From a virus, in IMG/VR virus record IMGVR_UViG_3300032323_001293, positions 1 to 42,896 of that record: a stretch of DNA of 42,896 nucleotides. One strand, 5' to 3'. Positions within the stretch are counted from its first letter, which is position 1; every line of letters starts with the position of its first letter. The notes under the pieces are model-generated. The model was not told the origin of the DNA and did no database searches. It worked only from the letters and a program-made list of their open reading frames with translations. A program made the translations under genes and the position numbers. Of this stretch, positions 1-42,896 are shown in pieces.

Positions 1-18
1 ACAGCGAGCTTCAGATGA
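1..18 (+). CDS. 3' end of an upstream late gene (partial)
   Basis: The frame that ends in TGA at 16-18 reads through from base 1 and would give a C-terminus T-A-S-F-R. The stop overlaps the ATG of the next gene as ATGA, the same coupling seen elsewhere in this genome, so this is probably the tail of an upstream virion gene cut by the window edge. Only five codons are visible and nothing can be said about its function. Confidence 0.4.
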   Translation, partial: TASFR

Positions 19-713
19 CAACATCCGGCACCACAGCGTTTAACCTCGACCTGACGGAAATCGTTGAGGAAGCGTTCGAGCGCGTGGGCTCGGAAATGCG
101 CACGGGCTATGACCTTCGCACGGCTCGCCGGTCGCTGAACTTGATGTTTGCCGACTGGGCCAACCGTGGCGTCAACATGTGGACGTTCGAGCAAGGCTCC
201 ATCCCGTTGGTGGCAGGCACGGCGACGTACAACCTTCCGGCTGATACTGTGGACCTACTGGAGCATGTGATCCGCACGGGCGCGGGCAGTGCTTCGACGC
301 AGGCCGACCTGACTATCACCCGGATCAGCGTCTCCACCTACGCCACGATTCCCAACAAGCTGCAACAGGCCCGGCCTATCCAAGTCTGGATCGAGCGTTT
401 GAATACACCGCGCATCACCGTCTGGCCAGTGCCGGATGACTCGCAGCCTTACACGTTTGTGTACTGGCGCATGAAGCGCATCCAAGACGCTGGCAACGGC
501 GTCAACACGATGGACATGCCCTTCCGGTTCATCCCTTGCATGGTGGCGGGCTTGGCCTACTACTTGGCTCTGAAGGTGCCCGGGGGTGCTGAGCGTTTGG
601 GTGTCCTGAAGCAGCAGTACGATGAGGCTTGGCAACTGGCCTCTGACGAAGACCGGGAGAAGGCAGCTGTGCGGTTTGTGCCGCGCCAGATGTTCATCGG
701 GAGCGGGACGTAA
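15..713 (+). CDS. Putative head-tail adaptor / neck protein
   Basis: A 232-residue protein starting at the ATG that overlaps the preceding TGA. The N-terminal half is helical (LTEIVEEAFERVG, then TARRSLNLMFADWANRG, ending in a Trp-rich WTFEQG). It is followed by a beta-rich segment with 'VAGTATYNLPADTVDLLEHV' and a C-terminal helix 'YLALKVPGG...LKQQYDEAWQLA'. The same layout (helical start, 'Y.LPADF.s....', Leu/Tyr-rich C-terminal helix) appears in the gene at 1481-2161 and is what one sees in adaptor proteins of podoviruses (SU10 or P22 gp4 type). The stop overlaps the next ATG (TAATG), implying translational coupling. The structural role is inferred from shape and place; no catalytic motif is present. 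Confidence 0.55.
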   Translation: MTTSGTTAFNLDLTEIVEEAFERVGSEMRTGYDLRTARRSLNLMFADWANRGVNMWTFEQGSIPLVAGTATYNLPADTVDLLEHVIRTGAGSASTQADLTITRISVSTYATIPNKLQQARPIQVWIERLNTPRITVWPVPDDSQPYTFVYWRMKRIQDAGNGVNTMDMPFRFIPCMVAGLAYYLALKVPGGAERLGVLKQQYDEAWQLASDEDREKAAVRFVPRQMFIGSGT

Positions 714-1105
714 TGGGTAATCGGTTTGCCAGCGCCAAGAACTCGATCGCCCAGTGCGATCGTTGTGGCTTTCGCTTCAAACTGACCGCGTTGCGCACAG
801 AGGTCATCAAGACCAAGAAGTACAACCTTCTGGTGTGCGATTCTTGCTGGGACCCGGACCATCCACAGCTGTTGCTGGGCATGTATCCTGTGGATGACCC
901 GCAAGCCGTGCGCAACCCTCGCCGGGACACCACATACGTGACGGCTGGACCGAACGCGGCAGGTAACCCAACTGGCGGGTCGAGAGACATTCAGTGGGGC
1001 TGGAATCCGGTGGGCGGGTCCCGGTTCTTTGATAACGCACTGACACCAAACTATTTGGCGTTGAGTGTGGAAATTGGTACAGTAACGGTACAGATAGGAG
1101 TCTGA
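713..1105 (+). CDS. Zn-ribbon protein of unknown role
   Basis: A 130-residue protein whose ATG shares a base with the previous stop (TAATG). The N-terminal half carries two CxxC knuckles about 25 residues apart (CDRC near residue 15 and CDSC near residue 42), so a four-Cys zinc-ribbon fold is likely. It is followed by 'DPDHPQLLLGMYPVDDPQAVRNPRRDT', a Gly/Asn-rich linker and a short hydrophobic end. Its place between two adaptor-like genes suggests a virion or assembly function. No enzyme motif is seen. It might instead be a nucleic-acid-binding accessory protein expressed late. Confidence 0.75.
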   Translation: MGNRFASAKNSIAQCDRCGFRFKLTALRTEVIKTKKYNLLVCDSCWDPDHPQLLLGMYPVDDPQAVRNPRRDTTYVTAGPNAAGNPTGGSRDIQWGWNPVGGSRFFDNALTPNYLALSVEIGTVTVQIGV

Positions 1106-1106
1106 C

Positions 1107-1271
1107 ATGGACGCAAAGAAAGCAGTGCGCAAGCACGAAGCAAACATGCACCCCGGTGCAAAGCCAACCAAGCTGCGTGCTGGGGGCAAGACCAACAGCG
1201 ACATGCTGAAGATGGGGCGTAACTTGGCCAAGGTCGCCAATCAGAAGTCGCCCGGTCGTAAAGGAGCCTGA
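1107..1271 (+). CDS. Small basic protein (54 aa)
   Basis: ATG at 1107 lies one base after the previous stop and is preceded by the Shine-Dalgarno sequence ATAGGAG. The product is 54 residues, very rich in Lys, Ala and Gly (MDAKKAVRKHEANMHPG... ending SPGRKGA), with no hydrophobic segment. The next gene starts two bases after its TGA. Basic charge and position among neck genes suggest DNA or capsid contact, but this is only inference. It is real rather than chance because it fills the gap exactly between two ribosome-binding sites. Confidence 0.65.
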   Translation: MDAKKAVRKHEANMHPGAKPTKLRAGGKTNSDMLKMGRNLAKVANQKSPGRKGA

Positions 1272-1272
1272 C

Positions 1273-1473
1273 ATGGCAACTTACAACCAACCCAAAGCAG
1301 CCAAGCCTGCTGTGTTGCCCAAGACCAATGCCATGAAGCACATGGCAGACACCAACGTGTCCGTGGCCAACAACCACAGCAACGAGTACCCCGGCGTCAA
1401 AACCAGCGGTATCAAGATTCGTGGCACTGGCGCAGCTACCAAGGGCGTGATGGCCCGTGGCCCCATGGCGTGA
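1273..1473 (+). CDS. Small basic virion-associated protein (66 aa)
   Basis: A 66-residue Lys/Ala/Asn-rich protein with an AAAGGAG ribosome-binding site overlapping the end of the previous gene. The C-terminal stretch 'GIKIRGTGAATKG' followed by 'MARGPMA' is a pattern I associate with small uncharacterised proteins next to head-tail genes of aquatic phages; this is from memory and not a database result. No membrane segment and no catalytic motif are visible. A role in neck or capsid assembly is inferred from neighbours on both sides. Confidence 0.7.
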   Translation: MATYNQPKAAKPAVLPKTNAMKHMADTNVSVANNHSNEYPGVKTSGIKIRGTGAATKGVMARGPMA

Positions 1474-1480
1474 GGACTGA

Positions 1481-2161
1481 ATGGACTACACCGAGTTGAA
1501 GGCGGCAATCATCGCCTACACAGACAATCAAGACACCGCTTTTGAGGCGGAGGTCCCCGTGTTTGTGAAGCAGGCGGAGCAGCGCATCTTCAACATGGTG
1601 CAGTTCCCCTCACTGCGCAAAAACGTGACCGGCTCCACCACCAACGCCAACAAGTATCTGGCATGCCCGGCCGACTTCCTGTCGGTGTACTCGATGGCGG
1701 TGGTAGACAACGCCACGGGCGCGTACGAGTATCTGCTCAACAAGGATGTGAACTTCATCCGACAGGCATACCCCGTTCCTTCTGCCGTTGGCTTCCCTAA
1801 GTACTACGCACTGTTTGGCCCTCAGTCCAGCGATGTCAATGAGTTGACGTTCATCTTGGGTCCCACACCGAATGCCACGTACGTTGTTGAGCTGCACTAC
1901 TTCTATTACCCGCCTTCGATCGTCGATGCGGGCACTTCGTGGCTGGGCGACAACCTTGACAGCGTGCTGCTGTATGGCGCGTTGGTTGAGGCCTACACCT
2001 ACATGAAGGGTGAAACAGACCTGATGGCGTTGTACGACGGCAAGTTCAAGGAAGCACTTGGTTTGGCCAAGCGGCTGGGCGACGGACTTGAGCGTTCTGA
2101 CAGCTACAGAAGCGGCCAATTCAGGATACCGCCCCTGCCACAAAACAACGGGGTGACCTGA
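1481..2161 (+). CDS. Putative head-tail adaptor (SU10-adaptor-like)
   Basis: A 226-residue protein with a strong GAGGAC ribosome-binding site. It starts with a helix (MDYTELKAAIIAYTDNQD) leading to 'FVKQAEQRIFNMVQFPSLRKN', then 'YLACPADFLSVYSMAVVDN', a Tyr-rich beta region ('YALFGPQSS', 'LHYFYYPPSIVD') and a C-terminal helix (ALVEAYTYMKGETDLMALYDGKFKEALGLAKRL). This combination matches the adaptor family of podovirus necks as I know it. Two adaptor-shaped genes are present (see 15-713), so they may be successive neck rings or one may have diverged to a different structural job. It lies in the late operon immediately before small tail or decoration proteins. Confidence 0.65.
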   Translation: MDYTELKAAIIAYTDNQDTAFEAEVPVFVKQAEQRIFNMVQFPSLRKNVTGSTTNANKYLACPADFLSVYSMAVVDNATGAYEYLLNKDVNFIRQAYPVPSAVGFPKYYALFGPQSSDVNELTFILGPTPNATYVVELHYFYYPPSIVDAGTSWLGDNLDSVLLYGALVEAYTYMKGETDLMALYDGKFKEALGLAKRLGDGLERSDSYRSGQFRIPPLPQNNGVT

Positions 2162-2162
2162 T

Positions 2163-2609
2163 ATGGCAATTCTCCAAACCGCAACCACATCGTTCAAAGT
2201 GGAGCTGCCGCAAGGCATCCACAACTTCGGCCCCACATCGCCTGACACGTTCAAGATCGCGCTGTACACGGCTGCCGCCGATCTTGGCTATGCCACTGCG
2301 ACCTACACCACAGCGGGCGAGGTTGTTGGTGCTGGTTACACGGCAGGCGGCAACACACTGACCATTACGGTCACGCCAGTGGCGGCCAACAACTTTGCGG
2401 GCACTCCGACAGCGTACATCAGCTTTGCCAATACGATTTGGACAAGCGCGACATTCACGGCTCGCGCAGCACTGCTCTACAACAGCACCAAAGGCAACAA
2501 GTCTGTGGCTGTACTGGATTTTGGTTCGGACAAGACAGTAAACAACGAAGCCTTCCAGATTATTTTCCCAACTGCCGATGCCAACAGCGCTATCGTGCGC
2601 ATTTCGTAA
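2163..2609 (+). CDS. Small structural protein, beta-rich
   Basis: 148 residues, ATG three bases after the previous stop codon begins. The protein is Thr/Ala-rich with alternating hydrophobic residues ('ATYTTAGEVVGAGYTAGG', 'LTITVTPVAANNF', 'FTARAALLYNSTKGNKSVAVLDFGSDKTV'), typical of a beta-sandwich virion component. There is no signal peptide or membrane segment. It could be a decoration, neck or tail-associated protein. The family is not identified with certainty and the assignment as structural rests on composition and on its late-operon position. Confidence 0.6.
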   Translation: MAILQTATTSFKVELPQGIHNFGPTSPDTFKIALYTAAADLGYATATYTTAGEVVGAGYTAGGNTLTITVTPVAANNFAGTPTAYISFANTIWTSATFTARAALLYNSTKGNKSVAVLDFGSDKTVNNEAFQIIFPTADANSAIVRIS

Positions 2610-2618
2610 GGACCCATC

Positions 2619-3191
2619 ATGAGTACAGAACAGAGCAAAGCCCAAGACGCTGTGACAGCTTCGTCAATTTTGCGTCCTACCGGGAGTGATCGTGCTCGTG
2701 CTGGAGGTGTTTATTCCGTGGAGTGCCGCGATGCTGCAGGCAACTTGAAATGGGCCGACACCTTCCACAATCTCGTGGTCAACCAAGGCCTGCAGGACAT
2801 GAACAGCAAGTACTTCAGCGGTTCTGGCTACACAGCCGCTTGGTTCTTGGGGTTGGTAACAGGTCCCGGTTCCGGCACCACATTTGCCGCCACCAATACG
2901 CTGGCGTCCAAAGCGTGGACAGAGAACACAAACTACGCAGGCAACCGCAAAGCGGTCACGTTTGGTACGGCCACCACAGCTGACCCGTCGGTGATTTCCA
3001 ACTCTGCCGCACCGGCCGTGTTCACCATGAACGCCAACGCACAAACGATCGCAGGCGCTTTTCTTTGCAGCGTTAGCTCAGGCACTTCTGGCATTTTGTT
3101 TTCTGCTGGCGACTTCACTGGCGGCGACAAGATCGTGGACAGCGGCGACACTTTGAGCGTAACGTATCAGTTCTCGCTTGACGCAGCCTGA
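2619..3191 (+). CDS. Structural protein, tail-associated candidate
   Basis: A 190-residue protein with an AAGGA ribosome-binding site. A short polar N-terminus precedes 'GGVYSVECRDAAGNLKWADTFHNLVVNQGLQDMN' and 'YTAAWFLGLVTGPGSGTTFAATNTLASKAWTE', then a beta-rich end 'GDTLSVTYQFSLDAA'. I recognise this type as a common small uncharacterised protein near fibre genes in podoviruses and siphoviruses; its exact role is not known to me. Placement between a beta-rich small protein and the fibre genes suggests a tail or decoration component. Confidence 0.6.
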   Translation: MSTEQSKAQDAVTASSILRPTGSDRARAGGVYSVECRDAAGNLKWADTFHNLVVNQGLQDMNSKYFSGSGYTAAWFLGLVTGPGSGTTFAATNTLASKAWTENTNYAGNRKAVTFGTATTADPSVISNSAAPAVFTMNANAQTIAGAFLCSVSSGTSGILFSAGDFTGGDKIVDSGDTLSVTYQFSLDAA

Positions 3192-3200
3192 TAAGGTAGC

Positions 3201-3983
3201 GTGGTGTTTGGTGATGTCACATTTGCTCAAGCACCGTTTGCTTCTTTAGGAGGCAAGTCGGTGTCCGCTTCTTTGGCAGACACCGCAACAGGAACAGATT
3301 CAGTAAGCGCACTCAGCACGCGTGGCGGGCTCACAATTGAGGCAGCAGTTGCTGCTGAAACGCAATCAGTCATTGCGGGATTGCGGGCAACACAGAGTGA
3401 GACTGCTACCGGTTCGGAAACAGTCGCCGCTCGAACTGACGCGGTGGCCGTAGTTTCGGAGTTGGCGAGAGCGCTTGACGCTCCGACAGCGTTGTCGGCA
3501 GCGCTTGCGGCAATCGCAGAAGCGATACAAGGGCGTGATGCTCCCGTAGCGACCTCCGCTGTTTTTGCGTCTGTTGCAGAGTTGTCTGTTGCACTGGACC
3601 AGACGAACGCGTCCATTGGCAGTTTTGCGACAGTGGCAGAAGCGGCTGCGGCACTTGATTCAACGACTGCACAATTGCAGGCTGTTGGCGTTATTTCTGA
3701 AACGGCTTCTGCTGCGGACCTAGTTGCTGGGTTTATCGTAGTCAACGTCTCAGTAACAGGTGTGCACCTGTTTATTTCGATCGGCGGGGCTTTGGTTTGG
3801 GCAGTCATTGATGACACGCAGAGCCCCGGCTGGCAAAATATCATAAACACGCAAGGCAGTGGCTGGGTTCCAGTGGCCGACACGCAAGTCCCTGATTGGG
3901 TTGCGGTCAACAACACGCAGGCGACTGGTTGGACGCCTGTTATTGATACTCAGGCCCCCGGCTGGGATCAGCTACCGTCGTAA
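3201..3983 (+). CDS. Ala-rich fibrous protein with C-terminal TQxxxW repeats
   Basis: 260 residues, GTG start at 3201 preceded by ATAAGG; no ATG gives a comparable fit. Residues about 15-180 are an Ala/Ser/Thr/Val-rich low-complexity region with loose repeats of the form SETATGSETVAA and VAEAAAALDS, as expected of an extended or fibrous region. A short hydrophobic stretch (VTGVHLFISIGGALVWAVI) follows. The last 55 residues are five 11-residue units of pattern T-Q-x-x-x-W-x-x-x-x-(D/N), ending exactly at the stop codon. Location directly before two fibre genes suggests a short fibre, a tip or a fibre-anchoring protein. No homologous family is recognised. Confidence 0.6.
   Translation: MVFGDVTFAQAPFASLGGKSVSASLADTATGTDSVSALSTRGGLTIEAAVAAETQSVIAGLRATQSETATGSETVAARTDAVAVVSELARALDAPTALSAALAAIAEAIQGRDAPVATSAVFASVAELSVALDQTNASIGSFATVAEAAAALDSTTAQLQAVGVISETASAADLVAGFIVVNVSVTGVHLFISIGGALVWAVIDDTQSPGWQNIINTQGSGWVPVADTQVPDWVAVNNTQATGWTPVIDTQAPGWDQLPS
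3816..3980 (+). repeat. Five exact 33-bp (11-residue) tandem units
   Basis: Counting from the ACG codon at 3816, five consecutive 33-base units encode T-Q-x-x-x-W-x-x-x-x-(D/N); the fifth lacks the final acid/amide and is followed at once by the TAA stop. Unit spacing is invariant while the DNA of each unit differs at many third positions, so the repeat is retained at protein level and is not a recent slippage product. Confidence 0.85.
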
Positions 3984-3992
3984 GGATTCAAA

Positions 3993-6900
3993 ATGGCATT
4001 GGTACTTAAAGATCGCGTCAAGGAAACAACCATAACAGCGGGCACAGGCACGGTGACGTTGGCTGGCGCAGTTGCGGGATTTCAGTCCTTTGCCGCTGTC
4101 GGTAACGGTAACGAGACCTTCTACGCCATCGTGGATGTGGTTTCTGGCGCTTGGGAAGTTGGTGTTGGCACCTACACAGCCTCTGGCACAACCCTGTCCC
4201 GTACCACCGTGGTGTCATCCAGCAACGCTGGCTCGTTGGTGAACTTTCCCGCTGGCATCAAGGACGTGTTTGTCACGTACCCATCGTCGCGGGCGGTGTA
4301 TTTGAACGCAGCAGGTTCTGCCGTTTCGGCGCTGGACATCGGCACTTTGGGTGCGAGCACGGCCAACATCACCACAGCCAACATCACAGCAGGCACAATC
4401 ACCACGCCTCCAGTCAACAACACGGACATCGTCAACAAGCAGTACGCTGACGCTATTGCGACGGGCATTCACTTCCACGAAGCGGTGGACTTGGCCACCA
4501 CAGCAGCACTCCCAGCAAACACGTACAACAACGGCACATCCGGGGTAGGGGCAACGCTCACAGGTAACGCCAACGGCGCTCTGTCGGTGGACTCAACGCT
4601 CACCGTGGTTGCAAACCGGATTCTGGTCAAGAACGAAGCAAACGGCTCCCGCAACGGCGTCTACGTTGTCACACAGGTTGGTTCTGCCGGAACGCCCTAC
4701 ATCCTGACCCGCTCAACAGACATGGATTCTGTTGGAACCGGGGTTGACCAGATTGACGAGGGTGACTTCTTCTTGGTGACCAGCGGCACGGCCAACGTCA
4801 ACACCGCTTGGGTGCAGCAGACCCCACCTCCGATCACCATCGGCACAACCGCGATTGTGTTCCAGCAGTTCTCTGCGCCGATCACTTACACGGCAGGCAC
4901 AGGGCTGAGCGAGTCACCTTCCTACACGTTCAACATCACCAACATCGGCACTGCGGGCACATACGGCTCCGCATCGTCGGTTCCCGTGATTACCACGAAC
5001 GCACAGGGCCAAGTCACTGGCGTCACACCAACGGCGATTGCTATCTCTGGTTCGGCGGTAACGGGTAATATCACAGGGCAAGCTGGCTCGGTGGCCAACG
5101 CTCTGACGGCAGGGAGTTTCCTGACCTCTGGCGGCACGTACAACGGTTCTGCTGCCCGGACATTTGCTGTGGATGCCACGGACGCCAATACAGCATCCAA
5201 GGTCGTTGCGCGTGACGCATCGGGTAACTTCAGTGCAGGGACCATCACAGCCACACTGAGCGGTGCGGCTACGAGCGCAACCACAGCCACCAACCTTGCA
5301 GGGGGCGCGGCCAACCGGATCGCGTACCAGACGGGGGCGGGGGCCACAGCATTCGCTGTTGCACCCTCGGCATCCAACCAAGTCCTGAACTGGAACGGCT
5401 CTGCGTTTACATGGTCTGCCGGAACGATCTCTGGCATTCCGCTGGGCAGCAACTTGAACACGCTGACGTTTGGCACTTTCCTGACCGGCACAAGCTACAA
5501 CGGCTCCGCCGCCGTCACGATTGCCACCAACGCCACATCAGCCAACACAGTCTCTACACTTGTGGCTAGGGATGCTTCTGGCAACTTCAGTGCAGGTACG
5601 ATCACTGCTGCACTGAACGGCAACGCATCAACAGCAACAAGCGCCACCAGCGCAACCTCGGCTACGACTGCCACAAACTTGGCAGGTGGTAGCGTTGGCA
5701 CGATCCCTTATCAATCAGCGGCCAATACCACGGTGCAGCTTGCCGCAGGCACATCAGGACAGCTTTTGCAATCCAACGGTGCGGCAGCACCTTCGTGGGT
5801 AGCAGCTCCGGTTGTCAACAACGGCACTTTGACAATGAACGTGTCGGGCACCGGCCTTTCTGGATCGCAGACATTCACTGCCAACCAAGCAGGTGCAGCG
5901 ACATTCACCGTCACATCAAACGCAACGAACGCAAACACCGCCTCGACCATTGTGGCTCGTGACGCCTCTGGCAACTTCAGCGCTGGAACGATCACAGCGG
6001 CACTGAGTGGAAACGCAAGCACTGCCACCAGCGCAACCTCGGCTACAACCGCCACAAACTTGGCGGGTGGTGGCGCAGGCACGATTCCTTACCAGTCGGC
6101 TGCCAACACAACTGTGCAGCTTGCTGCCGGTACTTCGGGACAGCTTTTGCAATCGAACGGCGCAGCCGCGCCGTCATGGGTTGCTGCTCCCGCCGCTGCA
6201 AACAACGGCACTTTGACCATGAATGTGTCAGGCACGGGCCTGTCTGGTTCGCAGACTTTTACGGCCAACCAAGCGGGTAACGCGACGTTCACTGTTACCT
6301 CGAACGCGACGAATGCCAATACGGCCAGCACAATCGTTGCGCGTGACGCTTCGGGCAACTTCAGCGCTGGGACCATCACTGCTACGCTGAGCGGAAACGC
6401 ATCGACTGCCACCACAGCAACTTCAGCAACGAGCGCAACCTCAGCTACGACTGCCACAAACTTGGCAGGTGGTGGCGCAGGCACGGTCCCTTACCAGTCA
6501 GCGGCCAACACCACTGTTCAGTTGGCAGCAGGTACTTCGGGCCAAGTGTTGCGCTCCAACGGCGCTGCCGCCCCTTCGTGGGTTAACGGCACAATTTCTG
6601 GAATAGCGCTCGGCAACAACTTGAACACCCTGACAATGAACGTGTCGGGTACAGGTCTGTCCGGCTCCAATACCTACAACGGCTCCGGCGCGGCGACGTT
6701 CACAGTCACCTCGAACGCGACGAATGCAAACACCGCCTCGACCATTGTGGCTCGGGATGCTTCTGGCAACTTCAGTGCTGGCACGATTACAGCCACACTG
6801 AGCGGTGCGGCTACGAGCGCAACCACAGCGACCAACCTTGCGGGTGGTTCTGCGGGCACGATTCCTTACCAGTCGGCTGCCAACACAACTGTTCAGTTGG

Positions 6901-7505
6901 CAGCAGGCACTGCGGGGCAGCTTCTTCAATCCAACGGCGCTGCAGCACCCTCGTGGGTGGCCGCTCCTTATAGCGGCGCTACATGGCGGCGAATTGCCAC
7001 GGCTACCCTAACTACCACAAACGACATCACCATTCCCACAGTTACCGCACCGTTGTGGGTAGAGTTTGAATCTGTTAACACACAGGGCTCAGCCGCACGG
7101 ACCCCGTCAGTGGCTTTTAGACAGCAGGGCACAACAACTTTTTGGTCGTTCCCATCAATCTTGGTCGCATCTTCGGGCACAACGACAACAACAACAACTT
7201 TTGGTTCCGGGACAATGACTTCAGGAGGGACAACGCCACTGACCCCTTCGATCGCTGCGGGCAACGCATCAATACTGCTCAGCCTTTACTTGTACCCAAA
7301 CTCAAGCGGCGAAAGCCCGCGTGTCATGTGGACTGCAACGTATGCTGGCAATGCTACAAGCTTTAACCCAACACAGGTCAGTGGAAGCGCGACTGCGGGC
7401 ATGCTTAGTCAGACTGCATTCATTTTTGATCTTCTTAGGTTTACCACGTTTATTCCAGCGGGTGGTTCTGGTTTTGGCAATATCCGCGTATATCAACTGA
7501 CATAA
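3993..7505 (+). CDS. Long repeat-rich tail fibre
   Basis: A 1170-residue protein with an AAGGA ribosome-binding site. Residues 1-100 (MALVLKDRVKETT..., 'GTYTASGTTLSRTTV', 'IKDVFVTYPSSRAV') form the N-terminal module common in phage fibres. About 145-300 hold 'DIVNKQYADAIATGIHFHEAVD' and 'RILVKNEANGSRNGVYVVTQ', a second widespread fibre module. Residues about 400-990 contain five copies of VARDASGNFSAGTIT, each with an (S/A)-T-rich spacer, 'TATNLAGG' and 'YQSAANTTVQLAAGTSGQ'. The final 180 residues (from YSGATWRRIATATL) form a distinct tip domain. It probably trimerises and projects from the tail to bind the host surface. No depolymerase motif is evident. Confidence 0.85.
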   Translation: MALVLKDRVKETTITAGTGTVTLAGAVAGFQSFAAVGNGNETFYAIVDVVSGAWEVGVGTYTASGTTLSRTTVVSSSNAGSLVNFPAGIKDVFVTYPSSRAVYLNAAGSAVSALDIGTLGASTANITTANITAGTITTPPVNNTDIVNKQYADAIATGIHFHEAVDLATTAALPANTYNNGTSGVGATLTGNANGALSVDSTLTVVANRILVKNEANGSRNGVYVVTQVGSAGTPYILTRSTDMDSVGTGVDQIDEGDFFLVTSGTANVNTAWVQQTPPPITIGTTAIVFQQFSAPITYTAGTGLSESPSYTFNITNIGTAGTYGSASSVPVITTNAQGQVTGVTPTAIAISGSAVTGNITGQAGSVANALTAGSFLTSGGTYNGSAARTFAVDATDANTASKVVARDASGNFSAGTITATLSGAATSATTATNLAGGAANRIAYQTGAGATAFAVAPSASNQVLNWNGSAFTWSAGTISGIPLGSNLNTLTFGTFLTGTSYNGSAAVTIATNATSANTVSTLVARDASGNFSAGTITAALNGNASTATSATSATSATTATNLAGGSVGTIPYQSAANTTVQLAAGTSGQLLQSNGAAAPSWVAAPVVNNGTLTMNVSGTGLSGSQTFTANQAGAATFTVTSNATNANTASTIVARDASGNFSAGTITAALSGNASTATSATSATTATNLAGGGAGTIPYQSAANTTVQLAAGTSGQLLQSNGAAAPSWVAAPAAANNGTLTMNVSGTGLSGSQTFTANQAGNATFTVTSNATNANTASTIVARDASGNFSAGTITATLSGNASTATTATSATSATSATTATNLAGGGAGTVPYQSAANTTVQLAAGTSGQVLRSNGAAAPSWVNGTISGIALGNNLNTLTMNVSGTGLSGSNTYNGSGAATFTVTSNATNANTASTIVARDASGNFSAGTITATLSGAATSATTATNLAGGSAGTIPYQSAANTTVQLAAGTAGQLLQSNGAAAPSWVAAPYSGATWRRIATATLTTTNDITIPTVTAPLWVEFESVNTQGSAARTPSVAFRQQGTTTFWSFPSILVASSGTTTTTTTFGSGTMTSGGTTPLTPSIAAGNASILLSLYLYPNSSGESPRVMWTATYAGNATSFNPTQVSGSATAGMLSQTAFIFDLLRFTTFIPAGGSGFGNIRVYQLT
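5160..6965 (+). repeat. Internal fibre repeats, about 350-410 bp period, five copies
   Basis: The sequence coding for VARDASGNFSAGTIT occurs near 5205, 5560, 5950, 6335 and 6745. Between them the modules TATNLAGG, SNGAAAPSW and MNVSGTGLSGS are reused in the same order. The copies differ mainly at synonymous positions (for example Ala-Arg-Asp is gcgcgtgac, gctagggat, gctcgtgac, gctcgggat), so they are old and held by selection on the protein. Confidence 0.85.
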
Positions 7506-7516
7506 AGGAAAGTAAC

Positions 7517-9280
7517 ATGTCCAGCACCTTCTCCAACCTCAAGTTTGAACTGATTGGCAACGGCGAGCAGTCGGGCCAGTGGGGCACCACGACCAACGCC
7601 AACATCGGTACTGCCATCGAGCAAGCCATTGTGGGTATGGCCACGCTGGACTCCGGCGACTTCACGGCCAACGTCTGCACACTGACACTGTCCAACACCA
7701 CGGCGGCTCAGGATGCGCGGGCCTTGTGTTTGAACATTGCCGCAGGCGCTGTGTCTGCTGCTGGCACGATCAACGTCCCAGCCATTGAGAAGCCGTACTT
7801 GATCATCAACGGTTCCAGCTTCGCAGTGACAGTCAAGGTCTCCGGCCAGACTGGTGTGGCGGTTCCCGCAGGTACACGCACGGTGGTGTACAACAACGGC
7901 ACGGATGTCGGCACACAACTCAACTGGCTTGGCTCCCTGACCTTGGGCACGGCGCTGCCGATTGCTTCTGGGGGCACAGGTCAAACAACTGCCGCCGCTG
8001 CAATCACTGCGTTGACAGGCACTCAGACATCGGGGCAATATCTTCGTTCTAACGGCACCAACGCTGTAATGTCAGCGATCCAAGCTGCAGATGTTCCTAC
8101 ACTGAACCAAAATACCACTGGCACTGCAGCAAACGTCTCAGGCACTGTTGCAATCGCCAACGGCGGTACAGGGGCTACCACAGCATCAGGCGCACGCAGC
8201 GCCCTGTCGGCACAAGAGACGCTTGTGTCTGGTACAAACATCAAGACCGTCAACGGCACCAGTTTGCTGGGCTCAGGCAACATCGCGGTCGTAGCAGCGC
8301 CTGCTGGATCAAATACACAGGTGCAATTCAATAATGCGGGATCGTTCGGCGCAAGCTCAAACCTCACGTTTGATGGTGCAACGCTGTCTGTGTCTGGTTT
8401 GTCCGTTGGCCCCGGGGCAGGCAGCGGACTTGAAAATACCGCGCTTGGTAATTCTGTACTCGCCAACGCCACTAGCTCGGCTGTTTACAACACTGGTGTG
8501 GGCCACCAAGCGCTCAACGCCTTGACCAGCGGTGATGCAAACACCGCCATCGGTTGGAGGGCGCTTCTGCAAACAAGTACAGGGTTGTACAACACCGCTG
8601 TCGGCGTATCCGCCCTACAAAACCAGCAAACAGTGAACTTCAATACGGCTGTTGGGCATCAAGCGCTTCGTACAAACACCGGAACTGAAAATGTTGCGCT
8701 GGGTTCTTTTGCAGGGGACGGTAAAACTTCTGGCGACAGCAACGTATTTGTTGGGTCCGGCGCAGGCTTCTTTAGCGGGGGCGGAAGCACACCATCCCAG
8801 TGCACATTTATTGGCGCTGTTACGGGCTCTGGCTCCGCGCTTTCCGGCACAAACAACACATGTCTTGGGTATAACGCACAGCCGTCAAGCTCGTCGGTAA
8901 GCAACACCATCACGCTAGGAAACAGCAGCATTGCAACCTTGCGTTGCCAAGTCACAACAATCACGTCGTTGTCTGACCGCCGCGATAAAACGGACTTAAG
9001 CTCAATCGGTGATGCGCTGAACCTGATCCGTAACATTGTCCCTGTGCGATTTGTTTGGAACATGCGTGATGGCGGCAAGGTCGGGGAGGCTGACACTGGC
9101 TTCATCGCCCAGCAGCTTTTGGAAGCGCAGCAAGTGTCTGACATGCACATCCCGGGTTTGGTGGATGAAACCAACCCAGATAAGCTTGAGGCAGGGTACG
9201 GCAAACTGATCCCGGTTTTGGTCAAGGCGTTGCAACAGTTAGACGCCGAATTTCAAGCCTACAAACGTGCTCACCCATAA
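7517..9280 (+). CDS. Tail fibre/spike with peptidase S74 chaperone domain
   Basis: 587 residues, AAGGAAAG ribosome-binding site. The N-terminus (MSSTFSNLKFELIGNGEQSGQWG) is a familiar fibre-attachment module. Residues about 300-410 hold repeats resembling the YadA-head type (NTALGNSVL, NTGVGHQAL, NTAIGWRAL, NTAVGVSAL, NTAVGHQAL, NVALGSFAG). Residues 485-587 form an intramolecular chaperone of the peptidase S74 family: S486-D-R-R-D-K491, with Ser and Lys five residues apart as in the catalytic dyad of this family, then 'RNIVPVRFVWNMRDGG' and 'DTGFIAQQLLEAQ'. Self-cleavage before Ser486 after trimer folding is expected from the family. The protein is likely a host-recognition fibre working with the gene before it. 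Confidence 0.88.
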   Translation: MSSTFSNLKFELIGNGEQSGQWGTTTNANIGTAIEQAIVGMATLDSGDFTANVCTLTLSNTTAAQDARALCLNIAAGAVSAAGTINVPAIEKPYLIINGSSFAVTVKVSGQTGVAVPAGTRTVVYNNGTDVGTQLNWLGSLTLGTALPIASGGTGQTTAAAAITALTGTQTSGQYLRSNGTNAVMSAIQAADVPTLNQNTTGTAANVSGTVAIANGGTGATTASGARSALSAQETLVSGTNIKTVNGTSLLGSGNIAVVAAPAGSNTQVQFNNAGSFGASSNLTFDGATLSVSGLSVGPGAGSGLENTALGNSVLANATSSAVYNTGVGHQALNALTSGDANTAIGWRALLQTSTGLYNTAVGVSALQNQQTVNFNTAVGHQALRTNTGTENVALGSFAGDGKTSGDSNVFVGSGAGFFSGGGSTPSQCTFIGAVTGSGSALSGTNNTCLGYNAQPSSSSVSNTITLGNSSIATLRCQVTTITSLSDRRDKTDLSSIGDALNLIRNIVPVRFVWNMRDGGKVGEADTGFIAQQLLEAQQVSDMHIPGLVDETNPDKLEAGYGKLIPVLVKALQQLDAEFQAYKRAHP

Positions 9281-9289
9281 GGAGTAAGC

Positions 9290-9385
9290 ATGAAAGACTG
9301 GGCTGTCGCATTCATTGCAGCGGCCCTTCTTGTTGGGCTGGCGGTGTGGTGTGCCCGTATTTTTATTTGGAGTTTTTATGGCTGA
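9290..9385 (+). CDS. 31-residue single-span membrane peptide
   Basis: ATG at 9290 follows TAAGGAG. The peptide starts MKDWAVAF and runs through one hydrophobic helix (IAAALLVGLAVWCARIFIW) to the end. It overlaps the next gene by eight bases and opens the lysis cassette. It could be a small holin-type or lysis-regulating peptide, or simply a leader peptide that couples translation to the next gene. The coding reading is supported by the strong ribosome-binding site and its tight overlap. Confidence 0.6.
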   Translation: MKDWAVAFIAAALLVGLAVWCARIFIWSFYG

Positions 9386-9686
9386 ACAATCTGACAAAGG
9401 CGCGTTGATCGAGAAGATCACATTTGCCATTCTTCCACTGTTGTTTTCTTGCGTGGTTTATCTGATGACCGCGCTTTCCAATCTGAGCCACGAGGTCACA
9501 ATCCTCAACAGTAAGATCAGTCTAGTCGTAACCAGCGACAACAAGCAGGCCACCAACACAGGCGCAGAACTTGCGCGTGAACGACTGCGCCAAGACTTGT
9601 CAGCGGAAATTCAAAAGAACCGCGATGACATTCAGTACAACCGGCAGAAGATCGCAATCATTGAATCCAAGATGGAGAAGAAATAA
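9378..9686 (+). CDS. Membrane protein with coiled coil (holin or spanin candidate)
   Basis: 102 residues from the ATG at 9378, chosen over an in-frame ATG at 9315 because it follows TTGGAG at the right distance and overlaps the upstream membrane peptide. One membrane span (ITFAILPLLFSCVVYLMTAL, about residues 14-33) is followed by a polar, probably coiled-coil tail ('ARERLRQDLSAEIQKNRDDIQYNRQKIAIIESKMEKK'). This layout fits an inner-membrane spanin or a one-span holin partner. The stop shares a base with the next ATG (ATAATG). No lipobox gene follows, so a two-component spanin is not demonstrated. Confidence 0.65.
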   Translation: MAEQSDKGALIEKITFAILPLLFSCVVYLMTALSNLSHEVTILNSKISLVVTSDNKQATNTGAELARERLRQDLSAEIQKNRDDIQYNRQKIAIIESKMEKK

Positions 9687-10189
9687 TGTTATCTCTCATT
9701 TCAACTCTCGGCGGCCTGCTGATCTCTGGCTTGCCCAAGCTGCTGGAGTACTTCCAGAACAAAGCCGACCAGAAACACGAGCTGGCTCTGGCTCAGATGC
9801 AGACCGAGCGTGAACTCCAACTGGCTGCCGCTGGTTTTGCCGCGCAGGCCAAGATCGAAGAAATCCGCACCGAGCAGGTGGCAATGCAAACCGAAGCGCA
9901 GATGACTGAAGCGGCGCTGGAGCATGACGCCAAGGTTCTGGAGAAGGCCTCTACATGGGTGTCCAGCTACGTGGGTACAGTGCGCCCAACAGTGACCTAC
10001 ATTTTCGTGATTGAGCTGGTGGCGATCAACACTTTTATGGCTGCCTATCTGTGGAGCCATCCAACGCTTATCACCAGCATTGACGACGTAATCCGCTACT
10101 CAGACATCATCTTCAGTTCTGATGAGATGGCCATGCTGGGAGGCATTATCGGGTTTTGGTTTGGTAGCCGCCAGTGGAGCAAGAAGTGA
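9686..10189 (+). CDS. Holin, GTA three-TM type candidate
   Basis: 167 residues. A hydrophobic N-terminal segment (MLSLISTLGGLLISGLPKLLEYF), an Ala/Glu/Gln-rich helical middle (about 25-90), then 'VSSYVGTVRPTVTYIFVIELVAINTFMAAYLW' and a last segment 'MAMLGGIIGFWFGSRQWSKK'. The order of helix, VRP-turn, helix and a C-terminal G-F-W-F-G-S-R motif matches the three-span holin family associated with gene transfer agents (as known to me). Immediate overlap with the endolysin gene supports a role in inner-membrane permeabilisation. Confidence 0.75.
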   Translation: MLSLISTLGGLLISGLPKLLEYFQNKADQKHELALAQMQTERELQLAAAGFAAQAKIEEIRTEQVAMQTEAQMTEAALEHDAKVLEKASTWVSSYVGTVRPTVTYIFVIELVAINTFMAAYLWSHPTLITSIDDVIRYSDIIFSSDEMAMLGGIIGFWFGSRQWSKK

Positions 10190-10692
10190 AGCTGAGCAAG
10201 GCCGGGGAAGACTTGATGCACAAGTACGAGGGCTTTCGCTCTCGGCCCTACCTTTGCCCCGCGCACATCTGGACGATTGGCTACGGCCACGTCCTGTACC
10301 AAGAGCAGATCAGGCTCCCTGTGGCGCGTGTCGAGGGCAAAGAGACCCCCATGATTCGCAAAGAGTTCCCACTGAAACCGGAGGATAACCGTGTCTGGAC
10401 GAAAGCAGAGATCGACCAACTATTCCGCGAGGATGTCGCAACTTTTGAACGCGGTGTTCTACGACTTGTTCCCGGCTGTGCTGGCCGTCAAGGCAGCTTT
10501 GACGCTCTGGTCTCTATATCCTTCAATTTCGGGCTAGGCAACCTCCAGCGCAGCACCATCCGTATGCGTGCCAACCGTGGTGATTGGGAAGGCGCAGCCG
10601 ATGCTTTCCGGGTTTGGACAAAGGGCGGTGGCAAGGTTCTCCCCGGACTGGTCAAACGCCGAGAGGCTGAGATTGCGCTGTTCCTGAGTTAA
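10186..10692 (+). CDS. Endolysin, GH24 lysozyme (muramidase)
   Basis: 168 residues from the GTG at 10186, which overlaps the holin stop as GTGA and has GGAG six bases upstream; a GTG at 10174 would add four residues. The muramidase signature E-8aa-C-5aa-T is complete: Glu15 in YEGFRSRPYLC, Cys24, Thr30 in HIWTIGYGH, the form found in lambdoid-type endolysins where Cys replaces the Asp of T4 lysozyme. Further family features are 'FDALVSISFNFGLG' and 'GLVKRREAEIALFL'. There is no signal peptide or SAR segment, so export should depend on the holin encoded just before it. Confidence 0.93.
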   Translation: MKLSKAGEDLMHKYEGFRSRPYLCPAHIWTIGYGHVLYQEQIRLPVARVEGKETPMIRKEFPLKPEDNRVWTKAEIDQLFREDVATFERGVLRLVPGCAGRQGSFDALVSISFNFGLGNLQRSTIRMRANRGDWEGAADAFRVWTKGGGKVLPGLVKRREAEIALFLS

Positions 10693-10708
10693 TAGGAGAA
10701 TACCCCCT

Positions 10709-12571
10709 ATGCCGCTACAAAAAATTCTGTTCAAACCGGGGGTTAACCGGGAAAATACCCGCTATACCACTGAGGGTGGCTGGTATGACTGCGACAAAGT
10801 CCGATTCCGTCAAGGCAACCCCGAGAAGATTGGCGGTTGGACACGCTTCAGCGCGTTCACATTTTTGGGCGTCTGTCGGTCGCTGTGGAACTGGATCACC
10901 CTTGGCGGGGCCAATCTATTGGGTGTTGGCACGAACCTGAAGTTCTACATCAATCTGGGCGGTCAGTACTTCGACATCACGCCGATCCGGGGAACACCCG
11001 GGACCATCAACGCTAACCCGTTCGTAGCCACGCTGGGCTCCAGCGTCATCACCGTCACGGACACCGCGCACGGCTGCCTCACCGGGGACTTTGTGACCTT
11101 CAGCGGAGCCGTGGGCCTTGGCGGTAATATCACGGCGAGTGTGCTGAACAGAGAGTATCAAGTCACCGTCCTAAGCGCGAACAGCTACGCCATCACCGTT
11201 TCGGCTGTGGCCAACGCCACAGACGTTTCAGGCTCCCCCGGCGGCGGGGCGTCGGTCGTTGCAGCGTACCAGCTGAACACGGGCCCCGAATACCAAATCC
11301 CACTGGTCGGGTGGGGCGCAGGCGGGTGGGGTACGGGCCCTTGGGGCACAGGAACTGCAGACCCAATCCCTTTGCAGTTGTGGAGCCAATACAACTTGGG
11401 CGAAGACCTGCTGTTCGGTCCTCGTAGCGGGGGTATCTACTACTGGGATTCTTCGGTTGGCGTCGGCTCCCGAGGGGTTAATCTGACCACGTTGGGGGAC
11501 GCCGACACGCCGCTGTTCCAGAACCACATCTTGGTGTCCGACGCCTCCCGCTTCACGCTGGTCTTTGGCACCAACGATTACGGCACTTCAACGCTCGACC
11601 CCATGCTGATTCGCTGGTCCGATCAGGAAAATCCGTTTGTTTGGACCCCCGCCATCACCAATCAAGCAGGCAGCGTACGCCTATCGCATGGGTCTGAAAT
11701 CGTCACGGCAATCCAGACTCGTCAGGAAATTGTCACGTTCACTGATCAGGCGTTGTACTCTTTGCAGTACCTTGGACCACCCTACGTCTGGGGCACCCAG
11801 CTGCTCGGGGACAACATCTCGATCGCGAGCTCCAACGCCGCTGTGCTGGCGTCAGGCGTGGTGTATTGGATGGGTGTGGACAAGTTCTACATGTACGACG
11901 GCCGGGTGCAGACGCTTAACTGCGATTTGCGCCGGTACGTGTTTGGCGACTTCAATCAAGACCAGTCCGCGCAAGTGTTTGCAGGGACCAACGAAGGGTT
12001 TAACGAGGTCTGGTGGTTCTACTGTTCCGCAGGGTCCACCGAGGTGGACAAGTACGTCATCTACAACTACCTCGAAAAAATCTGGTATTACGGCACGATG
12101 GGCCGCACCGCGTGGCTGGACACAGGATTGCAGCCTTACCCGATTGCAGCAACCTACATCAACAACATTGTCAACCACGAAGACGGTGTGGACGACAACT
12201 CCACAGCAACGCCTGCACCTATTGCGGCAAACATCTCATCTTCGGAGTTCGACATTGGGGATGGGCACAACTTCGGGTTTGTCTGGCGTGTGCTCCCGGA
12301 CTTGACGTTTGGCGGGTCCGCGTCTTCTCCCACGCCACAGGTCACCATGACGCTGCAGGGGCTCACAAACTCAGGCTCCGGGGTCACCGCTTCGGCCGGG
12401 CAGGCCGTGGTCAAGGGCAGCACGTACGTGATCACCGAAGAGTTCACCGGTCAGATTTACACCCGCGTGCGCGGGCGGCAGATGATCTTCAAGATCGACT
12501 CCAACCAAGTAGGCACAACGTGGCAGCTTGGCGCACCTCGGATTGACATCAGACCTGATGGGAGACGCTGA
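10709..12571 (+). CDS. Tail nozzle/hub protein (P22 gp10 or T7 gp12-like)
   Basis: 620 residues, ribosome-binding site AATAGGAG. N-terminus MPLQKILFKPGVNRENTRYTTEGGWYDCDKVRFRQGNPEKIGGW is characteristic of large podovirus tail-hub proteins. The body is beta-rich with repeated Trp/Tyr-containing blades ('LLFGPRSGGIYYWDSSVG', 'IRWSDQENPFVWTPAI', 'VVYWMGVDKFYMYDGRVQTL', 'EVWWFYCSAGSTEVDKYVIYNYLEKIWYYG'), consistent with a propeller fold forming the tube tip. Identification is by pattern and position; it should form the distal part of the short tail together with the adaptor-like genes. Confidence 0.75.
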   Translation: MPLQKILFKPGVNRENTRYTTEGGWYDCDKVRFRQGNPEKIGGWTRFSAFTFLGVCRSLWNWITLGGANLLGVGTNLKFYINLGGQYFDITPIRGTPGTINANPFVATLGSSVITVTDTAHGCLTGDFVTFSGAVGLGGNITASVLNREYQVTVLSANSYAITVSAVANATDVSGSPGGGASVVAAYQLNTGPEYQIPLVGWGAGGWGTGPWGTGTADPIPLQLWSQYNLGEDLLFGPRSGGIYYWDSSVGVGSRGVNLTTLGDADTPLFQNHILVSDASRFTLVFGTNDYGTSTLDPMLIRWSDQENPFVWTPAITNQAGSVRLSHGSEIVTAIQTRQEIVTFTDQALYSLQYLGPPYVWGTQLLGDNISIASSNAAVLASGVVYWMGVDKFYMYDGRVQTLNCDLRRYVFGDFNQDQSAQVFAGTNEGFNEVWWFYCSAGSTEVDKYVIYNYLEKIWYYGTMGRTAWLDTGLQPYPIAATYINNIVNHEDGVDDNSTATPAPIAANISSSEFDIGDGHNFGFVWRVLPDLTFGGSASSPTPQVTMTLQGLTNSGSGVTASAGQAVVKGSTYVITEEFTGQIYTRVRGRQMIFKIDSNQVGTTWQLGAPRIDIRPDGRR

Positions 12572-12573
12572 CA

Positions 12574-12882
12574 ATGGCGCAGTTAAACGCTACACCGCCC
12601 AGCCTGCCGCTGGCCCCAGAGGAATACAATCGCCAGTACATGGACAAGTTCGCCAATGTGCTGCGCTTGTTTTTCAACCAAATCGCTTCTCCGGGCCCGA
12701 TGGCCGGTGCCACTCAGCGCACTGCCACAACCGTGATTTCAGGGCTGAACTTTGCTCGGCCTGATCCTACGACCCCCGGAGCGTTTGTGGTTGACTTGCC
12801 GAGCGATGCTGATTACGCTGATCTCCGCGTAGGGGCGGTCTACTACGACAGCGCAACCCAAGTTTTGAAGATAAAGGTCTGA
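12574..12882 (+). CDS. Small virion-operon protein, unknown
   Basis: 102 residues starting three bases after the previous stop. A polar N-terminus ('LPLAPEEYNRQYMDKFANVLRLFFNQIASPGP') is followed by a beta-rich half ('VVDLPSDADYADLRVGAVYYDSATQVLKIKV'). There are no catalytic residues, membrane segments or Cys. The C-terminal pattern resembles short trimerisation or fibre-cap modules, so a tail accessory role is possible. No family is recognised. Confidence 0.65.
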   Translation: MAQLNATPPSLPLAPEEYNRQYMDKFANVLRLFFNQIASPGPMAGATQRTATTVISGLNFARPDPTTPGAFVVDLPSDADYADLRVGAVYYDSATQVLKIKV

Positions 12883-12883
12883 C

Positions 12884-15493
12884 ATGAGCCTACAAGTTCT
12901 CGCCCAAGACATTGCGGCTAAAGGTCGCAATGGCGACTCCATGCTGGTCCACATGACGCCTGACGAAGTTCACGGCCTTCATGCTCTTGCTCGTTCAGAA
13001 GGCACGAAGCTGACCATCAACCCCGAAACGGGCTTACTCGAAGCTAATAGGTTACGCAGAGCGCTTTCAAAGTTTGAAGACAGTGTTAAAAAGGTCGGTA
13101 GAGACTTTGATGACGCTATCAGACCGATAGCACCTGCCATTGTGGGCGCGGGGCTGAACTACCTGCTTCCGGGGGTTGGCACCGCGATTGGCGGCACTCT
13201 GGGTTTGAGTGGCGCTGCAGGAACGGCTATTGCTGTTGGAGGTGCTACGGCGCTGGCCACCGGCAGTCTTTCTCGCGGCCTCACGGCGGGTTTGGGTGCG
13301 TATGGCGGGGCTTCGCTTGTCGACGGGATAGTGGGCGCAGGTGCTGGCGCAGCCCAACAGTCCGCAATTTCCGCCCTTGGTCCCGGCGCGTCGCAAGAAG
13401 CCATAAACACGGCAGCGGCCGAAGCCACGAAAAACTACTTGGGCATGGAGGGAGCGACTGCTCCTCTTGGTCTTGGCAGTCGTTTGACGCAAGGGTTTGG
13501 CGCGGTGGCTAACGACCCAAAGGCTTTTGTCCGGGGCATGGGAGGTCTTGGCAAAACGCTAGGTGCGGCATACGCCGTTGCTTCCCCCATGATGGCAGAC
13601 AAAGCGGTTGAGACAACGACCAAAATGCCAACCCAAGGCTCCGGCTATACGCCAAGCCCTGCGTACTACCGTCCGTACGAATTTGATCCTGAAACCAAAG
13701 GTCTCCGGTTCTTGGGGGCTGTGGAAGCCAAAGGTTTGGCAGGCGGCGGCATGGTTGCGTTCGCAAATGGGGGTAGTGCAGCTTCTCCGTTGGGGGACAT
13801 GAACGATCCAGAATACGCTCGCGCACACAACATGGCTCTCGGGCTTGGAGGAATTGGCCGCACGCCTGTTAAACGCATTGAGGGCGGTTTTGACATCTCG
13901 TCGGACGAAGAACGCGCCAACCTTGCGGCCATGTTTGCGCCCAATCCGTACACCGCACAGCAAGTTGCGCCCGGCGGTATTGGTGACCTTGTGTACCGAC
14001 CGCTGAGCCAAGTCGATCCAAAAGCCGCACAGCAAGGTCTCGGCAACAACCCCTTGAATGATCGACAGCAGGGGCTTGAAAAGGTCATGATAGATCGCGG
14101 TTTGATGGACGAGATGAGCAGGTACGGGGTCAATGCTGGCGGCTTCGGTGAGGCATACAACCCTGTGGGCCTTCCTGAGTCTGTGAAAACCGACAACGCT
14201 CTCCAAAACGCGTACTACGACGCCATCCGAAATGACTTGTCTGAGGCAGAGCGTCAGCGTTCAGCCGGTAATTTGCTCGACATCCTCAAGCAGTACGAGG
14301 ACCGTACCAGAACACCGACGACTCCGCCACAGATCACTTCCACAGAAGCCATCCGGCCAACGACCACAATCACGCCGTCCACTTACAGCGTGCGTGGGGA
14401 GCAGATTGCGCCTCAAACACCGACCACACCACCTGCAATTACATCAACGATGGCTGCCCGACCTGTGGCGGCAATCACGCCTGCGCAGCTTTACACACAG
14501 CAAGCCGCAGCAGTGCCGCTGACATCCACGGCACCCCCAGTGATCACGGCAAGCGCCGCACCCACAATGCCGTCCGTACCCGTTGGCGGTGGCGGCAGCG
14601 CAGGTATGGCCGCTGTCCGTCCGTTTGACTATCAGTCTGAGCGGATTGAGGAGATGCCTGAAGTTCGCCAGATGTCGGCCGAGGAAGCAATGAACGGGCA
14701 GTCACTGGACGCATACCGTCGGTTGATGGGGGCAGGAGCTGCACAGCTCACAAACAACACCCAACGGGGCAGCGCGACGTCGCCAGCGCAAACCGCTGCA
14801 CCAGCGGGCTATGTGACAAACCCTTTTGGCCAGAAGATTGCTGCCGCCGCCTACGGATTTATGAACGGCCGTGCTGACCAACCCCCAGCAACTATCGGGG
14901 TGCCGCCTCCCGGAAGAGACCCCGTCACAGGCGAAGAATATCAGTGGGCGTGGAACAGCGACCTCAACCAGTGGCATGTTGCTAAATCCGGCACTCAACC
15001 AAGCTCTGCGCCGTCGGGCGGAGGTTTGTTAGGTCAGGTTGCGCGTATTGCGGGCAACGTACTTAGACCCGGCGGCATAGCGGACAGAGCACCTACAACC
15101 GAAACAGTAGGGTTCCGAAATATACTCCGAAATAGACTTCGGAACAGGCTCTCAAACCCGTTTGCCCAAGGCGGCTCCGTACCCGGCTACGCGCTTGGCG
15201 GACTGGGCAGCCTCGGCGGTTACTCTGACGGCGGCCAGTTGTTGAAAGGCCCCGGTGACGGCGTGTCTGACAGCATCCCTGCAACAATCGGTGACAGAAG
15301 TCCTGCACGCCTTGCAGACGGTGAATTTGTGGTGCCTGCACGCATTGTGTCTGAACTCGGCAACGGCTCAACCGAAGCCGGTGCACGTAAGCTGTACACC
15401 ATGATGGACCGTGTACAACGCGCCCGAAGCAAAACCGTTGGTGAAAACCACGTAGCAGTAAACAGCCGCGCAGATCAATATCTACCAGCTTAA
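12884..15493 (+). CDS. Large internal virion (ejection) protein candidate
   Basis: 869 residues. Residues 15-40 carry 'SMLVHMTPDEVHGLHALA', a motif known in uncharacterised podovirus virion proteins. Residues about 82-150 form a long Gly/Ala-rich hydrophobic stretch with glycine-zipper character, able to insert in or cross membranes. Residues about 480-590 are Thr/Pro-rich repeats (TPTTPPQITSTEA..., TPTTPPAITSTMA...). Near the end come 'FAQGGSVPGYALGG' and 'DSIPATIGDRSPARLADGEFVVPARI' with 'ARKLYTMMDRVQRARS', a conserved C-terminal block in such proteins. Combined with the transglycosylase and giant protein downstream, a role in genome ejection is likely but inferred. Confidence 0.65.
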   Translation: MSLQVLAQDIAAKGRNGDSMLVHMTPDEVHGLHALARSEGTKLTINPETGLLEANRLRRALSKFEDSVKKVGRDFDDAIRPIAPAIVGAGLNYLLPGVGTAIGGTLGLSGAAGTAIAVGGATALATGSLSRGLTAGLGAYGGASLVDGIVGAGAGAAQQSAISALGPGASQEAINTAAAEATKNYLGMEGATAPLGLGSRLTQGFGAVANDPKAFVRGMGGLGKTLGAAYAVASPMMADKAVETTTKMPTQGSGYTPSPAYYRPYEFDPETKGLRFLGAVEAKGLAGGGMVAFANGGSAASPLGDMNDPEYARAHNMALGLGGIGRTPVKRIEGGFDISSDEERANLAAMFAPNPYTAQQVAPGGIGDLVYRPLSQVDPKAAQQGLGNNPLNDRQQGLEKVMIDRGLMDEMSRYGVNAGGFGEAYNPVGLPESVKTDNALQNAYYDAIRNDLSEAERQRSAGNLLDILKQYEDRTRTPTTPPQITSTEAIRPTTTITPSTYSVRGEQIAPQTPTTPPAITSTMAARPVAAITPAQLYTQQAAAVPLTSTAPPVITASAAPTMPSVPVGGGGSAGMAAVRPFDYQSERIEEMPEVRQMSAEEAMNGQSLDAYRRLMGAGAAQLTNNTQRGSATSPAQTAAPAGYVTNPFGQKIAAAAYGFMNGRADQPPATIGVPPPGRDPVTGEEYQWAWNSDLNQWHVAKSGTQPSSAPSGGGLLGQVARIAGNVLRPGGIADRAPTTETVGFRNILRNRLRNRLSNPFAQGGSVPGYALGGLGSLGGYSDGGQLLKGPGDGVSDSIPATIGDRSPARLADGEFVVPARIVSELGNGSTEAGARKLYTMMDRVQRARSKTVGENHVAVNSRADQYLPA

Positions 15494-15502
15494 GGAAACG
15501 GC

Positions 15503-17362
15503 ATGTCTACCACACAACTTCAAGAAGTTAGGCAAACACAGACCACAATTCCCGACTACGCCAAGCGCTATGTCGAGGACTTGCTGGGGCAAGGCGCAGC
15601 AACCATTTACCGCACCCAAGGCACGACCAACGGGATGCCCAACATCGTTGGGTTTCAACCTTTTCGGGCGTACCAAGGCGAGCGCGTAGCGCAGTTCACC
15701 CCGTTGCAGCAGCAGGCGTTTGGCGCTGCCGGGCAACTGCGAGTCCCTGACCAGATGTACAACGCTTCGCAGATTGCGCAGCGTGCTGCGACTATGGCAG
15801 GGCAGAGCGCATACAACCCGACAAACTTCCAAGCTGGGATGGCCACTGCGCCCCAGTTGGAGCGCTTTCAAATGGGGCCTGCGCAGCAAGTCTATTCTCG
15901 GGAGAACATTGCCCCAACAATGAGCAGTGCGAGGATGGACTACGACCCCAATCTGCGCAACTATCAGATGGGGGCCGCCCCAAGCGTCACTGCTGACCGT
16001 GTTGGCACACCCACAATGACGGCTGCACGGATGCAGTTTGACCCCAACCTGCGCAACTACCAGATGGGTCCGGCGCAAGCAGTGAACACGCAGTCGTTTG
16101 CACAACCCGGCGCGGCTGGCGCATACATGTCTCCGTACATGCAGAACGTGGTGGACATCAGCAAACGCGAAGCCCAGCGTCAAGCGGATATCGCCGCCAC
16201 ACAACGTGGTGCTCGGTTTGCCAGCGCAGGCGCTTTTGGTGGCGCACGTCAAGCAATTGAGAACGCTGAAGCGCAGCGTAATCTGGCAACCCAGATGGGC
16301 GACATTCAGGCAACGGGCTTGCAGAACGCGTATCAGCAAGCGCAGCAGCAATTCAATGCAGATCAGGCGCGAGCGCTTGCAGCAAATCAAGCCAACCAAC
16401 AGGCGGGCTTAACTGTTGGCGGGCAAAACCTTCAGTCGCTGTTGAGCACGCAGCAACTTGGCACTCAGACCGGTTTGCAGTCCGCCTTGGCCAACCTGAA
16501 CGCAGAGCAGCAGGCCGGTGTTCAAAACATGGCTGCGTATCTGCAGGCAGGGGGCATGAATCAGCAAGCGGCATTGCAAGCAGCACTGGCCAACCAACAG
16601 GCCAGTCTGACGGTAGGCCGTGAAAATCTGGGCGCTCTTCAGAACACGCAACAGCTCGGTGCAAACATCGGGTTGCAGACCGGACTGGCCAACCTGAACA
16701 ACGCACAGCAAGCTGGCGTGCAGAACATGGCGGCATACTTGCAAACGCAAGGCTTGAACGCGCAACAGGCAATGCAAGCTGCTCTGGCCAACCAAGCGGC
16801 GGGGATGAATGTTGGGCAATTGAACCAGCAGTCTCTGCTGTCCACGCAAGCGCTTGGCGCACAAAACAGCATGCAAGCGCAGCTGGCCAATCAACAAGCG
16901 ATGCAGAACGCTGCTCAGTTGCGCGAGCAATCGGCGCAGTACGGCGCAGGTTTCGGGCTTCAAGCATTGCAGGCATCTTTGCAAGGTGCGGGGCAGCTTG
17001 GTCAGCTTGGCCAGAGCATCTACGGCCAGAACGTAGGCAACATTGGCTTGCAAAACCAGTTGGGCACACAGCAGCAACAGCAAGTTCAGAACGTCCTCGG
17101 CAGCCAATACCAAGACTACCTGAACCAAGAAAATTTGCCATATCGCCAGCTCGGCTTTATGTCCGACATGCTGCGCGGTCTGCCGCTCAACCAGTCATCT
17201 GTGTACACAAACTCAAGCACATCCGTTCCACAGCCTTCAACAGCCAACCAGATACTGGGTCTCGGTGGAGCCGCGCTCAGCGCCTTTGGCGGAAGAGGGC
17301 TTAAAGAAGGCGGGGCCGTAGGCTCCGGTTTGGCTGACTTGGCTGTTTCTCGCATGGCATAA
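15503..17362 (+). CDS. Gln-rich repeat virion protein, helical hendecads
   Basis: 619 residues with a TTAAGGAAA ribosome-binding site. Residues about 110-195 contain two copies of (D/F)-D-P-N-L-R-N-Y-Q-M-G, 32 residues apart. Residues 205-260 are conserved-looking ('AYMSPYMQNVVDISKREAQRQADIAATQRGARFASAGAFGGARQAIENAE'). From residue 301 on there are two exact 66-residue units plus a partial third, each built of six 11-residue blocks of pattern x-x-L-x-x-x-x-x-N-x-Q. This gives a long amphipathic helix. The end is 'GLKEGGAVGSGLADLAVSRMA'. An internal or ejection protein forming a helical tube is plausible; function is inferred. Confidence 0.65.
   Translation: MSTTQLQEVRQTQTTIPDYAKRYVEDLLGQGAATIYRTQGTTNGMPNIVGFQPFRAYQGERVAQFTPLQQQAFGAAGQLRVPDQMYNASQIAQRAATMAGQSAYNPTNFQAGMATAPQLERFQMGPAQQVYSRENIAPTMSSARMDYDPNLRNYQMGAAPSVTADRVGTPTMTAARMQFDPNLRNYQMGPAQAVNTQSFAQPGAAGAYMSPYMQNVVDISKREAQRQADIAATQRGARFASAGAFGGARQAIENAEAQRNLATQMGDIQATGLQNAYQQAQQQFNADQARALAANQANQQAGLTVGGQNLQSLLSTQQLGTQTGLQSALANLNAEQQAGVQNMAAYLQAGGMNQQAALQAALANQQASLTVGRENLGALQNTQQLGANIGLQTGLANLNNAQQAGVQNMAAYLQTQGLNAQQAMQAALANQAAGMNVGQLNQQSLLSTQALGAQNSMQAQLANQQAMQNAAQLREQSAQYGAGFGLQALQASLQGAGQLGQLGQSIYGQNVGNIGLQNQLGTQQQQQVQNVLGSQYQDYLNQENLPYRQLGFMSDMLRGLPLNQSSVYTNSSTSVPQPSTANQILGLGGAALSAFGGRGLKEGGAVGSGLADLAVSRMA
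16403..16996 (+). repeat. 66-residue (198-bp) tandem units made of 11-residue helical repeats
   Basis: Unit 1 begins at 16403 (AGLTVGGQNLQ), unit 2 at 16601 (ASLTVGRENLG) and unit 3 at 16799 (AGMNVGQLNQQ), an exact 198-bp spacing. Each full unit divides into six 11-mers with Leu at position 3 and mostly Asn at position 9. Unit 3 decays after about four 11-mers. The DNA copies differ by many substitutions. Confidence 0.85.
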
Positions 17363-17371
17363 GGAATCATC

Positions 17372-19573
17372 ATGCTCGGACTTAACGTCAACAAGATCAC
17401 ATCCATGCTGGCGAAGCTGGCAGACAATGCGTTGCAGGGATACGCGGCAATGCACAAGGGCAATCCATACATTTTGTCGCTTGCAGTGGCCGAGGCAAAC
17501 CGCCGTAAAGAGCTGCGTGCAGCCGGGAGCGCACAGGCTGCGCAACCGCAACCAAAAGTGGCAGATGTAGCGATTGCAAACATGACCTTGCCTGAACAAC
17601 AAGGCATTGGGGCTCTGCCTGCAAACAACATGCAGTTTGCGGCCGAAGGCGGCATTTTGGGGTACGCAGATAACGAAGAGCCTGTGCAGATGATGGCCAA
17701 GGGCGGTAGGACAAACATGTACGGCGACGGCATGTCGATGTTTGACAGTGCGTTGGATCGAGAAAACGTGACAAATCCTGCCGAACGTGCGTTCCTAAAA
17801 GCCATTCACGTTCAGGAGTCTGGCGGCAAAGCACGCGCAAAAACGTCCAACCGAGAAGCGCACGGCGCGATGCAAGTTTTGCCAGCTACGTTTAAGGCGA
17901 TGGCTGATCCGGGCATGGACATCAATGACCCCATGGACAACATGCGTGCGGGGATACGGTATGGGCGACAAGGCTTTCGCGCTGCAAAGGGCGACCCTGT
18001 GTTGGCCGGAGCGTTTTACTACGGCGGCCCCGGCGGCATGCGCAAACTTCAGCGCGGCCAAACCGTGTCGGACCCCAAGAACCCCCGCGCTCCAAACACT
18101 TTGCAGTACGGCGAAAGTGTTGCCCGCAGAATGCAGCAAATTTTGGCCGGGTCACAGACAAGACCTCCACAGCCTGCGCCAGCTGCGCCAGCTGCGCCAG
18201 ATGTGCCGCGTACACGCGAAATACCGCCTATGCTGTTTGCATCTGCGCCCCAGAGCGCAGGCATTCCGTCGCACAGCGAAGCGCCTATCGGTGATGTTCG
18301 GATGGGGCAGCACGCAGGGATCGAGGACGCCACACGCTACCGCGCCGCAGATCAGGCCATGGCTTCTGCCCAACAACCTACACAGATGATGGCGGGCGGC
18401 GGGCACATCCCCCGCTACAACGGTGAGTTTGATTCTGTCGTGGGCATAAGCCCCGAGTTTGGGGGCGAACCGCCAGCGCCATATGTTGCGCCACCAGACC
18501 AAGCATCTATGCGCAAAGTGGCGGCTTCCCCGTATGTGCAGCAGGGTCCTCGCAGCGCGGAAGAGGTGGCCATGCTGCGGCGATACCCAGTTCCGGTTAA
18601 AGCAGGCAGCGCAAAAGCGCGTCCAGACCTCGTCCAAAACGAAGGTGCGGGAGGTGCGGGAGGTGCGCCTTCGTACGCTGCCCCAAGCATGGACATCTCC
18701 AAAATGTTCACATCGGCCATGGACAGCATGCAAGGTAGGGAGCACCCGCAGGCAAAAGAAATTGAAGCGCTGGGGAAAGAAAGCGTGAAAGCCGCTGAAG
18801 CAGATGTGGCAGGACTGGAGGCCATTCACAAACGCTTTGAGGACATCTTCAAAGGTCGCCGTGAGCGTCTTGGCACGCGTGAAGAAGAAGTGGGCAAGCT
18901 CAAAGAAGAAGCAGGCCGCATGGCAATGATCAACTTTGGTTTGGCCATGGCACAAACGCCCGGAAAAGGTTTGAGCGGCCTACTGAGCGGTCTGACTGCG
19001 GGTGCCAAAGCGGGGTCTGCAGAGTACGCCAAAGGCATGGACAAGTTCCGCGCAGCGCAAGAAAAACTCAACGATGCAAAAGATCGCTTGGAAGAGATCG
19101 AGGCTGGACGTGCTGAGATGACTGCCCGCGAACTGCACAAGGGGCGCATGGCTGTGCGCACAGCAATGCTTGGCGCACGGAAAGACATGATCAACGCCAA
19201 CATGGAGATGTTCAAGCTTAACGAAACAAAGGGCACGAAATTGTTTGATGCCCAGATGCAGCTGGGGCTTGAGCAATTACGGCAGTCAGGTGCAAACGAA
19301 CGCGCCGCTATGCCTACGGGCGAAGCGCGCACGTACATGATGCTGGGTGAGGGGCGCACGGACAAAGAGCGCTTCACCTCTGGTTTAGCCCAGTTCAAAG
19401 AGATGATGGGCGACAAACAGGGGTCGCAAATGTTCAAAATGTTCTTGGAGACAAACGCTGACCGCGCTAAAAACGCGTTGCCGCCACTCTCTCCTGAGCA
19501 GTTTAGAAAGCAGTCCGCTGCATTCTACGGACCGCCGACAGCGATTGACATCGCAAACCCCACTCGGCAATAA
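17372..19573 (+). CDS. Virion-associated lytic transglycosylase (SLT/GH23 domain)
   Basis: 733 residues, AAGGAA ribosome-binding site. Residues about 138-245 form a soluble lytic transglycosylase domain: catalytic Glu149 in 'IHVQESGGKARAKTSN', 'GAMQVLP' at 165-171, and 'LAGAFYYGGPGGM' at 211-223. It should cleave peptidoglycan locally during genome entry. The N-terminus contains an Ala-rich helix and Gly motifs (AEGGILGYAD, MMAKGGRTNMYGDG). Residues 430-640 are a charged coiled-coil region ('EVGKLKEEAGRMAMINFGLAMAQTPGKG', 'KLNDAKDRLEEIEAGRAEMTARELHKGRM'). It is separate from the lysis endolysin and sits between the other internal proteins and the giant protein, as in T7-type ejectosomes. Confidence 0.88.
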   Translation: MLGLNVNKITSMLAKLADNALQGYAAMHKGNPYILSLAVAEANRRKELRAAGSAQAAQPQPKVADVAIANMTLPEQQGIGALPANNMQFAAEGGILGYADNEEPVQMMAKGGRTNMYGDGMSMFDSALDRENVTNPAERAFLKAIHVQESGGKARAKTSNREAHGAMQVLPATFKAMADPGMDINDPMDNMRAGIRYGRQGFRAAKGDPVLAGAFYYGGPGGMRKLQRGQTVSDPKNPRAPNTLQYGESVARRMQQILAGSQTRPPQPAPAAPAAPDVPRTREIPPMLFASAPQSAGIPSHSEAPIGDVRMGQHAGIEDATRYRAADQAMASAQQPTQMMAGGGHIPRYNGEFDSVVGISPEFGGEPPAPYVAPPDQASMRKVAASPYVQQGPRSAEEVAMLRRYPVPVKAGSAKARPDLVQNEGAGGAGGAPSYAAPSMDISKMFTSAMDSMQGREHPQAKEIEALGKESVKAAEADVAGLEAIHKRFEDIFKGRRERLGTREEEVGKLKEEAGRMAMINFGLAMAQTPGKGLSGLLSGLTAGAKAGSAEYAKGMDKFRAAQEKLNDAKDRLEEIEAGRAEMTARELHKGRMAVRTAMLGARKDMINANMEMFKLNETKGTKLFDAQMQLGLEQLRQSGANERAAMPTGEARTYMMLGEGRTDKERFTSGLAQFKEMMGDKQGSQMFKMFLETNADRAKNALPPLSPEQFRKQSAAFYGPPTAIDIANPTRQ

Positions 19574-19581
19574 TCGACAAA

Positions 19582-19609
19582 CCCCCAATCAGTACGGCGC
19601 TGGTGGGGG
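19582..19609 (+). terminator. Stem-loop between transglycosylase and giant gene
   Basis: CCCCCA (19582-19587) pairs with TGGGGG (19604-19609); after a 2x1 internal loop CAG (19590-19592) pairs with CTG (19600-19602) around a seven-base loop. The stem follows the TAA stop by nine bases. The following bases (CATTTCC) are only weakly T-rich, so it may attenuate, stabilise the 3' end of the upstream message, or set lower expression of the giant gene rather than fully terminate. Confidence 0.5.
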
Positions 19610-19639
19610 CATTTCCAGCCGACACAATTTGAGCACAAC

Positions 19640-22600
19640 ATGGCAAAAGCACTCCCTCTACCAGACGGCACAACTGTAGCAATTCGTGAGGGGGAGACCC
19701 CTGCGCAAACATGGGAGCGTGCTCAGCGCATGTACCCGGAAGCCTTTGGGTTTGACAAAGAAACAGAAGAAGGCCCTAAGCAAGACACCAAGGGATTCAA
19801 GGCTGCGGCTTCCGCAGGCTTCACCCGTCTGGGCGGCGAATTCGAGTTGCTCAAAGGCAAGGTAGGAGCTCAAAGCGAAGCCGAGGCGCAGCAAAAATAC
19901 GAAGCGGCCCAGAGACGCGCACAGGAGCGCTTCACCCCCACCGAAGAAGGCTGGTCTGAAGCCCCATGGCAAAAATTCAAGGAGACTCTTGGCGGGTCTG
20001 TACCCTACATGGCCGCCCCTGCGGCTGCCGGTCTTGCTGCACTGGCTCTCCCCGTGTCGGCCCCTGTTGCGGTAGGCGCGGGCTTGCTGGGTGCGGGCGC
20101 TGTCTCTACAGGGCAGTTCACTGGCTCTAACCTTGCCCGTCAAGTCGAGACGGGTAAATCACTGGAAGAAGCCAGTGGGGCAGCCGCCTTTGGCGCAGCC
20201 ATCCCCCAAGCCTTGATTGACACTGCTGCTATGGCGTTGCTGCCCGGTGTGGGCAAGCTGTTCGGCTCCGTGGGCTCCAAGCTGACAACCGAGCAGGCCA
20301 AGGCCATTGCCAACCAGACGCTGAGCAAGACCGCCATGGACTACACCGCCAAGACGGGCATGGCCATGGGCCGCGAAGGTCTCACCGAAGTTGTGCAACA
20401 GTCGCTTGAGCGTCTGCAGGCTGGCTTGAATATCGCTGACCCCGAAGCCCGCGAAGAGTACATCGAGAGCTTTATTGGTGGCGCTGTGTTGGGCGGCGCT
20501 ATCGCTCCTGTAGGCCGTGCCATCGAGCGCAGCGGAGCCAAGACACAGGCAGCCAGAGCCGAGCGTGATGAGCGCAACGCCGCTGCCAAAGTCGCTGCTG
20601 AGCAAGAACGTATTACCGCTGAAAAAGAGGAAGCCGAGCGTCAGACCCCTGAGTACGCGCTGCGAATTGTCAACGAACAGAATGCGCTGGAGCAAGAAAA
20701 GATTGCGCTGCAGCAGCAAGTGCGCAAAATCGCCAAGGACTCGCCCACCGAGGCAGAGGACAAAGCGTTCAACAAAGAAATCCAAGCGCAGCTCAACGCC
20801 AACGCCGCTGCTCGAAACGAACGTGCCTCAGAAGTCTCCCGCGTAAAGCAGTCCGGCCTGTACCAGCAAGCACTGGAGCAGGAGCGTGTGGCAGGTCTGA
20901 CGCCTGAAGAGTACGCGCTGGAACAAGCAAGACCCGTCAGCGACAGGGCTGTAAAGGCAGCGGAGCCCGATCTTGAAGGCTACTACGAGCAGCAAATTCT
21001 TGTCCCAAGCGAAGAGCGCCGCAAAGCGGAAGAAGCTGACCGCGCCCGCGCTGCGGCGGTCCCTGCCGCATATGCCGCCGAGCGCATGGAGTTGGCCCGC
21101 GCCCAGATGTATGAGCCATCAGGGCAAGACTACGTTGACTACCTGCTGCAAGACCCGTACAAGGCAGGGCTCGTGATTGAGACCAAGACGCCACTGCCCG
21201 GTTTGACGTCCAGCGAGAGCAGCTTGATCCGCAAAGAAGCTGCCAAGCGCCTCAAGGCCATGAGCAAAGAAGAGCTGGCTGCACGTCAAGCAGAGCTGCA
21301 AGGTCAGCAGGTGAGCGCAGAACCAGCAAACCCCATGGCTGCTTTCATGGAGCAGTCTGACGCGCTGGATGTGGATCGTCGGCAAGGTCTCACGGATGCA
21401 GATATTGCGTTTGCTGAGCGGCAAGCAGCGATGCCAACCACGACAATTACGCAGGGCGAGTTGTTTGGCGGTGCGGAGCAACGCGTCAACATGCCCCAAA
21501 CCGGGACTCCGGTGGACATCAACGCGCAGATTGCCGAGTTGGAAAAACAACTGGATGTGGCCAAGAGTTATGGCGCACCTGACTCTGCTACCCGCCCAAG
21601 CGATCGTGAAGGCCGACGTGCAAACCGCGAACGCGTGTCTTACCTCATAGAACAGATCAAGGATTTGAAAGCACGTCAGGCCAAGATTGAAGCGGGAGCC
21701 CCAATGGGGGGCGACACTGACGCCGTACGTGCGTACATTGCCGCCGGAACTCCCGAGCGTGCCCCCAACCAGACAGTTGAAGATTGGTATGCCAGCCTGC
21801 CAGAAAACGCAGGCACCATGTCAGCACTGCCAGAGCAAGAAAAAGCCCGACGCGAAGCAGCGGACGCCCGCACTGCTGCGGCACAAGATGTCATCCTGAA
21901 TCGTCAACAAGACCGTCGCGAAGCGGTTATCGGTAATCTGCTCAAAGAAATTCAGGCGGTGCGTGGCCGACTCAAGCCGGAGACCATCACGCAGATCACC
22001 CGAGATGTTGACGCCATCCTCAATAAACCTGAAGACTCCGATGCGGCGCTGCGGGCTTTGGATGATTTGAGCGCTCGCTGGCGTGCAGGTACGCAACGTG
22101 GAAAATTTGGCGCTGCGGTCCCCACCCCAACCCAAACCAGCGAAGACATGCTGCGCACGCAAATGGATCGTGTTTTTGCGCAGAACGATCAGAGCACCCG
22201 CACTGAGCGCCGCGAGAAGTACGGTCCGCAGGACATGGCGTTGCTCCGCCAGATTGCCGACAACTTCAAAGCGTTTAGCGCCAGCCCAGAGCGTCGCAAC
22301 ATGGCGGGTGAATGGCTCAACCGCTTGACTACAACCGGCCGTTCCAGCCCAGAGATGTCCCGCGACTTGCAAAACGAGTTGGTACGACTGGAGCAAGGCA
22401 AGCGTTCCGAGACAGAGAAAGGCCGCACCGCCGTCCAAGGCGAGCTGGACGCTGAACTCATGCCAGAAGCCGTCGCTCCTCAGTCTGAGACCCGTGTGGT
22501 CAAAGGCAAGGTGCAGTACGTCTCTCCCGAAGACGTCGGCCCGTTGCAAGGCTCTGCCGCTGAGCGCTACGCGCCAATTCAAAAGGGCGTCATTTTTGAT

Positions 22601-25600
22601 ACGCCTGAAGAGCTTGACCGCTACTTGGCCAGCGACTACTTGAAAGAAGCGCGGGAGAACCAAGGCTTAGCCCGTGAGACGGTGTCCCGTTTAAGCAGAC
22701 AAGTCACAGAGTACGAGACCAAGATCGCGGACACGCAAAAGCAAATTGACGCGCTGCAAGAACGTAGGTCGGAGCTTCAAACCGTGCAAGTGTCTGAGCG
22801 CCGTGCCGCTGACAAAATTATTGCCGACACAGAGGTTCAGCTTGCCAATTTGCTCACGCAACTGGCCGACGACCTTGGCTCAATCCGCATGGCGTACGAG
22901 CAGGCGGAACTCAATCTGGCTGCGGCCGAAGCACGCTCCGAAGAAACCAGCCGACTGATTGCCAACAACATTGCCAGCTTTGAGTACATGGACAACAAGG
23001 TGGTCCGTGCTGCGGAAGCCACTGTTGCCGCAAAAGCGGAACTGCGCAAGGCCCGCAACAAGTTGGGCAGTCTGGAAGAAAAGCGCCCTGCCATTGACGA
23101 AGCACAACGCAAAGTGATTGACGCTTTGCAGCGCCAGCGCAACCCGCTCTTGTACGAGATGCAGGAGAAGATGCAGGACCTGCAAAAACGACAATCACTG
23201 GCGCGGGTCACGCAGCCACGCACGGTTGAGCGGCTTCAAAAAGAGATTGATGCGCTGGAAGACTTGATGGACATGCAGCGGGATAACCCGTACGTGCCCT
23301 CTTCGGCCATGGTTACGTTCTTGAACAACGATTTGCAGTTGCAAATGGACGCCATGCAAGACCGCCAAAAGATTGGTGCCGCCAAACGCTCTGTCATCCA
23401 CTTCAAGAAAAAGCTGGACAAAGCGGCTGCCGATTTGAAGGTGGACATCTCTACGCACCCCGAAGTTAAAGCACTGCGTGAGCAGATTGGCATAGTCAAA
23501 GAACGCGGTACCGACGCGCTGCGCGGCGTAGAAGGTGAGCTGGCACTGTTGGACTCCGAGATCGAGAAGGCCCAGCTTGCACAACAGGCTGCCCAGCGCC
23601 AAGCGGACAACATTGAAGACCAGATCATCAAAGCGGGAGAGGAGCGTACTTTTGCCGGGCAGCTTGCCGCTGGTACTCCCGATACCCGCTCAGCGCTTGA
23701 CCGTGCCGAGGCATTGGCCAAAGACAAGCAAAAGTTGGAAGAGTTCCAAGGCCGCACTGAGCGCCTTGCTGCACTGCCCGGTCAGCGCATCGACTTCAGC
23801 AAGCGTCAGGAAATGTTGCAGATGGTCAACGCGGCCACCGAAGACTTTGCTCAACTAGACGCAGACATAGAGGCTTTGCGTGAAGGCGTTGAAGAGTTGC
23901 AAGTGCGCGACCATTTCATGCACGAAGAGATGCTGGACCTGCAGGATCAGGCCAAGTCGTTCCGTGGCCCACGCAAGAACAGCAAGGCAGGCAAAGAACA
24001 TTTTGCCAAGATGGAAGAGCACAAGAAAAAAATGGAGGAGAACAACAAGCGCATCCAGTCTTTGCGCGACTCCATCACGCAGTACGAGAAGACCCGCGCC
24101 ACCAAGCAGGCAGCGTTGGCCAAAGCTGAACGCGCTACGTCGAGTGATCCTGAAATTTATCAGGAGATCACCAAGTCAATTGACGCCCGCATGGACAAGC
24201 TGGACAAGACCATTGCAGGCAAACAAGCTGCGGTTGTCAAAGCGGATGCCGCTATTCTGGAGATGGCCCGTGACATCAAGGCCAAGGCAGACGAGGGCAA
24301 GACTGCCCCAGAGAAACTGGCCAAGATGCGCGAGCGCCTCAAAGTGCTCAAGGCTTCACAAGCTGACCGCAAAAAACACCTGAAAGAGTACACCAAGGAA
24401 CGCGACGTGCTTAAAGCCCGCCGTTCCAACCGCTTGGGCATTACCCGAACAGACGTGCTCACTGGTAAAAATGTGGCAGGTGGGCGCGGTAAAAAAGCCA
24501 CCCTCACTGAGCAAGAACTCATGGACGCCGAAATTGATCGCGTGCAGGAGTTGGCCCGCGCTCAAGAGCGCAAGGCGGAGATGGACAAAGGCATGGCGGC
24601 TTTGCAAAAAGCCAAAGAACCAAAGACCGAAGCCAAGAAGACCGAGCGGGCCGACCGCATCGCCAAACTGCAAGCCGACATCAACAAGCAGCAGAAGCTG
24701 ATTGACTCGCTGCAACCCAAAACAGTGGGCGCTGTGTCGCAGGCCACCAAGATCGAGTCCAGCGCCCCCGCAAAGCTCCGCGCAGGTACTGCCGAGACCA
24801 AGGCGCAGCCCGGTGTTTCCCGTCGCCCGATCGTGGAGACCCGTACCGTTGCGCTGCCAACAACCAAGCAAGCCATCAAGGATGCCAACGCGTTTGCAGC
24901 CAAGATTGCTGCGGCAAAAACAAAAGACCAGCGCACCAAGCTGGTGGCGGAGCAGAACGAAGCAACGCTTGCGGATATTGAAGATGCTCTGTACAACAAC
25001 GTCGAGCGCCAAGAGCAGCGCATACTTGCTTTGGAACAAGAACGAGAGCAGTTAAAAGGTGCAAAAGGACCCGCAGCAGTTGCCCGATTTGATGAAATCA
25101 ACAGAGCGCTGCAAGGGGGAAGGACTGCGGACGGGAATGTTGTTACAAAGACGTTCTACGATTATTTAGCACTGGCCAAAAAGAAGTTAGCCGATTTTGA
25201 AGCAGCGCTCGCAGAGGCTGAAACGCCGGGCATTACAGAAGCCGAAGCCAAAGAAGACGCTGAGCGTGCCGAGTATGGCGCGGCGATTACTAAGCTCGGT
25301 GAAGTTAAAGGCGGCACTGGGGTCAGCAATTTTGATATGGGCGTTTCTACGGACAACTCTACCGGTTTTGAGTTCTCCCGTGGCGCACCTGCGGATGGTG
25401 GGCAAACCGTAGCGGCGCTTGAAAAAGCGTTGGACAAAGTTGTGGGCGATCCCGGTGTTGCAGGCAAACGCATCAAGATTTTCCAGTCCGTCAGCGACTT
25501 GTTCAACGACCCCGCTTACAAGTATGACTACGACGGAGCTGACATTCCTGCGGATGCTAAGGCGTTTGTAAACCCGAAGAACGGGCAAGTGTTTATGTTT

Positions 25601-28600
25601 GCCGACAACATTGGCAAAGGCGAAGCGCTTGGCGTGTTACTGCACGAAGTTGGTGTTCACGTTGGCTTCCGCAACCTGTTCAACAAAGCGCAGTACGCAC
25701 GTCTGGTGTCTGCTGTAAAAGGCTGGGCAAACCGCACCGACAACTCTTTGGAAGCGCGTATTGCCAAACGCGCAGTTGCACGGGTCGAGGCAGCCGAAAC
25801 CACAGCCGCTCAGTACGACGATGAGCTGTTGGCATACACCGTGGAAGAGGCCATCAAGGCCGGAGTCAACCCTGACGCGCTGCAAGGCGGCAGCCCAATC
25901 CGCAACTGGCTGAAAGCTGTAATGGATGTATTGCGTAACGCGCTGTCCAAGTACGGCATCAATACCAAAAAGCTGACGACTGGCGACCTTGTCAACATGG
26001 CGTATGGCGCAGCTCAGTTGGAGTTGCGTGGCACATGGCACGGTAGCGACGCCGAGTTCACAGCTTTCAACACCAAGTATGCTGGGGCCGGGGAAGGTGC
26101 CTTTGATCTGCGTTTTGAAGCAGAAAAGTCGCTAGGCGTAGGGCCATACACAACACCTAACAAAGAGTACGCAGAGTACTACCAGCACGCAGTGCCGTTT
26201 GGTAAAGCGGCCAACGAGTCTGGCTACGGCAATCAGACGTATCAAGACTACCGCGCTTTTGACGAAATGTTTATGACAACGCCCAACGACGCCTTGTCTA
26301 CGGCGTATGTGCAGACTAAATTTGAGTCACGTATTCTTACAGCCTATCTAAGGGGTGTGAGTGAAGGGCAGTCGCTTGACCCTGCAAAAAACAAAAACGC
26401 ACGGGAAATGCTGGACCGTTTGCAAAAAGGTGCGCGTGATGCCAAAGAGCAAAAAGCGGTAGTCACGTTGTCGTTGGAAAAAATTAAGGCGCTCAAAGAG
26501 TATCCGGCAAAAGGCAATCTGTACCGCACCCTTGATGACATCCCTCGTTCTCGCATCTACTCCGTAAACTCAAACTTTAAGTTTGGCGAACGTCCTGCAA
26601 TGGATGCGTTGCTTCAAAAATACGGCAGAGACTGGGTAAAAAGCGAGGCCAAAGAAACAGGCTCATACCCCGCCAACATTGTGTTTTTTGACATGCGGGA
26701 AAAAGTTGGCATTAAAAAAACCACGCAGATTCTAAAAGCCGCCGGAATTGATGCGATTGAACAAAACAACGAGCGCGGTAAATACGTTGAGCGTGCTTAC
26801 ATTGACCAAGCGCCAGAGATTCTTGCCATAAACCTTAAGCCTGTTGGCCCGGCCACAGGCAAAGGGCGTCCCGGTTCTGGCAGTTTGCTGTTCTCTCGCG
26901 GAGCACCTGCCGACGCATTGGAAGCGTTGTCGAAAAAAATCATTGCACAACCCAAGACGCTCAAGGAAAAGCTGGGCAACAACCTTGCGCTGCAAGCTGA
27001 GATGCAGGCCGTGGATATGCGGGCTGGTTTGCGTGACGTACTCAAGTTTGGCGACGACACCCTGTTTACACAGGCCATGTACCACGTGCGCAAGGCTGAG
27101 CAGAAGATGGCGCAGATGTTCACCGTGATGAACAGCGGCCCGCTGGTGGCATACAGAGACGAGAAAGGGCTTGTCGGCTACCGCAGCTCCAACCAGAACA
27201 GCGCTCGGGAAGTGTTCGACGCTATCGCGGACGTTCCCATTGACGACCCGCAACTTAAGACAGACCTCACACAGGCGTACTTGGTCGCAGTTCGTGCCAA
27301 CAACAAGGGCTTGCCCAAGCTGGACTTGGGTGCGATGAAGCTGGAGCAATCGGAATTGGACGCTGCCTTGGCTGCCGCCAATGCCAACAAGCCATTGAAA
27401 GATGCGCTGGAGAATGTGCGCCGCAAGTACAGCGCGTACAACAAGGGCATGATCGAGTTCCTTGCCAGCACCGGGCGCATCTCCAAAAAAGAAGCAGCTG
27501 AATTGCTCAAGGAAGGCGACTACGTTCCCTTCTACCGCGTGGATGAAGACGGCAAAGCTGCTCTGGTCTTCAACAACAACGTCACGTTCAACGTGGGCGA
27601 CATCCGCCGCCAGCCATACCTCGAAGAACTCAAGGGTGGTGAGACCAAACTGTTGCCCCTGAACGAAGCCATCCAGCGTAACACTTTGCTGCTGACAGAC
27701 ATGGCGCTGACCAACAATGCCACCAAGAGTGTCGCCTACGGTCTGCAAGCACTGGGCAAAGGTAAGGGTCCTGTTGACCCCAAGACAGGCAAGCCTTCAA
27801 ACTTGATGGCCATCAAGAAAGGGTTTGGAAAAGATGACGCCCGTGTTGTGCGCTTCTACCAAGAGCCGGACCCAAATGATCCGAAAGACGACGGCAAGCG
27901 CCACATCGTGGTCGATACAAAGGGTACGCTTGCTGAAGGTATTCCTGCTGAATTGGTGGTGCAGAGCTTGGAAGGCGCAAGCCTTGCGCTGCCCGGTTTC
28001 TTGCAATTAGGCGGTGCTGCTGCCGACTTGCTGCGTGCTGGTGTGACCCGTACCCCGCTGTACATTGCACGCAAGCTGATCCGCGAACCTATGGCAGCTT
28101 CCTTCACGGGCGGTCTGAACACCAACACGTTCTCCTCTGTCTTCAAGGCGGGCGCTGAATTCTTGCGTATGAGCACTGGCAGCAGCGACGCACAGGCCAA
28201 GCTGATTGAGAAGGGTTTGATCCAGTCCAACATCTTCGCAGGCGACATGTCTGACATGAAGAAGATGGCGCTCCAGCTTGCCAGCGGCAAAGACCAGAGC
28301 GTGTGGGAAAAAGTGTTTGCTGCAGCTGACCGCTACGCGATGCGTGCTGACGCCGCCACACTGGCGCTGGTGCTCAAGAACGCCGAAGCCAACGGGTTGT
28401 CAGAGGTCGAGGCCGACATGATGACCATGGAGTCGATGAACTTCTACAAGCGCGGTCTGTCGCCCACACTGCAGTACGCCAGCCGCTTGATTCCGTTCTT
28501 CAACGCGCAGATTCAGGGTCTGAACGTGTTGATCAAAGCTGCACGCGGCAACATGCCGTTTGAGGAACAGCAGGAGATCAAACGCAAGTTCTTCAACAAC

Positions 28601-29536
28601 GCGCTGCTGTTGACTGCCACAGGTCTAGTGTACGCCATGGCCATGGAAGACGACGAGACCTTCCGCAACGCACGCCCACGGGACAAGTACTCCAACTTCT
28701 TCATGCCCATCCCCGGCGTGGAGGAACCACTGAAGCTGCCAATCCCGTTTGAAGCAGGTTACTTCTTCTCGCTGGCCGTGGCGGCAGTGGACAGTATGCG
28801 TGCCGAGACCGATGGTAAGGCGCAGTGGCAAGCGATCCGTGACTTGTTCTTGGGCTCTATCCCCGGCTACTCATCCATGGGTATGCCGCAGATCGTCAAG
28901 CCCGCGCTTGAGGTGTGGTCCAACAAGAACTTCTTGACAGGCGGCAACGTGGAATCTCTGCGCCTACAAGGACTTGACCCAGAAGAGCGATACCTTGCCA
29001 CAACTACGGAGCTGGCCAAGCAGATGAGCAAGGCCGTGCCGCTCTTGTCACCCATCCAGATCGAGCACCTTGTGCGCGGTTACTTGGGCGTGCTGCCTCT
29101 GGCTGCCGCTGCGGGAGCCAACAGTCTGTTTGAGCGCGAGGGTAAGGGAGAAAAGCCTGCGGGCCGGGCGTCTGACCTGCCGCTGGTGGGCGCAACCTTC
29201 CAGAAGAAATACGGCGGCGCAGATGCCGACGTGGTGTTCCGCGAAGCAGAGGAAGCCATGACCGCCCGCAGCACGCTCAACAAGATGTTGAGCGAAGGCC
29301 GCAGAGAAGAAGCAGCGGAGTACCGCGACAAGCACCGCGTCGAGCTGGCCATGGCTTCTGCCGCAGGGCAGTACCGTCAAGTGATCGGACGCATCAACGC
29401 AGACATTCGCCGCACTCAAGAGCGAAACGACCTGACGCCAGAAGAAAAGCGCCTACGCTTGGATGAACTGGACAAGGCCAGACAGAACCGGGCTGAAGCG
29501 TTCCTCAAAATGCAGCGGGCAATTGAGGCGAGGTAA
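19640..29536 (+). CDS. Giant 3298-residue polyvalent virion protein (metallopeptidase + ADP-ribosyltransferase-like)
   Basis: About 360 kDa in one uninterrupted frame; its ribosome-binding site is weak (TTTGAG). Residues 1-40 hold 'LPDGTTVAIREGETPAQTWERAQRMYPEAFG', a short module at the start of many phage ejected proteins. About 118-155 and 265-290 are Gly/Ala-rich hydrophobic segments. Residues about 300-1880 are mostly charged coiled coil. H2002-E-V-G-V-H2007 is a zinc metallopeptidase motif of the polyvalent-protein type. From H2134 (WHGSDAEFTAFN, then GAGEGAFDLRF) comes an ADP-ribosyltransferase-like domain. FSRGAPAD occurs at 1912-1919 and 2418-2425, bracketing these two. Residues about 2440-3280 contain 'GDYVPFYRV' and 'LYIARKLIREPMAASF', resembling LPD38-type C-terminal domains. 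It is probably packaged and injected; host target unknown. Confidence 0.85.
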   Translation: MAKALPLPDGTTVAIREGETPAQTWERAQRMYPEAFGFDKETEEGPKQDTKGFKAAASAGFTRLGGEFELLKGKVGAQSEAEAQQKYEAAQRRAQERFTPTEEGWSEAPWQKFKETLGGSVPYMAAPAAAGLAALALPVSAPVAVGAGLLGAGAVSTGQFTGSNLARQVETGKSLEEASGAAAFGAAIPQALIDTAAMALLPGVGKLFGSVGSKLTTEQAKAIANQTLSKTAMDYTAKTGMAMGREGLTEVVQQSLERLQAGLNIADPEAREEYIESFIGGAVLGGAIAPVGRAIERSGAKTQAARAERDERNAAAKVAAEQERITAEKEEAERQTPEYALRIVNEQNALEQEKIALQQQVRKIAKDSPTEAEDKAFNKEIQAQLNANAAARNERASEVSRVKQSGLYQQALEQERVAGLTPEEYALEQARPVSDRAVKAAEPDLEGYYEQQILVPSEERRKAEEADRARAAAVPAAYAAERMELARAQMYEPSGQDYVDYLLQDPYKAGLVIETKTPLPGLTSSESSLIRKEAAKRLKAMSKEELAARQAELQGQQVSAEPANPMAAFMEQSDALDVDRRQGLTDADIAFAERQAAMPTTTITQGELFGGAEQRVNMPQTGTPVDINAQIAELEKQLDVAKSYGAPDSATRPSDREGRRANRERVSYLIEQIKDLKARQAKIEAGAPMGGDTDAVRAYIAAGTPERAPNQTVEDWYASLPENAGTMSALPEQEKARREAADARTAAAQDVILNRQQDRREAVIGNLLKEIQAVRGRLKPETITQITRDVDAILNKPEDSDAALRALDDLSARWRAGTQRGKFGAAVPTPTQTSEDMLRTQMDRVFAQNDQSTRTERREKYGPQDMALLRQIADNFKAFSASPERRNMAGEWLNRLTTTGRSSPEMSRDLQNELVRLEQGKRSETEKGRTAVQGELDAELMPEAVAPQSETRVVKGKVQYVSPEDVGPLQGSAAERYAPIQKGVIFDTPEELDRYLASDYLKEARENQGLARETVSRLSRQVTEYETKIADTQKQIDALQERRSELQTVQVSERRAADKIIADTEVQLANLLTQLADDLGSIRMAYEQAELNLAAAEARSEETSRLIANNIASFEYMDNKVVRAAEATVAAKAELRKARNKLGSLEEKRPAIDEAQRKVIDALQRQRNPLLYEMQEKMQDLQKRQSLARVTQPRTVERLQKEIDALEDLMDMQRDNPYVPSSAMVTFLNNDLQLQMDAMQDRQKIGAAKRSVIHFKKKLDKAAADLKVDISTHPEVKALREQIGIVKERGTDALRGVEGELALLDSEIEKAQLAQQAAQRQADNIEDQIIKAGEERTFAGQLAAGTPDTRSALDRAEALAKDKQKLEEFQGRTERLAALPGQRIDFSKRQEMLQMVNAATEDFAQLDADIEALREGVEELQVRDHFMHEEMLDLQDQAKSFRGPRKNSKAGKEHFAKMEEHKKKMEENNKRIQSLRDSITQYEKTRATKQAALAKAERATSSDPEIYQEITKSIDARMDKLDKTIAGKQAAVVKADAAILEMARDIKAKADEGKTAPEKLAKMRERLKVLKASQADRKKHLKEYTKERDVLKARRSNRLGITRTDVLTGKNVAGGRGKKATLTEQELMDAEIDRVQELARAQERKAEMDKGMAALQKAKEPKTEAKKTERADRIAKLQADINKQQKLIDSLQPKTVGAVSQATKIESSAPAKLRAGTAETKAQPGVSRRPIVETRTVALPTTKQAIKDANAFAAKIAAAKTKDQRTKLVAEQNEATLADIEDALYNNVERQEQRILALEQEREQLKGAKGPAAVARFDEINRALQGGRTADGNVVTKTFYDYLALAKKKLADFEAALAEAETPGITEAEAKEDAERAEYGAAITKLGEVKGGTGVSNFDMGVSTDNSTGFEFSRGAPADGGQTVAALEKALDKVVGDPGVAGKRIKIFQSVSDLFNDPAYKYDYDGADIPADAKAFVNPKNGQVFMFADNIGKGEALGVLLHEVGVHVGFRNLFNKAQYARLVSAVKGWANRTDNSLEARIAKRAVARVEAAETTAAQYDDELLAYTVEEAIKAGVNPDALQGGSPIRNWLKAVMDVLRNALSKYGINTKKLTTGDLVNMAYGAAQLELRGTWHGSDAEFTAFNTKYAGAGEGAFDLRFEAEKSLGVGPYTTPNKEYAEYYQHAVPFGKAANESGYGNQTYQDYRAFDEMFMTTPNDALSTAYVQTKFESRILTAYLRGVSEGQSLDPAKNKNAREMLDRLQKGARDAKEQKAVVTLSLEKIKALKEYPAKGNLYRTLDDIPRSRIYSVNSNFKFGERPAMDALLQKYGRDWVKSEAKETGSYPANIVFFDMREKVGIKKTTQILKAAGIDAIEQNNERGKYVERAYIDQAPEILAINLKPVGPATGKGRPGSGSLLFSRGAPADALEALSKKIIAQPKTLKEKLGNNLALQAEMQAVDMRAGLRDVLKFGDDTLFTQAMYHVRKAEQKMAQMFTVMNSGPLVAYRDEKGLVGYRSSNQNSAREVFDAIADVPIDDPQLKTDLTQAYLVAVRANNKGLPKLDLGAMKLEQSELDAALAAANANKPLKDALENVRRKYSAYNKGMIEFLASTGRISKKEAAELLKEGDYVPFYRVDEDGKAALVFNNNVTFNVGDIRRQPYLEELKGGETKLLPLNEAIQRNTLLLTDMALTNNATKSVAYGLQALGKGKGPVDPKTGKPSNLMAIKKGFGKDDARVVRFYQEPDPNDPKDDGKRHIVVDTKGTLAEGIPAELVVQSLEGASLALPGFLQLGGAAADLLRAGVTRTPLYIARKLIREPMAASFTGGLNTNTFSSVFKAGAEFLRMSTGSSDAQAKLIEKGLIQSNIFAGDMSDMKKMALQLASGKDQSVWEKVFAAADRYAMRADAATLALVLKNAEANGLSEVEADMMTMESMNFYKRGLSPTLQYASRLIPFFNAQIQGLNVLIKAARGNMPFEEQQEIKRKFFNNALLLTATGLVYAMAMEDDETFRNARPRDKYSNFFMPIPGVEEPLKLPIPFEAGYFFSLAVAAVDSMRAETDGKAQWQAIRDLFLGSIPGYSSMGMPQIVKPALEVWSNKNFLTGGNVESLRLQGLDPEERYLATTTELAKQMSKAVPLLSPIQIEHLVRGYLGVLPLAAAAGANSLFEREGKGEKPAGRASDLPLVGATFQKKYGGADADVVFREAEEAMTARSTLNKMLSEGRREEAAEYRDKHRVELAMASAAGQYRQVIGRINADIRRTQERNDLTPEEKRLRLDELDKARQNRAEAFLKMQRAIEAR

Positions 29537-29539
29537 GGA

Positions 29540-29731
29540 TCAGGGCTGCTGGGGAGGGCGGTAAAACCAAACCCCCAGCAACCCGTCCTTGATAACCGGA
29601 GTGGCTTTCAGCCGCATGCGCTGAGCCACCGCCGCACGGAGCCCGTGCTCTCGGGCTTTCTCCGTGTCGATTGCCGGGACAAAGAACCCCTCACCCGGCT
29701 TCAGGCTGGACCAAGGGTAGTTCAACTTCAT
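29540..29731 (-). CDS. Small conserved-looking phage protein (63 aa)
   Basis: Last gene of the minus-strand arm. The ATG at 29731 (a TTG at 29734 is also in frame) lies inside the 3' end of the primase-helicase gene, a 41-base overlap, with AAGGG upstream. The product 'MKLNYPWSSLKPGEGFFVP' continues to 'REHGLRAAVAQRMRLKA' and 'GLLGVWFYRPPQQP'. It has a compact alpha/beta character without Cys or membrane segments. This kind of protein is seen near replication genes in other phages; its function is unknown. Its stop lies three bases from the stop of the convergent giant gene. Confidence 0.7.
   Translation of the reverse strand: MKLNYPWSSLKPGEGFFVPAIDTEKAREHGLRAAVAQRMRLKATPVIKDGLLGVWFYRPPQQP
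29547..29580. terminator. Stem-loop at the convergent gene junction
   Basis: TGCTGGGG (29547-29554) pairs perfectly with CCCCAGCA (29573-29580), eight base pairs, with an inner GGT/ACC pairing (29560-29562 with 29566-29568) in the loop. It begins ten bases after the plus-strand stop and lies inside the last codons of the minus-strand gene. No T-run follows on either strand, so it may work as a weak bidirectional or Rho-assisted terminator or as an RNA-stability element. Confidence 0.5.
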
Positions 29732-32651
29732 CAATGTCGTCCGCCCTTCGGCTGATGTGCATCACGTTGACCCGCATGTTGGGGCCGTTGGTTTTGGCCA
29801 ACATGTCTTTTTTCACGTAGCCGACGTGCCAGCCCACCTTCGACTCAAGCTGCTTCTTGAAGTCGGCGTAGCCAAAGCTCATTGAAACGCAGTGCTGCTT
29901 GAGCAGTTGCTCCTCAATGAAGTACTCGACAAAGCCTGCCTGCAACGTGTTGTGCTCGATGCGGCCCAGCACCTTGCTGCGCGTGATCGACTTCTCCACA
30001 GTGTCCCCGTTGCCCCACGCAGTGAGGACGCGCTTGTCGTCGGTCTTCCACAGCACCACGAAGCTGCCGTAGTTGTCCCGCGTGTAGGCGTTGAGCACGT
30101 CTTCTGCCGTGCGCACGTTGCGCCGCAAAACGCCGCGAGCGTTCTTGACCAACTCCTTGAGTGCGTCGAGCACGCCTTGAACCGGGATGCTCAGCAGGTT
30201 GGCGTATTTGGGGCCGGTCAGGATCGCCGCCGTCAGGATGTTGGTGCACCCGGCATGCCAGTAGCGCTCGTCATCCACGAACTCGAACTCTTTCTTGACC
30301 CGCTCGTGCGTGCGCCGCCACATCTCCGCGCAAACTTCTTGGTTCTTGACCATCCACCGAACCCACGCTTCGCCCGCCACACCGTAGTTGCCTTTGATGT
30401 GCTTGAGCACCTCTCGGTCTTCGTCAGTCCATTTGAGTGCTTGGTTTGGGGTCCACTCCAACATGCGCAGCAGCTCGCCGTTGGAGCTGTGCTTGCGTGC
30501 GCCTGACATGTAGTCGGTCAAGTGCGTGTTGGATGTCATCGTGCAAGTCAACTTCCAGATGCTGTTGTTGACACGTTCCTTGTTGGAGCCGGACTCCATG
30601 CGCTCCTTGCCTTGGCCTTCTGTCAGGTCGAAGATGAAGGTCGGTGCCCATTCCAGATCGCCCCGGGCTTTGCTTGTGATCTCGTCGATCAGCAACGGAA
30701 GGCTGTTGAGCAGGCCAGCGCGTTGTTGCATGGCCACGGGGGATGTGCCTTTGCCAGTACGGTATCGAATGGGGTGCCCCCAGACACCTGCTTTGACGCT
30801 CAGCGCAAGCGACTTACCTGTGCCCGACTCCGTGGAGCCAATATGCCAGACAAAGCCTTCGTGCTCCGAGAAGCGCATCAAAGGGCAACCAAAACTGTCG
30901 AGGCACATGGCCAGCATGGTGTGCATCTTGCGCTTGGCCATCAAGTCCCAGACTTTTCGCCAGTTCTCCAACGTGCCGTGGCTGCCCGTGCGCTCGTTGA
31001 TGTTCTCCAGTCCGGGCATCGGCACCGTGATCTCTCGGCCGTCAGCCGCAAACACGCGGTAGTTGTAGACGAACGATCCGTCCTTCTGCCATCCGCATTG
31101 CAGCGGAATGTCCACCGCCTTCTTGGACAGGGATGCGTCTTCCACACAGGCGCGCACGTAATCGAACAGGTTCTGGTCATTGCCCTTGCCGTAACTGGCA
31201 ATGATGTTCTGCCCTGCCAAGAACTTCACAGTTTCTTCCTTGGACACCACGTGCCTGCTGGGCATGGTCACGTTTTTGGCCCCCATGGGGTGCAGCGCCA
31301 CAAGATGCACGACGTAGTCATTCTCTTGCTTGAGCATGTCAACGACAAACATGTCGTACGCAAGAATCTGAACCTGCTTGATGAACTTCTTGCCCTCGCC
31401 GTCCTTGTCCTCGCGGTCGCAGTAGACACCGCCGTGCGTGCCGTAGCTGAACCCACGCGGTGCCTTGGGACGGCGAACCTTTTGGTGGGGCGAGTCCTCC
31501 CCCATGTCAATGTCGGACGGCTCGTCCGGGGCATCGAACATCAAGTCCACATCGTCTGGTACGTTGGGGGCTTCGTAGTCCACCACAACGTCTTTCTCAG
31601 TGTTGTCAGTCTTGATCTCGCGCCCAAGCGCCAAGGGGTTGGTGATCTTGCCAAAGTGGGGGCAGCTGTTGCACAGCCCCGGGTTCTCGCCGTCCATCTT
31701 CGTGCATGGGTACGGCCCTTTGATCTCGGCCAGCTTCTGGCGCATGCGCTCGGCAGGGTAGGGGTGCAGGTCGCTCAACCACTTGGACCAGTCTTCGCCG
31801 TCCTCACAGACCTTGGTCCATGAAAGCAGCCCGCGCCAGATCGGCTCAAGGCCGTCTTCCTTGGGGTGGGCGATGTAGTTGGCCAACTGTGCGCAGCCGA
31901 CGCCAGCTTCTGTGCGAGCGTGGATGTTCTCAAAAAGCGTCACGCTGTTTTGCATGAGCTTGACTTGCGTTGCGTTGGGCTCACGCTTGAGTCGGCGTCC
32001 GGGGATGGCCTCGAACTTTGGTGCTTGCATTTCAGGCACCAGAATGTCATTGATGAGTGTTCCCACTGCCTCCAGCGAGAAAATGTCCCCTGTGCTCATG
32101 AGCTTCACAGGGCGGGGTGTGTCGTACTTCTTCTTAAAGTTGGTTGTGCCCGGCACGCGCAGCACACGGGCTGCGTCTGCTGTCACCGTCATGTCGATGC
32201 GCAGGTCTTCTTGCTTGCACAGCCGCTTGAAGTTCTCAGCAACAGGTTTCCAAGAGGCAATGTCGACCTCTTTATCCAGCGGCCAGTAGCAGTGCAACCC
32301 ACCGCCCGAACCCACTATCCACGGGGTGCCCAGCGCGGCCAAGCCTGTCTTGTCCAAAAATGCGCTGAGCGCCAGCGCCGCATCTTTCTTAGACGCATAC
32401 CCGTCCATGTCAACAAACAAGGCCTTCACGAACTGTGCGTTGTCGGCCAAGCGTGAGCCGGATTTCTCGAACGTGGCCAGCGCGAAGTAGACGTCCTTGT
32501 TTGCGCCGTGCCACTTGTTTATGGCGGGGTCGAGCCCCTCGATGTCTTCAGCATACTTGTGCTCCTTCTTTGTTGTGCTCAATTCTGCCGCGCAGTAGTG
32601 CCCGTGACCCGGGGACGGCAGAACAGCCGCTAAGAACTCCAGCGGTGTCAT
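29691..32651 (-). CDS. Primase-helicase (AEP-type primase + DUF927-like ATPase)
   Basis: 986 residues. The N-terminal domain has the archaeo-eukaryotic primase pattern: D81-M-D83 (ALFVDMDGY), H120 in 'GSGGGLHCYWPL', D153 and R165-V-P-G-T-T-N171. A Cys-containing linker follows ('YPCTKMDGENPGLCNSCPHFG'). The C-terminal half is a DUF927-like NTPase: Walker A G605-STESGTGK-S614, Walker B 'LPLLIDEIT', then 'MTSNTHLTDYMSG'. It is expected to prime and unwind DNA for the phage polymerase. It sits near the end of the replication operon. No frameshift or loss of key residues is seen. Confidence 0.85.
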   Translation of the reverse strand: MTPLEFLAAVLPSPGHGHYCAAELSTTKKEHKYAEDIEGLDPAINKWHGANKDVYFALATFEKSGSRLADNAQFVKALFVDMDGYASKKDAALALSAFLDKTGLAALGTPWIVGSGGGLHCYWPLDKEVDIASWKPVAENFKRLCKQEDLRIDMTVTADAARVLRVPGTTNFKKKYDTPRPVKLMSTGDIFSLEAVGTLINDILVPEMQAPKFEAIPGRRLKREPNATQVKLMQNSVTLFENIHARTEAGVGCAQLANYIAHPKEDGLEPIWRGLLSWTKVCEDGEDWSKWLSDLHPYPAERMRQKLAEIKGPYPCTKMDGENPGLCNSCPHFGKITNPLALGREIKTDNTEKDVVVDYEAPNVPDDVDLMFDAPDEPSDIDMGEDSPHQKVRRPKAPRGFSYGTHGGVYCDREDKDGEGKKFIKQVQILAYDMFVVDMLKQENDYVVHLVALHPMGAKNVTMPSRHVVSKEETVKFLAGQNIIASYGKGNDQNLFDYVRACVEDASLSKKAVDIPLQCGWQKDGSFVYNYRVFAADGREITVPMPGLENINERTGSHGTLENWRKVWDLMAKRKMHTMLAMCLDSFGCPLMRFSEHEGFVWHIGSTESGTGKSLALSVKAGVWGHPIRYRTGKGTSPVAMQQRAGLLNSLPLLIDEITSKARGDLEWAPTFIFDLTEGQGKERMESGSNKERVNNSIWKLTCTMTSNTHLTDYMSGARKHSSNGELLRMLEWTPNQALKWTDEDREVLKHIKGNYGVAGEAWVRWMVKNQEVCAEMWRRTHERVKKEFEFVDDERYWHAGCTNILTAAILTGPKYANLLSIPVQGVLDALKELVKNARGVLRRNVRTAEDVLNAYTRDNYGSFVVLWKTDDKRVLTAWGNGDTVEKSITRSKVLGRIEHNTLQAGFVEYFIEEQLLKQHCVSMSFGYADFKKQLESKVGWHVGYVKKDMLAKTNGPNMRVNVMHISRRADDIDEVELPLVQPEAG

Positions 32652-32669
32652 AAAAATCCTTGGGTTGGG

Positions 32670-32810
32670 TTACTTGCCGTCGTCCAGCAGTGCGGCGAAG
32701 CGCTTGCAGATTTCCTCTACCCACGCTGGGGGCAGCTTGTCGTAGCCTGTGATGTACGCGTGGCGCAGCAGCTCTTCGTTGGTCAGCTGTTGTGGTCGAA
32801 TGCCTTGCAT
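32670..32810 (-). CDS. 46-residue protein of the replication operon
   Basis: Reads MQGIRPQQLTNEELLRHAYIT, continuing through GYDKLPPAWVEEICKRFAALL to DDGK. ATG at 32810 lies inside the end of the regulator gene (28-base overlap) with GAGAAAAGC upstream. The peptide is amphipathic and helical with a 'NEELLRHAY' helix and a second helix 'PAWVEEICKRFAALLDD'. The fit into the gap between two genes and the protein-like composition support it. It may be a small partner of the primase-helicase encoded just after it; function unknown. Confidence 0.65.
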   Translation of the reverse strand: MQGIRPQQLTNEELLRHAYITGYDKLPPAWVEEICKRFAALLDDGK

Positions 32811-33061
32811 GCTTTTCTCCATGCCTCCTCGGCCGTGCCGGAAGACTGCAAAATTTGAACGAGAGACGACACCGTTGGACGGTACGCCACGAAGACTTCG
32901 CCGCCGCTGAACCAGTTGTAGATCGTCTGACGGGACACCCCGGTCAGCTCAGAAATCTTGGTCACGGGGAAGTTGAGATACACGGCCCAGCGCCCGAGCT
33001 GGTTGCCCAGCGTCTTGGGGGCGCTCTGAACCGCGTCTTTGATTTGTTGGGAATATGCCAT
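32783..33061 (-). CDS. Cro/XRE-type helix-turn-helix regulator
   Basis: 92 residues. A helix-turn-helix lies at about residues 34-55 (KISELTGVSRQTIYNWFSGG), followed by 'TVSSLVQILQSSG'. The second helix 'SRQTIYNWF' is typical of Cro/XRE DNA-recognition helices. There is no clear Shine-Dalgarno site before the ATG; instead a six-pair hairpin with UUCG loop sits 11 bases upstream, so its translation may be low or controlled. It could repress early or late transcription. No operator can be assigned from the sequence alone. Confidence 0.8.
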   Translation of the reverse strand: MAYSQQIKDAVQSAPKTLGNQLGRWAVYLNFPVTKISELTGVSRQTIYNWFSGGEVFVAYRPTVSSLVQILQSSGTAEEAWRKACKAFDHNS

Positions 33062-33071
33062 GGTGGTAGAC

Positions 33072-33087
33072 GGGGGCCGAAGCCCCC
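33072..33087 (-). promoter_or_regulatory. GGGGGC-UUCG-GCCCCC hairpin before the regulator gene
   Basis: On the minus strand GGGGGC (33087-33082) and GCCCCC (33077-33072) form six G-C pairs closed by a C(UUCG)G tetraloop, one of the most stable RNA hairpins. It lies between the stop of the four-Cys protein gene and the ATG of the regulator. No T-run follows on the minus strand; on the plus strand TGTTTAATT follows. It probably marks an RNA 3' end or controls access to the regulator's start. Confidence 0.65.
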
Positions 33088-33094
33088 TGTTTAA

Positions 33095-34078
33095 TTACTC
33101 GTCGTCCCAGTCATCGACCATGGAAGCCAAGCTGGATTTGGCTACTGGTACAGCGCTCGGCTTCTTTTCTTCCGTGCGCACGACTGGCTCTTCTGGTTCT
33201 TCTGCAACCGGCTCCGCCTTGGGCTTGGCTTTCGCTTTGGCTTTGGGTGGTGGGGGCGGTGCGTCGTCCGTGTCATCGGCTTCTGGCGCTGTCTCGGCCT
33301 TGGCCTTGCTTGCTGCAGGACGCGTGCCGCCAATGCTTGGATCGGCAGGCTTGGACACGTTATCCATCTTGGCCACGCTCATGGTGATCGCCTTGATGGC
33401 ATCGTCGCAAGCGCCTTGCTCCTTGATGTTCGGATACTCGTCGTCGGTCAACCAGCGCACGGCCTTGAAGAACAGCTTGGGCGACTCGGACGCTGTGTCG
33501 AACTTCATGCGCGTCACAACTTCGGAAGGGTCAATGTTCTGTGCGGCCAAGTAGCGAGCGTACGCTTGCAGTGGGCGGTTGTCGCCAGTCTCTTTGCCGA
33601 AGATCGAAGTTGCTGGCAGCGCCAGTTGCAACACGTCACCTTCTTGGTCGTTGGCCAACACCAGCGCAAGACGTTGTTGGTAGCGGCAGGCGCGGCTTTG
33701 GCCTTGGCCAGAACCGGCAATGTTCTGTGGGCACTCGGAGCAGGTCGAGGCTTGCTTGTTCTCGCTGTCAGGGCTTGGCTTCTCGCCGTCAGCCGACCAG
33801 CAGTCTGGAGGTGCTGGATTCTCAGCGTCGTACTTGGCCATGTAGAACACGCGGGACACCTTGGGCGCAGCGTTGACGATCACCACGTCGAGGAAGCGCT
33901 CGTCGATGGCAGCAACTTCTTTGCCGTTGTTGACCAGACGGAACACGCCGCCTTTGATGGACACACGCTTGCCACCACCGCCACCACCCGCAAGGGCTTT
34001 GGCCATGGCCGACAATTCGCCACGCGCTTTGGCGAAGGCGGGAACTTGGGAAGGGTTGAAGAGCGTTACGTTACTCAC
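33095..34078 (-). CDS. Four-Cys protein with acidic tail, possible ssDNA-binding role
   Basis: 327 residues with an AGGAG site upstream. Residues 1-250 form a folded region with four Cys (C93, C113, C116, C131, in 'TCSECPQNIAGSGQGQSRACR') suited to bind zinc, followed by 'RLALVLANDQEGDVLQLALPATSIFG' and 'LQAYARYLAAQNI'. Residues about 250-310 are Pro/Lys/Ala/Glu-rich and disordered; the C-terminus ends VDDWDDE, an acidic tip like that of single-stranded-DNA-binding proteins. Position beside primase, helicase and polymerase supports a DNA-binding role. The family is common in phages as far as I recall but has no assigned function. Confidence 0.7.
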   Translation of the reverse strand: MSNVTLFNPSQVPAFAKARGELSAMAKALAGGGGGGKRVSIKGGVFRLVNNGKEVAAIDERFLDVVIVNAAPKVSRVFYMAKYDAENPAPPDCWSADGEKPSPDSENKQASTCSECPQNIAGSGQGQSRACRYQQRLALVLANDQEGDVLQLALPATSIFGKETGDNRPLQAYARYLAAQNIDPSEVVTRMKFDTASESPKLFFKAVRWLTDDEYPNIKEQGACDDAIKAITMSVAKMDNVSKPADPSIGGTRPAASKAKAETAPEADDTDDAPPPPPKAKAKAKPKAEPVAEEPEEPVVRTEEKKPSAVPVAKSSLASMVDDWDDE

Positions 34079-34098
34079 TTTGGTTCTCCTGTTGAAAT

Positions 34099-34563
34099 TT
34101 ATTTGGTGGGCTTGCGCACACTGATGGCGTACTCGGTCATCGAGTTGAGACCGGGCGGAACAACACCGGGGTTCTCTTCCAAGAACGTGCCCATGTTGGT
34201 CTGCGCAATGCGCTTCTCCAACAAGTCGATGGCATCGTGCTCTTTGATGAACTCTTTGAACGAGTCCCAGTCTTGTGTGTTGTAGCGTGTCTTTGTGGAC
34301 AACACCACGGTGCCGTTCTCGGTGCGCACGGAGCTGACACCCATCACGAGCATCTGGTCCTTGAGCGCCGTCTTCACAGCGTCTTGTTGGCGTTTGATTT
34401 CTTCGACTGCCGCGTCGTATTCAGTGGTCAGTTCCTGAATCTTGGCAGCCATCTTGCGGTACACCTTGGCCAGCTTGTCCATGGGGACAGCGGCCAGTGC
34501 TTCGGCTTCAGCTCGGCGCTCGGCCGTGGTGTCTGCGGGGGCTTCGTCGTCTATTTCAGTCAT
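34099..34563 (-). CDS. Coiled-coil phage protein, Gp157-like possibility
   Basis: 154 residues with ribosome-binding site TAGGAGAAG. Acidic N-terminus, then a coiled coil (about 28-75, 'LAKVYRKMAAKIQELTTEYDAAVEEIKRQQDAVKTALKDQM'), then 'VRTENGTVVLSTKTRYNTQDWDSFKEFIKEHDAIDLLEKRI' and 'VPPGLNSMTEYAISVRKP'. This order is reminiscent of the Gp157-type phage proteins, but I am not certain of the family. It follows a good sigma70-like promoter, so it may be among the first genes of a sub-operon including the four-Cys protein, regulator and primase-helicase. Confidence 0.65.
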   Translation of the reverse strand: MTEIDDEAPADTTAERRAEAEALAAVPMDKLAKVYRKMAAKIQELTTEYDAAVEEIKRQQDAVKTALKDQMLVMGVSSVRTENGTVVLSTKTRYNTQDWDSFKEFIKEHDAIDLLEKRIAQTNMGTFLEENPGVVPPGLNSMTEYAISVRKPTK

Positions 34564-34606
34564 TTGCTTCTCCTAAAAGCGGTTGGGGGTTTGTCTAAGA
34601 TTTGAC

Positions 34607-34634
34607 ATCATACATGGGATTTTTTCGCATGCAA
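34607..34634 (-). promoter_or_regulatory. Putative sigma70 promoter
   Basis: On the minus strand, TTGCAT (34634-34629) and TATGAT (34612-34607) are 16 bases apart; the -10 box matches the consensus in five of six positions and the -35 in four of six. It lies in one of the few gaps of this arm (34564-34643, 80 bases, more A/T-rich than the surroundings) and points at the gene that begins at 34563, with a transcript leader of about 37 bases. Confidence 0.5.
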
Positions 34635-34643
34635 CTCCTTTCT

Positions 34644-36206
34644 TCAAGAATTTTTTATTTCGCTGTCGAACAGGCCAACCAGCAACGTGTTGTCAGAAAC
34701 CTTGGTTTTCATGGCCCCAAAAAGTTTCTTCTCGATGGGGCTCGACTCGATGTGCACCACGGTGACTTTGTCGGAATCCTGCCCCTTGCGATCAGCTCGG
34801 GCGATGCACTGGATGTACTGCTCCACGCTCATGAGGGGGCCGTAGAACACCACCGTGTCAGCTGCCGTTAAGGTAATGCCATGGGCAGTGGCCGCAGGCT
34901 GCATGACCAGCACTTGAATGGTGGGCGTGTTCTGGAAGTCGTGGATGATGCGCCCGCGTTTGGCCGCGCTCACGTCGCCGTGGATTTGCTCGACACCATA
35001 ACCCTTCTTGGTCAGGTGGCGCACGATGGTGTCGATGCTGCTGCGAAACAGCGCGAAGATGATGACCTTGCGGTCCGTCTCCTCCAGCACTTCCTCCAAC
35101 ACGCTCAAGCGCGGAGCTGCATCGAACTCCACAACTTCTTTGTCGTCGGTGTATGCCGCGCCGCACGAAATCTGCAGCAGCTTGTTGACGGCCACGCCTG
35201 CATTGACGGCGCTGATCGTCTCACCCGCTGCGCGCACCATGAGCTGCTCCTTGAGCATCTTGTAGTACTTGTTCTGCTGCGGGGTCATCGGCACTTCACG
35301 CGTCACGGTCAGCACCGGGGGCAAGTCAAGGCACTGCGCTTTTGTGAAACGTATTGCTGGCTGCAAGGCGCTGAACACTGTGTCGCGTGCATCGGGCTTG
35401 GCTGCCCACTTGAACATGGTCAGCTTGTTCATCACCTTGTCGCGCCACGCCGTGAAGAACTTGGGCACGCCACCGGGGTTCACCAGCTTGGCCAAGCCGT
35501 ACGCATCCACGGGGGACTGCGAGGCCGGTGTACCCGTCATCATCCACAGGTACGTCTCAGGCTTGAGGATCGAATTCAGCGCCTTCCAGCGCCGCGTGCT
35601 CGGGTTCTTGTACGCGTTGGCTTCGTCCACAATGACCAGATCGAATCGGCCATCCGCGTTGATCTCGTTGGCGATCAGGTTCAGGCCGTCGTAGTTGGCG
35701 ATGACGATCTCGTAGTTCTTCTGGATCATCTCGATGCGTCGAGCTGCCTGCGCATGATGGGCCACCACAGCGGAGCGGTGGATGATGCTGCTGTTGATGT
35801 CACCCATCCATGCGCTGTGCATGATCGACAGGGGGCACAGGATCAGCACACGCCGCACGTCACCGCGCTTCATGAGGTAGTCCGCTGCCCACAGTGCGCT
35901 CAGCGTCTTGCCGGTGCCGGGGTCGTTGAAACAGAATGCGCGGCGGTACAGCGTGAGGAAGCTGGCCGTATCGACTTGGTGTTTCATCGGCTTGTAGCGA
36001 CCGGGCCATGCGTACTTGCGTGTGATGGGGGACGGTGCGTTCTTCACGCCGAGGTTGCGCAGCACGCGCATCTCGTCCAGTCCCCAGTACACGGCCACTT
36101 CGTATGTGCCGTTGTGCTCAGAGAGCACCTTGTGTTTTGGGATAACGCTGTACTTGTGTGGGTTGCGTGTGCGCACCACCAGCGCCTTGTTGTCAATGAT
36201 CTGCAC
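34644..36206 (-). CDS. SNF2/DEAD-type superfamily 2 helicase
   Basis: 520 residues from a GTG start at 36206 preceded by AGGAG. Motif I is D95-PGTGKT101, motif Ia 'VLILCPLSIMHSAW', motif II D194-E-A-N197 (VIVDEANAYKN), motif III 'LWMMTGTPASQSP'; the second RecA-like domain has 'KVIIFALFRSSIDTIVRHL', 'ILVMQPAATAHGITLTAAD'-type motif V (positions about 430-450) and motif VI 'QCIARADRKGQ'. This is the small Snf2-like helicase often found in phage replication modules. It should translocate on DNA and remodel proteins or forks. The DEAN form in motif II (rather than DEAH/DEAD) is noted but Asp and Glu are intact. Confidence 0.9.
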   Translation of the reverse strand: MQIIDNKALVVRTRNPHKYSVIPKHKVLSEHNGTYEVAVYWGLDEMRVLRNLGVKNAPSPITRKYAWPGRYKPMKHQVDTASFLTLYRRAFCFNDPGTGKTLSALWAADYLMKRGDVRRVLILCPLSIMHSAWMGDINSSIIHRSAVVAHHAQAARRIEMIQKNYEIVIANYDGLNLIANEINADGRFDLVIVDEANAYKNPSTRRWKALNSILKPETYLWMMTGTPASQSPVDAYGLAKLVNPGGVPKFFTAWRDKVMNKLTMFKWAAKPDARDTVFSALQPAIRFTKAQCLDLPPVLTVTREVPMTPQQNKYYKMLKEQLMVRAAGETISAVNAGVAVNKLLQISCGAAYTDDKEVVEFDAAPRLSVLEEVLEETDRKVIIFALFRSSIDTIVRHLTKKGYGVEQIHGDVSAAKRGRIIHDFQNTPTIQVLVMQPAATAHGITLTAADTVVFYGPLMSVEQYIQCIARADRKGQDSDKVTVVHIESSPIEKKLFGAMKTKVSDNTLLVGLFDSEIKNS

Positions 36207-36218
36207 TAGGTTGCACTC

Positions 36219-36590
36219 CTATATTGGTTTTCTACATACGAACTTTGATTTGTTCGTCAAGTAGTGGGTTTCAAGTTGGCCCATTGCTTTGAGCCGCTTG
36301 TAGGTGAGTCCGTAGAACTCCTCAGCAAGCACATCGTTAACGTCTACCCAATCATTTCCAAAACGTGCTATCCAGAGATTGAGCAGCGTTTCTATCGGGG
36401 TGTTGAATGGGAGGCTGTCAAGTTCTTCCATGTTCACCTCGTCCGTCTTTGTGACGAAACCGCCCGGTGCGTGTGTTGGGCCAGCGCCGCGTTGGTTAGT
36501 AAAAGCGAATGAGGTTACAGTGGATGAGTCGCTGCTGACAATCACACTCCCGGCCGTAGCGTTTGTGAGTGGGGGCCAGATGCTTGGCAT
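36219..36590 (-). CDS. Hypothetical protein; start uncertain
   Basis: Open from the ATG at 36590, which overlaps the HNH gene stop as TGATG, giving 123 residues. An internal ATG at 36431 has a better ribosome-binding site (GACGAGGTG) and gives 70 residues. The C-terminal part is well formed: 'MEELDSLPFNTPIETLLNLWIARFGNDWVDVNDV' then 'FYGLTYKRLKAMGQLETHYLTNKSKFVCRKPI', a winged-helix-like or small helical protein. The N-terminal 53 residues are Ser/Thr-rich and less protein-like. Both forms may be made. No function recognised. Confidence 0.55.
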   Translation of the reverse strand: MPSIWPPLTNATAGSVIVSSDSSTVTSFAFTNQRGAGPTHAPGGFVTKTDEVNMEELDSLPFNTPIETLLNLWIARFGNDWVDVNDVLAEEFYGLTYKRLKAMGQLETHYLTNKSKFVCRKPI

Positions 36591-36850
36591 CACTTCACCG
36601 AATGATCGCTGTTGCGGTCATACGTCCGGTTCTGGCTCTTGGGTATCGCCTTGAGGTTGCTGCGTGTGGTCTTTCCGCCTTTGGACAGAGGCTTCTTGTG
36701 GTGCACGTCTTTGCCGTCACCCTTTTCCACAGTGCCTTCTTTCATGAGCATGCGCCGGGCCTTGTTGCTCTCAGCACGCGCCTTCTTGGCCTTCGTGGTC
36801 TGAGCGTATGGTGGGTATGTGTCGCGGTCTTCGGGGTTTTTGTAGGGCAT
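36590..36850 (-). CDS. HNH endonuclease-like protein
   Basis: 86 residues from the ATG at 36850, chosen because it follows AAGGAGCC; the longer open frame upstream overlaps the nuclease gene. After a basic helix ('AQTTKAKKARAESNKARRMLMKEG') comes 'KDVHHKKPLSKGGKTTRSNLKAIPKSQNRTY': His-His of the first HNH strand, the K-G-G turn and an Asn-x-x spacing, ending in an N-R-T-Y in place of the usual C-terminal His. This is the short HNH form seen in phage genomes. It may nick or cleave DNA in replication or packaging. The last catalytic His is not obvious, so activity is uncertain. Confidence 0.75.
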   Translation of the reverse strand: MPYKNPEDRDTYPPYAQTTKAKKARAESNKARRMLMKEGTVEKGDGKDVHHKKPLSKGGKTTRSNLKAIPKSQNRTYDRNSDHSVK

Positions 36851-36860
36851 TTCAGGCTCC

Positions 36861-37526
36861 TTAATGTTTGGGGTTGAATTCGCAGCCGGTGACTTGGCAC
36901 CAGCCGCACAGCGGCGTTTGGTTTGGGTTCCACACGTCGTTGGCAAAAGACGCTTCTAGCCGCGCCGTGCGCTCACGGTAGCGCCACCACGCCGCAGCCT
37001 TCTGGTCACGCGTCATCTGCAACTTGACCATACTGTTTTTCACGATGAAGAGCAAGGCCGAGTTGACTTTGCGGATGTGCGGGAAGTACTCGAACACCAT
37101 GCAGGACATGAGCACGAGCTGGTCACGGTCAGGGTACTTGTTGTTGCCCGTCTTGTAGTCGCCCACCCACGCCGTCAGGTTGTCGTCGTCAACGATCAGG
37201 ATGTCAGCAATACCGCGCACCCACACGTCGGGGGACTTCCACTCAGTGGGTTTCAAGTCCACGGTCAGCGCCATCTCAAACTCAGCCAGCTTGCGCCCGG
37301 GCTTTTTGATAAGCGCATCGGCCACGTCCTTGAACTGCGCGTGCTCAGGTGGGATCGGCTTGCCGTCCCGGACATACAGCTCAAGCGACTCGTGCACTTG
37401 GTTGCCGTAGCGTGTGGCCTCAGTCTCTTGGAAGGGGTACTTCTTCAAGACCTTGACCTCGTGGTAGCGCCGTGCGCAGCCCTCAAAGTCTTTGAGGGAC
37501 GAGTGTGACCATGCTGGTTTTTTCAT
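36861..37526 (-). CDS. PD-(D/E)XK exonuclease, Cas4/RecB-like with Fe-S cysteines
   Basis: 221 residues. RecB-family nuclease motifs are complete: H45 (YGNQVHESLELY), D108 in 'VRGIADILIVDDD', D123-Y-K125 in 'VGDYKTGN', and Q136. Four Cys suitable for a 4Fe-4S cluster are placed as in Cas4 and AddB: C17 near the N-terminus and C207, C210, C215 at the end (CGWCQVTGC). It should process DNA ends during phage recombination or replication, next to the polymerase and helicase. There is no CRISPR array or cas gene, so a CRISPR adaptation role is not implied. Its ribosome-binding site is weak and its start overlaps the preceding gene by 44 bases. Confidence 0.9.
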   Translation of the reverse strand: MKKPAWSHSSLKDFEGCARRYHEVKVLKKYPFQETEATRYGNQVHESLELYVRDGKPIPPEHAQFKDVADALIKKPGRKLAEFEMALTVDLKPTEWKSPDVWVRGIADILIVDDDNLTAWVGDYKTGNNKYPDRDQLVLMSCMVFEYFPHIRKVNSALLFIVKNSMVKLQMTRDQKAAAWWRYRERTARLEASFANDVWNPNQTPLCGWCQVTGCEFNPKH

Positions 37527-37749
37527 ATCTGTCTTTGTTCAGTAAAAAATAATTGAACGCATCTTCAAAGTTGAACGCCATCACAGGGATTGGTCTCGAA
37601 AGTCCGTGGTCTGCTGCCGGAGCGTTGGTGTACAGGTAGCCGTGTTCTAGGTGGTCAGAGCCCGGGTCCGGGTAGTCAACTGTCCAGCCCAACAACTCCA
37701 TGACATCCAGCTTGGTCTGCTCCTCAGAACTTTGCGGAATGTATCGCAT
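37483..37749 (-). CDS. Hypothetical acidic protein (88 aa)
   Basis: ATG at 37749, preceded by AGAGG, overlaps the end of the HExxH gene by 26 bases; an upstream ATG at 37779 is less well placed. The product runs 'MRYIPQSSEEQTKLDVMELLGW' then 'DYPDPGSDHLEHGYLYTNAPAADHG' and 'MAFNFEDAFNYFLLNKDRYEK'. It is acidic, aromatic-rich and has no Cys or membrane segment. It overlaps both neighbours, which suggests a coupled operon with the nuclease. No family recognised. Confidence 0.65.
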   Translation of the reverse strand: MRYIPQSSEEQTKLDVMELLGWTVDYPDPGSDHLEHGYLYTNAPAADHGLSRPIPVMAFNFEDAFNYFLLNKDRYEKTSMVTLVPQRL

Positions 37750-38026
37750 CGTTGAGCCTCTTGGAAAACGCAGTGACAAACTGTTCGTTGGCTTCGAGCT
37801 TGCTGCCCATGTCGTGCAAGATGGCGTGCGTCACCTCGTGCCAGAAAGTCTCGCTGCGCTGGCGCTCGGACCGTGCGGTGATGCGGCCCCCCGTGCGTAT
37901 CTTGAACGCAACACGGATGGTGTGTCCGTATGTCACGCTGCCTGCGCGGTCGGGGGGTATCAGCATGTACGGCTGCACCACTGTGTAACGCGTTTCTCCA
38001 ACGCGGATTGATTTTGGTAGTTGCAT
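37724..38026 (-). CDS. Minimal HExxH zinc metallopeptidase-like protein
   Basis: 100 residues with a strong AAGGAGAG site before the ATG. After a beta-rich start ('MQLPKSIRVGETRYTVVQPYM', 'TIRVAFKIRTGG'), the helix 'RSETFWHEVTHAILHDMG' has H63-E64-x-x-H67, and 'LEANEQFVTAFSKRL' offers E81 as a possible third zinc ligand, as in gluzincins. Proteins of this size and shape are common in phage replication regions. Substrate is unknown; it may clip a host factor or regulator, or be a structural relic of a protease fold. Confidence 0.75.
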   Translation of the reverse strand: MQLPKSIRVGETRYTVVQPYMLIPPDRAGSVTYGHTIRVAFKIRTGGRITARSERQRSETFWHEVTHAILHDMGSKLEANEQFVTAFSKRLNDAIHSAKF

Positions 38027-38041
38027 GGTTGCTCTCCTTGG

Positions 38042-40069
38042 TCAGTTTTTGGCCAACCCATATCGACGGTGTGCGCCACCGTCAGCGGCCAGAGGAATCC
38101 CCGGCAAATACTTTGGCTCCATAGTCATTTGCGCCAAGACCCAAGTCTTAGCGAAAGCAACTTCTTCGTCCGGCACCACAGCAATCAGCTCGTCGTGCAC
38201 GGTGCCCTTCACAGGGTACTTCTTGTCGACGCGCAGCATGCCGTCAGTCATCACAATGCGGGCTACGCCCTGCACGATGTTGTTCGTTATCTTACCAGCA
38301 TACAGCTTCGTTGCATCATCGCCGTACACCCACTGCAAGCCGCCTTCCTTTTCGGTACCATCCTCGTTTTTGACCTTCTCCCTGACTTGTCTCAGGTTGG
38401 GGTACAACAGGCTCATGCCGTTGGGCAGAACGATTTCTTCTTTGCGGAAGGTGACGCATTTGTACGTGAACTCGTGGCCGCCGTAAAGTGCGCGCTCGAT
38501 CAACGACCCGCACATATCCCAGAACGCCACCACAGGCCACGCCGTGGCGCGGTACTTGTCGATGATCATCTTGGCCGCTACGCAATGCACCAACAGCTCA
38601 TCGTCTGTGCAGGTGTGCGGAATCTCCATCATCTTCTTGACGTTGTCGTCCCACTCAAGAAACTTCTGTATGTACGTCGCGGTAACGCCGAGCTTCTTTG
38701 CGAAGTTTTTGTCGTAGCGTTGAGGCGGCGCACCGAGGAAACCCACGAGTAGCTGGGCGGCGAATGAAGCCCAGCCCAGTCCGTAACCACAGCCCAGAAG
38801 CGCGGACTTTGCCGACTGCCGGAGATCAGGGTGTGACTCTTTTGTAAGGCCCGGTATGTTGAACATCTGAGCGCCGAACGCTGCGTAAGGATCACCGCCT
38901 TGCCGGAAGATGAGTAGCATGTCCTCGTAATCAGCCAGCCACGCAAGAACTCGCGGTTCAATCTGTGACAGATCACCGACGACCAGTTGGTGCCCTTCGG
39001 GAGCCATAATAGCTTTGCGCAAGAACGATCCGCGCTTGAGGTTCTGCATGTTGATGGCGCTGCCTTTGCTGGCCGTCCAGCGCCCGGACTTGGCACCATA
39101 GTAAGAGAGCGGGACAGGCAGTCTTCCGCGCTTCGAGATGTCCAGAAACCGCTGCGCCCGCGTACGCTCAGTGGTCGACTTAACTTTGAGGCGAGCCTCA
39201 CACAAAGCGGCAATGTCCTCGTTGTCCCCGTTGAGCATCGCTTGAAAAAGCGCGTCATTCTTTGCAAGTGCAAGCGTCTGCTTACCAGTCGTCTTGCTTT
39301 TCTTGTAGGGCGGGGGCATGCCGAGTTCGCGCAGGACTTCGGCAAACTGTTTGTTTGACGCAAGCGAAGATTCATCAACACCGATCTTTTGCAGGAGAGC
39401 TTCACGTTTTTCCTTTTCATCGTACAACGCGTCAGTGAGCATGCTCTGATCCAGCTCCAGCATCGGACGTGTGTACATCTTGAGCGTCATGTCGATCAGG
39501 CGCAGCTCCTTGGTGGGGTACAGCCCGTTGGACAGCCCTGTCGCGGGGTCAAGGCGCATCATCAATTTGCTGAACACCTGCTCACACAAATACACATCAT
39601 GCGCACAGTACTCGGCAAGCTCGCGCTCCGTCTTCGGGTCCAGCTCTTCCATGCCGTTGGTGCTGTGCACTGCTTTGCCTTTGTCGGGCAGGCCAAAGTC
39701 ACTGGCCAGCTTCTGCAATGAGTTACCTACTTCGACTCCGCGCAAGGCCCGAGCCATAGAGAGGCTGTCAAAGATAAAACACGGGTGCGCGTCATAGCCC
39801 CACTCCATGATCGAGACGTCGAACTGCGCGTTGTGAGCGAGCACAGCGGTGCGGCTCCAGTCGATGCTGTTGAAGTAGTCTTGCAGGTCTGCGCCTCTGA
39901 TCCAAGGGGCTTTGCCTGTTGCTCCGAACTCTTTGGCGCAAGCGCCGAATGCTTTGAAACGTGGGTCACGAATATATTCCTCTGTTGTCATTTTGGAGAG
40001 CGTGTAACTTTCTTTGTCCCAGCGCGTCTCGAAGTCGATGACGATGATCTCGTCGTATGGTTTTGCCAT
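38042..40069 (-). CDS. Family A DNA polymerase (replicative)
   Basis: 675 residues. The 3'-5' exonuclease domain has D12-x-E14 (VIDFET), N80-x-x-x-D84 (HNAQFD) and D158 (YCAHD). The polymerase domain has motif A D366-LSQIEP-R373, motif B R417-x3-K421-x3-L425-x3-Y429-G430, and motif C H625-D-E627 (GTVHDELIAV). No 5'-3' exonuclease domain, as in T7-type phage polymerases. The residue equivalent to E. coli Phe762 is Leu. It should replicate the phage genome with the primase-helicase and accessory proteins coded around it. Its ATG shares a base with the previous stop (TGATG). Confidence 0.97.
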   Translation of the reverse strand: MAKPYDEIIVIDFETRWDKESYTLSKMTTEEYIRDPRFKAFGACAKEFGATGKAPWIRGADLQDYFNSIDWSRTAVLAHNAQFDVSIMEWGYDAHPCFIFDSLSMARALRGVEVGNSLQKLASDFGLPDKGKAVHSTNGMEELDPKTERELAEYCAHDVYLCEQVFSKLMMRLDPATGLSNGLYPTKELRLIDMTLKMYTRPMLELDQSMLTDALYDEKEKREALLQKIGVDESSLASNKQFAEVLRELGMPPPYKKSKTTGKQTLALAKNDALFQAMLNGDNEDIAALCEARLKVKSTTERTRAQRFLDISKRGRLPVPLSYYGAKSGRWTASKGSAINMQNLKRGSFLRKAIMAPEGHQLVVGDLSQIEPRVLAWLADYEDMLLIFRQGGDPYAAFGAQMFNIPGLTKESHPDLRQSAKSALLGCGYGLGWASFAAQLLVGFLGAPPQRYDKNFAKKLGVTATYIQKFLEWDDNVKKMMEIPHTCTDDELLVHCVAAKMIIDKYRATAWPVVAFWDMCGSLIERALYGGHEFTYKCVTFRKEEIVLPNGMSLLYPNLRQVREKVKNEDGTEKEGGLQWVYGDDATKLYAGKITNNIVQGVARIVMTDGMLRVDKKYPVKGTVHDELIAVVPDEEVAFAKTWVLAQMTMEPKYLPGIPLAADGGAHRRYGLAKN

Positions 40070-40356
40070 CAGTTGTACATCCCGTGTTCGGGAGCCTCTG
40101 CTTTGATTTCGTTGACGATAAGGGCGTGTGCTTCGCTGACAAGGCCCGCCACCTCAAACTCGTTGGCGTTGACGCCGACAAGGATTTGCTTCGTGCCGTC
40201 AGACAGGATCAACACGCCGCCAAACGTCGCATCTTTTCCGTAGCACGTTGTCAGCAAAGTCAGCACGCTGGCGAAGTGTTCCTTCTGCTGCGTGTCCATG
40301 CCCTGCGCCACCTTCATGATAGCCTCCACCGCTTTGTTTGCAATGTCTTTATTCAT
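40069..40356 (-). CDS. Hypothetical protein coupled to the polymerase (95 aa)
   Basis: 95 residues, 'MNKDIANKAVEAIMKVAQGMDTQQKEHFASVL' (helical) then 'FGGVLILSDGTKQILVGVNANEFEVAGLVSEAHALIVNE' (beta-alpha). It overlaps the nuclease gene upstream by eight bases and shares a base with the polymerase start downstream, so the three are translationally coupled. No catalytic motif. A polymerase accessory role would fit its place but is not shown by sequence. Confidence 0.65.
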   Translation of the reverse strand: MNKDIANKAVEAIMKVAQGMDTQQKEHFASVLTLLTTCYGKDATFGGVLILSDGTKQILVGVNANEFEVAGLVSEAHALIVNEIKAEAPEHGMYN

Positions 40357-40654
40357 CGCGCCCCCGTATGAAGTGAATCAACGGCTCCAGCGTGTAAAGG
40401 TTTTCTTCGTTGAGAACTATGGCTGCGCCCTTCGCGGCGCGGATTCTTCGTAAGTTGTCGTCTTGCAGCGCGGTGGTCTTGCCTTTGCCTGCCTTGGCCT
40501 CGATGGCTACAAAGCGCCCTGCAATGCAGCACAGGAAGTCGGGCACGCCGCTGTTGCCGTAGCCTGTGCCGATCGGCATGGCGTAGTAGACGTTGTTGTC
40601 GTCGAGTATTTTTCTGATCTTCTTTTTGACCAGTGCTTCTGGCGTTGATGCCAT
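40349..40654 (-). CDS. VRR-NUC domain nuclease
   Basis: 101 residues with GGAGAAG before the ATG. The whole protein is one VRR-NUC module: basic N-terminal helix 'ALVKKKIRKILDD', G-x-P38-D39 (NSGVPDFL), E52-A-K54 (FVAIEAKAG), Q64, and the last strand 'GAAIVLNEENLYTL'. This PD-(D/E)XK subfamily cleaves structured DNA (Holliday junctions, flaps) and is frequent as a single-domain protein in phages, where a resolvase or debranching role before packaging is likely. Preceded by the structured intergenic region 40655-40819. Confidence 0.92.
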   Translation of the reverse strand: MASTPEALVKKKIRKILDDNNVYYAMPIGTGYGNSGVPDFLCCIAGRFVAIEAKAGKGKTTALQDDNLRRIRAAKGAAIVLNEENLYTLEPLIHFIRGRDE

Positions 40655-40819
40655 GGTTGCTTCTCCGTGATGTGTTGGTAAATGGTCGGGGGGATGGGTA
40701 GATTCAGCGCCCCCGCCGCTGTGAGGAGTTGGTGAGCTGGGTAACGCGAGCTGAGCGCCCTCTCACCGACAAAGCGTACTTGCATCTACCGGGCTTGTAC
40801 GCGTTGTGCAACCATGAAC
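40655..40819 (-). other. 165-base intergenic region with three successive hairpins
   Basis: The longest non-coding stretch in the window. It contains an all-G/C six-pair stem (40687-40692 with 40710-40715), a compound stem (40728-40736 with 40762-40770, plus two inner three-pair helices) and an eleven-pair stem with one mismatch (40769-40779 with 40797-40807). The second and third stems share two boundary bases, so they may compete at the base. No T-run follows any of them. No tRNA signature is present. A structured RNA, RNA-processing site or replication signal is possible. Confidence 0.6.
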
Positions 40820-41059
40820 TCAGCTCTCGTGTTTGCTACAAACTTCGTCCAGCTTCATCTTGTAGTGCTGGGCTTTGTTACCGTCGTCAGTGCCTTCTTT
40901 CTTGCCCTGCCGCATGGCGTATTTGATGATGTTCCCTTTGAGGAACCCTCTGAATTCTTCGGGCGTGAGTACCGCCTCCATGACATGCCAAGGCTGCATG
41001 CTCATGTCTTTGTAGTGTGTGCCGCCGACTTGCAGGGCGTCGGCTGTTGTGTTCGTCAT
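40820..41059 (-). CDS. DUF3310 protein (T7 gp1.7-like nucleotide kinase family)
   Basis: 79 residues from the ATG at 41059, chosen because it follows TTAGGAG; the longer frame has no site. Family features are 'VGGTHYKDMSMQPWHVME', 'FRGFLKGNIIKYAMRQGKK' and the C-terminal 'NKAQHYKMKLDEV'. Members include T7 gp1.7, reported as a nucleotide kinase, so a function in dTMP/dGMP phosphorylation for phage DNA synthesis is possible; this small form holds only the core motif. It sits among early genes upstream of the VRR-NUC gene. Confidence 0.85.
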   Translation of the reverse strand: MTNTTADALQVGGTHYKDMSMQPWHVMEAVLTPEEFRGFLKGNIIKYAMRQGKKEGTDDGNKAQHYKMKLDEVCSKHES

Positions 41060-41078
41060 GTTGCTACTCCTAAAGTTG

Positions 41079-41384
41079 TTACTGTTCGTGTTTGTTGGTG
41101 CGCTTTGCACTTTGTCCAGCCTTTGAGTATATGCCGAACTGCTTGTAAGCTGTGAGTCTTTTTTCACGCTCGGCCATGTCCGCAACGTGTTGTGCAGAAG
41201 TCTTTTCTGTGCGGCCTTTGGCCCGGAAAGTTGGGTCTTCTGCGAACACGCTGGGCTGGTGGTTGTGTGCCCAATGGAAGGGTGAGTACGGGTGACATTT
41301 GCATGTCTGTGCGGCCATGGGGGCTCCTTTCAAAACAAAACAGTTGCGGGTAGGGTCAAACTGAACGAGGTCAAGCACTTGCAT
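41079..41384 (-). CDS. Hypothetical His/Lys-rich protein, two possible starts
   Basis: 101 residues from ATG 41384, which follows TGGAGG and overlaps the previous gene by 14 bases. A second in-frame ATG at 41318 (79 residues) also follows an excellent site, AAAGGAG. The shared part has 'TCKCHPYSPFHWAHNHQP', a Cys/His-rich segment that might bind metal, then a basic helix 'HVADMAEREKRLTAYKQFG'. The two strong initiation sites suggest either two protein forms or a short regulatory N-terminal reading. Function unknown. Confidence 0.6.
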   Translation of the reverse strand: MQVLDLVQFDPTRNCFVLKGAPMAAQTCKCHPYSPFHWAHNHQPSVFAEDPTFRAKGRTEKTSAQHVADMAEREKRLTAYKQFGIYSKAGQSAKRTNKHEQ

Positions 41385-41853
41385 GCGGGACCTCCACGAT
41401 AGGGCGCATCTTCTTCAAGCGCAAGCTCTCCACGACATCGGCCATGGCGGTCTCAAGCTGCTTGACGGTCACGGTCTCAAGCTGCGCATCATGAACCTCC
41501 ATGAGCAGGTTCAAAGCCACAAGCTCAGGGCCTTTGACGATGAAGCGGAAGTCGTTGGCCACACCACGACGGGCCAGTGCAAGTATGGCGTCTTGTCCCT
41601 CGCGTATCTCCGGCTTCCAGTCCTCACCTATGCCCCGGTTGGCCAGCGCTTCGGTTATGTTTGCCGCGTCAATCAACGCGTCAATGTCGCGGCGCGCCGC
41701 CACGCCAAGGCGTAGGTTGTTCATCGCATCGTGGTTGCGAATTTTGAGCGTGGTGCCTGCACCGATAGCATCGACCTTTTTCAAGCCTGCCTGCACCCAC
41801 GTCATGTTATCGAGCCGCACGCCCTTGGGTCTGTACTTACTGCGCTTTCGCAT
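41371..41853 (-). CDS. Hypothetical phage protein (160 aa)
   Basis: Starts with a basic 'MRKRSKYRPKGVRLDNMTWV' and continues with helices 'HDAMNNLRLGVAARRDIDALIDAANITEALANRG' and 'VTVKQLETAMADVVESLRLKKM'. It overlaps the winged-helix gene by 17 bases. Alpha-helical, without Cys clusters or a membrane segment. I have the impression that proteins with this basic start recur in phage early regions, but no function is known to me. Confidence 0.65.
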   Translation of the reverse strand: MRKRSKYRPKGVRLDNMTWVQAGLKKVDAIGAGTTLKIRNHDAMNNLRLGVAARRDIDALIDAANITEALANRGIGEDWKPEIREGQDAILALARRGVANDFRFIVKGPELVALNLLMEVHDAQLETVTVKQLETAMADVVESLRLKKMRPIVEVPHASA

Positions 41854-42142
41854 ACACGCCCCCCATCCAGTTCGTTCTCGGCTTCGCCGTCTGCACGCCC
41901 CACTTCACCCGGTTTCTTGGGTGCGGGCAGTCTTCTGGGACTACCACCGCCACCCACACCTTCTCGTACTGCCCGCGCTTGGCTGGCCTCCACCTGTCCA
42001 CATACACGTCAGGCATGGACCGCAGCGCGGTTCTGACATTGGCCACATGCGTGTCCGTGACCGCTGCAATCTCGTAGGGCGACATGCCCTCCGGGTGGTC
42101 GCGCAGCAGCTTCCTGATTCTTTGCTGGCGTACGGGCTTCAT
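41837..42142 (-). CDS. Winged-helix/HTH DNA-binding protein candidate
   Basis: 101 residues from ATG 42142 with GGAGAAG upstream and an ATGA overlap with the preceding gene. 'VRQQRIRKLLRDHPEGMSPYEIAAVTDTHVANVRTALRSMPDVYVDRW' has the layout of a MarR/winged-helix domain: helix, 'S-x-x-E-I-A' helix, recognition helix 'VANVRTALRSM' and a wing 'YVDRW'. The C-terminal part is basic and Trp-rich. It likely binds DNA and may regulate early transcription. Its relation to the Cro-type regulator at 32783 is unknown. Confidence 0.7.
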   Translation of the reverse strand: MKPVRQQRIRKLLRDHPEGMSPYEIAAVTDTHVANVRTALRSMPDVYVDRWRPAKRGQYEKVWVAVVVPEDCPHPRNRVKWGVQTAKPRTNWMGGVYAKAQ

Positions 42143-42291
42143 GGCTTCTCCAACACAATCTTCTCCAGCTTCTCCACAGCAAGGCACAAGTCCTCGTGCA
42201 GGTAGTCAGGCAGTTGGGTCTTGGTGCTGAAAGCCCAGCTCTCCATCGCGGACAGCAGCTTGATCAGTTTGAGTGCGTCTTCTTTGCTCAT
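42139..42291 (-). CDS. 50-residue helical micro-protein
   Basis: Sequence begins MSKEDALKLIKLLSAMESWAF and ends LCLAVEKLEKIVLEKP, two amphipathic helices joined by 'STKTQLPDYLHED'. ATG at 42291 overlaps the previous gene by four bases (ATGA) and its own stop overlaps the next ATG by four. The Leu/Lys/Glu helices suggest a small protein-binding or dimerising adaptor, possibly an inhibitor of a host protein; function not known. Confidence 0.65.
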   Translation of the reverse strand: MSKEDALKLIKLLSAMESWAFSTKTQLPDYLHEDLCLAVEKLEKIVLEKP

Positions 42292-42416
42292 GCTTGCTTC
42301 TCCTTGCATTTGTGTTTCAACATGGGAATGCGCAGCACTGTGAGCATCCAGCCAAGGTAGCCAACATTCTCTCCACAGCGGGTGCAGATGTGGCGCACTT
42401 TGTATTCGGGTTTCAT
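42288..42416 (-). CDS. 42-residue Zn-ribbon micro-protein
   Basis: ATG at 42416 follows TTGAGGAG at a good distance and overlaps the previous gene as ATGA. The peptide has C-T-R-C in 'RHICTRCGENVG' and H-K-C near the end ('MLKHKCKEKQA'), adequate for a one-zinc ribbon. Between the knuckles is a hydrophobic 'YLGWMLTVLRIP' stretch. It may bind nucleic acid or host RNA polymerase in the manner of other phage zinc micro-proteins, but this is conjecture. Confidence 0.65.
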   Translation of the reverse strand: MKPEYKVRHICTRCGENVGYLGWMLTVLRIPMLKHKCKEKQA

Positions 42417-42493
42417 AAACAGCTCCTCAATGTCAACAGGCCAAGCATCACAGTGATGAAGGTCACTGCGGCCCAAGTTACTTGTTTGTTCAT
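42413..42493 (-). CDS. 26-residue single-span membrane peptide
   Basis: The frame MNKQVTWAAV continues TFITVMLGLL to the end, TLRSCL: a short polar start then one hydrophobic helix. It is flanked by ATGA overlaps on both sides (42490-42493 and 42413-42416), which argues that the frame is read. Too short for reliable statistics. It could be a membrane micro-protein (superinfection exclusion or similar) or a coupling leader for the Zn-ribbon gene. Confidence 0.5.
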   Translation of the reverse strand: MNKQVTWAAVTFITVMLGLLTLRSCL

Positions 42494-42807
42494 GCTTCCC
42501 TCGCTTTCAGCATGGCGTCTTGCGCACGGATAAGCGCGAACAGTTCCTGAGTTCTTGAATCGTTTTGCCATTCAAGCGTTGTCATCTTGCTTGGTGCAGC
42601 GCGATATACGGGATACGGGCGATCCACGCTTGGGCGTTCAGTCATGCGTCGCGCATCAATATCGTCCCATGAATAACCGCCAACAAAGCCAAGCGGTGCG
42701 GGATCGGCACGGTGAAACTTTAAAAATAGTTCGTAGTCCGCTTGTATGCGTTCGACTTTTTTTGGGTCCACGGGAACCGCTGGCCCGCCTGTGTTTGTGT
42801 TGCTCAT
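42490..42807 (-). CDS. Hypothetical protein (105 aa)
   Basis: ATG at 42807, overlapping the preceding micro-gene as ATGA, with GAGGATCATCAA upstream; the longer frame has no site. 'VDPKKVERIQADYELFLKFHRADPAP' is helical, then 'GFVGGYSWDDIDARRMTERPSVDRPYPVYRAAPSKMTTLEWQND' and a final helix 'ELFALIRAQDAMLKAREA'. Charged, soluble, no Cys. Function unknown; member of the chain of early overlapping genes. Confidence 0.65.
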   Translation of the reverse strand: MSNTNTGGPAVPVDPKKVERIQADYELFLKFHRADPAPLGFVGGYSWDDIDARRMTERPSVDRPYPVYRAAPSKMTTLEWQNDSRTQELFALIRAQDAMLKAREA

Positions 42808-42896
42808 TTGATGATCCTCATGAACGCGCCGCATCTGGCGCACTTGTAAATGGGTTGGCCTATGACGGCCTCCCAACGATGCTGGCATTGGGTCAT
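42804..42896 (-). CDS. 30-residue Zn-ribbon-like micro-protein at the window edge
   Basis: Reading from the last base of the window, ATG at 42896 gives MTQCQHRWEAVIGQPIYKC continuing ARCGAFMRIIK, then TGA overlapping the next ATG as ATGA. C4 and H6 with C-A-R-C (19-22) could hold one zinc ion. The start coincides with the window end, so the gene may extend further upstream; the ribosome-binding site is not visible. Function unknown. Confidence 0.5.
   Translation of the reverse strand: MTQCQHRWEAVIGQPIYKCARCGAFMRIIK

Follow-up and report, generated by a model that had tools for sequence, protein, structure and literature searches.

The window, meaning the whole stretch of DNA analysed (an IMG/VR virus record of 42,896 bases), carries on its plus strand one frame for a protein of 3298 amino acids. 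The initial annotation had placed this frame at 19640–29536, and its exact coordinates and strand were recovered. Base composition by codon position carries a coding-frame signature across 19640..29536, and homologues in other contigs extend along the entire protein at 46–82% identity; thus the frame is a real gene. It lies in the late gene cluster, after the tail and lytic genes. The neighbourhood includes a block of structural and tail-fibre genes, one of them encoding an S74-type spike protein, as well as an endolysin and, directly upstream of the giant gene, a 733-residue SLT protein that matches phrog_2013 (lytic tail protein, PHROGs) and is the probable partner ejection protein of the giant. 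In the window the SLT domain belongs to this separate gene (17372–19573), whereas in Burkholderia phage JC1 the giant itself carries it as an N-terminal fusion. The opposite strand holds a replication block (primase, helicase, exonuclease and DNA polymerase). This arrangement is compatible with a short-tailed or similar phage. None of the window proteins scanned was recognisable as a terminase, portal or major capsid protein, and the record (1–42896) may be a fragment. Rfam and tRNA scans over the window were empty, and a scan of bacterial genome contigs for relatives gave four distant matches only. The features of the locus are listed below.

17372..19573, plus strand: upstream neighbour, 733 aa, with an SLT lysozyme-like domain at residues 137–229 (PF01464, E 2.8e-9)
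19640..29536, plus strand: ORF of the giant polyvalent protein, 3298 aa (ATG start, 0 internal stops, full-length homologues)
19640..21289, plus strand: conserved N-module, aa 1 to ~550, common to relatives with different middles (32 loci)
20018..20104, plus strand: Gly/Ala-rich hydrophobic segment, aa 127–155, one segment, candidate for membrane insertion
20537..25339, plus strand: predicted coiled-coil region, ~aa 300–1900, charged, aromatic-poor and helical in character
25373..25384, plus strand: upstream cassette-edge motif FSRG, aa 1912–1915, invariant in the class A alignment, proposed cleavage site 1
25397..26014, plus strand: zincin-like metallopeptidase domain of class A, ~aa 1920–2125, from alignment and profile comparison
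25643..25660, plus strand: HEVGVH (HExxxH) active-site motif, aa 2002–2007
26030..26854, plus strand: ART-like domain, probably a divergent ART-PolyVal, aa 2131–2405, with candidate residues H2134 and Y2170
26891..26902, plus strand: downstream cassette-edge motif (LL)FSRG, aa 2418–2421 (LLFSRG 2416–2421), proposed cleavage site 2
26912..29533, plus strand: conserved, mostly helical C-module, aa 2425–3298
28661..29188, plus strand: LPD38 domain (PF18857), aa 3008–3183, E 4.6e-24

Several activities are combined in this one chain (zincin-like, ART-like, LPD38 and coiled coil), as is characteristic of polyvalent proteins, and the earlier description of a polyvalent protein with metallopeptidase-like and probable ART-like domains and an LPD38-like C-terminal region stands. 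LPD38 is the single Pfam domain found in the giant and scores 86 bits against a gathering cut-off of 27. In PHROGs, residues 2768–3286 match phrog_18222 (E 5.7e-38); an NCBIfam search gave no useful family. The coiled-coil region differs in length among relatives and contains a weak SMC coiled-coil match at aa 1317–1596. The C-module is predicted to be mostly helical (AlphaFold2, pLDDT 67). The LPD38 giants of cultured phages are distant from the window protein; in JC1 gp69 (4515 aa) the LPD38 domain lies at 4196–4401 (E 1.9e-33), and the C-terminus of gp69 aligns with the window C-module at a probability of 97.8% (hhalign, E 7.8e-13). Mass spectrometry of JC1 virions purified in CsCl identified 51 unique peptides of gp69 (PMC9144972). 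Homology to this virion protein supports the virion location claimed in the initial annotation, and the window giant is probably a virion component that is ejected into the host.

The HEVGVH motif is located at 2002–2007 as first annotated, but it is of the HExxxH form, exceeding the classical HExxH zincin motif by one residue. Iyer et al. (2017; PMC5512222) described this variant among polyvalent-protein MPTases. Across 23 aligned zincin sequences, most of them only 16–21% identical to the window protein, H2002, E2003, H2007, G2009, E2062, A2065 and E2069 are invariant; E2062 (25823–25825) is the best candidate for the third zinc ligand, with E2069 as the alternative. Relatives carry at least six zincin classes: A (HEVG[VA]H), B (HExxGH), C (HEGTH/HEGIH), D (HELLH), E (HEM[GS]H) and single types. 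The class A and class B domains are homologous to each other, given their profile match (probability 96.9%, E 1.5e-10) and shared invariant residues. No class A relatives were found among cultured phages. The domain is an obligate part of these proteins: a zincin motif (HExxH or HExxxH) lies N-terminal of the C-module in 52 of 53 complete proteins, with exactly one in 51, and appears in the same place in 1.5% of shuffled proteins. The lone complete relative without it is an 883-aa ORF.

Fragments of the window protein gave no metallopeptidase or ART match in Pfam, even at E 10, and neither the zincin nor the ART-like domain was recognised by Pfam, PDB-sequence search or Foldseek. The AlphaFold2 model of the cassette (pLDDT 60 overall, about 60–80 in the zincin part) has a helix, strands, the HE helix and a second Glu helix, the order expected of a zincin, but neither this model nor that of the C-module had any Foldseek match in the PDB at E ≤ 0.001. 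Since both models are of low-to-moderate confidence (60 and 67), they are given little weight and no structural claim is based on them.

The WHGS at 2133–2136 and the ART-like stretch from H2134 lie where they were first located. The assignment to ADP-ribosyltransferases is probable through a chain of relatives, but not through any direct family match of the window domain, for which no hit was found in Pfam at E 10, in the PDB or in profile searches. The homologous cassettes L128 and L137 have weak ART-PolyVal matches at the HG motif (E 0.004–0.02). In a tblastn search L137 in turn hits phiGT1 gp5 (E 8e-4) and the MD07 giant (E 3e-5). These two reach ART-PolyVal at 1e-6 and 1.2e-5, slightly short of Pfam's cut-off, and show the pattern HGS/T...GTGEGAQ...GLYF...VVFDD that is typical of the family. 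Their ends, NYVVFDD and NFVVFDD, resemble NYVDF in L128. In addition, L093 carries an unmistakable ART-PolyVal (E 2.3e-28) in the slot occupied by the window ART-like domain. H2134 and Y2170 are invariant in 10 sequences, and the acidic position (YVE/YVD) is ambiguous. An unrelated domain showing the HG...Y pattern by chance would explain why all the direct searches fail and why the AlphaFold2 model resolves no fold over 2131–2405; however, it would account neither for the L128 and L137 matches at the HG motif, nor for the bridge through phiGT1 and MD07 with its shared ends, nor for the clear family member in the equivalent slot of L093, and is considered quite unlikely. Thus, on sequence evidence, residues 2131–2405 probably form a divergent member of the ART-PolyVal superfamily. 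They share with ART-PolyVal (PF18760) the HG...GxGEG...GxGxY pattern, the polyvalent-protein setting and the slot filled by a clear member in L093, and differ in reading GVGPYTTP where the family has GWGLYFA, in carrying a long insertion and in falling below the Pfam threshold altogether.

Comparison with relatives indicates that the middle of the giant, a zincin here accompanied by a probable ART, is a cassette that has been swapped as a unit among related phages. When viral contigs were scanned by part, 36 loci were retrieved with the C-part and 32 with the N-part, but only three contigs, all nearly identical, with the middle. These sets differ because the ends are shared and the middle is often replaced: giant ORFs mapped on the window protein have residues 1 to ~550 and 2411/2425 to 3298 in common, with the stretch between often exchanged. 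Further scans brought the set to 69 C-module proteins free of redundancy, of which 53 are complete (the ORF closed by stops at both sides inside its own contig). Near-identical C-modules occur with unlike cassettes in L107/L146 (97% against 26% identity), L110/L029 (99% against 35%) and L118/L116 (90% against 29%, with 88% in the N-part). Conversely, L099 and L120 are 98% identical in the cassette and 61% in the C-module. The domain order, which had been thought a possible distinct variant, is therefore one variant, but one among many with a swappable middle.

Between similar backbones the swap boundaries are sharp, with DNA identity dropping or rising no more than about 30 bases from a short motif. 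At the upstream edge, identity in 30-base bins falls from 70–100% to 20–40% in L022/L106 and L114/L094, and the breakpoint is the base preceding the aromatic residue of the upstream motif. At the downstream edge, identity rises from 20–47% to 100% in L110/L029, from 23–37% to 93% in L107/L146, and from 3–33% through 77% to 97% at the C-module start in L118/L116, where the shared residues start at KAQFGSD, directly behind LFSR in one protein and TYRT in the other. The upstream DNA comparison was uninformative for L118/L116, L110/L029 and L128/L093, which have no gap-free alignment there; their protein linkers are visibly similar as far as the upstream motif.

Other cassettes carry further sequences in this region. 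Directly behind the class A (HEVGAH) zincin, L099 (~aa 1896–1915), L022, L026, L096, L098, L120 and L141 have an internal MSRRTFLRGAVxAVG stretch that resembles a twin-arginine (Tat) signal (Pfam TAT_signal, E 0.02) and is kept in L141, where the C-module shares only 55% identity with that of the window. In class C (L051, L115, L124, L125, L154 and L157), about 850–900 residues of unmatched sequence lie between HEGTH and the C-module, with YAR at both ends, and this insert is probably a large novel effector.

The motifs at the cassette edges are specific to the zincin class. In class A, FSRG precedes the zincin and LLFS[RK] precedes the C-module, both invariant or nearly so within variable linkers. 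The pattern [FY]S[RK] was found in 20/20 class A proteins upstream and 20/20 downstream (0.2 and 0.1 expected), [FYL]R[TSVL] in 23/26 and 21/26 of class B (3.3 and 1.3 expected), and [FY]AR, as YAR, in 6/6 and 6/6 of class C (about 0 expected). Expected counts derive from the remainder of the same proteins and, since the patterns were defined on the counted sequences, which are themselves related, serve as a guide and not as p-values. By a stricter count, an identical aromatic tripeptide stands on both sides in 14/16 proteins of class A, 8/22 of class B and 5/5 of class C, against 0.6–2.9% elsewhere in the same proteins. These counts were used instead of a BLOSUM 5-mer test for shared flanks, which had little power because charged linkers score high by chance. 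No matching motif on both sides was found in classes D, E and F.

A stronger argument than the expected counts lies in the contrast between class and pattern and in the outliers that covary. One class's motif occurs in another class 0 or 1 times, never above expectation, and outliers change on both sides together (FYSRG with LYSKG in L137; YRLK with FRLRK in L055 and L056). The F, S and R codons vary synonymously among members and between the two copies within one gene, and selection therefore acts at the protein level. Class A zincins keep FSR with an ART companion (the window) or an unrelated insert (L099), and LLFSR persists where no ART accompanies the class A zincin. In L093, where a zincin of class B has an ART beside it, the motif is YRSK. 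Thus the motif travels with the zincin and not with the zincin's neighbours.

Flanks of a related kind are found in cultured phages. The zincin of JC1 gp69, DTALGVLLHEAFHQG, is near that of the window, EALGVLLHEVGVH, and is flanked by SFSVSPSP (around residue 3350) and RFSVSAQQ (around 3600). Among 15 cultured phages checked, 13 have [FY]S on the downstream side of the zincin (26% expected) and 8 on the upstream side (30% expected), the upstream count being weak taken alone; D274 and CF418P1 have no flanking motif. The name "PLxRFG protein" used in Klebsiella phages corresponds to a PL[AS]RFG motif downstream of the zincin, which is present in five cultured giants of Klebsiella, Serratia, Ochrobactrum and Pseudomonas phages (L176–L178, L175 and L180) and was not found in the JC1-type giants checked. 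The Bacteroides phage BF1-TP2 (L172) has a distant HEVVGH zincin with the class B-like VRFRSIGD upstream and VRFREAKT downstream.

These patterns can be put together in a proposal of self-excision. The giant would travel in the virion and enter the host by ejection. Its N-module would serve as the stable ejection or membrane part, followed by the long coiled coil, and an exchangeable enzyme cassette (the HExxxH zincin and the divergent ART-like domain) would precede the stable LPD38 C-module. The zincin would cut the giant at FSRG 1912–1915 and LLFSRG 2416–2421, freeing a zincin–ART piece of ~507 residues from the N-terminal ejection part and the LPD38 C-part, and the freed ART would modify a host protein, as T4 Alt does. 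Cut sites and peptidase would be inherited as one unit, so that a new cassette would work in any backbone. The modular build, the swap boundaries, the obligate zincin and the class-specific flanks are seen directly in the sequences, whereas in this proposal we infer the cleavage and its timing, the activity and target of the ART and the ejection of the window protein. An ejected giant whose zincin cuts at its own flanks and releases zincin–ART is given an even chance of being correct. The broader idea of a self-excising effector cassette, in which a zincin sits between two copies of its own site and is exchanged whole, so that any payload fits a fixed backbone, is offered tentatively and rated slightly below even. 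Of the two host-directed enzymes proposed in the initial annotation, the ART probably does act on the host, but the peptidase is better explained as self-processing than as a second effector, because the flanking motifs change with the zincin.

The giant might instead work uncut, with zincin and ART both host-directed effectors and the motifs serving as structural ends of the zincin, such as paired strands. The virion RNA polymerase (vRNAP) of phage N4 speaks by analogy against self-cutting, as it has a zincin-like domain and is packaged full length and unprocessed (PMC5512222; cryo-EM preprint PMC12633501). Domain ends would likewise move together with the cassette, which counts against the cut-site reading, and the distance from the upstream motif to the class A zincin is similar throughout (81–104 aa). 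However, the downstream motif in class A proteins with an ART lies ~280 residues past the zincin end, beyond the ART, and in L099 it lies behind the unrelated insert of ~190 residues; pairing intrinsic to the fold is disfavoured because it would not skip an entire domain. The AlphaFold2 cassette model, a weak one, also puts both window motifs in disordered segments (pLDDT < 50). Overall, an uncut giant is judged unlikely.

The motifs might also be sites for another protease, either of the host or of phage head maturation, or marks of recombination, with the zincin not acting on them. They do lie at exact recombination edges, and a prohead protease matures ejection proteins in other phages (PMC10052503). 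Yet the motif switches with the zincin class where the backbones are nearly the same, which a fixed host or phage protease would not call for. A stretch of twelve bases is less than ordinary homologous recombination needs, and different codons are used in the two copies and in different members. Such explanations are regarded as improbable, below an uncut giant. Candidate cut sites become readable from evolution, as the cassette-edge motif changes with the peptidase class. This suggests how phages could swap injected enzymes and keep the ejection machinery intact, and it offers a rule for finding new injected effectors, namely to read the sequence between two motifs.

The giant is a phage polyvalent protein of a known kind, and what is new is a swappable, probably self-processing cassette with class-specific edges. 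Self-processing of polyvalent proteins by their MPTase was already proposed by Iyer et al. (2017; PMC5512222). The giant multidomain build, a zincin-like MPTase of the HEXXXH variant, a probable ART of the H-Y-D type and the phage-restricted LPD38 are common to the proteins described there and the window protein. Cut sites or flanking motifs are not named in the passages of that paper searched, and no cut site for polyvalent-protein zincins was found in the literature searched, whereas the present analysis locates the cassette borders, the zincin-specific flanking motifs and the swap breakpoints. Novel here are the positions of the candidate sites and the way they covary with the peptidase, and these sites make the 2017 processing proposal directly testable. 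JC1 gp69 and the DarB-like giants of the Bcep22-like phages are also close. JC1 gp69 resembles the window protein in its LPD38 C-terminus, homologous C-module and adjacent zincin, here with FSVS flanks, and is present in virions; in contrast, it has an HExxH zincin (HEAFH), helicase and methylase-like domains and an N-terminal SLT fusion, and no ART was recognised in its cassette slot. The vRNAP of coliphage N4 (gp50) is of similar length and is ejected; its N-domain is of the membrane type, and its zincin-like C1 is followed by a large helical C2 (PMC12633501), but it carries an RNA polymerase, for which the window giant has no Pfam or PHROG match, and is packaged uncut. Homology between the C-module and C2 of N4 vRNAP was rejected (hhalign probability 0.5%). 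T4 Alt, an injected ADP-ribosyltransferase that modifies host RNA polymerase (discussed in PMC5512222), provides a functional precedent for an injected ART; it is of the R-S-E type, stands outside the polyvalent proteins and is likened to the window ART by function alone.
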